Origin: Candidatus Zixiibacteriota bacterium
Lineage (GTDB): Bacteria; Zixibacteria; MSB-5A5; GN15; FEB-12
Length of the DNA stretch: 48,280 bases
NCBI GenBank assembly: GCA_024276275.1
Contig: JAJRXM010000027.1
Location: 1 to 48,280 of the forward strand
Direction: 5' to 3'
Shown here: piece after piece, positions 1 to 48,280 of the stretch
How the letters are laid out: each line of letters begins with the position of its first letter
Position numbering within the stretch: position 1 is the first letter of the stretch
The notes under the pieces: model-generated
The model's database searches: none
What the model was told of the DNA's origin: nothing
The model's input: the letters and a program-made list of their open reading frames with translations, nothing else
Program-made: the position numbers and the translations under genes

Positions 1-2
1 AA

Positions 3-92
3 CCTTTTTGGGCTAAGTTTAGCAAAGGTAACAATAAAAAGAAATCTGTCGGTCAAGGTTCCGGACGTAAAAAACGCCCTAAATCTAAATAG
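3..92 (+). CDS. C-terminal tail of an unidentified basic protein (partial)
   Basis: This is an open frame entering from the left edge and ending in TAG at 90-92. The last 29 residues are very rich in Lys, Arg and Gly, with an aromatic PFWAKF segment at the edge. Such basic tails occur on penicillin-binding proteins and RNA helicases, among others, but too little is visible to name it. The frame was chosen because it ends about 40 bases before a strong rho-independent terminator on the same strand. Another frame is also open here, so the call is only moderately secure. Confidence 0.5.
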   Translation, partial: PFWAKFSKGNNKKKSVGQGSGRKKRPKSK

Positions 93-134
93 AGTTTCTC
101 TATTTTACGACTATAAGATTATATTTAAAATATG

Positions 135-166
135 AAAGCAGGTTTATTAAAAACCTGCTTTTTTTT
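135..166 (+). terminator. Rho-independent terminator
   Basis: An 11-bp perfect stem (135-145 with 151-161) and a 5-base loop are followed by a run of T to 166. It ends the plus-strand gene entering from the left edge. The minus-strand beta-helix gene converges on it, but the A-run on its other side is too short for a strong terminator in that direction. Confidence 0.9.
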
Positions 167-177
167 ATTGAGCAATT

Positions 178-3100
178 CTATTTTAACAAAAGCATTTTCT
201 TGGAACTTACAAAATCATTTGCTATGATTTTATATAAATACATTCCACTTGAAACAGCTTTCCCGTTGTCATTTTTCCCGTCCCAACTGACAGAATGAAT
301 ACCTGCGGATAACTCTTGGTTTACTAACCTTTTTACGCTTTGTCCTAAGGCATTGTAAATCATTATTTCAACATTACTTTTAGTCGGGAGTGCAAATGAT
401 ATAGATGTTGACGGGTTAAATGGGTTTGGATAATTTTGAGCCAGTTCAAACTTGTCAGGAAGTGTATTATTTGAGTTGTCACCGATACTCGTCTGAATAT
501 TTTGCGATACGGTCGTATCAACTGCTATATTATTGGCTAAATTCATATCTGTACTTGACGAAGTGACATTCGCATAATTAATAATAGTTCCGAATGAGTC
601 AACCTCGGTAACTAATGAAATAAGGGCTTCTGCCCCGGGTGCTAAAGTTCCGATATTGCAGGTAAGAATAGAATTTAAATATGTAGATGAACCTTGAGAT
701 ACAGTATCAGAAAGATAAGTTAAAAATTGAGGAATAGAATCTGTCACAATAACATTATTAGCTGACTCAGGTCCATAATTCACAACTCTGATTTTATAGT
801 TTAATGTATCATATATGTTTGTTGTATCAATATAATTGTTTTTACTTATAAATAAATCTACACCACTTGAAATAACCGGTGCACAGTTTGAAAACTCGGA
901 AGTATTACCATAGTCATCAGTGACTGTCATAGTGATAGCATTCGGAATAATCAGAAGGATGCTGTCAATGTAATTGATTTCGGCTTTTCCAAGCGGGTCG
1001 GTATCTACAAATCCGCTAAACAGGTATTCTTTACCTTGCCCAAGTCCGGAAGAGTCACACACTTCGTTTCCATAGATATCATAGAAAAAACGTTCGTTTG
1101 GTTTACTTAAGATAGAACCGAAAATCTTAAGATGATTTGCTGACGATATCGTAGCTGAATATAATAAAGGCGCATTGATTTTACTGTTGGCACCGTCATC
1201 AGCATCAAGCGTGTCTCTATCGTTAACACCAACCGGATCAATATCAATTCCACCCTGTAAATTATCAAAAATTTGATTGTATTGAATTGTGTTAAAATAG
1301 TTGTTTCGATTTGCCGATTCTACCACACGAACGCCGGCCCCATAATTGTATGCTATCTTTTGTTTACCGGGAAACCCGAAGATTGCCGGTGCTAAAATTA
1401 TATTATTGACACCATTCACATATATACCGTCTCCCCCATATATGCCGGTTGAATCATGTTTAGCAAAACCGTTATAGGTAATCGTATTGTAAAGTACATC
1501 ACTACTGTCAGATAATAAAAGTAACCCTGCATAGTAGCTATTTTTTATCAGGTTTGACACAACTTCATTTTGAGGAGATTCATAAATAGTAACTCCCCAT
1601 AAATTTGGAAGTACCGCTGAAGAATCATTTCCGACTCCTATGAGATTACCGCTTATACTATTCAAGGTAGATAAGTTTTGTACAAGAACTCCCGTTGAAT
1701 CGTTTCCTGAGATGATATTTCTATTTCCGATTACATTTAATGTGCACGCATCAAGTAATATACCGTTAGCTTTATTCCCACGATTTATCAAACCTGAAAA
1801 ATCAGTTCCTACATAGTTGTCGGCTATTGAATTTTCATCAGACTTATAAATAAGAACACCATTTCGGATATTGCTTGAGATGACATTTCCGCTATCAGTC
1901 CTGCCTCCAATAAAGTTCATGTTTGAGTTGTTATTAAGATATATGCCGTTAAGTTTATTACCATCCGAATTACCAACCTCTGTTAATCCGATTATATTTC
2001 TGATGATACGGTTGTGAGTACTTTCATAATCAAAAAATATACCGTTGTCATTATTACTGCCAATTCTATTGCCTTCAATAATATTATCATGAGACCTTTG
2101 TGTAAAAATACCATTCATCCCATTTCCTCTAATGACGTTACCACGGCCATTGGAGTTACCGATTAAATTTGAATCGCATCCATAACTCAATGAAATTCCA
2201 TTGTTGTTGTTTCCTACAACATCGTTTATTATTGCCCAACCGATATAGTTGTTTTCAATAATGTTATGTTTACTGGAATCTCTTAAACTAATACCGTGTT
2301 GGATATTACTAGCAATATAATTTCTCTGCCACAAGTTTGGTCCACCAATAGTATTATGTGATGCGGTATTTAGGTATATGCCATTTCTACCATTTCCGAA
2401 ATCATTCCCATTCCTTAAATAGAAGCCGAGCACACAACCGAATATATTATTGTTGTTAGCAGGTTGTTCTCTTGTTCCAATAATTGAAATACCGTTACGA
2501 TCAAAAAATCCAATTTCAAGACCCTGGACTGTGATTCCACTACCTCTTAATGATAATCCATCAATGTCTTTTCCTGTTAAAGCACCATCTATTAAGACAT
2601 CTAAATCTCCCGGTTGTGAAAAACCATCGATAAGTAAAGTGTCTTTGATTTCAGGAAGAGCTGAACTTGGGCGAATAGTAGGAACTTCTTTAATATCAAA
2701 TGTTATTTTGTTTGGTCCCTCTTGATTATTAGCTTCTGTTATTGCTGCCCGAAGAGTACACTCCGGTCTGCCGTCCGGTAAGGTATTACCGGTAAAGCAA
2801 ACACCGTCAGTAGAGTCAACATCGGGAGCATCTCCATTTGAATTTACAATTAACCCGGGTCCGACAGCTAACACCAAGGCATTACCACCTTCAGTAAATT
2901 TCGTACTAAAAAGAAATTCTGCTTCGTTGTTTACTACCGAGGGTTTACCGTCTGCTCCGGTATATGGGTCAGCAGAAGAATTAATCCAAGGGTCTAACAC
3001 AGTTAAAAAACTATCTTTAGATACCTCTATTAATTCATCATTTTTAACTACTATTTGTAAAGGACGTGAAACTCCGCCAATCCAGATGCCAACTGTTTCT

Positions 3101-3639
3101 TCGTTAGTTGTTTCGTTTACTACTAAATCAGAAACAACTATATTTCCTTTTCTATTCATGACCAGCCCGTTGACACGCCAAAATTTCAAATCACCCGGTA
3201 TGTCCGGAGCAATATCACCAACTTGTACAACCTTTTTTACTCCGGTTACATCTCCTGCCCAGATACCTGTGTTTCCATCTGACGTAGTAGACTGAAAAAC
3301 TATTGTGTCATTATCAAATACTCTATAATTATAAAATTTATTAAAGTTAGAACCGTTAGTTCCATCAGCTATATCTCCCTCAGCAATTATGAGATCATTA
3401 TTATCATAAAGACCTTCTGTGGAACCAAAATTGACCCAGCTATTATTAACATTGTTACCCTGCGTATTAAGATGATATATACCAAAGACTGTATAGGTAC
3501 TATCTATTCCGCTTTGTCGAAGAATAGTATAACCGGTAACAGGGTCCCATGAATATACTATTCCAATTTTGGCAGAGGGTGTAATTCTTGTTGCTTGCAT
3601 ACTAAATATTGTTTTTCCTTCAGCAGTTATACTTGGCAT
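178..3639 (-). CDS. Secreted parallel beta-helix protein with CSLREA, DUF11 and T9SS sorting domain; C-terminal part of a frameshifted gene
   Basis: This piece has 1153 residues. A CSLREA-type segment lies near residues 261-305, ending in CTLRAAITEAN. A long right-handed beta-helix of NNNxI/NGI repeats spans about 305-800, and a DUF11 repeat about 950-1055. A T9SS type A sorting domain with AQNYPNPFNPS and an FlgD-like Ig fold ends at the last residue. The protein is likely exported through the outer membrane and attached to or released from the surface. The ATG at 3639 is not the true start. Reading upstream in this frame gives continuous coding sequence back to a run of six G (minus strand, 3780-3785), where it joins the upstream piece at 3705-4346. 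Together they would encode one protein of about 1,390 residues with NxxGxxAF-like N-terminal repeats. The domain calls are strong and the ligand is unknown. Confidence 0.85.
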   Translation of the reverse strand: MPSITAEGKTIFSMQATRITPSAKIGIVYSWDPVTGYTILRQSGIDSTYTVFGIYHLNTQGNNVNNSWVNFGSTEGLYDNNDLIIAEGDIADGTNGSNFNKFYNYRVFDNDTIVFQSTTSDGNTGIWAGDVTGVKKVVQVGDIAPDIPGDLKFWRVNGLVMNRKGNIVVSDLVVNETTNEETVGIWIGGVSRPLQIVVKNDELIEVSKDSFLTVLDPWINSSADPYTGADGKPSVVNNEAEFLFSTKFTEGGNALVLAVGPGLIVNSNGDAPDVDSTDGVCFTGNTLPDGRPECTLRAAITEANNQEGPNKITFDIKEVPTIRPSSALPEIKDTLLIDGFSQPGDLDVLIDGALTGKDIDGLSLRGSGITVQGLEIGFFDRNGISIIGTREQPANNNNIFGCVLGFYLRNGNDFGNGRNGIYLNTASHNTIGGPNLWQRNYIASNIQHGISLRDSSKHNIIENNYIGWAIINDVVGNNNNGISLSYGCDSNLIGNSNGRGNVIRGNGMNGIFTQRSHDNIIEGNRIGSNNDNGIFFDYESTHNRIIRNIIGLTEVGNSDGNKLNGIYLNNNSNMNFIGGRTDSGNVISSNIRNGVLIYKSDENSIADNYVGTDFSGLINRGNKANGILLDACTLNVIGNRNIISGNDSTGVLVQNLSTLNSISGNLIGVGNDSSAVLPNLWGVTIYESPQNEVVSNLIKNSYYAGLLLLSDSSDVLYNTITYNGFAKHDSTGIYGGDGIYVNGVNNIILAPAIFGFPGKQKIAYNYGAGVRVVESANRNNYFNTIQYNQIFDNLQGGIDIDPVGVNDRDTLDADDGANSKINAPLLYSATISSANHLKIFGSILSKPNERFFYDIYGNEVCDSSGLGQGKEYLFSGFVDTDPLGKAEINYIDSILLIIPNAITMTVTDDYGNTSEFSNCAPVISSGVDLFISKNNYIDTTNIYDTLNYKIRVVNYGPESANNVIVTDSIPQFLTYLSDTVSQGSSTYLNSILTCNIGTLAPGAEALISLVTEVDSFGTIINYANVTSSSTDMNLANNIAVDTTVSQNIQTSIGDNSNNTLPDKFELAQNYPNPFNPSTSISFALPTKSNVEIMIYNALGQSVKRLVNQELSAGIHSVSWDGKNDNGKAVSSGMYLYKIIANDFVSSKKMLLLK

Positions 3640-3704
3640 TAAACTACTGCTGCCTATAATCCACTCTCCTTCAATAACCGGTGCAAAATTCCCTCTAATT
3701 TTAA

Positions 3705-4346
3705 TTATCTCAATATTATCATTGTAATACTGGCAGAATGCGGATTTGTATGAAATAGATCTTGATGACGGGCCTTTAACCCCCCGGTAAATAAGACTCT
3801 ACCGTTATTAAAAGCAACTCCATCTATACTAACTATAGTATCCCCGCTAGGAAACACCATATCGGAATATAGCTTTTGGACCAAGACCCCGTTTTCCTCT
3901 ATAAAAATACCATTTCCAAATATTGTGCCACCGCCGGAAACATAGTTAGCATCAATAGCAATATTACCGAGTGGATCCATAAATACTTTAGGTAACCCGT
4001 TAAAGTATGTTTGAGTAAAGCGTGGAACCGGTCCGCCTTTCTGAGCTAAAAGACGAATAGTAGCTGCCTCATATACCCATATCCCTTGATTGGTTTCTGA
4101 TGTAATCCCGCCGGGACCAATTTCAAGATATGCAGAAAAAACAATCTTACCTGAATCACTTAAACCTATACCCGAGGGTGGAACAGCTGTGGAAAATTTT
4201 GCTCCAGGAATACCGGGAACTTCCTTACTGGAAACCATTATTACTTTTTTTGTATATTGTGCTTGAACTGTCTTTGGAGTAAATGCAATAGTTATTAAAA
4301 ATAACAAGATGAATTGAAAGAATAAACTTCGATGAAAACTATTCAT
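3705..4346 (-). CDS. N-terminal part of the same secreted beta-helix/T9SS gene (signal peptide and NxxGxxAF-like repeats), cut by a frameshift
   Basis: The start is set at the ATG at 4346 because GGAGAG lies 4 bases upstream. The longer reading from 4421 lacks a ribosome-binding site. The first 30 residues form a signal peptide ending near VQAQ. Next come beta-propeller-like repeats with the rhythm GxGLSDSGKIVFSA and DPLGNIAID, like the DUF7453/choice-of-anchor NxxGxxAF family. After TGG the frame runs 24 codons to a TAA with no family resemblance. Adding one G to the G6 run at 3780-3785 instead gives GVKGPSSRSISYKSAF and joins the downstream reading frame without a stop. I infer a single gene spanning 178-4346, disrupted by slippage, sequencing error or phase variation. 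Confidence 0.8.
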   Translation of the reverse strand: MNSFHRSLFFQFILLFLITIAFTPKTVQAQYTKKVIMVSSKEVPGIPGAKFSTAVPPSGIGLSDSGKIVFSAYLEIGPGGITSETNQGIWVYEAATIRLLAQKGGPVPRFTQTYFNGLPKVFMDPLGNIAIDANYVSGGGTIFGNGIFIEENGVLVQKLYSDMVFPSGDTIVSIDGVAFNNGRVLFTGGLKARHQDLFHTNPHSASITMIILR

Positions 4347-4514
4347 AGTTCTCTCCATCATTGGATTAGATATGTTTATTAATTGACTTTTGATAATATA
4401 CTTCCTAAAATGGATAATCAAAGCACTTATTTTGAACAGTTTTTTATCTGATTCGTTAATTAAAATAAATTTTAATTGATATTTTTCTATAATAGACTAT
4501 ATTTGCCGTACATT

Positions 4515-5006
4515 ATGATAAAATTTTCGGAACTTTCAAATAATGCCCGAATTTGGGTCTATATTTCAAACAGACTGATTACTCCTGATGAAAAAAATCT
4601 TATTCTAAAACAAGGATATGATTTTATTTCTACTTGGTCAGCTCACGGCGACAAACTAATAGCTTCAGTAGAAATAATTGATAATTGTTTATTAGTTCTC
4701 GGTGTAGATGAAGAGAAAACCGATGCATCGGGATGTTCAATTGACGCATCAATCTCGTTTATTAAAAGCCTGGAAAACCATATACAAATATCCTTTTTCG
4801 ACTGGCAAAATATGGTCTATGTAGAAAATAATATTATTAGACTGATAAAACGAAATCAATTTGAACAAGCTCTCAAATCACAAAAAATTAGCTCTGACTC
4901 TTTGATATATAATAACAATATGAAAATTAAGTCAGATTTAACAACTAACAAAACTATCTCAATTTCTGAAAGTAATTTCAAAAACTTATTAGAATTAAAG
5001 AGCTAA
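4515..5006 (+). CDS. Small conserved protein of the Bacteroidota family often mislabelled 'ABC transporter ATPase'
   Basis: The protein has 163 residues from the ATG at 4515; a TTG at 4476 would add 13. It carries NARIWVYISNR near the start, a WSAHGDKL segment, and the motif DASGCSIDASISFI, which mark a compact conserved family seen mainly in Bacteroidota. It has no Walker A, Walker B or ABC signature, so the name 'ABC transporter ATPase' attached to relatives in databases is not supported here. The conserved Cys within SGCSID could be catalytic, which is inference. It is transcribed away from the beta-helix gene. A TATAAT hexamer lies at 4488-4493 without a convincing -35 box, and no clear Shine-Dalgarno sequence is seen. 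Function unknown. Confidence 0.75.
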   Translation: MIKFSELSNNARIWVYISNRLITPDEKNLILKQGYDFISTWSAHGDKLIASVEIIDNCLLVLGVDEEKTDASGCSIDASISFIKSLENHIQISFFDWQNMVYVENNIIRLIKRNQFEQALKSQKISSDSLIYNNNMKIKSDLTTNKTISISESNFKNLLELKS

Positions 5007-5061
5007 ATCTTATCTGTCGAGTATAATAGTAAAACTATTTGTACGAATTTTGGGAATCTCT

Positions 5062-6708
5062 ATGAAAAATAAAAGTCTTATTCTGTTTTCTATCTTAATT
5101 TTATCGACGCTTTTAATGCAATGCCAATGCAGTGAAAAGCCGACAGAACCGACAACCGATACAACTCCCCCCACAGTTATATCTACTACTCCTCAAGCAA
5201 ATGCTATAAATGTTTCAATAACAGACTCACTGATTATAGTGTTCTCAGAGAAAATTCAAGCAGAATCGGTTACATCCGGTTCCGTCTCTATATCTAATAA
5301 AGCTTCAACTGCAACCTTAACCGACTCTATCATAGTGGTTACATTTTCTACCTCCTTGAGTTATAGCACAAATTATACGGTAACCATTACTACTACTATA
5401 TCTGATTTAGCGGGAAATAGTTTAGACTCTAATTTCAGTTTCTCATTTACAACTGAAGCCGACCCGGCTACTATCCCCCCGACGGTTGTGTCTACCTACC
5501 CGATAAACGGAACTACTATCGGGAGTGTCTCAGATTCAGTTAGGGTGACATTTTCAAAAGATATTAACATCACTACCTTAAACGATACAACGTTTATTAG
5601 TGCTGACGGTAGAACGGGTACAATATCTTACAACTCGGTAACAAGAACAGCCGCCTTTCTACCGACTGAACCGTTTGCTTTTGATTCGACATACATATTT
5701 AGAATTACTACAAATCTGAAAGATACTTACGGAAATAATTTGCAGTCTCAGTTTATTTGGTCATTCTCAACACCGACTGTAATTCCTCAGGTCTCTATCT
5801 TTAATCCACTCTCAGACTCGGTAATAATCGGTGATACTCTTACATTTTTTGCTGTTGCTACCAGTCCCGTAAATTTTAAAATAGATTCCGTACAATTTTA
5901 TATTGATGATGTTTATGTCGGTGTTGATAATATCTCAACGGCTAAATACATTTTAGATGCATCTGCTTATACTATTGGTTCTGAGCATACTATGTATGCT
6001 GTCGGTTTTGATTCGCTCGGTAATTTTGGCTACTCTGACACTCTTACATTTTTCTATCTTTGGGAATTAGTAATGACAGATGGAGCTGACGGTTACACAC
6101 AATTAGAAGTTCCGAATGATTTGCGTAAAATGTTTGTCCGCTCAACTGATTCTACATTGGAGTTCAGATATGAATATGTTACAACTTGGGATTCTGCCTA
6201 CTGGGATACCTCAGTTGATTTAGCATTGTTTTTAGACACAGATTTCTCTAGTGCCACAGGTCGACGTACCAACGGTGGTGATACTATCAATGATATCGGT
6301 GCGGAATATAGAATTTTAATAGGACTGCATGGTGCCGATACAGCTTTTCATCAATGGCAAAACAATTGCACCGATTCTGTCTGCTGGCTTGGACTTAAAA
6401 CACCGAACGAGTTATACTCTTTGAATGTTCCGAACTTTTCTAATGTTATGGAATTCGGAATACGATGGTCTGATATTGGTAGTCCGTTCGGAGTAGATAT
6501 CGTCTCTATAAATGCATTTTTTAGAAATGTCAATGACCCCTTAGATGTCATCAAAGACTATATGCCTGACAAAGGAAATGGTCATGTCCGCGTATTTAAA
6601 AACAATAGATACATAGGACCGCCGCCTCTTGTAGTAAATCAAAAAGAGAAACTACAAAACAGTCTATCGACTTCTCGACAATCACTTTATGATATTCCTT
6701 TTGATTAA
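5062..6708 (+). CDS. Exported lipoprotein with two SbsA/Big_5 Ig-like domains and a CBM9-like C-terminal domain
   Basis: The protein has 548 residues from the ATG at 5062; the upstream TTG at 5050 lacks support. A hydrophobic leader ends in LLMQCQC, a plausible but atypical lipobox (Gln before the first Cys). A short Pro/Thr linker follows. Two Ig-like domains of the Big_5 (SbsA) type lie at about 33-135 and 140-236, each opening with PPTV and closing with SFxFxT or SFST. A third Ig-like module (VSIFNPLSDSVIIGD) spans about 245-330. The last 200 residues look like a beta-sandwich resembling CBM9/DOMON-like modules. It probably sits on the outer membrane or cell surface. The QTMAN-like gene starts 3 bases downstream, so the two are probably co-transcribed, although a functional tie is not obvious. 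Confidence 0.75.
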   Translation: MKNKSLILFSILILSTLLMQCQCSEKPTEPTTDTTPPTVISTTPQANAINVSITDSLIIVFSEKIQAESVTSGSVSISNKASTATLTDSIIVVTFSTSLSYSTNYTVTITTTISDLAGNSLDSNFSFSFTTEADPATIPPTVVSTYPINGTTIGSVSDSVRVTFSKDINITTLNDTTFISADGRTGTISYNSVTRTAAFLPTEPFAFDSTYIFRITTNLKDTYGNNLQSQFIWSFSTPTVIPQVSIFNPLSDSVIIGDTLTFFAVATSPVNFKIDSVQFYIDDVYVGVDNISTAKYILDASAYTIGSEHTMYAVGFDSLGNFGYSDTLTFFYLWELVMTDGADGYTQLEVPNDLRKMFVRSTDSTLEFRYEYVTTWDSAYWDTSVDLALFLDTDFSSATGRRTNGGDTINDIGAEYRILIGLHGADTAFHQWQNNCTDSVCWLGLKTPNELYSLNVPNFSNVMEFGIRWSDIGSPFGVDIVSINAFFRNVNDPLDVIKDYMPDKGNGHVRVFKNNRYIGPPPLVVNQKEKLQNSLSTSRQSLYDIPFD

Positions 6709-6711
6709 CCT

Positions 6712-7812
6712 ATGAGAATTCTCGCTCTTGAACCTTTTTATGGTGGCTCTCACAAAGCATTTCTCGATGGCTGTTCCGCTTATTCCAAACATGACTGGAC
6801 AATACTCTCTCTGCCTCCGTTTAAATGGAAATGGCGGATGCGTCACTCGGCGGTCAGTTTTGCCCGCCAAGTTAACGAACTTGTTCAAAACGGTGAAAAG
6901 TTTGATCTTATTTTCTGTTCAGATATGCTACCGCTTGCCGAGTTTAAAGGCTTAGTCGAAACTTCTGTAGCAAAACTTCCTTCTGTAATATACTTCCATG
7001 AAAATCAACTGACCTACCCTGTGCAAGTTGAAAAAGAGAGAGACCTTCACTTTGCTATCTCAAATTTTATCTCTATGAATGCTGCCGATCAAATCTGGTT
7101 TAACTCAGTTTTTCATAAAGATTCTTTTTTTAAAGCTCTTAAGAAAATGCTGAACAGAATGCCTGAAGATAAAATGTTGGATGAACTGGCTGATACCCAA
7201 AATAAATCGATAGTTATTCCACAGGCTATTTCTCAAAACCCGTTTACAAAAAGTAAATATATTCCTCCTGTTCATATAGGATGGGTTGCTCGATGGGAGT
7301 TTGATAAAAATCCTGAGATGTTTTTCTCTGTCCTTAAAAAATTAAAGTCCAATAATATCAAGTTCAAACTTTCTGTGATTGGTGAAACATTTAAAAACTC
7401 TCCGATTGTTTTTGAAGAATCAAAAGAGTTTTTCAAAGAAGAAATAATTAACTGGGGATATATTGACTCTTATGCCGAATATCAAAAAACTCTTACTACA
7501 ATTGATATTTTAGTCTCAACTGCAGATCATGAATTTTTTGGTATCTCAGTTATGGAGGCTATCGATGCAGGAGTCTATCCGCTATTACCTGAAAAATTAT
7601 CTTATCCCGAATTACTTCGATTAGACGAATACCAAGAAAATAAGAAATTCTTTTATAATTCTTCTGAAAGAGATTTAGAAAATAAACTGCTTCATATAAT
7701 ATCTCTGTTTAAGAATGAAACTGTTTCATTTGATTTGCAAGAAATTGCAAACCGATATTATTGGAATGTTATTGCGGACAAAATAGATACTACTGTGGAG
7801 AAACTACTCTAA
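6712..7812 (+). CDS. QTMAN/GTDC1-like glycosyltransferase (putative tRNA-queuosine mannosyltransferase)
   Basis: The 366-residue protein matches the DUF3524 plus glycosyltransferase family 4 architecture of GTDC1, now QTMAN in vertebrates, which adds mannose to queuosine-34 of tRNA-Asp. Motifs seen are EPFYGGSHKAF at 7-17, KWKWRMRH at 38-45, CSDMLPLAEF at 69-78, YFHENQLTYP at 94-103 and WFNSVFHKDSF at 129-139. The C-terminal half has a Rossmann-like GT-B fold with IGWVARWEFDKNP and STADHEFFGISVMEAI, where the Glu residues would bind the nucleotide sugar. Queuosine precursor genes lie about 3-6 kb downstream on the other strand, and a queuosine-type tRNA-Tyr is in the window. Activity on Q-tRNA in this organism is inferred from family membership. 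Whether the sugar is mannose or another cannot be told from sequence. Confidence 0.85.
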   Translation: MRILALEPFYGGSHKAFLDGCSAYSKHDWTILSLPPFKWKWRMRHSAVSFARQVNELVQNGEKFDLIFCSDMLPLAEFKGLVETSVAKLPSVIYFHENQLTYPVQVEKERDLHFAISNFISMNAADQIWFNSVFHKDSFFKALKKMLNRMPEDKMLDELADTQNKSIVIPQAISQNPFTKSKYIPPVHIGWVARWEFDKNPEMFFSVLKKLKSNNIKFKLSVIGETFKNSPIVFEESKEFFKEEIINWGYIDSYAEYQKTLTTIDILVSTADHEFFGISVMEAIDAGVYPLLPEKLSYPELLRLDEYQENKKFFYNSSERDLENKLLHIISLFKNETVSFDLQEIANRYYWNVIADKIDTTVEKLL

Positions 7813-7916
7813 TTTTGAACAGTCCTAGATATTTTATTAATTTTATCAAATATACATTCATTAATGTCCGATAAGAGTAGTATGATTATAGAAAGCAGAC
7901 GATGGAGAGAAATAAA

Positions 7917-8339
7917 TTGAAAACATCAAATATGACCTCGATGAGTAGATATTTATTATATACAGGTATCATAACTCAAATAATGTATATTATTATGACA
8001 CCATTTTTGTAAATCAGCTCGTTTATTCTTCTCTCAACAGCATTTCTACTTACTGCCGGATATCTTGATTTAGCTCTGGCCGGAAAAGAGTTAAAAGAGC
8101 AAAAGTCTGAAAAAGAAATTACTTGGGATGAAAAACGAAAACAATTGTTAGATTTTTATAACGATGAAGATAACTTAAACAAATCTTTTTCAACCTGTTT
8201 AAAGAAAATCCAAGTTGCTGATTCTCAAAGTGCCAGAATTTCTGAAATTCTACAAAATTATAAAACGAATAATAAGAAGTTTAAGATAAAACTAAACCGA
8301 AACCCTGAAAATCGAGTCGATGAATACTTGCAGGATTAA
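7917..8339 (+). pseudogene. Small two-helix membrane protein gene interrupted by an in-frame TAA
   Basis: A GGAGAG box at 7904-7909 precedes a TTG at 7917 by 7 bases. The frame encodes MKTSNMTSMSRYLLYTGII and a first hydrophobic helix, meets TAA at 8010-8012, then continues in the same frame. A second helix follows (FILLSTAFLLTAGYLDLALA), then a charged tail of about 85 residues, rich in Lys, Glu and Asn, ending at 8339. Without the stop it would be one 140-residue protein with a helix pair and a cytoplasmic tail. I do not recognise the family. A short open piece starting at TTG 8145 is only its C-terminal tail. It may be a decayed gene or a sequence error. The stop is TAA, so selenocysteine is excluded. 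Confidence 0.55.
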
Positions 8340-8429
8340 TTGTTCTTAATTTATTTCTTTAAATCTGACTAATATTTACTTATTATACGTACTATACATA
8401 AAGATCACTTTACAAATAAAGAGTATAGT

Positions 8430-9098
8430 ATGTCAAAATATGAACTTATCCCCCATCCTACCTATAGCAGAATATCAGAACAAGAAATGATTAATAACGC
8501 AAAATCATTTTATAAATTGATGAAAAACCGACGTACCGTTCGTGATTTTTCACCTGACCCTGTTCCTCAAGAAATTATAGAAAATGCAATCCTGACAGCA
8601 GGTACAGCTCCAAACGGAGCCAATATGCAACCTTGGTACTTTACTGTTGTTAAGAGTGCCGATTTGAAAAAGCAGATTCGTACTGAAGCAGAAAAAGTTG
8701 AAAAAGAATTTTACGATACTAAAGCACCCGACTATTGGCTTGATGCATTAGCACCATTAGGTACTGATGAAAATAAAGAATACTTAGAAATTGCACCATA
8801 CTTGATTGTTATCTTTACCCGAAAGCATACCGTATTGTCCGATGATACTATTAAGCAGCATTATTATATTCATGAATCTGTAGGTATTGCAACCGGTATG
8901 TTGATAACAGCAATTCATAATGCCGGGCTTGTCAGCCTTACCCATACACCTAAACCGATGTTGTTTCTTCGCGATCTTTTACAACGTCCGAAATATGAAA
9001 CTCCATTTCTAATTTTAGCGGTTGGTTATCCAAAAGAGAATGTACAGGTGCCTAAAATCGATAAAAAATCCCTTGATGAGATTGCCACATTTTTATAA
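8430..9098 (+). CDS. Nitroreductase-family flavoprotein, iodotyrosine deiodinase (IYD)-like
   Basis: The 222-residue protein has the FMN-binding RRTVRDF motif at 34-40 and TAGTAPNGANMQPWYF at 56-71, typical of the IYD/BluB branch of nitroreductases. The segment after that holds Glu, a Tyr in EFYD and a Lys in ENKEYL in the order of the Glu-Tyr-Lys triad that binds the halotyrosine zwitterion in IYD. ESVGIATGMLITAIHNAGL and a final VGYP follow the family pattern. Expected chemistry is FMN-dependent reductive dehalogenation or another flavin reduction in the cytoplasm; the substrate is inferred. The stop codon abuts the stop of the convergent MscS gene with no bases between. No strong ribosome-binding site is visible. 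Confidence 0.85.
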   Translation: MSKYELIPHPTYSRISEQEMINNAKSFYKLMKNRRTVRDFSPDPVPQEIIENAILTAGTAPNGANMQPWYFTVVKSADLKKQIRTEAEKVEKEFYDTKAPDYWLDALAPLGTDENKEYLEIAPYLIVIFTRKHTVLSDDTIKQHYYIHESVGIATGMLITAIHNAGLVSLTHTPKPMLFLRDLLQRPKYETPFLILAVGYPKENVQVPKIDKKSLDEIATFL

Positions 9099-10334
9099 TT
9101 AGTTTTCTGTAATACGTCTAAAATCGTATCCGGTCGGATTTTGATAGACTCTTAAATCAAATAGAGGAATTACTGCCAGCAGGTGATCCATAATATCTGA
9201 CTGTATCGCCTCATACCGTATCCAATCCTGATCATTACTAAACACATACATTTCTATCGGTAAACCGTGGTCTGTCGGAGGAAGCTGCCTTATTAAAAAA
9301 GTCATCTCGTCATGGATATTCGGATGCTGTTTTAAATAGGCAACTATATATGCTCGGAATGTTCCGATATTAGTAAGATGTCGTCCATTTATCAAAGCAG
9401 AATCATCAATACCATGTTGCTGATTATATTCAGATAATTCTTTTTGTTTTTGCTGTAAGTAAGATTTTAGCATTTGAAACTTTTGATATTCTTTCATATC
9501 AGTATCATTGAGAAATCGTATTGATGTCATATCCAAATATATCGAACGCTTAATCCGTCTTCCCCCCGACTCTGACATCCCTCGCCAGTTTTTGAATGAA
9601 TCGGAAATCATAGCATACGAGGGTATCGTTGTAATCGTCTTATCCCAGTTCTGAACTTTGATAGTGTATAAAGAAATGTCAAGCACATCACCGTCGGCTC
9701 CATATTTCGGCATTTCAATCCAGTCACCGACCTGTACCATCTTACTCATAGATATTTGTACCGATGCCACCAAGCCTAAAATTGTATCTTTGAATATCAG
9801 GAGAAGTACGGCTGTCATTGCTCCTAAACCACCTAGGATAAGTGTCGGTGATTTCCCCATCAGAGTAGAGATTATAACAATCACAAGCATCATCGTAACT
9901 ATAATTTTGACTATTTGAGCGTACCCTTTTAACGGTCTTTGCTTGGAAGTTTCATAAGAGCGGTATATATCTACTAAAGAATCCAAAAATGAGTAAATAA
10001 CAAGAAGGATAGAAAAGAGCATATATGCAGCAGCCAGCCGTTCAATGAAACTTGTCATTTCAGGAAGCAACGGAGCAGAGAAATAAAAGACTAATGCGGG
10101 AGCAATATGAGCCAATCGGGAGAAAAATTTATTCTCAAGAAGAATATCATCCCACTTGGTTTTTGACTGTTTGACAAATAGAGCAACGATTTTTAAGAGT
10201 ATTCGTTTGACAACGGTATTAGCTATGTACGCAATAATAATTATAGCGATTATTAATACAGCAACAGTGAACATTTCCAGATATGCCCCACTAAGTCCTA
10301 GCTGCGTCCCTAATTTTTGTAATATCTCAAGCAT
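9099..10334 (-). CDS. Mechanosensitive ion channel, MscS family, YbdG-like
   Basis: The 411-residue protein is close in length to E. coli YbdG (about 415). Five hydrophobic segments lie in the first 190 residues, followed by the MscS pore and beta domain: LILGGLGAMTAVLLLIFKDTI, then LVASVQISMSKMVQVGDWIEM and DGDVLDISLYTIKVQNWD. The C-terminal part carries TNIGTFRAYI, RQLPPTDHGLPIEMYVFS and YEAIQSDIMDHLL, which are hallmarks of the YbdG branch rather than classic MscS. It is an inner-membrane tension-gated channel giving protection against hypo-osmotic shock. It converges exactly on the upstream nitroreductase gene. Confidence 0.92.
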   Translation of the reverse strand: MLEILQKLGTQLGLSGAYLEMFTVAVLIIAIIIIAYIANTVVKRILLKIVALFVKQSKTKWDDILLENKFFSRLAHIAPALVFYFSAPLLPEMTSFIERLAAAYMLFSILLVIYSFLDSLVDIYRSYETSKQRPLKGYAQIVKIIVTMMLVIVIISTLMGKSPTLILGGLGAMTAVLLLIFKDTILGLVASVQISMSKMVQVGDWIEMPKYGADGDVLDISLYTIKVQNWDKTITTIPSYAMISDSFKNWRGMSESGGRRIKRSIYLDMTSIRFLNDTDMKEYQKFQMLKSYLQQKQKELSEYNQQHGIDDSALINGRHLTNIGTFRAYIVAYLKQHPNIHDEMTFLIRQLPPTDHGLPIEMYVFSNDQDWIRYEAIQSDIMDHLLAVIPLFDLRVYQNPTGYDFRRITEN

Positions 10335-10534
10335 ATTTTATCCTTATTATTTATAGTAGGTCGAAACCCCTGTGGTTTCGACTTTAGTCATGCTGAGCTT
10401 GTCGAAGTATGCTCCATTATTTATTATAAATTGTAAGCAGAATCCTTTAGCGATTCTGCCTATACTTATATAAACGGAAAATCGTAAATGAACATGAGTA
10501 TTTCAACAAAAACTTATAGTCGGAAAATTTAGAT
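10335..10534. repeat. Intergenic cluster of short palindromic repeats
   Basis: Three different inverted repeats sit between the mscS start and tRNA-Thr. The first is a 9-bp stem at 10360-10368/10374-10382 with a CCTGT loop. The second is a CATGCTGAGCTTGTCGAAG word near 10388-10411, a type of intergenic repeat seen in many FCB-group genomes. The third is an 8-bp stem at 10437-10444/10452-10459. Each is preceded by or enclosed in GTAGG/GTAAG-like flanks. They resemble REP-like elements rather than terminators, because T-runs are lacking. No gene is seen. Confidence 0.6.
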
Positions 10535-10607
<73 letters not shown>

Positions 10608-10658
10608 ATAAAAGACAGACGTAATAAAGTAACTTCTCATGCAATATCAAAACAAAAA

Positions 10659-10681
10659 GTCAAGAGGACAGGCCTCTTGAC
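10659..10681. repeat. Palindromic intergenic repeat
   Basis: A 9-bp perfect inverted repeat at 10659-10667/10673-10681 has a 5-base loop ACAGG and is followed by CTAC. On the minus strand it reads GTAGG-stem-CCTGT-stem, the same layout as the element at 10360. It lies between the two tRNA genes. Confidence 0.55.
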
Positions 10682-10697
10682 CTACAAAATTTCTAAC

Positions 10698-10730
10698 AAA
10701 AAAAACCGAACCTATTAAGATTCGGTTTTT
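10698..10730 (-). terminator. Rho-independent terminator of tRNA-Leu
   Basis: A 10-bp stem (10701-10710 with 10721-10730) and 10-base loop lie about 20 bases past the 3' end of tRNA-Leu on the minus strand. A run of eight T follows the GC part of the stem on that strand. Confidence 0.8.
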
Positions 10731-10752
10731 GATTTTGCTATCTATTATTAAA

Positions 10753-10839
10753 TGGTGCCGGAGGCCGGACTTGAACCGGCACGCACCAAGGTGCAAGGGA
10801 TTTTAAGTCCCTGGCGTCTACCAATTCCACCACTCCGGC
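10753..10839 (-). tRNA. tRNA-Leu (TAA)
   Basis: This is a class II tRNA with a long variable arm. The acceptor is GCCGGAG/CTCCGGC with discriminator A and an encoded CCA at 10753-10755. The anticodon loop CTTAAAA gives anticodon TAA. The variable arm is the GCACC/GGTGC hairpin and the T-arm contains GGTTCAAGTCC. It is the only tRNA in this window for which CCA is encoded. Confidence 0.95.
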
Positions 10840-10993
10840 ACAAATATTTGAAATCCAAACTAAACCCGTCAGTCAGACAGTAGTCTGTGGTATATCTAAT
10901 CAGTAGCTGTTCTGTAAACAGATTGTTAATGTATAAAATATATTTAAAATTTCAAGTAAAATTTTACAACTATTTAATATCTCTTATCGGCAC

Positions 10994-11449
10994 TTACTCT
11001 GAGTATTCTGCCCAGCTCGTTGATGTCTCCCAGACTCTAACCGAAACCAGTTTTACGTTATCCCCCAGCTTAAACCGTGATTTATCAGATTTACGGTACT
11101 CAACCAATCTTTCGTTACATCGGTCATAAATATCTTTCGCAATAACTTCAGTTGTCGGGTCTAAATTTTTATAGCCTATTACCCTGTCATCAAAATCATC
11201 TTTAAACTGCTGATAATTAGGATCATCAGTATTCATACAAATGGCATGGTCGAATTTTTCGACAAAATCAATACATGCTTCTTTGATAATTTTAAAATCA
11301 CAGACCATTTCATTACTGTCCAAATTGTCCGATTCCAAGATAAATTCTATTCTTCTGCTGTGTCCGTGGGGATATTTACAGTTATCAGGATGTTTGGAAA
11401 GCATGTGGGCATTTTCCACTTCCAGCGTTTTACAAATTCGATAAGGCAT
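10994..11449 (-). CDS. queD: QueD: 6-carboxy-5,6,7,8-tetrahydropterin synthase
   Basis: The start is set at the ATG at 11449, which AGGAACC precedes and which lies one base after the queE stop. The longer reading from 11497 overlaps queE and lacks support. The product has 151 residues. The zinc ligands are His in ENAHML and the two His of YPHGHS, and the catalytic Cys lies in DNCKYPHGH. FDHAIC and DPTTEVIA are the other conserved patches, and VRVWETSTSW lies near the end. It converts 7,8-dihydroneopterin triphosphate to 6-carboxytetrahydropterin, the first committed step to preQ0 and queuosine. It is the last gene of the queFCED run. Confidence 0.93.
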   Translation of the reverse strand: MPYRICKTLEVENAHMLSKHPDNCKYPHGHSRRIEFILESDNLDSNEMVCDFKIIKEACIDFVEKFDHAICMNTDDPNYQQFKDDFDDRVIGYKNLDPTTEVIAKDIYDRCNERLVEYRKSDKSRFKLGDNVKLVSVRVWETSTSWAEYSE

Positions 11450-11450
11450 T

Positions 11451-12143
11451 TTAGGTTCCTTTTTTATTCCCGAATAATTCAATATGCAGCCGATCACAAT
11501 AACGAAACCCGTACTCTTTACACATCTCGGCTACTAGTAGTTTTTTTGTATCTATCTCTTCTTTTGTGATTCCTTGCGGCATCAACAGAACTTTATACGG
11601 TGCTATATCTCGCTTTAATTGAGCAAGTAATTCTAAAACTTCATTTACATCGTTTTGAGAATCTATTACAAACTTTAACTGATAATCGTAATTGTCAATC
11701 CATTCTTGTATAATCAAAAGATTTATTCTATCACGTTCATGTCGTTTTAGCCAGCTTTCCGAGGCTCTTTTATCGGGGGTAGAATTTGACATCTTTGGGC
11801 TGATAGATGCAAGGTCGCAATCTATATTTTCGGGACTAATTGTTCCGGCAGTTTCTATCGTAATATGACAATCTTTATCTTTTAAACTCATGCATAGCTG
11901 TTGTATCTCTTTAGCAATCATCGGCTCTCCCCCTGTTACAACGACGTGCTTACATTTTTTCGAGTCAACATGAGAAACTATCTCATCTATTGTCATATCT
12001 TCGCCTGTCGGCTCCCATGATGCGTAATCGGTGTCACACCAGTTACACCGAAGATTACATCCCGAAGTTCGAATAAACAACGACGGAAGACCGGTAAGCA
12101 TTCCTTCACCTTGGAGAGAATAAAAAATCTCTGATATCAGCAT
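11451..12143 (-). CDS. queE: QueE: 7-carboxy-7-deazaguanine synthase (radical SAM)
   Basis: The 230-residue protein opens with the family motif SEIFYSLQGEG. The radical-SAM cluster motif is CNLRCNWC (Cys-x3-Cys-x2-Cys) around residues 29-36, and VVTGGEPM is the SAM-binding glycine motif near 68-75. It makes 7-carboxy-7-deazaguanine from 6-carboxytetrahydropterin using SAM and magnesium. It lies between queC (41-base gap) and queD (one-base gap), consistent with a single transcript. Confidence 0.95.
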   Translation of the reverse strand: MLISEIFYSLQGEGMLTGLPSLFIRTSGCNLRCNWCDTDYASWEPTGEDMTIDEIVSHVDSKKCKHVVVTGGEPMIAKEIQQLCMSLKDKDCHITIETAGTISPENIDCDLASISPKMSNSTPDKRASESWLKRHERDRINLLIIQEWIDNYDYQLKFVIDSQNDVNEVLELLAQLKRDIAPYKVLLMPQGITKEEIDTKKLLVAEMCKEYGFRYCDRLHIELFGNKKGT

Positions 12144-12184
12144 TCAATTTTCGCTCATTATGACAAAATTAAAGAAGTTGTCTT

Positions 12185-12871
12185 TTAAGTCTCATCTTGT
12201 GAATTATCCCGAGCAGTCATATATACAGTCGGGTCGGTAATACCGGATAATTCAAAAGCTTCTTTACGTTCAACACAAGTACCGCACAAACCACAATGTA
12301 GTTCAAAACCTTTGTAACAGGAATATGTATATTGATACTGCAGATCAAAAGTCTGCCCGAGTCTGACAATTGCTGTTTTATCTATGTCAATAAACGGTCT
12401 CAGAATTTGTATATTGGCAAATGTTCCTAGCTTGACCGCATCGGCAAATGATGTCATAAAATCTTCACGACAATCAGGATATATAGTATGATCGCCCGAG
12501 TGAGCAGCAATTATTATTGCATCTGCTTCAATACTCTCGGCATATCCGGCCGCTATAGCAAGCATAATACCGTTCCGAAACGGCACTACCGTTTTTCTCA
12601 TCGACGGTTCCTGATAATGTCCGTCAGGAATCTGACCGCCTGATTTTAACAAGTCAGACTTAAAGAAATCATTCATAAATGAGAGTTCGATTATCTCATG
12701 TTGTACGTTAAGAGTGTTACAGTGATGTGAGGCAAACTTCAGTTCTCTCTTATTATGTTTTGAGCCATAGTTAAAACTGACCGCAGTTACCGTTTCATAC
12801 TTTTTAACGGCATCATAAAGTGCTGTGGTAGAGTCTATTCCACCGCTTAAGAGAACTAATACTTTATTCAT
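12185..12871 (-). CDS. queC: QueC: 7-cyano-7-deazaguanine (preQ0) synthase
   Basis: The 228-residue protein has the PP-loop ATP pyrophosphatase motif LSGGIDSTTA at 8-17 and FNYGSKHNKRE. A C-terminal zinc site uses the Cys residues of YSCYKGFELHCGLCGTC. It turns 7-carboxy-7-deazaguanine into the nitrile preQ0 with ATP and ammonia. It starts 8 bases after the queF stop codon, with only a weak ribosome-binding site, so translational coupling to queF is likely. Confidence 0.95.
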   Translation of the reverse strand: MNKVLVLLSGGIDSTTALYDAVKKYETVTAVSFNYGSKHNKRELKFASHHCNTLNVQHEIIELSFMNDFFKSDLLKSGGQIPDGHYQEPSMRKTVVPFRNGIMLAIAAGYAESIEADAIIIAAHSGDHTIYPDCREDFMTSFADAVKLGTFANIQILRPFIDIDKTAIVRLGQTFDLQYQYTYSCYKGFELHCGLCGTCVERKEAFELSGITDPTVYMTARDNSQDET

Positions 12872-12879
12872 TTCGATTG

Positions 12880-13290
12880 CTATTTTCGGGTATATTCTCG
12901 TTGAACTGTTGTTTGAATACCGCCTCGTGAATTAAACACCCCGACCAGTTTTAGTCTGTTCGGTTTAATTACTTTGACAATATCATCAACAACTTTATTC
13001 ACAACATTCTCGTGAAAAATACCTTTATTACGATATGCCAGAAGATATTCTTTAAAACTTTTTAGTTCAATACAATTTTCAGAGGGAGCATAATTGAGAG
13101 TCAAAACAGCAAAATCAGGAAGTCCTGTCTTTGGGCAGACACAACTAAACTCAGGAATAGTCATCGTAATCGAATAATCTCTATCAGGGTAGATATTTTC
13201 AAATATCTCTATTTTAGGAGTTTTCCAGTCGCGGATATCATCCTGTTTTCCTTCATAACTTGATTCATTCATGTCGTGATTATACGCCAA
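12880..13290 (-). CDS. queF: QueF: preQ0 reductase (type I, unimodular)
   Basis: The 136-residue protein is the short YkvM-like form. The catalytic Cys lies in FSCVCPKTGLPDFA, which also carries the conserved Asp. The QueF signature ELKSFKEYLLAYRN binds NADPH and substrate, and GIFHENV supplies His and Glu. It reduces the preQ0 nitrile to preQ1 with two NADPH, the form exchanged into tRNA by Tgt. The start at 13290 gives MAYNHDM; a second ATG at residue 7 is possible. It lies 21 bases after the MATE gene stop. Later genes tgt, queA and queG/queH are not in this window. Confidence 0.93.
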   Translation of the reverse strand: MAYNHDMNESSYEGKQDDIRDWKTPKIEIFENIYPDRDYSITMTIPEFSCVCPKTGLPDFAVLTLNYAPSENCIELKSFKEYLLAYRNKGIFHENVVNKVVDDIVKVIKPNRLKLVGVFNSRGGIQTTVQREYTRK

Positions 13291-13311
13291 AACTGCATAA
13301 AAAGCAATAGG

Positions 13312-14688
13312 TTAAACCTGTACAGTCAGCCATCTTCCTCTACGGTAATAAGTATAGAAAATCATTGCAGAAATAAATCCTGAAATTGTAAAAATCCACC
13401 AAATAGCTGTTTTATCAAATCCGAAATATGTTGTTGCTATCAAAGCAGGAATAACCTGTAATCCCCACCCATGAATTACAGACATGATCATAAACGGTGT
13501 ATTGAGACCTACCCCTGAATGTATCTGTTCTAACATAATAAACGCTCCATAAGCAGGAAACCCGATTGCCCATATCTGAAGCATCTCGGTTCCGATAGCA
13601 ATTGTTTCGGGCGAATCAAAAAAGAGAGACATATAGAACTCACCAAAGAAATAAGTCAGAAACCCAAAAGCAGTCAGAATTCCAATTCCTAATACAATAG
13701 AATGATTAGCAGTAGTTTTGGCTCTGTCAACTTTATTAGCACCCAAATTATGCCCAATTAATGATGAAAGCCCTAACCCTATTCCGACAATTAACATAAT
13801 TCCAAATCCAAAAACTTGTATTCCTACGCCATAAGCGGCTACGACTGACATACCGAACGAGGCAACCAGCGGTGTTAACAACATGCGTGAACCGGAAAAT
13901 GTAATCTCCCCAAGTAATGCCGGAGTTCCTATTTTAAGCATCTGCCACATCGATTTTATAGACATCGATGTTCTCCCTATAAGATGCATTTTAATATTAG
14001 TGTATTTTGTTTTAAATAGTATTGCACCGATTAAAAATGTAAGTGAATAGCTAATTATCGAGGCTACCGCTGCTCCCTGTAAGCCTAACTCAGGGAATCC
14101 AAAATATCCAAAAATAAATAGTGGGTCTAAAGTTGCATTTAATAGATTAGAACCGATCATCATCCCCATCGAAAGAGCTGGATTTGCTATTGAACGTAGA
14201 GCCGTAAAAAATGAATAGGTCGCATACATTATCGGCATGCCGAACAGTAATATCTTACCGTACGAAATTCCTAAATCAAGAACCTCTTTTTCTGCTCCGA
14301 GAAAGGTCAGCATTTCCTTCAAATATAACCATCCGAAAACACCCAGCAATGTTCCGAAAAACAACTTGAGTACAATCGTTTCTTTGATAGCTTTTTCGGT
14401 ATTATCATAATCTTTCTCACCGTACCTACGCGAAATTATAGCAACCGACCCTGGACCGATAAGAGAATTAAAGGCAAACAGAACCCATAAAAGATTTGAG
14501 AAAAATGTAATAGCCGCAACCGACGGTTCGCTGTTCGGTAACCGGGATACCCAAAACATATCTGCCATAGCGTAGATATGATGTGCCAGAAATCCAAACA
14601 TCGAAGGCAGCCCCATTTTAAGAATAGAGTTGAGTATCGACCCCTCGGTGTAATCTTTATGTTCTTTAATTTTTTGAGTAACAGTCAA
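13312..14688 (-). CDS. MATE family efflux transporter
   Basis: The 458-residue integral membrane protein has about 12 helices in two MatE repeats of similar pattern. The first begins near ILKMGLPSMFGFLAH and the second near MLKIGTPALLGEITF. GLSSLIGHNLGA is a conserved loop in the second half. It would export organic cations or other small molecules in exchange for H+ or Na+. The start is TTG at 14688, supported by AAGGA six bases upstream. It is the first gene of a tight minus-strand run followed by queF, queC, queE and queD, so it is probably co-transcribed with queuosine synthesis. A role in moving a deazapurine is possible but unsupported. Confidence 0.9.
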   Translation of the reverse strand: MTVTQKIKEHKDYTEGSILNSILKMGLPSMFGFLAHHIYAMADMFWVSRLPNSEPSVAAITFFSNLLWVLFAFNSLIGPGSVAIISRRYGEKDYDNTEKAIKETIVLKLFFGTLLGVFGWLYLKEMLTFLGAEKEVLDLGISYGKILLFGMPIMYATYSFFTALRSIANPALSMGMMIGSNLLNATLDPLFIFGYFGFPELGLQGAAVASIISYSLTFLIGAILFKTKYTNIKMHLIGRTSMSIKSMWQMLKIGTPALLGEITFSGSRMLLTPLVASFGMSVVAAYGVGIQVFGFGIMLIVGIGLGLSSLIGHNLGANKVDRAKTTANHSIVLGIGILTAFGFLTYFFGEFYMSLFFDSPETIAIGTEMLQIWAIGFPAYGAFIMLEQIHSGVGLNTPFMIMSVIHGWGLQVIPALIATTYFGFDKTAIWWIFTISGFISAMIFYTYYRRGRWLTVQV

Positions 14689-15061
14689 AACAGTTCCTTG
14701 GTAACATCAAATAAATAATAAAAATTGTAGGTCATGGTTCCGATTCCAAAAATTATAATTATGAGAAACCCGACAGTTTTAAAATAGTGACATAATTATG
14801 AATTCATACAATAAGCTATTATTCGTAATAATCAATCAATTGTTCCAAATGAATGACTATATAAATCGTACTTTGTTCTCTATGTCAAATATCTCTTGCT
14901 GTAATATATGAAAATGATATGCGTTGAAAACACTTTGTGCTACCTATATTTTCTATAACTATTTTAGTTGACTAGTTTAACCATGATAGCTATAATATCC
15001 TAAAGATTGAAGCAGGTTTAATCAATAATGTATAATTTAATAAAACTAGGAGAGAAGTTCT
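14689..15061. other. Divergent intergenic region between MATE and barrel genes
   Basis: There is no coding sequence, RNA gene or riboswitch that I can recognise here. It is very AT-rich. The right-hand part holds the promoter of the outer-membrane barrel gene. I looked for a preQ1 riboswitch upstream of the MATE-que genes and saw none. Confidence 0.5.
14968..14996 (+). promoter_or_regulatory. Sigma-70-type promoter for the barrel gene
   Basis: TTGACT at 14968-14973 and TATAAT at 14991-14996 are separated by exactly 17 bases, giving a leader of about 60 bases to the ATG at 15062. A second weaker candidate, TTGAAG at 15007-15012 and TATAAT at 15031-15036 with an 18-base spacer, lies just downstream. 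Confidence 0.7.
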
Positions 15062-15700
15062 ATGAATGTTTTTGTAAAAAAAATCAGTACTATTATAACT
15101 GCAATTGCTTTTATAGCAGTTTTAGTAAGTAATGTCGATGCACAAACAGTTTCGCCTAAAATAGGAGTTCGTGGAGGTCTAGGTACTGATATACACGGTG
15201 GTATTGCTTATGGTGTTGGTGGAAATTATCTTCTTTCATATCCAAACGGAGGCTTAGAATTAGGCGTTCTATTGTTTGGTGGTAGTTTTGAAGAGTCCTC
15301 TGAAGACGGTTATAACTTTGATACCGGAGCACCTCATATATACGACGAAACAACTGATATCTTTGTTTTTGGTCTTATGGCAAATTACCTTATTGGTTAT
15401 GACCAATCTACAACAAAATCATATTTTATTGTTGGTGCGGGATTGGCAAGTATTTCAGTTGATTGGGAAGAAAAAAGTGCAACTGACGGTTCTCTTGGTA
15501 CAATTATGCCGGGTGGTGGAAGTATGCAGTCAGAAAGTGCTTCCGGTGCTGGTACTGTCTTTAATCTTGGTGTAGGTAAAAGCTTTTCTGAAAACTTTGA
15601 TATGCGGGTTGAATTCCCAACAATTGTTACATTTTCAACGGCCGGAAATGCTTCTGCAGTTATTCCTACGTTTATTGTCACAGCAGGATTTAGATTTTAA
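15062..15700 (+). CDS. Outer-membrane beta-barrel protein
   Basis: The 212-residue protein has a signal peptide of about 27 residues ending in NVDAQ. It then shows alternating amphipathic strands rich in Gly, Tyr and Phe, with long acidic loops, and ends in GFRF, a terminal Phe typical of barrels assembled by BAM. Length and pattern fit a small 8-strand OmpA/OprF-like or opacity-type porin. AGGAGA lies upstream of the ATG. Codons and leader suggest a well-expressed monocistronic gene flanked by a strong promoter and a terminator. Ligand or role unknown. Confidence 0.8.
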   Translation: MNVFVKKISTIITAIAFIAVLVSNVDAQTVSPKIGVRGGLGTDIHGGIAYGVGGNYLLSYPNGGLELGVLLFGGSFEESSEDGYNFDTGAPHIYDETTDIFVFGLMANYLIGYDQSTTKSYFIVGAGLASISVDWEEKSATDGSLGTIMPGGGSMQSESASGAGTVFNLGVGKSFSENFDMRVEFPTIVTFSTAGNASAVIPTFIVTAGFRF

Positions 15701-15727
15701 TACATATCGATCTATATCATAACTTTT

Positions 15728-15758
15728 GGTCAGGTCTTTTCAAGTCCTGACCTTTTTT
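15728..15758 (+). terminator. Rho-independent terminator of barrel gene
   Basis: A 7-bp GC-rich stem GGTCAGG/CCTGACC (15728-15734, 15746-15752) with an 11-base loop is followed by six T. Confidence 0.88.
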
Positions 15759-15877
15759 ATTAGTATTTTTGTATAAAGTTAGTATAGGTATTCGACTATA
15801 GATTTAAGCAATAAGTATGATGTATGTAAAGAAGTCGATTGAATTGTATATCGGTTTATTAAGCAGTAAATAAAATA

Positions 15878-15959
15878 TGGTGGGGGAAGGATTTGAACCT
15901 TCGAAGGCGTCGCCGACAGATTTACAGTCTGTTCCCTTTGACCACTCGGGAACCCCACC
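15878..15959 (-). tRNA. tRNA-Tyr (GTA)
   Basis: This is a class II tRNA with acceptor GGTGGGG and discriminator A at 15878. The anticodon stem-loop CAGACTGTAAATCTG gives anticodon GTA. It has a long variable arm and a T-arm with GGTTCAAATCC. No CCA is encoded. GUN anticodons such as this one are the substrates for queuosine at position 34, relevant to the que genes and the QTMAN-like gene nearby. Confidence 0.96.
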
Positions 15960-16053
15960 AATATGACTCTGATTGATTTCTCCACTAAATCAGAGATGCC
16001 AAGTATAAAATATTATTTGAATAAAATCAAACAGTATTTTTAGCTAAATGAAT

Positions 16054-16929
16054 TTATTCATCCAATGCTTTAATATAAGCCTCTAACTTAGCTTTATACA
16101 TACAATTTGGCATACTTTCTACCAAATTAGTCAGTTTTGATTTGTCTATTGTGTTATTGTGAAAAGCGGCTGTCTCTATTGAACCAAAAGACACATCGTT
16201 TTTAGAGGCAGCATATTGGGAGACTTCAAGAACCGAATCAGGATTACCTGCATCAAACCAATTAAACGACTTACCTAAATTGACAAACTTCAAATCTTTA
16301 CTGTCTAAATAATGCTGAATGACGTGTAAAATCTCTAGCTCTCCCCTATCTGACGGAGTTAGCTTTTTGGCAACTGAGGCAACCTGCTTGTCAAAAATAT
16401 ACAGGCCGATAATCGCAAGGTCAGACTTCGGAACTTTCGGTTTTTCTTCCATGTGGGTAACGTTACCATTGTCGTCAACCTCTGCAACACCAAACACTTC
16501 AGGATTAGAGACAGGAAATCCGAATATAAGCGAGCCTGACTGATAGTTTTTGACCGCATCGACTACTTTGTCAACCGGGTCAAAGATATTATCACCAAGC
16601 AACAATACGATGTTGTCATCGCCGATAAACTCTTCTCCGAGTACAAAAGCATCGGGGATACCTTTGGCAATAGTCTGAATCTGATATCTGATAGTGATAC
16701 CGTAGTCGGAACCGTCACCAAGCAGTTGTTTAAACCCGGGAAGGTCTCGTTTGGTCGAAATGAGTAAAACATCTTTGACTCCCATAGCAATCAAAGTCGA
16801 CAGAGGATAAAATATGAGTGGTTTGTCATAGACGGGCAGTAGTGGTTTTCCAACAACTTTTGTAGCGGGAAACAGTCTGGTGCCTTTTCCTCCTGCTAAG
16901 ATAATCCCTTTTTTAATTTTGTCATTCAT
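16054..16929 (-). CDS. rmlA: Glucose-1-phosphate thymidylyltransferase-like nucleotidyltransferase (RmlA family)
   Basis: The 291-residue protein has the nucleotidyltransferase signature GIILAGGKGTRLFPAT at 8-23 and KPLLPVYDKPLIFYPLSTL. VLLLGDNIF carries the metal-binding Asp, and MEEKPKVPKS is the sugar-1-phosphate loop. Length matches bacterial RmlA. It would activate glucose-1-phosphate with dTTP to dTDP-glucose. It is the last gene of the rmlC-SDR-rmlD-rmlA run and overlaps the rmlD stop by one base (TAATG), implying translational coupling. Exact nucleotide and sugar use is inferred from family and neighbours. Confidence 0.88.
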   Translation of the reverse strand: MNDKIKKGIILAGGKGTRLFPATKVVGKPLLPVYDKPLIFYPLSTLIAMGVKDVLLISTKRDLPGFKQLLGDGSDYGITIRYQIQTIAKGIPDAFVLGEEFIGDDNIVLLLGDNIFDPVDKVVDAVKNYQSGSLIFGFPVSNPEVFGVAEVDDNGNVTHMEEKPKVPKSDLAIIGLYIFDKQVASVAKKLTPSDRGELEILHVIQHYLDSKDLKFVNLGKSFNWFDAGNPDSVLEVSQYAASKNDVSFGSIETAAFHNNTIDKSKLTNLVESMPNCMYKAKLEAYIKALDE

Positions 16930-17804
16930 TACGCTTTATATCCTTTAAGTTCTATATATTCTTCTAACGCCTCTTCCCAGTTTTTCATCTTATAAATCTT
17001 GGAAAGTTTTGTGTTATCCATCGCACAAAACTGCGGTCGTTTGGCGTGGGTGTGAAATGAATCATACGACACAGGTGTAAGGTCTGTATTTAAACGTGAA
17101 ATATCAAATATTTTCTTCACAAACTGATACCATGAACATGTCCCGCTGTTACAACAATGATATGTCCCATAGTGGTCATAATTTCTTTCAATAAAATGTT
17201 TTAAAACTAAAGCAACATCTTTAGTATGAGTAGGTGAAATTATCTGGTTATCTATAACTTTTAACTTTGTCCCGGATTTGGCAGCGTGTATCATTTTTTC
17301 AACAAAGTTAATATTCGGGTCTTCGGTTTCTTTTGAACCGAACAATGATGATACCCGAAAGATATAATATTTTCTTCCATAAACTTTTATTAATTTTTCA
17401 CCGTTAAGTTTTGAATTGCCGTAGACGTTCAAAGGTTCTGTGCAATCTACTTCTTTATGCAATCTGTTTTTCATCCCGTCAAAGACATAATCAGTACTGA
17501 AATGGACAAGAGTCATATTATGCTTTACAGTAAACAGAGCTAATTTTCTCATAAAATCAGCATTAACGGCATAAGCTTTCCTGCTGTTATCCTCACATTG
17601 GTCAACTTTATGGTAGGCGATACAGTTTATCAGATAGTCGCAGTCTTTATGTTTAGATAGGGTATCTTCCGGCTCATCTATCTCGGCATCAAAATCAGTC
17701 CGTACAGATTGTATAATTTCTATATTTTCAGATTTTGTAAACCTGACAATATCTGTTCCAAGCTGTCCAGCGGCTCCGAGAAGTAATACTTTTTTCTTTT
17801 TCAT
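16929..17804 (-). CDS. rmlD: dTDP-4-dehydrorhamnose reductase-like protein (RmlD)
   Basis: The 291-residue short-chain dehydrogenase has a Rossmann motif GAAGQLGTDI at 10-19. VHFSTDYVFDG is the RmlD hallmark, followed by the catalytic YGNSK (Tyr-x3-Lys). It would reduce dTDP-4-dehydro-rhamnose with NAD(P)H to dTDP-rhamnose or a related deoxysugar. The start codon overlaps the stop of the preceding SDR gene as ATGA. RmlB, the dTDP-glucose 4,6-dehydratase, is not found beside it, so the full route needs a gene elsewhere. Confidence 0.87.
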   Translation of the reverse strand: MKKKKVLLLGAAGQLGTDIVRFTKSENIEIIQSVRTDFDAEIDEPEDTLSKHKDCDYLINCIAYHKVDQCEDNSRKAYAVNADFMRKLALFTVKHNMTLVHFSTDYVFDGMKNRLHKEVDCTEPLNVYGNSKLNGEKLIKVYGRKYYIFRVSSLFGSKETEDPNINFVEKMIHAAKSGTKLKVIDNQIISPTHTKDVALVLKHFIERNYDHYGTYHCCNSGTCSWYQFVKKIFDISRLNTDLTPVSYDSFHTHAKRPQFCAMDNTKLSKIYKMKNWEEALEEYIELKGYKA

Positions 17805-18835
17805 TCTATATCCAAAATACCGCCGTATTTTTCTACCTCTTTAATTCGTTTATGCCACTCGACCAATTGTTTGTACCATTCGAGAGTGATAGTCGAATCA
17901 TCTTTTTTGATTGTACCGTCTTGTAGAGCTTGTAGGATTTCCAAGACAGAATCTTTTAAATTTCGTTTAGCTTTCCATCCGAGTCTTGTTTCTATTTTAT
18001 CAAAATTAAGTCGATAGCTTCGTTTGTCGGGGTCGCCGTACCATTCGATTTCTATATTCTCTTGTAAAAACTCAGAAACAATCGAAACAATTTCTTCTGC
18101 TAAATTCTTAATCTGAAAATTATGTTTTTCCGAACCGACATTAAAAATTTCTTTGTTAATTAAAGAGCTATCCGTTTCCAGGAGTTGACAAAACAGATCG
18201 GTAGTGTCCTGCACGTGCAGCATCGGTCGGTATTGCGAACCGTCACGCATCAGAGGAAGTTTCCTGTTCTTATAACATCCATAAGTCATTCCGTTGACAG
18301 CTAAATCAAACCGCATACGAGGAGACAGACCGTAGACCGTTGCCTGACGTAAAACTGTAACGGTGTAGTTTTCATCGGCAAGCGGAAGAACCCCCTGTTC
18401 TGCCTGTTCATTTGCTTTAGCGTAGACAGTCAGTGGATTTGTCGGGCAGGTTTCATCTAAGAGTTCATCATGGTAGCCATATATTGATGCACTCGAAGGA
18501 AGTATATATCTTTTGACTCCACAAGATTTCGCAAGAGTAGCAGTATGAATTCTGCTTTCGGCATTGATTTCGATGGTCGGTTGTTTAAAAAGTTCTGCCG
18601 AGGGGTCATTGGATATAGCAACTAAATCAATTACGCCATATACATCTTGAAATATTTCTTTTTGTAATTTTCTTGAATCATCACGGATAATATGTAATGA
18701 ATTATTTTCAGGTAATTTTTTCATTCCAAAAAAGAATCTATCAATTGCTATAACTTCATATTTACTCTGTAGCAGTTTTGGCACTAATACTGAACCAATA
18801 TATCCACCCGCACCAGTAACTAGAATCTTCTTCAT
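17801..18835 (-). CDS. NAD-dependent epimerase/dehydratase (extended SDR) with altered catalytic YxxxK
   Basis: The 344-residue protein has the NAD-binding GAGGYIG at 8-14, and PSSASIYG supplies the catalytic Ser. QATVYGLSPRMRFDLAVN and MLHVQDTTDLF match the sugar-nucleotide epimerase group near GalE/WcaG. The active-site stretch reads VYAKAN, so the position of the usual catalytic Lys is Asn (codon AAT) and the only Lys is two residues earlier. It overlaps both neighbours by ATGA and sits between rmlC and rmlD. It could be a sugar epimerase or reductase making a rhamnose-like or 6-deoxyhexose donor, or it may be impaired. Substrate unknown. Confidence 0.82.
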   Translation of the reverse strand: MKKILVTGAGGYIGSVLVPKLLQSKYEVIAIDRFFFGMKKLPENNSLHIIRDDSRKLQKEIFQDVYGVIDLVAISNDPSAELFKQPTIEINAESRIHTATLAKSCGVKRYILPSSASIYGYHDELLDETCPTNPLTVYAKANEQAEQGVLPLADENYTVTVLRQATVYGLSPRMRFDLAVNGMTYGCYKNRKLPLMRDGSQYRPMLHVQDTTDLFCQLLETDSSLINKEIFNVGSEKHNFQIKNLAEEIVSIVSEFLQENIEIEWYGDPDKRSYRLNFDKIETRLGWKAKRNLKDSVLEILQALQDGTIKKDDSTITLEWYKQLVEWHKRIKEVEKYGGILDIE

Positions 18836-19395
18836 ATTTTATCACCATATAGAAAAGGAGTTTCAATCTCAGAAAAAAGAGGAGCTTTTTCGTCACGTTC
18901 TGACAAGACAGGAGTTGATATACCCCAGTCAATACCGATTTCAATATCATTATAAGCAAATGAATGGTCAGACTCCGGTGCATAGAAATTATCTACTTTA
19001 TACAGCACTTCACAATTTTCTTCAAGAGTTTTAAACCCATTGGCAAATCCGACGGGAATATATAATAGCAGTTTGTTCTCAGATGATAACTGTACAAAAT
19101 CAAATTGTTTAAAAGTAGGGCTGTTTTTCCGAATATCTACTATGTAATTAGTAACAGAACCGGACAGCACTCTGATAAGTTTCGCTTGAGCATTCGGAGG
19201 AGATTGAAAATGCATTCCTCGAATTGTACCGATATCTTTGCTGAAAGAATGATTATCCTGCACAAATTCTCTCTCTATACCTAGCAGTTTGAGTTTCTTC
19301 TTTTGATATGACTCAAAGAAAAATCCTCGGTTATCCTTGAATAGATTAGGTTCAATAAGCAGAACTGATTCAAATATAGTTTTAATTAATTGCAT
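18832..19395 (-). CDS. rmlC: dTDP-4-dehydrorhamnose 3,5-epimerase-like protein (RmlC)
   Basis: The 187-residue cupin protein has FKDNRGFFFESYQ, then VQDNHSFS, and RGMHFQSPP with the catalytic His and Arg of RmlC. YIPVGFANGFKTLEE and VLYKVDNFYAPESDHSFAYND follow the family order. It would epimerise C3 and C5 of the dTDP-4-keto sugar. It is the first gene of the overlapping four-gene sugar-nucleotide operon, sharing ATGA with the next gene. Confidence 0.9.
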   Translation of the reverse strand: MQLIKTIFESVLLIEPNLFKDNRGFFFESYQKKKLKLLGIEREFVQDNHSFSKDIGTIRGMHFQSPPNAQAKLIRVLSGSVTNYIVDIRKNSPTFKQFDFVQLSSENKLLLYIPVGFANGFKTLEENCEVLYKVDNFYAPESDHSFAYNDIEIGIDWGISTPVLSERDEKAPLFSEIETPFLYGDKI

Positions 19396-19476
19396 AGAAT
19401 GAATATTCAGAATTTTTATCTGAAATTCAACTGATTTATTTTATTAAAAGGATGTTTTTATGGGGATGTAAATGAG

Positions 19477-19671
19477 TTAGTCTAATTCCGGCGGTTCTTT
19501 ATGGGTAATTTTTTTTATAGCTTTTTTGAATTTTTCTATATTTTCTTACGAATCGGGTTCCATAGCAGCTCTAGTAGAAGGTATTTTTGTAGATGTAGCT
19601 AAATCTATTTTTCCGGTATAACCCGCAACTTCTCGGATATACTTGTAATATTTTATTAATTTTTCAGCCAT
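19477..19671 (-). pseudogene. Small conserved-looking protein gene, interrupted by in-frame TAA, coupled to the XylR_N/V4R gene
   Basis: The ATG at 19671 follows immediately after the stop of the XylR_N/V4R gene, with no spacer. The frame encodes MAEKLIKYYKYIREVAGYTG and continues to EPDS, meets TAA at 19546-19548, then resumes as ENIEKFKKAIKKITHKEPPELD and ends at TAA 19477. Read through, it gives about 64 residues, with a helical start, a Thr/Ser-rich middle and a basic helical end. The downstream part looks coding. It may be a nonsense mutation or a sequence error. Confidence 0.5.
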
Positions 19672-20280
19672 TTATTTACCCGACATCAATTCTTCGTAAA
19701 TTTTAATATAAGGTTCGCCCAACTTTCCCCATGCAGCCGGTCTTTGAATTTTCCATTCACAATGAGAATCACCTTTTCCTCGGCAAACCGGTTCAATTGC
19801 TACTACAAGTTTACCAAAAAAGGCAGTACACCAACCGGTTGCATATCCCATAAGAGACCAACAAGTCGGCTCGTCGGCTACTTCATTAAAACTCAAATGT
19901 TGCTCTGCCTCGTAAGAGTTACCCCAGTTACCTGTAAAATAAAACTCATCTTTTTCACGGTCAAAATTTATTTCTATCGGTTTTGCAGATACAATACCTT
20001 CCCACGTATGGATAATCGGTCCGGAGGCTAATAATTCCATTTCTGATTCAAAAGAGTAATTTATTTTCATCTGCATAAAGTCAGTATATCCATTTTGATA
20101 GCCGAATTTTAAGAAAAAAGCCCTGGCTTTTTCAAATCCAATTTCTTCAATCAGATTTTGACGTAATAATCCGATAGCATTTGAATCAAATATTACTAAT
20201 CTTGAGTCTTTGAATGAGGTTACCCCGTGTTCAAAGTCAAAATCTAAATGATCTTTTAGATTAAAATCAACAGCTTTCAT
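19672..20280 (-). CDS. XylR N-terminal plus V4R domain protein, stand-alone sensor module
   Basis: The 202-residue protein reads SRLVIFDSNAIGLLRQNLI, then ARAFFLKFGYQNGYTDF, as in the XylR_N (activator of aromatic catabolism) domain. The V4R part has LMGYATGWCTAFFGK and EPVCRGKGDSHCEWKI with the Cys/His pattern that can bind zinc or a small molecule. In most proteins this pair is the input of a sigma-54 activator, PAS kinase or GGDEF protein, whereas here it ends at the V4R domain. The direct downstream neighbour is the broken small gene at 19477-19671. It may act as a ligand-binding partner; the ligand is unknown. Confidence 0.85.
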   Translation of the reverse strand: MKAVDFNLKDHLDFDFEHGVTSFKDSRLVIFDSNAIGLLRQNLIEEIGFEKARAFFLKFGYQNGYTDFMQMKINYSFESEMELLASGPIIHTWEGIVSAKPIEINFDREKDEFYFTGNWGNSYEAEQHLSFNEVADEPTCWSLMGYATGWCTAFFGKLVVAIEPVCRGKGDSHCEWKIQRPAAWGKLGEPYIKIYEELMSGK

Positions 20281-20382
20281 GTATAATAAGCTCCAATATA
20301 AATTTATTCTTCTTATTTACTTGTCGGAATTATTAGCTGAAATTTAATAGATTTTATAATTTATTTGTGTGGAGTAAAAAAA

Positions 20383-20455
<73 letters not shown>

Positions 20456-20526
20456 AATTATTATTGGTTAAGAATTGACAATCTACCATTTTTATGTAAG
20501 ATGTCAACTGAAAATTAACATAGTTT

Positions 20527-20892
20527 TTACAAATAACTTTTTGTTTTTTCTGAATAAAGCAAATAAAGTGAAATCGCTGATAATACTAATAATATGATAT
20601 TCTCATACTGCGTATATCCGATTAGAGCTAATAAAATAATAACAATATTCATACCTATTAACCCATACCAACCAATTTTTTTCCCTTCACCGAAAGAAAG
20701 CACTATCATAAGAAGAATAAGACCTATAGCGGCAAAAAGAATCATCTGTCCCATTGTTGCATAATTGCGATCTAGAATCGAAAGAACAATCTGTACACCA
20801 CCATAGAGTAGAAAAATTCCTGAAATAATATATCCGTGCCATAGAGAAATTTTGAACTCTAACGGTTCATCAGCTTTTGTTTTTTTTTCCAT
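20527..20892 (-). CDS. Small four-helix membrane protein
   Basis: The start is set at the ATG at 20892, six bases after AAAGGAG; the longer reading from 20916 overlaps the ROK gene. The 121-residue product has a short charged N-terminus (MEKKTKADEPLEF) and four hydrophobic helices at about 20-40, 50-68, 75-95 and 97-113. It is inner-membrane by composition. No family is recognised. It follows the ROK kinase gene by 10 bases and is probably co-transcribed. Confidence 0.75.
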   Translation of the reverse strand: MEKKTKADEPLEFKISLWHGYIISGIFLLYGGVQIVLSILDRNYATMGQMILFAAIGLILLMIVLSFGEGKKIGWYGLIGMNIVIILLALIGYTQYENIILLVLSAISLYLLYSEKTKSYL

Positions 20893-20902
20893 ATTGACTC
20901 CT

Positions 20903-21874
20903 TTACCTGTTTTCACCTAAAAGACCGGCCCCTATAAAACCTGCGTCATTACCTAAAGAGGCTTTCACAATTTGTAATTTTTCTACGGCAGATGAAAAGG
21001 CATGTTTTTTTAACTCTTCTGAAACCAATTCAACAAATCTGCCACCACCGTCTGTTATACCGCCGCCTATAACTACAGTTTCGGGATTTAACAAATTTAC
21101 TATACCCGACAATCCTATTCCTAGATATGATGCTGTTTCAGCGATGACTAAAGAGGCAGTTTTATCACCTTTTTTATTGGCAACAAAAAGTTTTTTTATA
21201 GTTAGATTTTCAATATTTGAATTTAACAAATTTGTAAATACAGGTCCTAAATTTCCGTTTAATAAAGTTTTAACTCTCTTAATAATATATTTTGATGAAC
21301 AATATGCCTCAAGACACCCGTTGTTTCCACAGGCACAAGCAGGTCCATCAAAGTTTATTGTCATGTGTCCTAATTCACCGCCGGTAAAATTACTTCCGTG
21401 CATAATTTTACCTTCATAGATAAAAGCTCCACCGATACCTGTACCGACAGTTAAACAGATAACATTATTTTTATGTTGGGCAGCACCATACGTATATTCG
21501 GCCAATGCCATAGCATTTACATCATTGTCTACAAATACAGGGATATTCAACCGATCCTGCAGAGTATCTTTTATTTGAGAACCGGTCCAACCTTCAATAT
21601 TTGGACAGGGACCTATAACTTCTCCTGTTTCGGTATTGACCGCACCAGGTGAACCGACACCTAAATGCTTAATGTCGAAATCATCGTCAGCGGCATGATA
21701 CAATAGTCTTTCACCAATGTTTGTTATGAGATGCAGCAAGACCTGAGGTCCTTTTTCTGCCATAGTCGGTTTTTGTTCTCGGTAGACTATCTTCCCCGAA
21801 GAATCAAAAATTCCAAATTTTATATTTGTTCCACCTATATCAATACCGGCAAAATATCTTTTTTCTTTTGTCAT
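20903..21874 (-). CDS. ROK family sugar kinase (glucokinase-like)
   Basis: The 323-residue protein opens with the ATP phosphate motif GIDIGGTNIKFG at 10-21. The catalytic Asp lies in FVDNDVNAMALAE. Zinc-binding ROK signature residues are GELGHMT with His and CACGNNGCLEAY with Cys. LNPETVVIGGGI is the adenosine motif. It phosphorylates glucose or a related hexose. Its start overlaps the stop of the reading frame for the HisRS anticodon-binding domain (ATGA), so it shares a transcript with hisS. No DNA-binding domain is present, so it is not a repressor. Confidence 0.9.
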   Translation of the reverse strand: MTKEKRYFAGIDIGGTNIKFGIFDSSGKIVYREQKPTMAEKGPQVLLHLITNIGERLLYHAADDDFDIKHLGVGSPGAVNTETGEVIGPCPNIEGWTGSQIKDTLQDRLNIPVFVDNDVNAMALAEYTYGAAQHKNNVICLTVGTGIGGAFIYEGKIMHGSNFTGGELGHMTINFDGPACACGNNGCLEAYCSSKYIIKRVKTLLNGNLGPVFTNLLNSNIENLTIKKLFVANKKGDKTASLVIAETASYLGIGLSGIVNLLNPETVVIGGGITDGGGRFVELVSEELKKHAFSSAVEKLQIVKASLGNDAGFIGAGLLGENR

Positions 21875-22194
21875 GAAGAAATTTTCTCTTTTAGATATTT
21901 AACCATATCAGCGGCTTTAATAGTTTCTTGAATATCTTCAGCTTTGAGCCACTCTTCTCTGTCAGAAGTTTCTTTGGCTTTTTCTTTACCGGCTTGTAAG
22001 TTCTTGACAGTTATTTCCCCTTTTTCAAATTCATCTGAGCCGGCTATGACAGCAAAAGGTATCCCTACTTTATCTCCGTATTTAATTTGTTTCGTAAGGT
22101 TTTTTGTATCTCCGCTAAAAATTTCTGAGGGAATTCCCGCATCACGTAGTTGCTTGAGTAGTTTTAAGTAATCAGCTGTTCGTTCTTTATCCAT
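21871..22194 (-). CDS. hisS: Anticodon-binding domain of histidyl-tRNA synthetase (separate reading frame downstream of in-frame TAA)
   Basis: The 107 residues from the ATG at 22194 form the HGTP_anticodon alpha/beta domain: LKLLKQLRDAGIPSEIF, LTKQIKYGDKVGIPFAVIAG, and GEITVKNL. The frame is open for five further codons upstream, giving VLVTV before MDKER, the usual first beta strand of the HisRS C-terminal domain. It is separated from the catalytic part only by TAA at 22210-22212, in the same frame. No Shine-Dalgarno sequence precedes the ATG. So either hisS is read through, or it is made as two chains by reinitiation, or the stop is a mutation or sequence error. Confidence 0.8.
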   Translation of the reverse strand: MDKERTADYLKLLKQLRDAGIPSEIFSGDTKNLTKQIKYGDKVGIPFAVIAGSDEFEKGEITVKNLQAGKEKAKETSDREEWLKAEDIQETIKAADMVKYLKEKISS

Positions 22195-22209
22195 TACTGT
22201 AACTAAGAC

Positions 22210-23307
22210 TTAAGAGGTTGCCTCTTGCATCTCCAGTGCATCCAACGCTATAAGTGCTGCCAACAAACGGTCAACACCTATTGAAGAACCGACTGCCGGA
22301 ATAGACCTTCCTAAAAACCGGTCGACCAAATTGTCATATCTGCCGCCTGAAAAAACAGAGCCGTATTCAGGTAAATCTAATAGAGTTGTTTCAAATACCG
22401 GTCCGGTATAATATCCCAGCCCGCGAACAATTGTTAAATCTATTTCTGTCTTTGCCGTATCAATTTCCATGTTCTTAAGATTTTCCTGAATAGTTCGTAA
22501 CTCATTTATTCCGGTTTGAGAAATTTCTAATGCACCCAAAAGCTTTTCAACATTGTTAAGTGCTGAACTATTTTTATCAGATGCGATATCTAAGAATTCT
22601 TCAATCTTCTCTATCTGAGAACTTTCCAGCTCGACACCTTTTATTTTATCTCCTGAACTATCGACACGACCTTTTCCTAATTCCATGATGACCGCATCTC
22701 TGCCTTGTTTATCAAGTTTGTCAATAACCCGCATTACATCAGATTTTTTCTCTTGTGGTATCAAAGCATATTCCATCAAACCGTTTAAGATTTTTCTATT
22801 AGAGAACCGAACTTTGTAATTTTGTATTTTCAGATTATCCATTGTAGTAACCATGGCAGCAATTACTTCAGAGTCAGCAAGTAGATTTTGTGTACCTACA
22901 ATATCAATATCAAACTGCATAAACTCACGGTACCTCCCTGGTCCCGGTTTATCGACCCGCCAGACATTCCCATATTGATATCTTCTAAACGGCAAAGGTA
23001 ATGTAGGATTACTTGCGACAAATCGTGCCAAAGAAACTGTAAATTCATAGCGTAATGCCATGTTTACATCTTCAGGTCCCTCAAAACCGAATAATTCGTT
23101 AAGAGAATCTCGGTTGTAGTGTGACCCCAATAAAGTTTCAGCTAATTCAAGCGATGCTGTCTGTAACGGAAGAAACCCCATTAGCTCAAAAGAGTCCCGA
23201 ATTTTGGCAAGCATTTTCTCTCTTGCTATCTGTTCTGCAGGTGGATAATCACGAAATCCTTTTAACACCTGTGGCTTTACTTTTTGTGTTTTATTCTTTT
23301 TACTCAT
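22210..23307 (-). CDS. hisS: Histidyl-tRNA synthetase, catalytic core, ending in a premature in-frame TAA
   Basis: The 365-residue class II synthetase core opens with motif 1 region LKGFRDYPPAEQIARE. Motif 2 is FRRYQYGNVWRVDKPGPGRYREF, where canonical HisRS has RPGRYREF. The HisA motif is VRGLGYYTGPVFE, and motif 3 is GGRYDNL followed by VGSSIGVDRL with Arg. It charges tRNA-His. A normal HisRS has about 420-470 residues, with the anticodon-binding domain following directly. Here EMQEATS is followed by TAA and then the missing domain continues in frame at 21871-22194. The gene is divergent from the peptidase gene. Confidence 0.9.
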   Translation of the reverse strand: MSKKNKTQKVKPQVLKGFRDYPPAEQIAREKMLAKIRDSFELMGFLPLQTASLELAETLLGSHYNRDSLNELFGFEGPEDVNMALRYEFTVSLARFVASNPTLPLPFRRYQYGNVWRVDKPGPGRYREFMQFDIDIVGTQNLLADSEVIAAMVTTMDNLKIQNYKVRFSNRKILNGLMEYALIPQEKKSDVMRVIDKLDKQGRDAVIMELGKGRVDSSGDKIKGVELESSQIEKIEEFLDIASDKNSSALNNVEKLLGALEISQTGINELRTIQENLKNMEIDTAKTEIDLTIVRGLGYYTGPVFETTLLDLPEYGSVFSGGRYDNLVDRFLGRSIPAVGSSIGVDRLLAALIALDALEMQEATS

Positions 23308-23349
23308 ACTATTCTATACTCTTACTTATCAATATGGAATTTATTCGAT

Positions 23350-23378
23350 AATGTATGGAATTTTATTTTTATTTGCAA
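23350..23378 (-). promoter_or_regulatory. Putative promoter of hisS
   Basis: On the minus strand TTGCAA (23373-23378) and TACATT (23350-23355) are 17 bases apart, about 43 bases upstream of the hisS ATG. This was judged by eye only. Confidence 0.4.
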
Positions 23379-23411
23379 CATCAGTTATGAAATTCTGTTT
23401 TTCTCTATTGC

Positions 23412-23440
23412 TTGATTTATTTCAGATATCACAGTATTTT
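23412..23440 (+). promoter_or_regulatory. Putative promoter of the bleomycin-hydrolase-type peptidase gene
   Basis: TTGATT (23412-23417) and TATTTT (23435-23440) are spaced by 17 bases, followed by AAGGAG before the ATG at 23465. This was judged by eye only. Confidence 0.35.
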
Positions 23441-23464
23441 ACACGAACACATTAAGGAGAAACT

Positions 23465-24889
23465 ATGAAATTAAAATTATCTATTTTTTTTATCGCTTTC
23501 CTGCTATTTTCTATTACAGTATCAGCTCAAGACGGTGCTATTGACCAAAAACTACTTGATAGTTTCGAAAAAGAATTAGGCAAAAATGACAATGCTGATC
23601 TCCTAATTAATATGGTCACAAATAACAAAATTAAAGATATATCGCTTAATCATGAAAAAGTAATCAGCCATAACAAGCTATATAGTCTCAAGCTTAAATC
23701 AACAAAGATTTCCAATCAAAAAAGTTCAGGCCGATGCTGGGTTTTTGCCGGTGGTAACTTAATCACTCCAAAAGTAATGACTAAGCTGCAGCTTTCAGAT
23801 TTTCAAATTTCAGAATCATATATAGCTTTTTATGATAAACTGGAAAAAGGAAATTTCTTTCTTGAGCGTATTATAGAACTACGTGACCGTCCCCTAGATG
23901 ACCGCTCTTTACAGGGTGAGTTTCAGAGTCTTTTTGGTGACGGAGGGTGGATGCATTATTTCTTAAACCTGATAGAAAAATATGGTGTAGTTCCGAAAGA
24001 AATCATGCCTGAAACTAAACAGTCATCGTCGACCGGAACACTAAATAATCTCGGTAAAACCCTACTGCGTACCTATGCCGCCGAGCTTCGTGAAATGCAC
24101 AAAAATGGCAAAAAAGTAAAAGACCTACGCAAACGAAAAGAAGAAATGCTCTCGGAACTTTACCGGTTTTTAATTCTCAGCTATGGAAAACCGCCTAAGT
24201 CATTTGTCTTTCGCTATGAATACAAAGATGAGGATGACACAACAAAAACTGAAAATGAGATTATTGAAAAAGAATACACTCCAAAATCATTCTTTGATGA
24301 ATATTATGGTTCCTCTACTCCCAACTATGTTGCCATTGTAAACAACCCGACTATGCCGTACAATACACGTTTTATTCTAGAGGAAAGCCGAAATATCTAT
24401 GAGCAAGAGGATTTCGATGTCATAAACCTTCCTATTGACGATTTAAAAAAATATGCCAGAGCATCTATTCTTGACTCTCAAGCTGTTTGGTTTGCCTGTG
24501 ATGTAGGTAAAGAAAATTACAGAACAGATGCTATCATGGATGTTGATATTTATGACTACAACAATACTTTTGGAATAGATTTTAAAATGTCCAAAAAAGA
24601 CCGTATCCGTTATGGTGATATTGCTCCGACTCATGCTATGGTTTTAACCGGCTTAGATACTACCCAAACAGGTGAGACAGTCAAATGGTTAGTTGAAAAC
24701 AGTTGGGGTAAGAAAATGGGTAAAGACGGATTTTGGAATATGTATGACGACTGGTTTGATGAATACCTGTTACTGATTATTGTCGATAAAAATATCTTAT
24801 CAGCAGATGACCAAAAACTGTTTGACTCTAAACCGAAAATGATAAAGGATTGGCAGCCGTTTTTCTTAGCCTTAAGAAATTTGGAATAA
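23465..24889 (+). CDS. Exported peptidase C1B (bleomycin hydrolase/aminopeptidase C family)
   Basis: The 474-residue papain-fold protein has oxyanion Gln85 and catalytic Cys91 in NQKSSGRCWVFA. The catalytic His390 lies in APTHAMVLTG and Asn412 in VENSWGKKMGKDGFWN. Unlike cytoplasmic PepC, it begins with a clear signal peptide (FFIAFLLFSITVSAQD), so it acts in the periplasm or outside. A Lys/Asp-rich insert sits at about 215-275. Homologues are homohexamers whose C-terminus threads into the active site; here it ends ALRNLE. AAGGAG precedes the ATG, and the next gene starts 7 bases after the stop, so the two form an operon. Confidence 0.92.
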   Translation: MKLKLSIFFIAFLLFSITVSAQDGAIDQKLLDSFEKELGKNDNADLLINMVTNNKIKDISLNHEKVISHNKLYSLKLKSTKISNQKSSGRCWVFAGGNLITPKVMTKLQLSDFQISESYIAFYDKLEKGNFFLERIIELRDRPLDDRSLQGEFQSLFGDGGWMHYFLNLIEKYGVVPKEIMPETKQSSSTGTLNNLGKTLLRTYAAELREMHKNGKKVKDLRKRKEEMLSELYRFLILSYGKPPKSFVFRYEYKDEDDTTKTENEIIEKEYTPKSFFDEYYGSSTPNYVAIVNNPTMPYNTRFILEESRNIYEQEDFDVINLPIDDLKKYARASILDSQAVWFACDVGKENYRTDAIMDVDIYDYNNTFGIDFKMSKKDRIRYGDIAPTHAMVLTGLDTTQTGETVKWLVENSWGKKMGKDGFWNMYDDWFDEYLLLIIVDKNILSADDQKLFDSKPKMIKDWQPFFLALRNLE

Positions 24890-24896
24890 TTCTCGA

Positions 24897-26258
24897 ATGT
24901 CGATTATAGATAAACTTTTACAAGTGATGCCAAAAGGTCAGGTCTCCACACAAACTGACCATCTGAATGTCGACTCCAAAGATGAATCCACTTTGGAGCC
25001 CGTTATTCCGCTGGCAGTTGTTTGGGTAGATTCAGCCGAACAAATTTCAGATATTGTCAAGTTATGTAATGAAACCGATACTCCTCTCACAACTCGAGGA
25101 GCAGGGTCTGCTTTGGAAGGGTCTACAATTCCTTCCGCAAACGGTATAGTTCTTGATGTCAGTCGAATGACAGATATAATTCAGTTTTGGCCTGATGATT
25201 TGCAAGTTAAAGTACAGCCAGGCATTATATATGATAACTTAAATGATTACTTGAAAAGCGAATCACTCTTTTTCCCCCCCTCCCCCGGTGGTTCAGGTGA
25301 TATTGCCACTATCGGCGGGATGGTATCGACAAATGCCTCTGGTATTTATTCAGTAAAATACGGTGGTACTAAAGATTACATCTTAGAACTTGAAATTGTT
25401 ACCGGTGACGGTATTATTATGAAAATCGGCAACAGAGCGATTAAACGGTCAAGCGGATATAACTTAATTGACCTGATATCCGGCTCTGAGGGTACTTTAG
25501 CTGTTATCACTGCTGTTACCCTCAAATTAGCAGGTTTGCCTGAGGGGCGACTTAAAACAGCCTTTAAGTTTGAATCAGAGAACAATGCCGCACAAGCTGT
25601 ATCAGAAATTTGTAAATACGGTATTGATGTCGCTGCTATAGAGTTCTTGGATAAGAAAGTGATGGAAGCCTTAAATCTACTCAAAGACTATAATCTGCAA
25701 GAGGTACCAGCTTTGTTTTTAGAGTTTCACGGCTCCGACGATGTTGTGCGTTCAAATAATGAAATGGCGGCCTCGATATGCGAAGAATTAGGCGGTTCAG
25801 AATTAAAATTATCCGACGGACAAAATCCTTGGGAAATCAGGCACTATGTTACAGATGCAATCAAGCATAGAAAACCGGGATATACTATTTTAAGAAATGA
25901 TGTTGCCTTCCCTATTTCCAAACTTCCCGAAATGGTCAGTTATTGCAATGCTTTAAGCGATGAATATAAGATTATGATACATGCTTTCGGACATGTCGGT
26001 TTAGGGTTACTCCATGCACTAATTCTTGCTGATAAGACAAATGAAAAAGAATGGGCTCAGGCAATTGAAATGAATGACTTGATAATTAAGAAAACTCTTA
26101 AATTACAGGGTACTATTTCAGGTGAGCATGGTATAGGAGTCGGACATAAAAATCTATTTGCATTAGAACACGGAAATACTGTCACAATTATGCAAAAGAT
26201 TAAAAAACAATTTGACCCTCAAAATATCCTTAATCCCGGTAAAATATTCGATTTATAA
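24897..26258 (+). CDS. GlcD-family FAD-binding oxidase (glycolate oxidase/D-lactate dehydrogenase type)
   Basis: The 453-residue protein has an FAD_binding_4 domain: TRGAGSALEGSTIP at about 65-78, PPSPGGSGDIATIGGMVSTNASG, and SGSEGTLAVITAVTLKL. The C-terminal FAD-oxidase domain has HAFGHVGLGLLHALI and a final SGEHGIGVGHKNL followed by FDPQNILNPGKIF. It would oxidise a 2-hydroxy acid such as D-lactate or glycolate, passing electrons to a quinone or a partner protein. No GlcE/GlcF partner or Fe-S domain is next to it. It has no signal peptide, although the co-transcribed peptidase is exported. Confidence 0.9.
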   Translation: MSIIDKLLQVMPKGQVSTQTDHLNVDSKDESTLEPVIPLAVVWVDSAEQISDIVKLCNETDTPLTTRGAGSALEGSTIPSANGIVLDVSRMTDIIQFWPDDLQVKVQPGIIYDNLNDYLKSESLFFPPSPGGSGDIATIGGMVSTNASGIYSVKYGGTKDYILELEIVTGDGIIMKIGNRAIKRSSGYNLIDLISGSEGTLAVITAVTLKLAGLPEGRLKTAFKFESENNAAQAVSEICKYGIDVAAIEFLDKKVMEALNLLKDYNLQEVPALFLEFHGSDDVVRSNNEMAASICEELGGSELKLSDGQNPWEIRHYVTDAIKHRKPGYTILRNDVAFPISKLPEMVSYCNALSDEYKIMIHAFGHVGLGLLHALILADKTNEKEWAQAIEMNDLIIKKTLKLQGTISGEHGIGVGHKNLFALEHGNTVTIMQKIKKQFDPQNILNPGKIFDL

Positions 26259-26374
26259 CCTTTCAGAGCCTTTAAACAGAACTATTTACACAAACTTGAC
26301 TAAACTGATGTTATTAAATATATTAGGCGAAATATAACTGGAACTATTTTCGCTCGAAAGAATATAAAATAAGT

Positions 26375-27067
26375 ATGAAAACTATTCTTAAAATTATAAT
26401 TGTATTAAGCTTGTCAATTGGGTCTACTTTAGTGGCTCAACCTGAACTTGAAATTTTGCAAAGTGAATTTTCATTCGGTATGATACCTCAAAACTCCACC
26501 GTAGCTCGTTCTTTTTGGTTTAAATCCATAGGTGATGATACTTTAAAGATACTTGAAATTAAAACAGGATGTACATGTGCTATAATGCCGTTAAAACAAG
26601 ATTTTATATTACCGGGTGACAGCATGGAAGTTAAGTTTCTTTGGGATGTTAAAAAGCGGGTTTTTCAGATTGGACGTTATCCATACATTTTTACAAATGC
26701 TTCTGATGAGCCGTATCGAATGGCTTTGACCGGAGAAGTTCATTTGACTCTTGATTCAGCGAAACCTGTTTCAATTACTCCATATAAATGCGAATTATCA
26801 AAAATTAATGATATTTCTATCAATGAGGTTGAATTTACTCTTACAAATAGAACAGATCAAGATTTACAAATAACCCTTTTAACACCTTCCGTTGATGAAT
26901 GTATTATTGAAATGCCTCTCATGATTGCTGCTAACGGAAAAGCTGTCGGAAAAATTAAAGTAAAAGATGAATTCCTCGATAAAGAATTTAAAGGCTCTAT
27001 AACAATAGTATTTGATAATACGAATAATACCCGTATTTCAATACCGTATAGAAGAAAAATATTTTAA
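26375..27067 (+). CDS. DUF1573 exported protein with C-x-C motif
   Basis: The 230-residue protein has a signal peptide of about 22 residues ending in VAQ. A DUF1573 (Ig-like, ASH-related) domain follows: FSFGMIPQNSTVARSFWFKS, then KILEIKTGCTC with Cys66 and Cys68, and ILPGDSMEVKF. The rest is a second beta domain. DUF1573 proteins of the FCB group usually carry a CGCT motif whose role is unknown; redox or metal binding is possible. A close paralogue follows 39 bases after its stop. Confidence 0.85.
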   Translation: MKTILKIIIVLSLSIGSTLVAQPELEILQSEFSFGMIPQNSTVARSFWFKSIGDDTLKILEIKTGCTCAIMPLKQDFILPGDSMEVKFLWDVKKRVFQIGRYPYIFTNASDEPYRMALTGEVHLTLDSAKPVSITPYKCELSKINDISINEVEFTLTNRTDQDLQITLLTPSVDECIIEMPLMIAANGKAVGKIKVKDEFLDKEFKGSITIVFDNTNNTRISIPYRRKIF

Positions 27068-27106
27068 GTAATAATTTACTACATAAATGAAAGGCTATTT
27101 AACTAT

Positions 27107-27844
27107 ATGAAAAAGTTAATCTTACTAACAGGTGCCTTACTCATTCTGTTGGGAACAACTCAAATTTCAGCAGCTCCTCGCTTGACAATGCCTGAATCTG
27201 CTTTCAATTTTGGGTATGCTCCACAAAATTCTAAAATCAGTCATGAGTTCTGGCTTCATTCAACAGGTGATGATTCCCTGAAAATAATTAAAATTGTCCC
27301 CGGTTGAGGATGCACAAAAGCTCCTTTAGAAAAAAAGGAACTGGCTGTCGGTGACAGTACAAGACTTGAAATTATTTTCAGTACAAAAAAATATAAAAGC
27401 CATATTACCAAAAAACCTAAAATTCAAACGAATGAAGGTCCACCTGATAAAAGGGTTCAAATAATTGTTGATGTTGTCGCGAGACCTGACTCAACATATC
27501 CGTTAGTTATGAAACCGTATAAACTCGACTTATCGCAATTCGGTGAAAAACTGAGAGATAAAATCAATTTTACTATTTCTAATGTCTCAGATGAAAAAAT
27601 TGATCTCACTATAGTTTCGTATGCGAGCAAGTTTTTTGAGATTACTATGCCGTCATCTGTTGATGCCGGAAAAACTATTTCATGCAGCTTAAAGCTGAAT
27701 AAAGATATTTTAAAACAAAACTTTGAAAAATCTTTTACTATTGAAACAAGTGACTCTAAAAAAACAAGATTTACTGTACCGGTGAAACGTCAAGTTAGGT
27801 CTTCTACACAGGCTGATACAAAAACGGTAAAACGCGGAAAATAA
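27107..27844 (+). CDS. DUF1573 paralogue with in-frame TGA at the first Cys of the CGCT motif; candidate selenoprotein
   Basis: The ATG at 27107 gives a signal peptide (KKLILLTGALLILLGTTQISA) and FNFGYAPQNSKISHEFWLHS as in the neighbour. Codon 67 is TGA (27305-27307). It is followed in frame by GCTKAPLEKKELAVGDST and an uninterrupted frame to TAA at 27844, 245 codons in all counting the TGA. Alignment with the upstream paralogue puts the TGA exactly on Cys66 of KTGCTC. The family motif CGCT would become UGCT. A hairpin at 27322-27339 follows: 6 bp, with a loop of six bases whose second base is G, starting 20 bases after TGA. This fits the general bacterial SECIS layout. A nonsense mutation of a Cys codon is the alternative. 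The piece starting at 27509 is only the C-terminus. Confidence 0.7.
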
Positions 27845-27856
27845 ATGTTTATGCAA

Positions 27857-27893
27857 TAAAAAAGCCGCCTTTTTGACAAAGGCGGCTTTTTTT
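27857..27893. terminator. Bidirectional rho-independent terminator
   Basis: A 12-bp stem AAAGCCGCCTTT/AAAGGCGGCTTT (27861-27872, 27878-27889) has a 5-base loop and A/T runs on both sides. It separates the convergent DUF1573 and GWxTD genes. Confidence 0.93.
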
Positions 27894-27904
27894 ATATCCG
27901 GTAT

Positions 27905-29344
27905 TTATTTTTCAAAGAGGTCCATGAAACCTGATAAAATCCAATCAGCCCACTGTTTATCATAAACCTCACCTGTTACATCTGAATGTACTAAGCGATA
28001 ATCATCATCCCCATAGTAATCTTCAAATACAAAGATTGACCCGGTACCTTCCTTTGAGTGGTAATACCAAATAACAAATGGATTACCCGAACTGGGAGCT
28101 TCTTTATCATCACGTTCTTCCCACATACCGTATTCCATAAATATACGTCCACGGTCTGTAAGCCAGCCGTTTGTCAATTTTTCGTTTGTTGAATAATTTT
28201 TATTTGCATATAAATACCGTCTGATTATTTCTTCCCTGAATTCATTTTTATCTTTACTCGGTGTAGGGTCATGTTCTGCCCACACAGCTTTAAGATAATT
28301 TTCCTTCCCTCTATCTCCAAGACTATTCAAAACTCGTTGCTCGTCGTTTGTCAGGAGGTAGGTGATTAGCTGCAGCTTTTGTTTGAGAGTAAGATTATTA
28401 TATGGATCATCATATTTTGAAATCTCCTGAGCGGCAAGCAATACTTCTTTAGGTGAAATGATAGAAATCGGAAGGTACGCCGTATCTGCTTTTTTTGTAG
28501 ATAAGTCAAAAACGATAACCTCAATAGAATAGATCCCTTTATTCCAACCGGCTATATCAATCGTTTCTACAAAGACAGCAGAACTCCCCGGTTTTTTACT
28601 TAATCTTGAGCCAAACATCTGATAGATATTCTTATCTTTGTCTAGAGCATTGATAATAAGTTGATATTTAGTTCTTGAATTTTCAGTATATTCTAAGTTG
28701 TAGATTTCTCCATAAAGAAATAGTGATTTATCAGTATCTGAAAAAACAGAGACAGGATTCATAAGCAAATTGTATCCGTTTTTATTAATCAAAGGATTTA
28801 CACGTGTTGTATCAGAACCTACATAGTCGGCATTGTAAGCCGAGCTTAAATTACTAATATTAACAGAATTTTCTTTTGAACTTTTTTCTACCGTTATTTT
28901 ATCAATATAAAATTCACCCTTTTTTTTGCTGACGACATCAATGATTGTAACTCGAGCAGAATAAATACCCGGCTTTACATATAGAGAAAGTTTATTAAAC
29001 AACCGTAAATTATTTGATTTAGCATCATCGGCAGATTTAGCAGCAACGGTGAACAAAGTATTAGTTGAGTCTATCGGGAAACCGCTAACATCCAAAAGTT
29101 CAACATGAGCAAAAATACGTGCATAATAATTAGTGCCGGTAGAGTCTGGCATATAAAATTCAAAGTTGTTTCTATTGAGAGTAAACGGGAACTCTACCAA
29201 TGACACAGAATCAAGGTCAGGATCATTGTAAACAGTCGCATTGGCATAAACGGCAATGTCTGTTAAGTTAATCTCTGAGGATACTGCAATTTGAGTAACA
29301 CAACATGATAATAATAAAACAAAAATAAGACTCTTTATATTCAC
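27905..29344 (-). CDS. GWxTD domain protein (exported)
   Basis: The 479-residue protein starts at GTG 29344, with AAGGAG about 10 bases upstream. A signal peptide ends near AVSSE. Two beta-rich domains fill about 25-310 with Asp/Lys-rich strands, and a short helix (LTLKQKLQLITYLL) follows. The GWxTD region is EHDPTPSKDKNEF, then NGWLTDRGRIFMEYG with the Gly-Trp-x-Thr-Asp motif, and VIWYYHSKE. GWxTD proteins are typical of Acidobacteriota, Gemmatimonadota and FCB-like phyla, and their biochemical role is unknown. It is the last of two GWxTD genes downstream of the ABC permeases. Confidence 0.85.
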   Translation of the reverse strand: MNIKSLIFVLLLSCCVTQIAVSSEINLTDIAVYANATVYNDPDLDSVSLVEFPFTLNRNNFEFYMPDSTGTNYYARIFAHVELLDVSGFPIDSTNTLFTVAAKSADDAKSNNLRLFNKLSLYVKPGIYSARVTIIDVVSKKKGEFYIDKITVEKSSKENSVNISNLSSAYNADYVGSDTTRVNPLINKNGYNLLMNPVSVFSDTDKSLFLYGEIYNLEYTENSRTKYQLIINALDKDKNIYQMFGSRLSKKPGSSAVFVETIDIAGWNKGIYSIEVIVFDLSTKKADTAYLPISIISPKEVLLAAQEISKYDDPYNNLTLKQKLQLITYLLTNDEQRVLNSLGDRGKENYLKAVWAEHDPTPSKDKNEFREEIIRRYLYANKNYSTNEKLTNGWLTDRGRIFMEYGMWEERDDKEAPSSGNPFVIWYYHSKEGTGSIFVFEDYYGDDDYRLVHSDVTGEVYDKQWADWILSGFMDLFEK

Positions 29345-29364
29345 CTTATAGACTCCTTTTGATT

Positions 29365-30681
29365 CTAATATCTTTGAAATAACCCGTCATACGGATATAT
29401 CAATCGGTATTCACAGTCTTCATTTACATCAACAAATACAAACCTCAGGTATTTGGAACCGTGATAATAATGCCATTCCTGATAAGGTCTTTTTTCAGGT
29501 ACAACAGGATAGTCATCAATCTGATCAGGTTCACCGTACATAATATAGATCCGACCACGGTCTGTCTTCCACCCGTTTCCAAACAGGTATGAGAAATTTA
29601 TATTTGCAACAGCTATTCTTCTATAGAATTCACTTTTAGCTTCATTTTCGTACGTTCCGGGCGTAGGGTCTTGTTTCTCCCAATACGCATTGATTGCCTC
29701 TAATCGTTCGGTATATGTTTCTTTTCCTTTTAGAGCATTTACTTCTTCTTTAGATGCGATTATTTCAATCTGTTTTATCAACATCTTGTAATCATATTTT
29801 ATTAGAGCTTGAGGTGTCCAGGCAATTTCAAAATCTTTATACTTTGTTGTGATTTTTTTGTTTCGTTTTCCCCGTAGTGTAATTATCAGTTCATAATGTC
29901 CGGGGCGTAAATCTTCAATAGCAATTTCTCGAAATTGACGTATCACAGGTCCCTCAAAAGCAGTTGTGAGCGAATCACGGTAGAGCATCCCTTTGGAGTC
30001 ATGCCTTAGGACAGTTTCAACTTTGACATCTTCAAACTTTTCTGAACCTTGATAGATTTCCATGTAGAAATAAATTGACATGTTTTTGTCGGTTCCGTAT
30101 TTATGACGAACAGAAGGTATCAATTGATGGCTTCCCTTATCAAAGACCGAGCCTTCTTCTGTGGAAGGAGCAATTGCTTGGATTAACTCAATATCTGATA
30201 TCTTTGGTTTCTTATTTTTATATTTTTTTACTTTTACCTTAAACTTCTTTATTTTTTCTATATTGTGAATCGGGTCGTATAAGCGGGCAATAACTTCGTA
30301 TTTCCCTTCCTCTACCATAAAGTTTACCTGGTTGGTGCGATAATCTGTCTTAGATGTTGTTTTTCTTTTATCTTTTACCCGCACAAGCTGGCTATGTTGA
30401 TAACTATCGTATTTTTTATTCTTTTTGAATAAATCAATTGAGATTTCATACTCTGCTTCAAAGGCATTATCAATCTCTTCAAAACTAAGAGTAGCATTAA
30501 AAATCTGATAATAAACTTCTAATCGTGCTATTTTTTCTGCTGAGTCTGATTTAAAAAGAGCATAGTCTAGGGCGTAGTATTCGTTTTTATCACTACCTCT
30601 TGACGTTCTAAAAAATTGTGCAGATACTGTAACAGCACAAAGAGTGATTATAATAAATAGTAGTAGTTTTTCTTTTCTCAT
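29365..30681 (-). CDS. GWxTD domain protein (exported)
   Basis: The 438-residue protein has a signal peptide (LLLFIIITLCAVTVSAQ). A beta-rich domain follows: SRGSDKNEYYALDYALFKSD, YYQIFNATLSFEE, and Lys-rich strands. The C-terminal GWxTD module contains WEKQDPTPGTYENEAKSEFY and FGNGWKTDRGRIYIMYGEPD. The same layout in the next gene indicates an old tandem duplication with divergence; the two share the DPTP, GW and DRGR positions. It begins 20 bases upstream of its paralogue. No SD is seen before the ATG. Location is probably periplasm or outer membrane; no enzymatic motif is known for the family. Confidence 0.85.
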   Translation of the reverse strand: MRKEKLLLFIIITLCAVTVSAQFFRTSRGSDKNEYYALDYALFKSDSAEKIARLEVYYQIFNATLSFEEIDNAFEAEYEISIDLFKKNKKYDSYQHSQLVRVKDKRKTTSKTDYRTNQVNFMVEEGKYEVIARLYDPIHNIEKIKKFKVKVKKYKNKKPKISDIELIQAIAPSTEEGSVFDKGSHQLIPSVRHKYGTDKNMSIYFYMEIYQGSEKFEDVKVETVLRHDSKGMLYRDSLTTAFEGPVIRQFREIAIEDLRPGHYELIITLRGKRNKKITTKYKDFEIAWTPQALIKYDYKMLIKQIEIIASKEEVNALKGKETYTERLEAINAYWEKQDPTPGTYENEAKSEFYRRIAVANINFSYLFGNGWKTDRGRIYIMYGEPDQIDDYPVVPEKRPYQEWHYYHGSKYLRFVFVDVNEDCEYRLIYPYDGLFQRY

Positions 30682-30789
30682 ACTTCATCTTGGTTTTAAG
30701 GAACACAAACTTTCCTATATAATTATACAAAATTGTTCATATAGGACAATATAAAAATAGACGTTCGTGTAGGCTGAAATGTTGAATTT

Positions 30790-32043
30790 TTATTCGTAGC
30801 GAAGTGCTTCAATAGGGTCAAGACGAGATGCTTTTACAGCCGGATAAACTCCTGAAACAAGTCCGACCGTAACAGAAACAAAAAAACCTATCAGAATCCA
30901 AAAAACAGGTAAAGATAACGGCCATCCCGCCATGCCGTTAACTGCTAATCCTAAAGAAACCCCGAAAAGTACTCCAATAACTCCCCCGGTAGCCGAAAGC
31001 GTCATAGCCTCGGTAAGAAATTGCAGTATTATATTAGACCGCTTGGCACCGATTGCTTTTCGAACTCCTATTTCACGAGTCCGTTCTGTTACAGAAACCA
31101 ACATTATATTCATAACTCCGATTCCGCCGACCATAAGACCTACAGAGGTTATGACAAGCATAACAAGATAAATAGTATCAGTTATACCTCCGATAAAATC
31201 TTTAAACTGTTGCTGAGTTTCCAAAGCAAAATTATCTTCTTTGTTGAAAGGTACTTTACGGTGGATTCGTAATGTAGATATTATTTCATCCTGGGCTTCA
31301 TCCATTAGGTTAAGTGAAATCGGTTTAACAAAAAGGGTAAGAGCTTTATCCCAGGGATATAATTTCTTAGAGGTTTCCAAAGGCATCAAGACCATTTCAT
31401 TTACTTCACTATTTCCAAAATTTGATTTTACTTTTTCCATGACACCGATAACTTGAAATTTATTCCCGTTTACACGAATTTCTTCGCCGATAACTTTTTC
31501 ACCAAAGGGAAATAAAACATCTGCTATGTCAGATCCGATAACACAGACCATTGACTTAATCTGATTATCGATGTCAGTTATAAACCGACCTTCTTTTACT
31601 TCTTTATTATTAACTTTTAAATAATCCGGCCAGGAACCTATTATTGGCGGTCTATTATATTTCCTGTTTTTATATTTAGCTTCATTACCTCCTTGAAGGT
31701 AATAATGATTCTGAGGTGCTACGCCGTCAATAGTTTTACAATTTTCTTGAATTGCCAATGCTTCTGTTTCAGTTATTTCAGGACGGTTTCTTTCAGAATC
31801 GGATAAATCATCCCAATTAATATTAGATTTAAATGTACTTACCATTATGATATTAGAACCGATAGAGTCTATCTCTTCGTTCATGGCACCGTTCAGACCG
31901 TCAATAATAGATGCCATCCCTATTACAGAACTCACTCCGACCATCACTCCTAAGATTGTAAGTCCGGAACGCAGCTTGTTGCCTCTAATAGCTGAAAGTG
32001 CCAGCATGATTGAATTTTTTACTTCTATCCAGCTTAGAATCAT
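30790..32043 (-). CDS. MacB/FtsX-type ABC transporter permease (third of three)
   Basis: The start at ATG 32043 is four bases after the previous gene's stop and aligns with the paralogue's MILSWVEV; the reading from 32079 overlaps that gene. The 417-residue protein has the MacB_PCD domain: a first helix around [19 protein letters not shown], a periplasmic domain of about 220 residues, and three C-terminal helices. The latter carry [21 protein letters not shown] and [13 protein letters not shown], the FtsX-like coupling helix. The C-terminal end [12 protein letters not shown] matches its neighbour. It differs from the next permease mainly in the periplasmic domain. Confidence 0.92.
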   Translation of the reverse strand: MILSWIEVKNSIMLALSAIRGNKLRSGLTILGVMVGVSSVIGMASIIDGLNGAMNEEIDSIGSNIIMVSTFKSNINWDDLSDSERNRPEITETEALAIQENCKTIDGVAPQNHYYLQGGNEAKYKNRKYNRPPIIGSWPDYLKVNNKEVKEGRFITDIDNQIKSMVCVIGSDIADVLFPFGEKVIGEEIRVNGNKFQVIGVMEKVKSNFGNSEVNEMVLMPLETSKKLYPWDKALTLFVKPISLNLMDEAQDEIISTLRIHRKVPFNKEDNFALETQQQFKDFIGGITDTIYLVMLVITSVGLMVGGIGVMNIMLVSVTERTREIGVRKAIGAKRSNIILQFLTEAMTLSATGGVIGVLFGVSLGLAVNGMAGWPLSLPVFWILIGFFVSVTVGLVSGVYPAVKASRLDPIEALRYE

Positions 32044-32047
32044 ATTA

Positions 32048-33298
32048 TTACTCGTAACGGAGAGCTTCGATTGGATCAAGGCGAGATGCTTTGATTGCCG
32101 GGTAGACTCCCGAAACTAACCCGACAGAGACTGAAACCAGAAAACCGATTATTATCCAGAAAATAGGTAATGCTAACGGCCATCCGATAAGACCGTTTAT
32201 CAGTAATCCTATAGAAACACCGAAAACAACTCCGATAATTCCACCGGTAGCCGAAAGAGTCATTGCTTCAGTTAAGAACTGCAATATAATATTAGAACGT
32301 TTAGCACCGATTGCTTTTCGTATACCGATTTCTCGAGTACGTTCTGTTACAGAAACCAACATTATATTCATAACCCCGATTCCGCCGACCATCAATCCGA
32401 CAGAGGTTATGACAAGCATAACTAGATATATAGTATCAGTTATACCACCGATAAAATCTTTAAATTGATCCTGCGTAGATAAAGCAAAATTATCTTTTTT
32501 ATTAAAAGGTACTTCTCTAAAATTACGTAAAACTCCGGTAATCTCGTCAACAGCTTCATCCATAAGGTTATAGCTTACAGACCTTGCTATTAAAAATAGT
32601 TCTTTTTCCCAAGGATGAATTTTACTAAATGTAGAAAGAGGTAATGCAATAAGACCGTTAATTTGGTCGTTGCCAAAATTAGAACTTACTTTTTCTAACA
32701 CACCGATTACAGCAAATTTATTTCCGTTTACACGTATTTCTTTACCGATTGCTGTTTCTTCGGGAAACAAAATATCTTTTATGTCCGAGCCGATAACGCA
32801 CGTCATAGCTCTAAGTTGTTCATCAGTTTTAGAAAAGAACCGTCCGGATTTTAAAGATTTGTTATTTACTTTCATGAAATCCGGCCAGGTACCCATAAGA
32901 CTTGGGTTATTAAACCTTCTATTTTTAAATTTGGCTTCGTTCCCCCCCGGTTTTCGATAATAATTTTGAGGAGACACACCTTCGACATAATCACAATTAG
33001 CTAAAATTGTACGGGCTTCATCTTCTGTGATTGGAGGGCGGTTTCTATCTTCATCTGAAAGTTTAGAACGATCTACACTTTGATCATATTTAGTTATCCA
33101 AATCACATTTGACCCCAAAGAGTCAATCTCCTCGTTCATAGCTCCGTTTAAACCGTCAATAATTGCTGCCATACCGATAACAGAACTGACCCCTACCATT
33201 ACACCTAAAATTGTAAGTCCCGAACGAAGTTTATTCCCACCGATTGCCGAAAGAGCAAGCAGGATTGAATTTCTTACTTCTACCCAGCTAAGTATCAT
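32048..33298 (-). CDS. MacB/FtsX-type ABC transporter permease (second of three)
   Basis: The 416-residue protein is near-identical to its downstream neighbour across the membrane segments: [40 protein letters not shown] and the helix [12 protein letters not shown]. The periplasmic part diverges at [20 protein letters not shown] versus the corresponding region. Both carry a PFNKxDNFAL element before the second helix. The pattern suggests tandem duplication followed by change in the substrate-contacting part. It starts four bases after the previous permease. Confidence 0.92.
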
Positions 33299-33302
33299 TG
33301 TC

Positions 33303-34526
33303 TTACTCGTAACTTAATGCTTTTATAGGATCAAGCTTTGCTGCTTTCATGGCAGGATAAATTCCAAACACAAGTCCGATTACAGTTGAAATTCCAAAAC
33401 CGATTGATATGGCTAAAACAGAGGGAGATATTTCCATTCCAAAATTACTAACTAAAAGAGCCTTGGCAATTATAAATCCGGCAAGAACTCCAATAAAACC
33501 GCCTATAAATGTTACTAAAAGGGATTCAAATAAAAATTGTATAAGAATATGTATCTGTTTTGCTCCCAATGCTTTTCTTATACCAATTTCTCTGGTTCTT
33601 TCAGAGACTGCTACCATCATAATATTCATTACGACAATACCACCGACAACAACAGAGATAGATGAAATTCCTATAAGTCCCATTCGGATAATCTTTGTAA
33701 TAGAATTCAATACTTCTAAAATAGAATCAGCAGTAAGAATATCAAAATCATCATCTTCATTAAACGGAACATGACGCTGTGCCCGTAAAACGACCCGAAC
33801 CTGATCCATAGCATCAGGTAAGTCAGCTACAGAATTAGCTTTGATAACCAGACTTAATCCCCTACGCGGAGTACCAAACTGTTTCGTGTAAGCAGAAAGC
33901 GGTATAAGTACAAAGTTGTCTTGACTTTCACCAAAGGTAGCACCCATTTCTTTAGCTAAACCGATAACAGTATAAGATGAGTTGCCAATTTTTATAGTTT
34001 TACCTATTGGGTCGATATTGCTAAAAAATTCTTTTTTTATTTCGTTACCGATAAATACAACTTGTTTGCGATATATATCATCTTCGTAAGAATGAAATCT
34101 ACCTTGAGCAACTTCAATATCAACAATGTCTATATAATTATAAGTTGCTGCTCCCACCAATACAGACCGAAGCGATTTATCTTTATATTTTATAGATGCT
34201 CTGTTAAAAGCACGAGGAGAAATTTTTTCAACTAAATCGCATGTTTCTTCTATCAATTCAACGGTTTCAGCTTCAATAGGTTTCCGTTTCATTTTTTTTA
34301 AAAATTCTTCATGCGACATAGCCATGCCTATTTTTTGAACAAAAAATGTAGACGGTCCCAATCGGGATAAATCATCTTCAACCGATTGTGCCATACCTTC
34401 AAGAGCTGAGATAATAGTCATTACCGATGTAACCCCGATCATCACCCCTAACAAAGTCAAAGATGACCGTAGTTTATTGGCTTGTAGTGCATCAAATGCT
34501 ATTTTGAATAATGCTCCACCTATCAT
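33303..34526 (-). CDS. MacB/FtsX-type ABC transporter permease (first of three)
   Basis: The 407-residue permease has the same topology: helix near [20 protein letters not shown], a periplasmic domain, and [19 protein letters not shown] followed by three helices. It is clearly more distant from the other two, particularly in the periplasmic domain. It starts two bases after the ATPase gene stop (a TGA). A MacB-like transporter normally pairs one permease as homodimer with an ATPase; here three permease genes follow a single ATPase. Confidence 0.92.
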
Positions 34527-34528
34527 AA

Positions 34529-35236
34529 TCAGTTTACCGCGTTTCTCATCTCTTGAGTTACTATTTCATCGGTTGATATCTGACCATCTAAGATTGTTAT
34601 CACTCGTTTTGCTTTTAAAGCTATACTGCGTTCGTGGGTTACTACAATAATAGTATTACCTTGTTTATGCAGTTCATCAAATAATCCCATTATTTCTATT
34701 GATGTTTTACTGTCCAAATTTCCGGTTGGTTCATCAGCTAAAATCAATGAAGGGTCGTTTACTAATGCTCTGGCAATTGCTACTCTTTGTCTTTGACCAC
34801 CGGATAATTCACTCGGTTTATGAGTTACTCTATCGGCAAGATCGACACGGGTTAAGGCGAGAATTGCTTTATCTTTTCGCTCTTGCGTAGAGGAACCGTT
34901 ATAGATTAAAGGTAGCTCCACATTATGAAGTGCCGTAGCTCTTGCTAGAAGATTAAATGTTTGGAATACAAAACCTATTTCACGATTACGGATATTTGCC
35001 AACTCATCGTCTGACATACGGCTGACATCTTTGTTGTTTAATGTATAATTACCTTGCGAAGGTGTGTCTAGGCAGCCAATCAAATTCATGAGTGTAGATT
35101 TGCCCGAACCGGACGGACCCATGATAGCAACATATTCACCCTTCTCAATTTCCAATGTAGCTCCTCTAAGGGCGTGAACTGTTTCGGCACCCATCTCATA
35201 AGTTTTCCAGAGGTCTTTTGTTTCTATCAGTGCCAT
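34529..35236 (-). CDS. MacB/LolD-type ABC transporter ATPase
   Basis: The 235-residue ATPase has Walker [10 protein letters not shown] at about 40-48 and the Q-loop [16 protein letters not shown]. The ABC signature is [15 protein letters not shown], and Walker B is [12 protein letters not shown]. The switch His lies in VVTHE. It has no fused membrane domain, so it must pair with one or more of the three permeases downstream. It begins three bases after the adaptor stop codon and powers a MacAB-like machine. Confidence 0.95.
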
Positions 35237-35239
35237 AGT

Positions 35240-36544
35240 TTATTCTTTCTTTTTCTTCTTCATTTTTTCGACATCGTCACCATCTTTGATAGTTCGAAGA
35301 ACCTTGTAAGGACCAAAAATAATTGAGTCACCGTCAACTAAACCGTCTGTGATTTCGATATTTTTCTGATCAGCAATACCGGTGCTTATCTCCACAAATC
35401 GGGCTTTACCGTCACGAACTACAAAAACACCTTTGAGTTCTTCTCTATCTTTATCAGCATCAATTTCATCATCAGAGCTATCCGCTTCGGCTGCTTGTAC
35501 CGTATTAACAACAGATGATTCACTATCTGAATCAGGTTCACTCTTTCTGGCGAGTTCTAATGAATCCAAATCAAATGACCGCATGACAACAGCACTATAC
35601 GGAATAGAGAGAGCGTTTTCTTTTCTGTTTGAGACAATATCAACTGTCGCAGACATTCCCGGTCTGATTCGTACATTAGAATCTTTGAAAATAACTTTCA
35701 CCTTAAAATTAGTAGACTGATCTTGTGAACCTCCGGTAATTAATGCTGTGTTACCGATTTCAACAACTTCACCTGCAAATACGGTGTCTACAAATGCATC
35801 CACTTCTATTTCAACCGACTGTCCAAAGGAAACTTTGTTTATCTCAGTTTCATCGACTTCTACCTCGACTTCAAAAACATCAAGGTTTGAAATAGTCATC
35901 AGAGTTTTACCTTGAGAAAATGAATTCTGACCTTGAGCTATTTCACCTACTTCACAATCCAAAAATGTAATAATTCCGGACATCGGAGCAATTATTTTTG
36001 CTTTTCTTAAATTATCCAGTTGTTTGTCATACCGTGATCTGACTTGTTTTGATCGAGCAGACATAGCATCGTAAGCTGAAAGAGCGTTTAAGTAGGCATA
36101 TTTAGCATTTGTAAGTTGTGTCTCAGATGATAAGTTTTCTGTACGTAATCGTTTTTGCCTGTCATATTCTTCTTTATTTTGGTCCATTGTTACTTTAGCC
36201 CCGGTGAGCTGTGCTTCTATTTCAGACATAGCAAACCTAGCCTCATCAACATTGGAGCGAAGTTGCACAGTATCTAAAACTATCAGTAAATCTCCGGCAT
36301 TTACATGTTCACCTTCTTTTACAAGGAGATTTATTATTTCTCCATTTACCTGAGATGTAATATCTACTTTGGTTTGAGGTTGAATTCTGCCGGATGCAGA
36401 GACTATTTCAACGAGTTCTCGTTTTTTTGCCTTTTCAATATTTACTTTGGTCGTTTTAGTCGTATTCATAGTCAGATTAAAATAAATTAATCCTCCAACG
36501 ACAATGACCCCTAGTCCGATCAATAATAATTTCTTTTTAGTCAT
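35240..36544 (-). CDS. MacA-like periplasmic adaptor (RND/MFP HlyD-type)
   Basis: The 434-residue protein has one N-terminal membrane helix at 5-26 and a barrel-sandwich half at about 48-95 (KVDITSQVNGEIINLLVKEG, LLIVLDT). A coiled-coil hairpin (about 95-185) has YDRQKRLRTENLSSETQL, and the second lipoyl half has IIAPMSGIITFLDCEVGEIA. The beta-barrel domain includes GSQDQSTNFKVKVIF and RIRPGMSATVDI. An unusual Ser/Asp/Glu-rich insert lies near residues 330-365 and the tail is Lys-rich (MKKKKKE). It links the permeases to the TolC protein encoded 22 bases upstream. Confidence 0.93.
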   Translation of the reverse strand: MTKKKLLLIGLGVIVVGGLIYFNLTMNTTKTTKVNIEKAKKRELVEIVSASGRIQPQTKVDITSQVNGEIINLLVKEGEHVNAGDLLIVLDTVQLRSNVDEARFAMSEIEAQLTGAKVTMDQNKEEYDRQKRLRTENLSSETQLTNAKYAYLNALSAYDAMSARSKQVRSRYDKQLDNLRKAKIIAPMSGIITFLDCEVGEIAQGQNSFSQGKTLMTISNLDVFEVEVEVDETEINKVSFGQSVEIEVDAFVDTVFAGEVVEIGNTALITGGSQDQSTNFKVKVIFKDSNVRIRPGMSATVDIVSNRKENALSIPYSAVVMRSFDLDSLELARKSEPDSDSESSVVNTVQAAEADSSDDEIDADKDREELKGVFVVRDGKARFVEISTGIADQKNIEITDGLVDGDSIIFGPYKVLRTIKDGDDVEKMKKKKKE

Positions 36545-36566
36545 CTTTTAAATACCTTCGTTAGAC

Positions 36567-37862
36567 TTACATTTTCCCCATGGCGTTCTCAAGTTTTGCG
36601 ACGGCAAGGTTTAAATCAAAGTCTGCTTTGATAAAAGAAACTTGGGCAGTCTTTAACGAAACTTGAGCATTTAATATATCTAAAATTGTAGCAGCACCTA
36701 AATTGTACTTTTCCTGAGTTATTTTTAAGTCTTCAGTTGATGCTTCCACATTTGCTAAAGCAATATTTTTTGATTTCTTTTGTTGCACGATGTCATAGTA
36801 TGCTGTTTTAATCTCACGAGACAAAAAGTTTTTTGTCTCGGCAACTTGAGCCATCGCATTATTTCTATTTATTTTAGCTGTAGTTATATTTCTCTCTCTA
36901 AAAAATCCGTCAAAAATACTCCAGCTTATATTAAATCCATACCTGACAGTCTTAGATTTATAATCAAAAGATGCAGGAAAAGCTTGGGTACCCGTAAACC
37001 TTGTAACTGAACCACTGGCAGAAATTTTTGGTAAGTATTCAGAAAATCTAGACCGTACTGCATTTTTAGAGGCGGATAATCCTTTCATCGCTGAAAGATA
37101 TCCGGGTTCATGTTTCAGACCGAATTGTACGGCATCTTCAATTGTACCGGTGTAAGAATTCTCTGTATACTCTTTTGAAAAATTATGATTTTCATTCGGG
37201 TCTAATCCAATAGTATAAGCAAGAGATGCTTCAGCAGTAACTACAGAATTTGATGCTGTCAGCAATGCCAGTTGGTCGTTTCCGAATAGAACTTTTTGTT
37301 TTAAGACATCAGATAATGAAGCAGAACCAAGATCATAACGAGATTGAATAAGCTTTAATTGTTCTTCACTTCTTTTAACAGCTTCTTCTTGTACGTCAAT
37401 ATTTTCTATAGTTGCTAAGTAAGCAAAGTATGTTAACTTAACAGAATAGATTAAATCCTGTTCAGAGTTCAAAACATCCAGATGTGCCGCTTCGGCAGTT
37501 GCTTTTGATTGTGCAAGAGAAAAGAAATTGCCGACATTTAAAACCCAGATATTTCCTGAAACAGTAAAAGCTTTACTGGGACCTATATCCTGTTCAGTTA
37601 CGGAAGTAAACGGACTTTCAATATCTGTCTCTTTCCCTTTGCTGTAATTATACGATGCATTCACACTCGGCAAAAATGCACCTAAGGCAGATAACTTCCC
37701 TGCTTTAGCAACAGCTTCACGTCCACGAGCAGCAATTATAGAAGCTCTGTTTTGTAATGCGAGTTCAATACAATCATTTAAGGTTAAATCTTTAGCGGCA
37801 ATATTGCTTGATGAAAATAATACAACTGTAACAAAACTTATAATAAGGCGTTTGAACCTCAT
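36567..37862 (-). CDS. TolC-family outer-membrane efflux protein
   Basis: The 431-residue protein has a signal peptide (ISFVTVVLFSSSNIAAKD) and the OEP fold: LNDCIELALQNRASI, then repeat 1 with LDVLNSEQDLIYSVKLTYFAYL, and repeat 2 with REIKTAYYDIV and YNLGAATILDILNAQVSLKT. It forms the outer-membrane channel of the tripartite exporter. AAAGGAG lies before the ATG. Its position in the same transcript as the adaptor, ATPase and permeases fixes its partner set. Confidence 0.93.
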   Translation of the reverse strand: MRFKRLIISFVTVVLFSSSNIAAKDLTLNDCIELALQNRASIIAARGREAVAKAGKLSALGAFLPSVNASYNYSKGKETDIESPFTSVTEQDIGPSKAFTVSGNIWVLNVGNFFSLAQSKATAEAAHLDVLNSEQDLIYSVKLTYFAYLATIENIDVQEEAVKRSEEQLKLIQSRYDLGSASLSDVLKQKVLFGNDQLALLTASNSVVTAEASLAYTIGLDPNENHNFSKEYTENSYTGTIEDAVQFGLKHEPGYLSAMKGLSASKNAVRSRFSEYLPKISASGSVTRFTGTQAFPASFDYKSKTVRYGFNISWSIFDGFFRERNITTAKINRNNAMAQVAETKNFLSREIKTAYYDIVQQKKSKNIALANVEASTEDLKITQEKYNLGAATILDILNAQVSLKTAQVSFIKADFDLNLAVAKLENAMGKM

Positions 37863-37874
37863 GAAAAATCTCCT

Positions 37875-38597
37875 TTAACTAAACATTGCTCCGATTGCTG
37901 CAAATCCAATATGTATAACAGAAAGCATTCCTACAGATAGGACAGCTAATGTAATTCCTTTGTTGCGTGGAAACTCATAAATAACTCCAAAGCCTATTCC
38001 GACAACTATGATTTCCCATATATGAAATACTGATATTTTTGAAAGAGCGGTATATGCGACACTTTCTAGCCTCAAGTCTGTAACTAAGACTGCTAATGAA
38101 AATGATACCATCAAAGAACCTTTTGCCAGTGCCATCGGAATTATTATCATACTTCCTATCATGTATAGAATCCCACCATATAGTGAAACAGACAGCAACT
38201 TTTTAAATGAACCTTTTCCGGCAAAAACAAAATTTCCAAAAAATAAAGCAAGCGCTGCAACTAATAACGGGTACAATGACATTGCAAGTGTACCAAAAAT
38301 CAATGTACTCATCGTCATCATAGATTTCATTTCGGGAGTTACAGCTTGTCCCGCTTTTGACATTTGTTCTTGGAATTGAGGAGAAGAAGTTTGCACCTCA
38401 ACTATTAAATCTTTTAAAAGGAATAAACTTACAAACGTTACTAATACAAAGACTATATAAGGCACTAAAATTTTAGGATGATCTTTTAATTCTTTAAAGA
38501 AATCTGCGGGTTTATAAAATACTTCCATAACTCCGCGAATTGATAGTGAACTACTCTTTTCCATCTTACTTTCCATACCTGCATTATTTTGTTCCAT
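37875..38597 (-). CDS. YIP1-family integral membrane protein
   Basis: The 240-residue protein has about five hydrophobic helices. The first domain, VMEVFYKPADFFKELKDHPK followed by ILVPYIVFVLVTFVSLFLL, is the usual YIP1 opening. GGILYMIGSMIIIPMALA and EIIVVGIGFGVIYEF follow. GGAGG precedes the ATG. It starts the minus-strand efflux run that includes TolC, 12 bases downstream. Its role with the exporter is unknown. Confidence 0.82.
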   Translation of the reverse strand: MEQNNAGMESKMEKSSSLSIRGVMEVFYKPADFFKELKDHPKILVPYIVFVLVTFVSLFLLKDLIVEVQTSSPQFQEQMSKAGQAVTPEMKSMMTMSTLIFGTLAMSLYPLLVAALALFFGNFVFAGKGSFKKLLSVSLYGGILYMIGSMIIIPMALAKGSLMVSFSLAVLVTDLRLESVAYTALSKISVFHIWEIIVVGIGFGVIYEFPRNKGITLAVLSVGMLSVIHIGFAAIGAMFS

Positions 38598-38706
38598 TGT
38601 AAACCTCCATGGTTTCTATTAACGAGACCTTCTGACAAAAGTTTCAAAAAGATTTTCCAATTATCACTACTACTATTGAAAGTAAGTATTATTCAAAAGA
38701 ATATAC

Positions 38707-38741
38707 AAAAAAAAAGGGCATATCAAAACGATATACCCTTT
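38707..38741 (-). terminator. Rho-independent terminator of hppA
   Basis: On the minus strand a stem pairing CCC/GGG and ATATC/GATAT, with one mismatch, is followed by a run of nine T from 38715 to 38707. It lies about 20 bases past the pyrophosphatase stop. Confidence 0.75.
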
Positions 38742-38759
38742 AAATAAAATCAATTTATA

Positions 38760-40766
38760 CTAAAATAGATACGGGCCGACAACTAAAGAAACAATAGCCA
38801 TAAGTTTAATTAAGATATTCATAGCAGGACCTGAGGTATCTTTAAACGGATCACCGACAGTATCACCTACAACAGCAGCTTTATGGGCATCAGACCCTTT
38901 TCCGCCGTGAGCACCGCTTTCAATATATTTCTTCGCATTATCCCATGCACCGCCGGCATTTGCCATCATCAAAGCAAGCATCACACCCGACATAGTAGAA
39001 CCGGCAAGCATTCCGCCTAGTCCTTCAGCTCCTAAAAGCTTACCAATTATTATTGGTGAACAGATTGCGACTAATCCAGGTAAAACCATTTGCTTTAAAG
39101 CTCCCTGAGTAGCAATATCTACACAACGACCTGTATCAGGTTTGGCTTTGCCTTCCATAAGACCGGTAATTTCTCTAAACTGTCTACGGACTTCTTCTAC
39201 CATTTCAGCGGCAGCTTTTCCAACCGCATTCATAGTTAAGGAAGCAACAAAAAACGGAAGTACACCACCCATAAAGAATCCGATTACAACAGTTGGTTTT
39301 AATATGTTAATACCTGTTTTATCTAAACCGACAGCAGAAGCATAAGCAGAGAAAAGTGCCAGTGCAGTTAATGCAGCAGAACCGATTGCAAATCCTTTTC
39401 CGATAGCGGCAGTAGTATTACCTAAGGAATCTAATTTATCAGTAATTTTACGAACATCTTCACCTAGACCGGCCATCTCAGAAATACCACCGGCATTATC
39501 AGCAATTGGACCGTACGCATCAACAGACATTGTAACACCGATAGTCGCAAGCATACCGACACCGGCAATACCGATTCCATATAGTCCGGCTAATGTAAAC
39601 CCGGCATAAATAGCTCCACAGATAACAATAATAGGAAGCAATACAGATTCCATTCCAACAGCAAGACCGGAAATGATATTTGTAGCAGCACCGGTTTCAG
39701 ATGCATCAGCAATATCTCTTATAGGTTTTGCTGCGGTATAGTATTCTGTTAAGAGACCTAAAATAATACCTGCTACGTTACCTGCAAAAATAGCCCAAAA
39801 GACGCTTCTATCTATTCCAAGTTCATCTATTATAAACCAAGCAGCACCTAACATTACGACTGAGCCTACGTAGGTCACCAAGCGTAATACTGATGCCGGG
39901 TTCATTGCTGAAAAGACTCTGACAGATAAAATTCCTAAAATAGATGCAATTGCCCCAAAAGCTACAATGAGTAAAGGAAGCTGCATAAGATTTGTACGCA
40001 TAGTATCGATAACCGCAACTCCACCTATGGAGGAAATAGTAGCAGCAATAGCAATAGTAGCAATTACAGAACCGACATAAGATTCAAATAAGTCAGCACC
40101 CATACCGGCAGTATCACCTACATTGTCACCGACGTTGTCAGCAATAACAGCAGGGTTACGAGGATCATCTTCCGGTATACCTGCTTCTACTTTACCTACT
40201 AAATCAGCACCGACATCGGCAGCCTTTGTAAAAATACCACCGCCTACACGTGCGAATAAAGCGATAGTCGAAGCTCCCATTGCAAAACCGGAGATATTAG
40301 ATGACGACACAGCATCACCGTAGAAATAGAAAGCAGTTCCGACACCGATTAAACCTAACGATGCTACCGACATTCCCATTACAGCACCACCCGAAAAAGC
40401 AATAGATAAAGCCGAAGCTTCTCCCTCATCCTTAGCTGCTGCTGTGGTACGAACGTTAGCAGCAGTAGCTGCTTTCATACCAACAAAACCGGCAAGCATG
40501 GAACAAAAAGCTCCACCTAAAAATGAATAAGCAGTTTCGTTTGTAGTGTATACAAAGAGCAAGCCACTTACAACAACAATAAATCCTGTGAGAATAGTAT
40601 ATTCTCTTTTTAGAAAGACCATTGCTCCGTCATGAATAACGTCCGAAATTTCTTTCATTAATTCTGTTCCGGTAGATTTACTTTTAATCCACATTAACAG
40701 AATTAACGCAAAGATAACTCCGACGATTCCGATAATGACCGATAATAAGCCAGTATCAATTCCCAT
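38760..40766 (-). CDS. hppA: Membrane-bound ion-pumping pyrophosphatase, K+-dependent type
   Basis: The 668-residue protein has about 16 helices. The pyrophosphate site uses [56 protein letters not shown] and [17 protein letters not shown], with Asp/Lys clusters. The stretch [10 protein letters not shown] has Ala where K+-independent enzymes have Lys, so it should need K+. It hydrolyses pyrophosphate to pump Na+ and/or H+ out of the cytoplasm; ion choice cannot be fixed from these motifs alone. Its start has AGGAG upstream. It is set off by terminators on both sides, as a monocistronic gene. Confidence 0.95.
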
Positions 40767-40838
40767 TTCTGAAATCTCCTGTCAAGTTTATAATATTTAA
40801 TAGGTTACATTATTTTCTATACTCATAAATCAGGCAAG

Positions 40839-40866
40839 AATATATCGAAAAATATTAAATTGGCAA
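40839..40866 (-). promoter_or_regulatory. Putative promoter of hppA
   Basis: On the minus strand TTGCCA (40861-40866) and TATATT (40839-40844) are spaced by 16 bases, about 73 bases before the hppA start. This was judged by eye. Confidence 0.4.
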
Positions 40867-40889
40867 GTTAAATTTACATAAAATAGTAT

Positions 40890-40921
40890 AAAAAAAACGG
40901 CTTAGAAATCTAAGCCGTTTT
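40890..40921 (-). terminator. Rho-independent terminator of the lipoprotein gene
   Basis: An 8-bp GC-containing stem CGGCTTAG/CTAAGCCG (40898-40905, 40910-40917) with a 4-base loop is followed on the minus strand by eight T. It ends the gene at 40943-42286. Confidence 0.85.
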
Positions 40922-40942
40922 AAAACATCATATTTATGATAT

Positions 40943-42286
40943 TTAGAATTTGTCAACGATGACAGTAATAGTCGGGAAACCTCTAAAGCCGTCATTACTA
41001 TACATATAACCTGTTAATGTATAGCCTTGAGATGTTAATCCTGATGCTGCACTAGAATTAGGCAAATCTCCGATGAAAGCAAAAAGAGGGAAATTAGTAT
41101 TGGAATTATAGAATTCCGGTTCAATTGTAATAAAAACATGTCCTGCTGTTCCGGCTAAATTAGGTACCGATGTAAGAGGAGCAGGGAGATTTAATAAAAA
41201 ATCTTCTCCTGGGAATGGAGGTACCCGTGGAGGATTCTTAAAGTTTGTATCAACATGTGGATTTGCTTCATCAGGTAATGCGATATCATAAAACGTACCA
41301 GTACTTAGTAATCCACCTTCTATATCTGTCAAAATCGGTACAAAAACTGACCATGCCGGTTTTGTAATTGTTCCGACAGCATTTGTATCAATTGCATCAG
41401 AAATTATCCAACCGCGATATTTCCATCCAAATCTCTGCAGATTAGGTACGTCAAAATCATCTTGCGTAAATTGTTCTGCTGTGACTGTTCGAGAAATAGT
41501 GTCATAAACAATATTTAAGGAAGTCGGGTAATAATCAGAAGTATCTTCTGAAGATAATAAGTCAAACCTTACAACAGAACGATGAATAGTATCCAATCCT
41601 AAAACTGTAATTGTATCTATGTTTTCAACTAAAGTGGAAGAATCAATACCAATTACGTTTGTTCTCGGAATTATTAGAGAAGGCGGAACATAATCACCCG
41701 AATCCAAAGTCCAGCTGAGAATTGTAAAAGTATCTGTTATTGTTCGTTCACTTTGCTCAAAGCTACAAAACCAAATCGAACTACCGTCTGTTGAAGTTGT
41801 ATCAATTCCATCGGATGTAGATTTCATGCTATATCGAGCAGTAGAACTCCAAAGGGAATCAATTAAAGGTAAAACTAATTTTATGGTCTGACTGGACGTG
41901 AAGTCAATTAACATGATTGAAGCAGGGGAATTTGGAGAAGCATCAATTACAGGTTCAATTGAAACTATAATAGTAGTATAGGAGCCGATAGCTTCATCTA
42001 AGAAAAATCTACCCTTATCAGGACGGTCAGAACCGTCTTCTGTTAAAAATTTTTGTAAGAAAAAGTCATATCCAAATTTACCCAAAGAAGTAGTATCTGT
42101 ATTATTGGCAACCCATAATTCATATATAGTGCCTGAAGGGTTATTTGGCAATCCTGTAGGTTTCAAAGTAAGATATGCTTTGCCGTCAGGTGTAATTACA
42201 TCCTCAGGCTGATCGCACCCAACCGCAATGATCAGGACACACAATGTTAAAGCACTTAGTAACAACATCTTAGAACGGTTAAACAT
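40943..42286 (-). CDS. Lipoprotein with paired beta-sandwich domains, function unknown
   Basis: The 447-residue protein has a signal peptide with lipobox IAVGC at about 20-24 and a short linker. Two related modules follow, in the order GTIYELWVANNTD, IIVSIEPVIDASPNS and GWKYRGWIISDAI, HVFITIEPEFYNSN. Each ends in the IEP pattern, like modules seen in anti-sigma-factor-type extracytoplasmic proteins of related phyla. Between them are Thr/Ser/Asp-rich strands, with a YYPTSLNIVYDTI segment. GAGGAGG lies before the ATG. It is transcribed alone and likely sits in the outer membrane. I cannot assign a partner. Confidence 0.75.
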   Translation of the reverse strand: MFNRSKMLLLSALTLCVLIIAVGCDQPEDVITPDGKAYLTLKPTGLPNNPSGTIYELWVANNTDTTSLGKFGYDFFLQKFLTEDGSDRPDKGRFFLDEAIGSYTTIIVSIEPVIDASPNSPASIMLIDFTSSQTIKLVLPLIDSLWSSTARYSMKSTSDGIDTTSTDGSSIWFCSFEQSERTITDTFTILSWTLDSGDYVPPSLIIPRTNVIGIDSSTLVENIDTITVLGLDTIHRSVVRFDLLSSEDTSDYYPTSLNIVYDTISRTVTAEQFTQDDFDVPNLQRFGWKYRGWIISDAIDTNAVGTITKPAWSVFVPILTDIEGGLLSTGTFYDIALPDEANPHVDTNFKNPPRVPPFPGEDFLLNLPAPLTSVPNLAGTAGHVFITIEPEFYNSNTNFPLFAFIGDLPNSSAASGLTSQGYTLTGYMYSNDGFRGFPTITVIVDKF

Positions 42287-42503
42287 CTATTTGTTCCTCC
42301 TCGGGAAACTTATATTATCTTCCAATTTTTTATAAATAGAAAACAAAATTATACTCATAAATACCATCCATTGTCAAGTCCTTATTGAAAAAGATTTTAA
42401 CTCATTTTATTGACGTTTTGTTTGACCCGAACATCTAAAGAAAATGTTACAACTAGTCGATAATATTCTTAAATAATTATAACTAATTTAAAGGAGCTTT
42501 TTT

Positions 42504-44603
42504 GTGCAAAAATGCCCAAAGTGCTTAGCAGAACAAAATAATGTAAATTCAAGCACATGTTTCTATTGTGGAGCTGATATGAGTAAATCAAATGAAATTA
42601 GCTCTAAAGATTCAAACAACGATAATTCATTTGACAAAGATGAATATATACCTGAAAAACATATCTCTCTCCCCGATTCAGATGATTTAGGTGTTGAGAC
42701 GACTGCGGATTTAATGGAGTCGGAAGCTCAACAACTGAGTGATAACGAATCTCTTGAAGATACTAATCCTCTAAATCAAAGTTCTTACAAAGATTTAGAG
42801 CAAACAGAAGTTCAGAAATCAATAAATAAACCTCTAGATATTAAAAAGCTTTCAGAAAATGAAATAAAAGAAATTGAGAAAAATCTTTATAAGTCAGATA
42901 ATTATATCAATAATCGTGAAAAATCAGATATTATGAAAAAAATAGGTTCTATCTCTTCTGAAAAACCTGAACCTTTTGCCAATACTCCTATAGAACCTCA
43001 CAAAATTGATGATAAAAACAGAATTAAATCAAAAAAAGCTGATACTGATAAAGTTAAAGCTGACTTACCTAAACCACAAATTGCCAAAAAAGGGCAAGGC
43101 TTAGCATATTTTTATAACAACTATATTCAACTTCAAGGCTCACAAAAACTACACTCTGAGGATATACTATCTATCAACAACCGGGAATACATTCTAAAGC
43201 CTAAAAAACTTAACAATAATGTCGCTTTATATTCTGTAGTAGGATTACTTGTTTTAGTCGTTACTATTTTAGGATCTTTCTTGGCAGGAAATTCAAACTT
43301 TTGTAACGGCAGGGTAATCGGTGTCATCTTGGATGAAAACAATACCCCATACTTAGAGGGTGCTACAGTTCTCTTCTCTGAACTAGGTATAAAATCTAAT
43401 TCAGATGCACAAGGACTTTTTTCTGTCTCTGACATTCCAGCCGGTTCTCATAAAATTGAATATTTTATTAATGATGAAAAAATTGGAAGCGACTATATAA
43501 CAATCGCTGACGACAACAATTCTTTTATTACACTAAAGCCGTCTGTAAAATCTTATACACAAAAAGACGAGCCAATAAAACTGTTAGCACAAACAGCAGC
43601 TGCGGTTGAAAAGAGTGAAATAGTACAGCCCAAAAAAGAAACTCCAAAAAAGAAAACAATTAAGAAACCTAAAAAAACATCAAAAAAGAAAACAATTGCT
43701 AAAAAATCTACTAAGAAAAAAGTATCTAGTGGATATGGAAAACTAGCTTTAAATGCAAATGTCGAAGGTGCTAAAATTAAAGTTGACGGGTCAGTTTTAG
43801 GAGCCGGAAATTTAACTTATTCAAAAATTAAGTCTGGTAAACATTCGTATACTGTCTCACTGGACGGTTATGAAGCAGTAAGTGGTACATTCATAATAAA
43901 AAAAGGTAAAACGAAAAAAATCTCTCCTACTTTAGTTCCGTTAACTCAAGCAAAAAAAGAAGAGACATATAAAGAAAGCGACTATTTCTACTCTGCTAAA
44001 AATGCATTCGGTCAGGGAGACTATGTTACCGCTGCTGCCGATTACAACAAAGCTATTGAAGTATCCCCTAACAATGTAAAAGCATATTTTGGTCTTGCCG
44101 AATCATATTCTAAACAGAAAAAATGGGAATTAGCTTACGACAACTACGTTCGTGCTGCTGAAATTCATCGGTTCAAAGGAAGAAACAACGATGCTATTTC
44201 CTGTTACAATAAAGCTATCAAAGTTAAAGAAAAAGATGTTATCGCATTTTTAGGTCGCGGAGATATCTATCTGGATGCCGGCGAATATAGAGCTGCATTC
44301 GGTGATTTTGATAAAGTTGTGAAAATCGATAAACGGAATTTTGCCGGATATTACGGATTAGGTGAAGCATCATTTAAGCTGTTACGTTTCTCAAAAGCTA
44401 TCAAGTATTTTAAAGATGCCCGTTCGCTTAACTCTAACAACCCGTTAGTGCATCAATATCTTACATTGTCATATATGTTTGAACACGACCGCAAGAATAC
44501 AAAAAAGAGTTTTGAAAAATTCAACGAATATGCATCAGAAAACGAGAAAAACAAGTTTAAGAAAAACAGTCAGTATTCTGCTGTCATAAAATATATTGAT
44601 TAG
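42504..44603 (+). CDS. Zinc-ribbon, one-pass membrane protein with carboxypeptidase-regulatory-like, PEGA and TPR domains
   Basis: The 699-residue protein starts at GTG 42504, with AAAGGAG seven bases upstream. Domain order: zinc ribbon with Cys4, 7, 19, 22; an acidic, Asn/Ser-rich linker to about 200; a membrane helix at 240-262. A CarboxypepD_reg-like beta domain spans about 268-345. A Lys/Thr-rich stretch lies at 377-406, and a PEGA domain at 412-478 contains GAKIKVDGSVLGAGNLTYSK. At least four TPR repeats run from about 491 to 650. The N-terminus with the zinc ribbon should face the cytoplasm and the rest the periplasm. This order is unusual; the parts suggest a link between cytoplasmic signalling and cell envelope. 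The two-CW gene follows in the same operon. Confidence 0.85.
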   Translation: MQKCPKCLAEQNNVNSSTCFYCGADMSKSNEISSKDSNNDNSFDKDEYIPEKHISLPDSDDLGVETTADLMESEAQQLSDNESLEDTNPLNQSSYKDLEQTEVQKSINKPLDIKKLSENEIKEIEKNLYKSDNYINNREKSDIMKKIGSISSEKPEPFANTPIEPHKIDDKNRIKSKKADTDKVKADLPKPQIAKKGQGLAYFYNNYIQLQGSQKLHSEDILSINNREYILKPKKLNNNVALYSVVGLLVLVVTILGSFLAGNSNFCNGRVIGVILDENNTPYLEGATVLFSELGIKSNSDAQGLFSVSDIPAGSHKIEYFINDEKIGSDYITIADDNNSFITLKPSVKSYTQKDEPIKLLAQTAAAVEKSEIVQPKKETPKKKTIKKPKKTSKKKTIAKKSTKKKVSSGYGKLALNANVEGAKIKVDGSVLGAGNLTYSKIKSGKHSYTVSLDGYEAVSGTFIIKKGKTKKISPTLVPLTQAKKEETYKESDYFYSAKNAFGQGDYVTAAADYNKAIEVSPNNVKAYFGLAESYSKQKKWELAYDNYVRAAEIHRFKGRNNDAISCYNKAIKVKEKDVIAFLGRGDIYLDAGEYRAAFGDFDKVVKIDKRNFAGYYGLGEASFKLLRFSKAIKYFKDARSLNSNNPLVHQYLTLSYMFEHDRKNTKKSFEKFNEYASENEKNKFKKNSQYSAVIKYID

Positions 44604-44615
44604 GAGTAACATAGT

Positions 44616-44900
44616 ATGTCCAAAAAATTAAACTGCTGGGAATATATGAATTGCGGCAGAGAAAAAAATGGTATCATGGTACCTATATTGGGCGAATGCA
44701 AAGTTTATTCCGATATGAAATATGACGGACTCAACAACGGAGTCGGTGCCGGAAGAGCGTGCTGGATGTCATCAAATAATAACTGTATTATGCGTCAACA
44801 CTCACAATTGACTTGTTGCCATGAATGTGCTTTTTATAAACGTGTTATGTATGAAGAAGATGAACAGGTTGAATTCAGATTTGAACCGGTAAACGGTTAA
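44616..44900 (+). CDS. Two-CW domain protein
   Basis: The 94-residue protein has CWEYMNCGREKNG at 7-19 and GRACWM, followed by Cys-rich CIMRQHSQLTCCHECAFYKRV, the pattern of the two-CW family, which probably binds metal through its many Cys. It has no signal peptide, so it is cytoplasmic. AGGAG precedes the ATG, and it starts 12 bases after the zinc ribbon-PEGA-TPR gene. Such proteins often lie beside signal-transduction and chemotaxis genes; the function is unknown. Confidence 0.8.
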   Translation: MSKKLNCWEYMNCGREKNGIMVPILGECKVYSDMKYDGLNNGVGAGRACWMSSNNNCIMRQHSQLTCCHECAFYKRVMYEEDEQVEFRFEPVNG

Positions 44901-44925
44901 CATAAATATCCCTCTTATTATATAG

Positions 44926-44959
44926 AAGCGGCTTGCGAATCTTGCAATGTCGCTTTTTT
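44926..44959 (+). terminator. Rho-independent terminator after the two-CW gene
   Basis: A 7-bp stem AAGCGGC/GTCGCTT (44926-44932, 44949-44955, one G-T pair) carries an inner TTGC/GCAA stem and is followed by a T run to 44959. Confidence 0.82.
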
Positions 44960-44965
44960 ATTTGC

Positions 44966-44994
44966 TTGCCATCAAAACTTTTCCGAGCTATTTT
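44966..44994 (+). promoter_or_regulatory. Putative promoter of the S9 peptidase gene
   Basis: TTGCCA (44966-44971) and TATTTT (44989-44994) are spaced by 17 bases, about 47 bases before the ATG at 45042. This was judged by eye. Confidence 0.4.
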
Positions 44995-45041
44995 CGTCTA
45001 ACTAATAGAATATAAATCTTTCATATACAGGAGTTTTGTTT

Positions 45042-46961
45042 ATGCTGCGTAAAATCATGATTTCCACTTTAATTTTAACCTTTTGCATAACAGCAATTTC
45101 TTTTGCCGATAATACCGCAAAAGTAAAATCCCTTCTCGATGCGGGCAAATATGTCCCCGACATAGGGACATTCTTACAAATCGGAGCCAACTCCCCTGCC
45201 GGTATGAGCTGGGACGGTGACAAAGTATTTTTCCGCTCATCTGCTTCGGGTTCTTCACAAATATACCGTATTACCAACGAAGGTTGGCCGTACCAACTCA
45301 CGACCTTTGAAGACGGCATCGACTACTTTGTCCTTTCCAATAATTCTCAAATGGCAATTGTTGGAGCCTCTGTCGGTGGTTCAGAACAATCTCAGCTCTA
45401 CCTTATGGACACAGAAACAGGTCGAGTTCTTAAACTGACCGATTTTGCCGAAGTACAAATCGGCTCTGTTACCTGGGCAAAAAACGACAAATCAATTTAC
45501 TATCGTTCCAATGAAGAAAATAAACGAGATTTTTTCCTCTACGAAATGGATATTGCCACCGGAGAGTCTAAAAAGATTTTAAATAATCCGGGATACAATG
45601 CAATTGCCGACTTATCGCAAGATGGTAACAGCATGATTATTGCCAACTATACATCTAATGTAAACAACGACTTACTTCTTTTAGATTTAACTACCGGTAA
45701 GTTTAAAAAAATAACCGAAGATGACGGTGATGTAATCTACGGTTCACCGACTCTTATGCCCGACAACAAAACTATCTGGCTGGTCAGCAACGACAACAAA
45801 GACGGTGTCAGTCGTGTTGCCAAAATGACCGTAGGCTCATCAAAAGTCGAGTATGTCAATGACGGATGGATTGACCCGAAATGGGAAGTTGAAGGTATCG
45901 GCTTTTCCCGTGACTTCAAGTATATGGGAGCTCAGGTAAACGAAGAGGGTTACGAACGTTTAAAACTTCGTGAAGTTGCCACCAAAAAAAACCTACCTTC
46001 TCCCCCGTTAAACGGAATGTTAGGATTTGCGGGAGCTGATAAAAATGGTAATTTGCTTCTCTCATTCTCCGGCCCTACGTATGCTCCTGAATGCTGGTTG
46101 TGGAATCCTCATACTGAAGAACTCAAGCAACTTACTTTTTCAATTTATGCGGGTATCGACCGTAAGATTTTTACCGAACCAAAACTGATTAAATATAAAA
46201 CTTTTGACGGTCTCGAGATTCCAGCCTTTTTATATTTACCTGCCGACTATGACGGTAAACCGATTCCGTTTATAGTTTCTGCTCACGGTGGTCCTGAAAG
46301 TCAGTTCCAACCCGGGTTTATCCGTAATTTTCAATACCTGATGTTAAACGGTGTCGGAATTATCGCACCGAACCCCCGTGGTTCTTCGGGCTACGGTCGC
46401 GACTATATGAATCTCGACAACTATAAACTCCGTAAAAATTCCCTGAAAGATTACAAAGCTGCCGTTGAATACTTGATTGACAACAATTATTCCAAACAGG
46501 GACAGATTGCTATACGGGGCGGCTCCTATGGTGGTTATGTTGTTTTGGGTATGATTACCGAATATCCTGATTTGTTTAATGCTGCTATCGATGTTGTCGG
46601 TATTGCAAATTTTAAAACATTTTTACAAAATACAAAACCGTATCGTCGTGCTTTACGTGAATCAGAATACGGTCCATTGTCTGACCCTGAATTCTTAGAC
46701 TCGGTCTCTCCTATTTATAAAGCACATCTGATTAAAACTCCGTTGATGGTTATCCATGGTGAAAATGATCCTCGTGTTCCTGTTGATGAAGCCCGTCAGA
46801 TTATTAAGGCTGTTGCCGACAACGGCGGGATTGTTGATTCTCTGATTTTCCCTGATGAAGGTCACGGCACATCAAAACGGGTTAATGTTATTGAGTCTTA
46901 CAGAAGACAAGTAGCGTTTTACAAAAAACATTTATTACCACTTGATATGAAAAAAGAATAA
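45042..46961 (+). CDS. Exported S9 family peptidase (prolyl oligopeptidase/acylaminoacyl peptidase type)
   Basis: The start at ATG 45042 is supported by AGGAG eight bases upstream; the TTG at 45036 is too close to it. A signal peptide (STLILTFCITAISFAD) shows export. The N-terminal half is a beta-propeller with WD40-like repeats (SWDGDKVFFRSSASG, VTWAKNDKSIYYRS). The C-terminal alpha/beta hydrolase has HGGPESQ, catalytic Ser in RGGSYGGYV, Asp in GENDPRVPVDEA and His in PDEGHGTSK. It cleaves short peptides after Pro or hydrophobic residues in the periplasm; the exact specificity is inferred. Confidence 0.95.
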   Translation: MLRKIMISTLILTFCITAISFADNTAKVKSLLDAGKYVPDIGTFLQIGANSPAGMSWDGDKVFFRSSASGSSQIYRITNEGWPYQLTTFEDGIDYFVLSNNSQMAIVGASVGGSEQSQLYLMDTETGRVLKLTDFAEVQIGSVTWAKNDKSIYYRSNEENKRDFFLYEMDIATGESKKILNNPGYNAIADLSQDGNSMIIANYTSNVNNDLLLLDLTTGKFKKITEDDGDVIYGSPTLMPDNKTIWLVSNDNKDGVSRVAKMTVGSSKVEYVNDGWIDPKWEVEGIGFSRDFKYMGAQVNEEGYERLKLREVATKKNLPSPPLNGMLGFAGADKNGNLLLSFSGPTYAPECWLWNPHTEELKQLTFSIYAGIDRKIFTEPKLIKYKTFDGLEIPAFLYLPADYDGKPIPFIVSAHGGPESQFQPGFIRNFQYLMLNGVGIIAPNPRGSSGYGRDYMNLDNYKLRKNSLKDYKAAVEYLIDNNYSKQGQIAIRGGSYGGYVVLGMITEYPDLFNAAIDVVGIANFKTFLQNTKPYRRALRESEYGPLSDPEFLDSVSPIYKAHLIKTPLMVIHGENDPRVPVDEARQIIKAVADNGGIVDSLIFPDEGHGTSKRVNVIESYRRQVAFYKKHLLPLDMKKE

Positions 46962-47739
46962 CTTTTTGTACCGACAGAGCATTGTTCTGTCGTACGTAGG
47001 GGCATGACCTGCGTGTCTGCCCCAAATAAAAGGGTGAACACGCAGGTTCACCCCTACGATGTCACATCTGTAGCCAATTTTGTTAGCAGGTCTCTCTTTT
47101 GAGACCTGCCATAGAAGTAGAGGCAATTATGCAAAACAACATATCTATCTTTGTGCTTTCATGTATATTAGTAGTGTCCTTATCACTGGTATCTTGTTTT
47201 TCTCGAAATAACGCTACGAACGGAACTTGTCAAAATTTTAAGCAATACTTTCTCCTTATTATTTTATAAAAATAATCTCATAATATATAACTATAATTTG
47301 TGCGAAATGTTGTCAATTAAAATAAAGCTACGTAGGGAAGGCCTCGCTTTTGAGACGGTCCTTTTTTTTTACATTTTTGTAGATAGAAAACACTCCTGCC
47401 ACCTGCCCATTTCTTTCAAAATCCCTACACATACTCCCTTGTTTCACATTTATCAACTTGAATGAGACACTAATGAAAACTACAATGTTGGATCCCAAAT
47501 CAAGTTTGGGATGAGATGGAATTAAACATGAACAAAATCACTACAATTAATATTAGTAAAAATGGCTTTAAGCCATTTTTACAACAAAACCATTTCGCTA
47601 TAACAAGTTAAGTCAGTATTACTTATAACGAAAAAGGGCATGAAAAAACGACTAAAAAAAGATGTTTTATATGCGACTGAACCCATTTTATTATAGTATA
47701 AAACAGTCAGGAATGAGGTCCTATAGACGTATATCAAAT
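46962..47739. repeat. Long intergenic spacer rich in palindromic repeats
   Basis: No gene of normal size is seen. Palindromes are: 46973-46978/46986-46991; a long hairpin of two opposed copies of one element, 46995-47002/47051-47058 with inner 9-bp stem 47007-47015/47039-47047; 47086-47094/47101-47109 with a TCTTTT loop; an imperfect GGCCTC-GCTTTT-GAGACGGTCC hairpin with a nine-T run near 47341-47371; 47492-47499/47505-47512; and 47558-47567/47571-47580 with T/A runs. One tiny lipoprotein-like frame is at 47129-47269. This looks like an accumulation site of REP-like elements. Confidence 0.65.
47129..47269 (+). CDS. Tiny lipoprotein-like reading frame, possibly a truncated gene
   Basis: The 46-residue frame begins MQNNISIFVLSCILVVSLSL and continues into VSC, a good lipobox, then SRNNATNGTCQNF and a short tail. 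No strong ribosome-binding site is present. It could be a small lipoprotein or the surviving start of a decayed one. It lies between palindromes. Confidence 0.35.
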   Translation: MQNNISIFVLSCILVVSLSLVSCFSRNNATNGTCQNFKQYFLLIIL

Positions 47740-48153
47740 TTAATCACTAGAATCAAGTAACTGGAGAAGTAGATGTACTTTATGATCTATACTGTCAATA
47801 ATAGGTAACATTGAAATGTAGATTAATTCACTAAGTAAAAATTTAATCTGATATTTATTGTTCTCCTTAAATACAACCTTGCCTATTTCTTTTATTAAAT
47901 TAGTATCTATTTTATTTAAAATGAAAGTTGATTCTAATATAATACTGTCTCCATTAATAGAAAGTTCACCATTACTATAAATTATAAATGGATTAAAAGA
48001 TATAGGGGCTTTTATTACGTTACTTGTCTGGCTGTATTTATAAGAGAAAGAAGTATCAGCTTTAGCTTTATTATTGATCTTTAAAGGAAGTAACTTATTT
48101 GGTTCATAGAAATAGAGATAAGTTTTATATATGAAATCATCCCTCCGTGCCAA
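47740..48153 (-). CDS. Unidentified protein, C-terminal part, at the right edge
   Basis: The 137-residue piece starts at an alternative TTG. The same frame stays open upstream through 18 codons (YSPYRPTYTFQLSVSLIL) to TGA at 48205-48207 and is open again beyond it to the edge, with SFFFSACTDSDNI. So the real gene probably begins outside the window and is interrupted by one TGA. It has an Asn/Lys/Ile-rich, beta-strand-like composition with LYFYEPNKLLP and a helical tail. I do not recognise the family. Confidence 0.45.
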   Translation of the reverse strand: MARRDDFIYKTYLYFYEPNKLLPLKINNKAKADTSFSYKYSQTSNVIKAPISFNPFIIYSNGELSINGDSIILESTFILNKIDTNLIKEIGKVVFKENNKYQIKFLLSELIYISMLPIIDSIDHKVHLLLQLLDSSD

Positions 48154-48280
48154 TATAAGTGAGACAGAAAGTTGAAACGTGTAAGTAGGGCGGTATGGAG
48201 AATATCAGATGTTATCAGAATCTGTACATGCAGAGAAAAAGAAAGAATCAGTTCTGTTCAAAAGTGTATCAAGCTCCGCA

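Follow-up and report, generated by a model that had tools for sequence, protein, structure and literature searches.

A TGA codon within a DUF1573 gene

The locus considered here raises the question of whether an in-frame TGA within a gene for a DUF1573 domain protein is read as selenocysteine (Sec) and, if so, by what RNA signal this reading is specified. It lies in a 48,280-nucleotide stretch of DNA from a Candidatus Zixiibacteriota bacterium (henceforth the window), for which a first-pass annotation, made from the sequence alone, had put forward a candidate selenoprotein with TGA in place of the first Cys of its CxC motif. The reading frame is as described there, with the TGA at codon 67 as the sole stop within its 245 codons, and in the alignment this TGA stands opposite the first Cys of the G-C-T-C motif in the paralogue immediately upstream (Table 1). 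On the evidence of the decoding machinery, the exchange of TGA and Cys in one alignment column and an RNA structure selected only in the TGA-bearing genes, we consider it very probable that the gene encodes a selenoprotein in which the UGA is read as Sec67, with the SECIS lying within two successive hairpins, P1 and P2.

Table 1. Features of the predicted selenoprotein locus, in window coordinates
Feature	Coordinates	Strand	Remarks
Upstream Cys-type DUF1573 paralogue	26375..27067	+	GCTC motif; without P2 hairpin; DUF1573 match 5.1e-18
Predicted DUF1573 selenoprotein gene	27107..27844	+	245 residues, Sec at 67; ATG 27107, TAA 27842-27844
Predicted Sec UGA codon	27305..27307	+	Opens U-G-C-T motif; same column TGA in 55/61 relatives' genomes, Cys in paralogues
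Cys69, second residue of U-x-C pair	27311..27313	+	TGC/TGT in 62/62 aligned Sec genes
SECIS hairpin P1, proposed spacer helix	27320..27341	+	22 nt; core 27322-27339 is the hairpin of the first-pass annotation
SECIS hairpin P2, proposed SelB-binding element	27344..27358	+	GCUGUC-GGU-GACAGU, GGU triloop 27350-27352

The protein obtained by reading through the TGA matches the Pfam family DUF1573 (PF07610) at 5e-20, with a score of 71.8 bits that is above the gathering score of 26.1. The source genome contains four DUF1573 matches above the cut-off, of which only this one has a TGA. Ordinary annotation of such genes would end at residue 66 or begin at an internal ATG (here 27509). Further premature stops in the window had been held to make plain mutation a live alternative; those that are TGA were checked, and the eight other TGA-interrupted frames proved to be shadows, none of them coding. 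Seven are antisense to longer ORFs and the eighth (45208-45579) overlaps a longer same-strand ORF in a different frame, leaving the DUF1573 gene, among the TGA-interrupted frames checked in the window, as the one that is coding.

Distribution of the TGA and Cys versions

A search of 61 relatives' genomes recovered 62 distinct DUF1573 genes with a TGA, all in the same column and coming from 55 of these genomes, with Cys versions alongside them, which is the TGA/Cys exchange that the first-pass annotation had named as a possible source of support. The same column has TGA in further genera of the same family as well as in other families of the class, and DUF1573 homologues with Cys at the Sec position occur within the lineage. 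In a tree of 141 sequences the Cys versions are interspersed among the Sec versions, with 19 changes by parsimony. One of them, from genome G032, clusters with three congeners that have Sec (support 0.997), has TGC at the Sec column and retains both hairpins; judged from its sequence, Sec gave way to Cys here and left a fossil SECIS, a kind of relic known previously (PMC1794560). The Cys versions of L025 and of the second copy at L069 retain SECIS-like hairpins and so are probably recent Sec-to-Cys changes.

A covariance model combining P1 and P2 finds matches in 109 of the 127 genomes of the class, some of the weaker ones being Cys paralogues. Among 20 distant stretches that were fetched, 17 contain TGA-bearing DUF1573 genes and two, both low-scoring, have the Cys form only, while the remaining one was not recovered by the search pattern used. 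The predicted DUF1573 selenoproteins are extended from a single listed example to approximately 100 genes across a class. At two loci (L194 in G097 and L195 in G096) three DUF1573 selenoprotein genes are predicted to lie in a tandem array, and a P2 or near-P2 hairpin accompanies every one of them.

Two hairpins downstream of the UGA

The 57 nt starting at the TGA align without gaps, and 100 Sec genes were compared for pairing and codon use; P1 corresponds to columns 16-37 of this alignment and P2, which begins two bases past P1, to columns 40-54. P2, whose loop starts 42 nt from the UGA, is the stronger of the two and had been missed by the first-pass annotation. In coding terms it reads GCT GTC GGN GAC AGC. 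All six of its pairs are present in 93 of the 100 Sec genes and at least five of the six in 98, with GGN at the loop position in every one of the 100. The Ala codon is GCT in 97 of 97 genes with Ala and the Val codon GTC in 91 of 91 with Val; in three genes Val GTC is replaced by Ile ATC, all of them with a compensating change of Asp GAC to GAT. P2 is absent from nearly all Cys paralogues, in which its Val is mostly replaced by Pro or a different residue, with free codon choice. Hence, from sequence comparison, P2 seems to have imposed a residue (Val) in addition to the choice of codons. The P2 15-mer occurs 60 times in the 61 genomes, as against a single occurrence for the reversed control; three of the 60 copies, in three genomes, lie in unrelated genes or frames and are ascribed to chance.

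The single hairpin that had previously been equated with the SECIS is the core of P1 (UCCUUU-AGAAAA-AAAGGA), with its loop 20 nt from the TGA. This hairpin is real, and the folding and covariation analysis that had been suggested for it bears it out. Across the alignment GCUCC pairs with GGAGC, and the pair in the middle (U-A, A-U or G-C in most cases) tracks Glu, Val or Ala at 11 codons past the Sec, such that the amino-acid change is accompanied by a synonymous change of the Ala codon; no link between the middle pair and the residue 11 codons on is found in the Cys paralogues. Paired cells with both bases changed number 32, compared with 13.9 (sd 2.5) after shuffling, a value reached in 0 of 500 shuffles. 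RNAalifold on the 57-nt alignment favours pairs within columns 4-20 over P1. With a UGA in the A site the bases of these columns are inside the ribosome, and P1 was therefore assessed by codon permutation instead: its mean folding energy is -9.6 kcal/mol versus -6.6 after within-column synonymous codon permutation (z -11.6, 0/200), and the same permutation of the Cys paralogues gives a z of -0.5. Both the covariation and the lowered folding energy are thus confined to the Sec genes.

P1 is also imperfect, with 79% of its cells paired and another pairing register in some genes. Its loop varies in sequence and size, being AUCUAA in a gene of the same genus (L011). A G within the first two loop bases had been taken as a SECIS mark of this hairpin; the loop AGAAAA of the window conforms to this, but columns 24-25 (+20/+21) are devoid of G in 22 of the 100 Sec genes. 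Two Sec paralogues, L087 and L088 (G055 and G056), lack P2 and have a hairpin with a GGA loop at the P1 position, at approximately +20.

Proposed decoding and its alternatives

The selD genes of the same lineage supply a comparison for these hairpins. Their SECIS is one hairpin with a 6-7 bp stem and a G[GU]N triloop placed exactly 20 nt from the TGA in 23 of 23 Sec-selD genes, 21 of which have one non-standard pair or none among seven, and the hairpin is not formed in eight Cys-selD genes. P2 shares the stem length and triloop, but the selD signal is a single hairpin at +20 without a counterpart of P1. The resemblance of P2 to the selD SECIS, the spacing that remains when P1 is subtracted (42-22=20) and the GGA at +20 in the P2-less L087 and L088 together lead us to propose P2 as the SelB site and P1 as a spacer. 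Under this proposal the UGA would be decoded by tRNA-Sec and SelB to yield an exported DUF1573 protein with two Ig domains and a U67-G-C69 motif, SelB would bind P2 through its 6-bp stem and GGU triloop, and P1 would fold away its 22 nt so as to bring P2 to the 20-nt spacing that SelB uses on selD. We regard this division of roles as likely; the hairpin recognized initially is then probably half of the signal, the spacer half, and its interpretation as the entire SECIS is not supported, its loop not being conserved. With slightly less confidence, we favour viewing this arrangement as a distinct class of bacterial SECIS, one in which SelB would read a GGU-loop hairpin at 42 nt while a covarying 22-nt hairpin restores 20 nt, and which would be class-wide in Zixibacteria within one gene family.

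The main alternative is that SelB binds only P1, as a SECIS at the canonical +20, with P2 as an accessory or pausing structure. P1 does covary at the expected distance, stands alone in L087 and L088, and often has a G among its first loop bases near +20, and hence in many genes it could be what SelB binds. We nevertheless judge this unlikely, if the most credible of the competing readings, given the variable loop of P1 and the 22 genes without G at its start, as opposed to the invariant GG of the P2 loop, the tighter constraint on P2 as a whole and the match of the selD hairpin in the same genomes to the P2 form.

Far less probable is a reading of the UGA by means other than tRNA-Sec, whether as another residue or as plain read-through, or a short UGA-terminated product that is also functional. 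Sec codons often give rise to truncated products, which lends the latter some plausibility. However, the residue aligned with the UGA in paralogues is Cys, the hairpins resemble the selD SECIS and the source MAG possesses the Sec machinery for which the first-pass annotation had advised a search: a tRNA-Sec (63.7 bits, cut-off 47), selA (E 1.6e-124) and selB (E 1.7e-98), all on one contig (C3), in addition to a selD with its own in-frame TGA as Sec codon. This selD (L096, G000:C34:28860-29774) also has a single in-frame TAA 3' of its Sec codon, at a position occupied by sense codons in three same-genus genomes; this TAA calls for some caution and may reflect either an error in the consensus or a genuine mutation. 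Single-base errors or mutations of this kind do occur, but the chance that the DUF1573 TGA arose by nonsense mutation, or by an error of sequencing, in a decaying gene is negligible, as plain mutation and an alternative code are both ruled out by the same-column TGA in 55 of 61 genomes and a dN/dS of 0.11-0.13 downstream of the TGA (versus three congeners), which indicates purifying selection past the stop and hence coding selection on both sides of the UGA, and the RNA structure is specific to the TGA genes.

Several relatives (L109-L116) encode, besides a Sec-SelD elsewhere in the genome, another SelD of the Cys type, within a longer open frame (~560-750 aa). No TGA was seen in the loci read for molybdopterin enzymes of the source genome.

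Relationship to described selenoproteins and SECIS models

The belief, expressed in the first-pass annotation, that no selenoprotein was known from this domain family has to be abandoned: DUF1573/pfam07610 with a UGC motif is listed as a predicted selenoprotein in the tables of two reviews, with one example accession each, and these credit it to a 2007 Olavius-symbiont study (PMC9312934, PMC13188914). The protein of the deltaproteobacterial symbiont of Olavius algarvensis belongs to the same Pfam family and has the same U-G-C motif, but it comes from another phylum and is given no SECIS in its entries in these reviews, whereas Zixibacteria have approximately 100 genes with the two-hairpin signal. 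The consensus bacterial SECIS model, as outlined in one of the reviews, places the loop 16-37 nt from the UGA and acknowledges some genes as not fitting (PMC13188914). P2 agrees with the bSECISearch model described there in its short stem (the consensus being 4-16 bp), its 3-nt loop (3-9 nt) with G as the first base, and thus within the first two apical-loop bases, and its C-G closing pair; it differs in that its loop is at 42 nt, outside the 16-37 nt range, with a second conserved hairpin in the gap. The P1 loop, at approximately +20, is at the consensus distance, yet is without a conserved G.

No two-hairpin bacterial SECIS was found in the open literature, and a search of the same literature for Zixibacteria with selenoproteins or selenocysteine led to one paper, where they appear only in a set of reconstructed genomes. 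Within the open literature searched, it is the layout of the signal that is new, the DUF1573 selenoprotein family having already been predicted. Such a layout would be missed or misplaced by a spacing-limited SECIS search, and it presents a clean test case for how SelB measures distance.

The DUF1573 protein and its genomic neighborhood

On inspection of its sequence, the protein has a hydrophobic N-terminal segment resembling a signal peptide. AlphaFold2 models the read-through product as two Ig-like domains (pLDDT 80.8, pTM 0.68), with the CxC where a short strand begins, next after strand 3 of domain 1. Structural neighbors of this model are ASH/PapD-like and 2qsv-like; 2qsv itself, a protein of unknown function from Porphyromonas gingivalis, shares the two-domain Ig-like fold over 188 aligned residues (Z 11.0, rmsd 11.2), but is only 12% identical. 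These matches are to generic Ig/PapD-like folds and indicate no function, and a PDB sequence search with the protein returned no convincing relative. A tripeptide of sequence CGC is known to mimic the chemistry of disulfide isomerases, which hints at a redox role outside the cytoplasm. We tentatively suggest that the protein might be a periplasmic selenol/disulfide redox protein, which could cycle through a U67-C69 selenenylsulfide.

A gene family located downstream on the opposite strand is common to 61 of 81 Sec-DUF1573 loci. In the window that place is occupied by two convergent GWxTD-domain proteins at 27905-30681, downstream of the predicted selenoprotein gene. Elsewhere in the window (10997-13311) there is a row of queuosine-precursor genes coding for a 6-pyruvoyl tetrahydropterin synthase (PTPS) family protein, a radical SAM protein, QueC and QueF.
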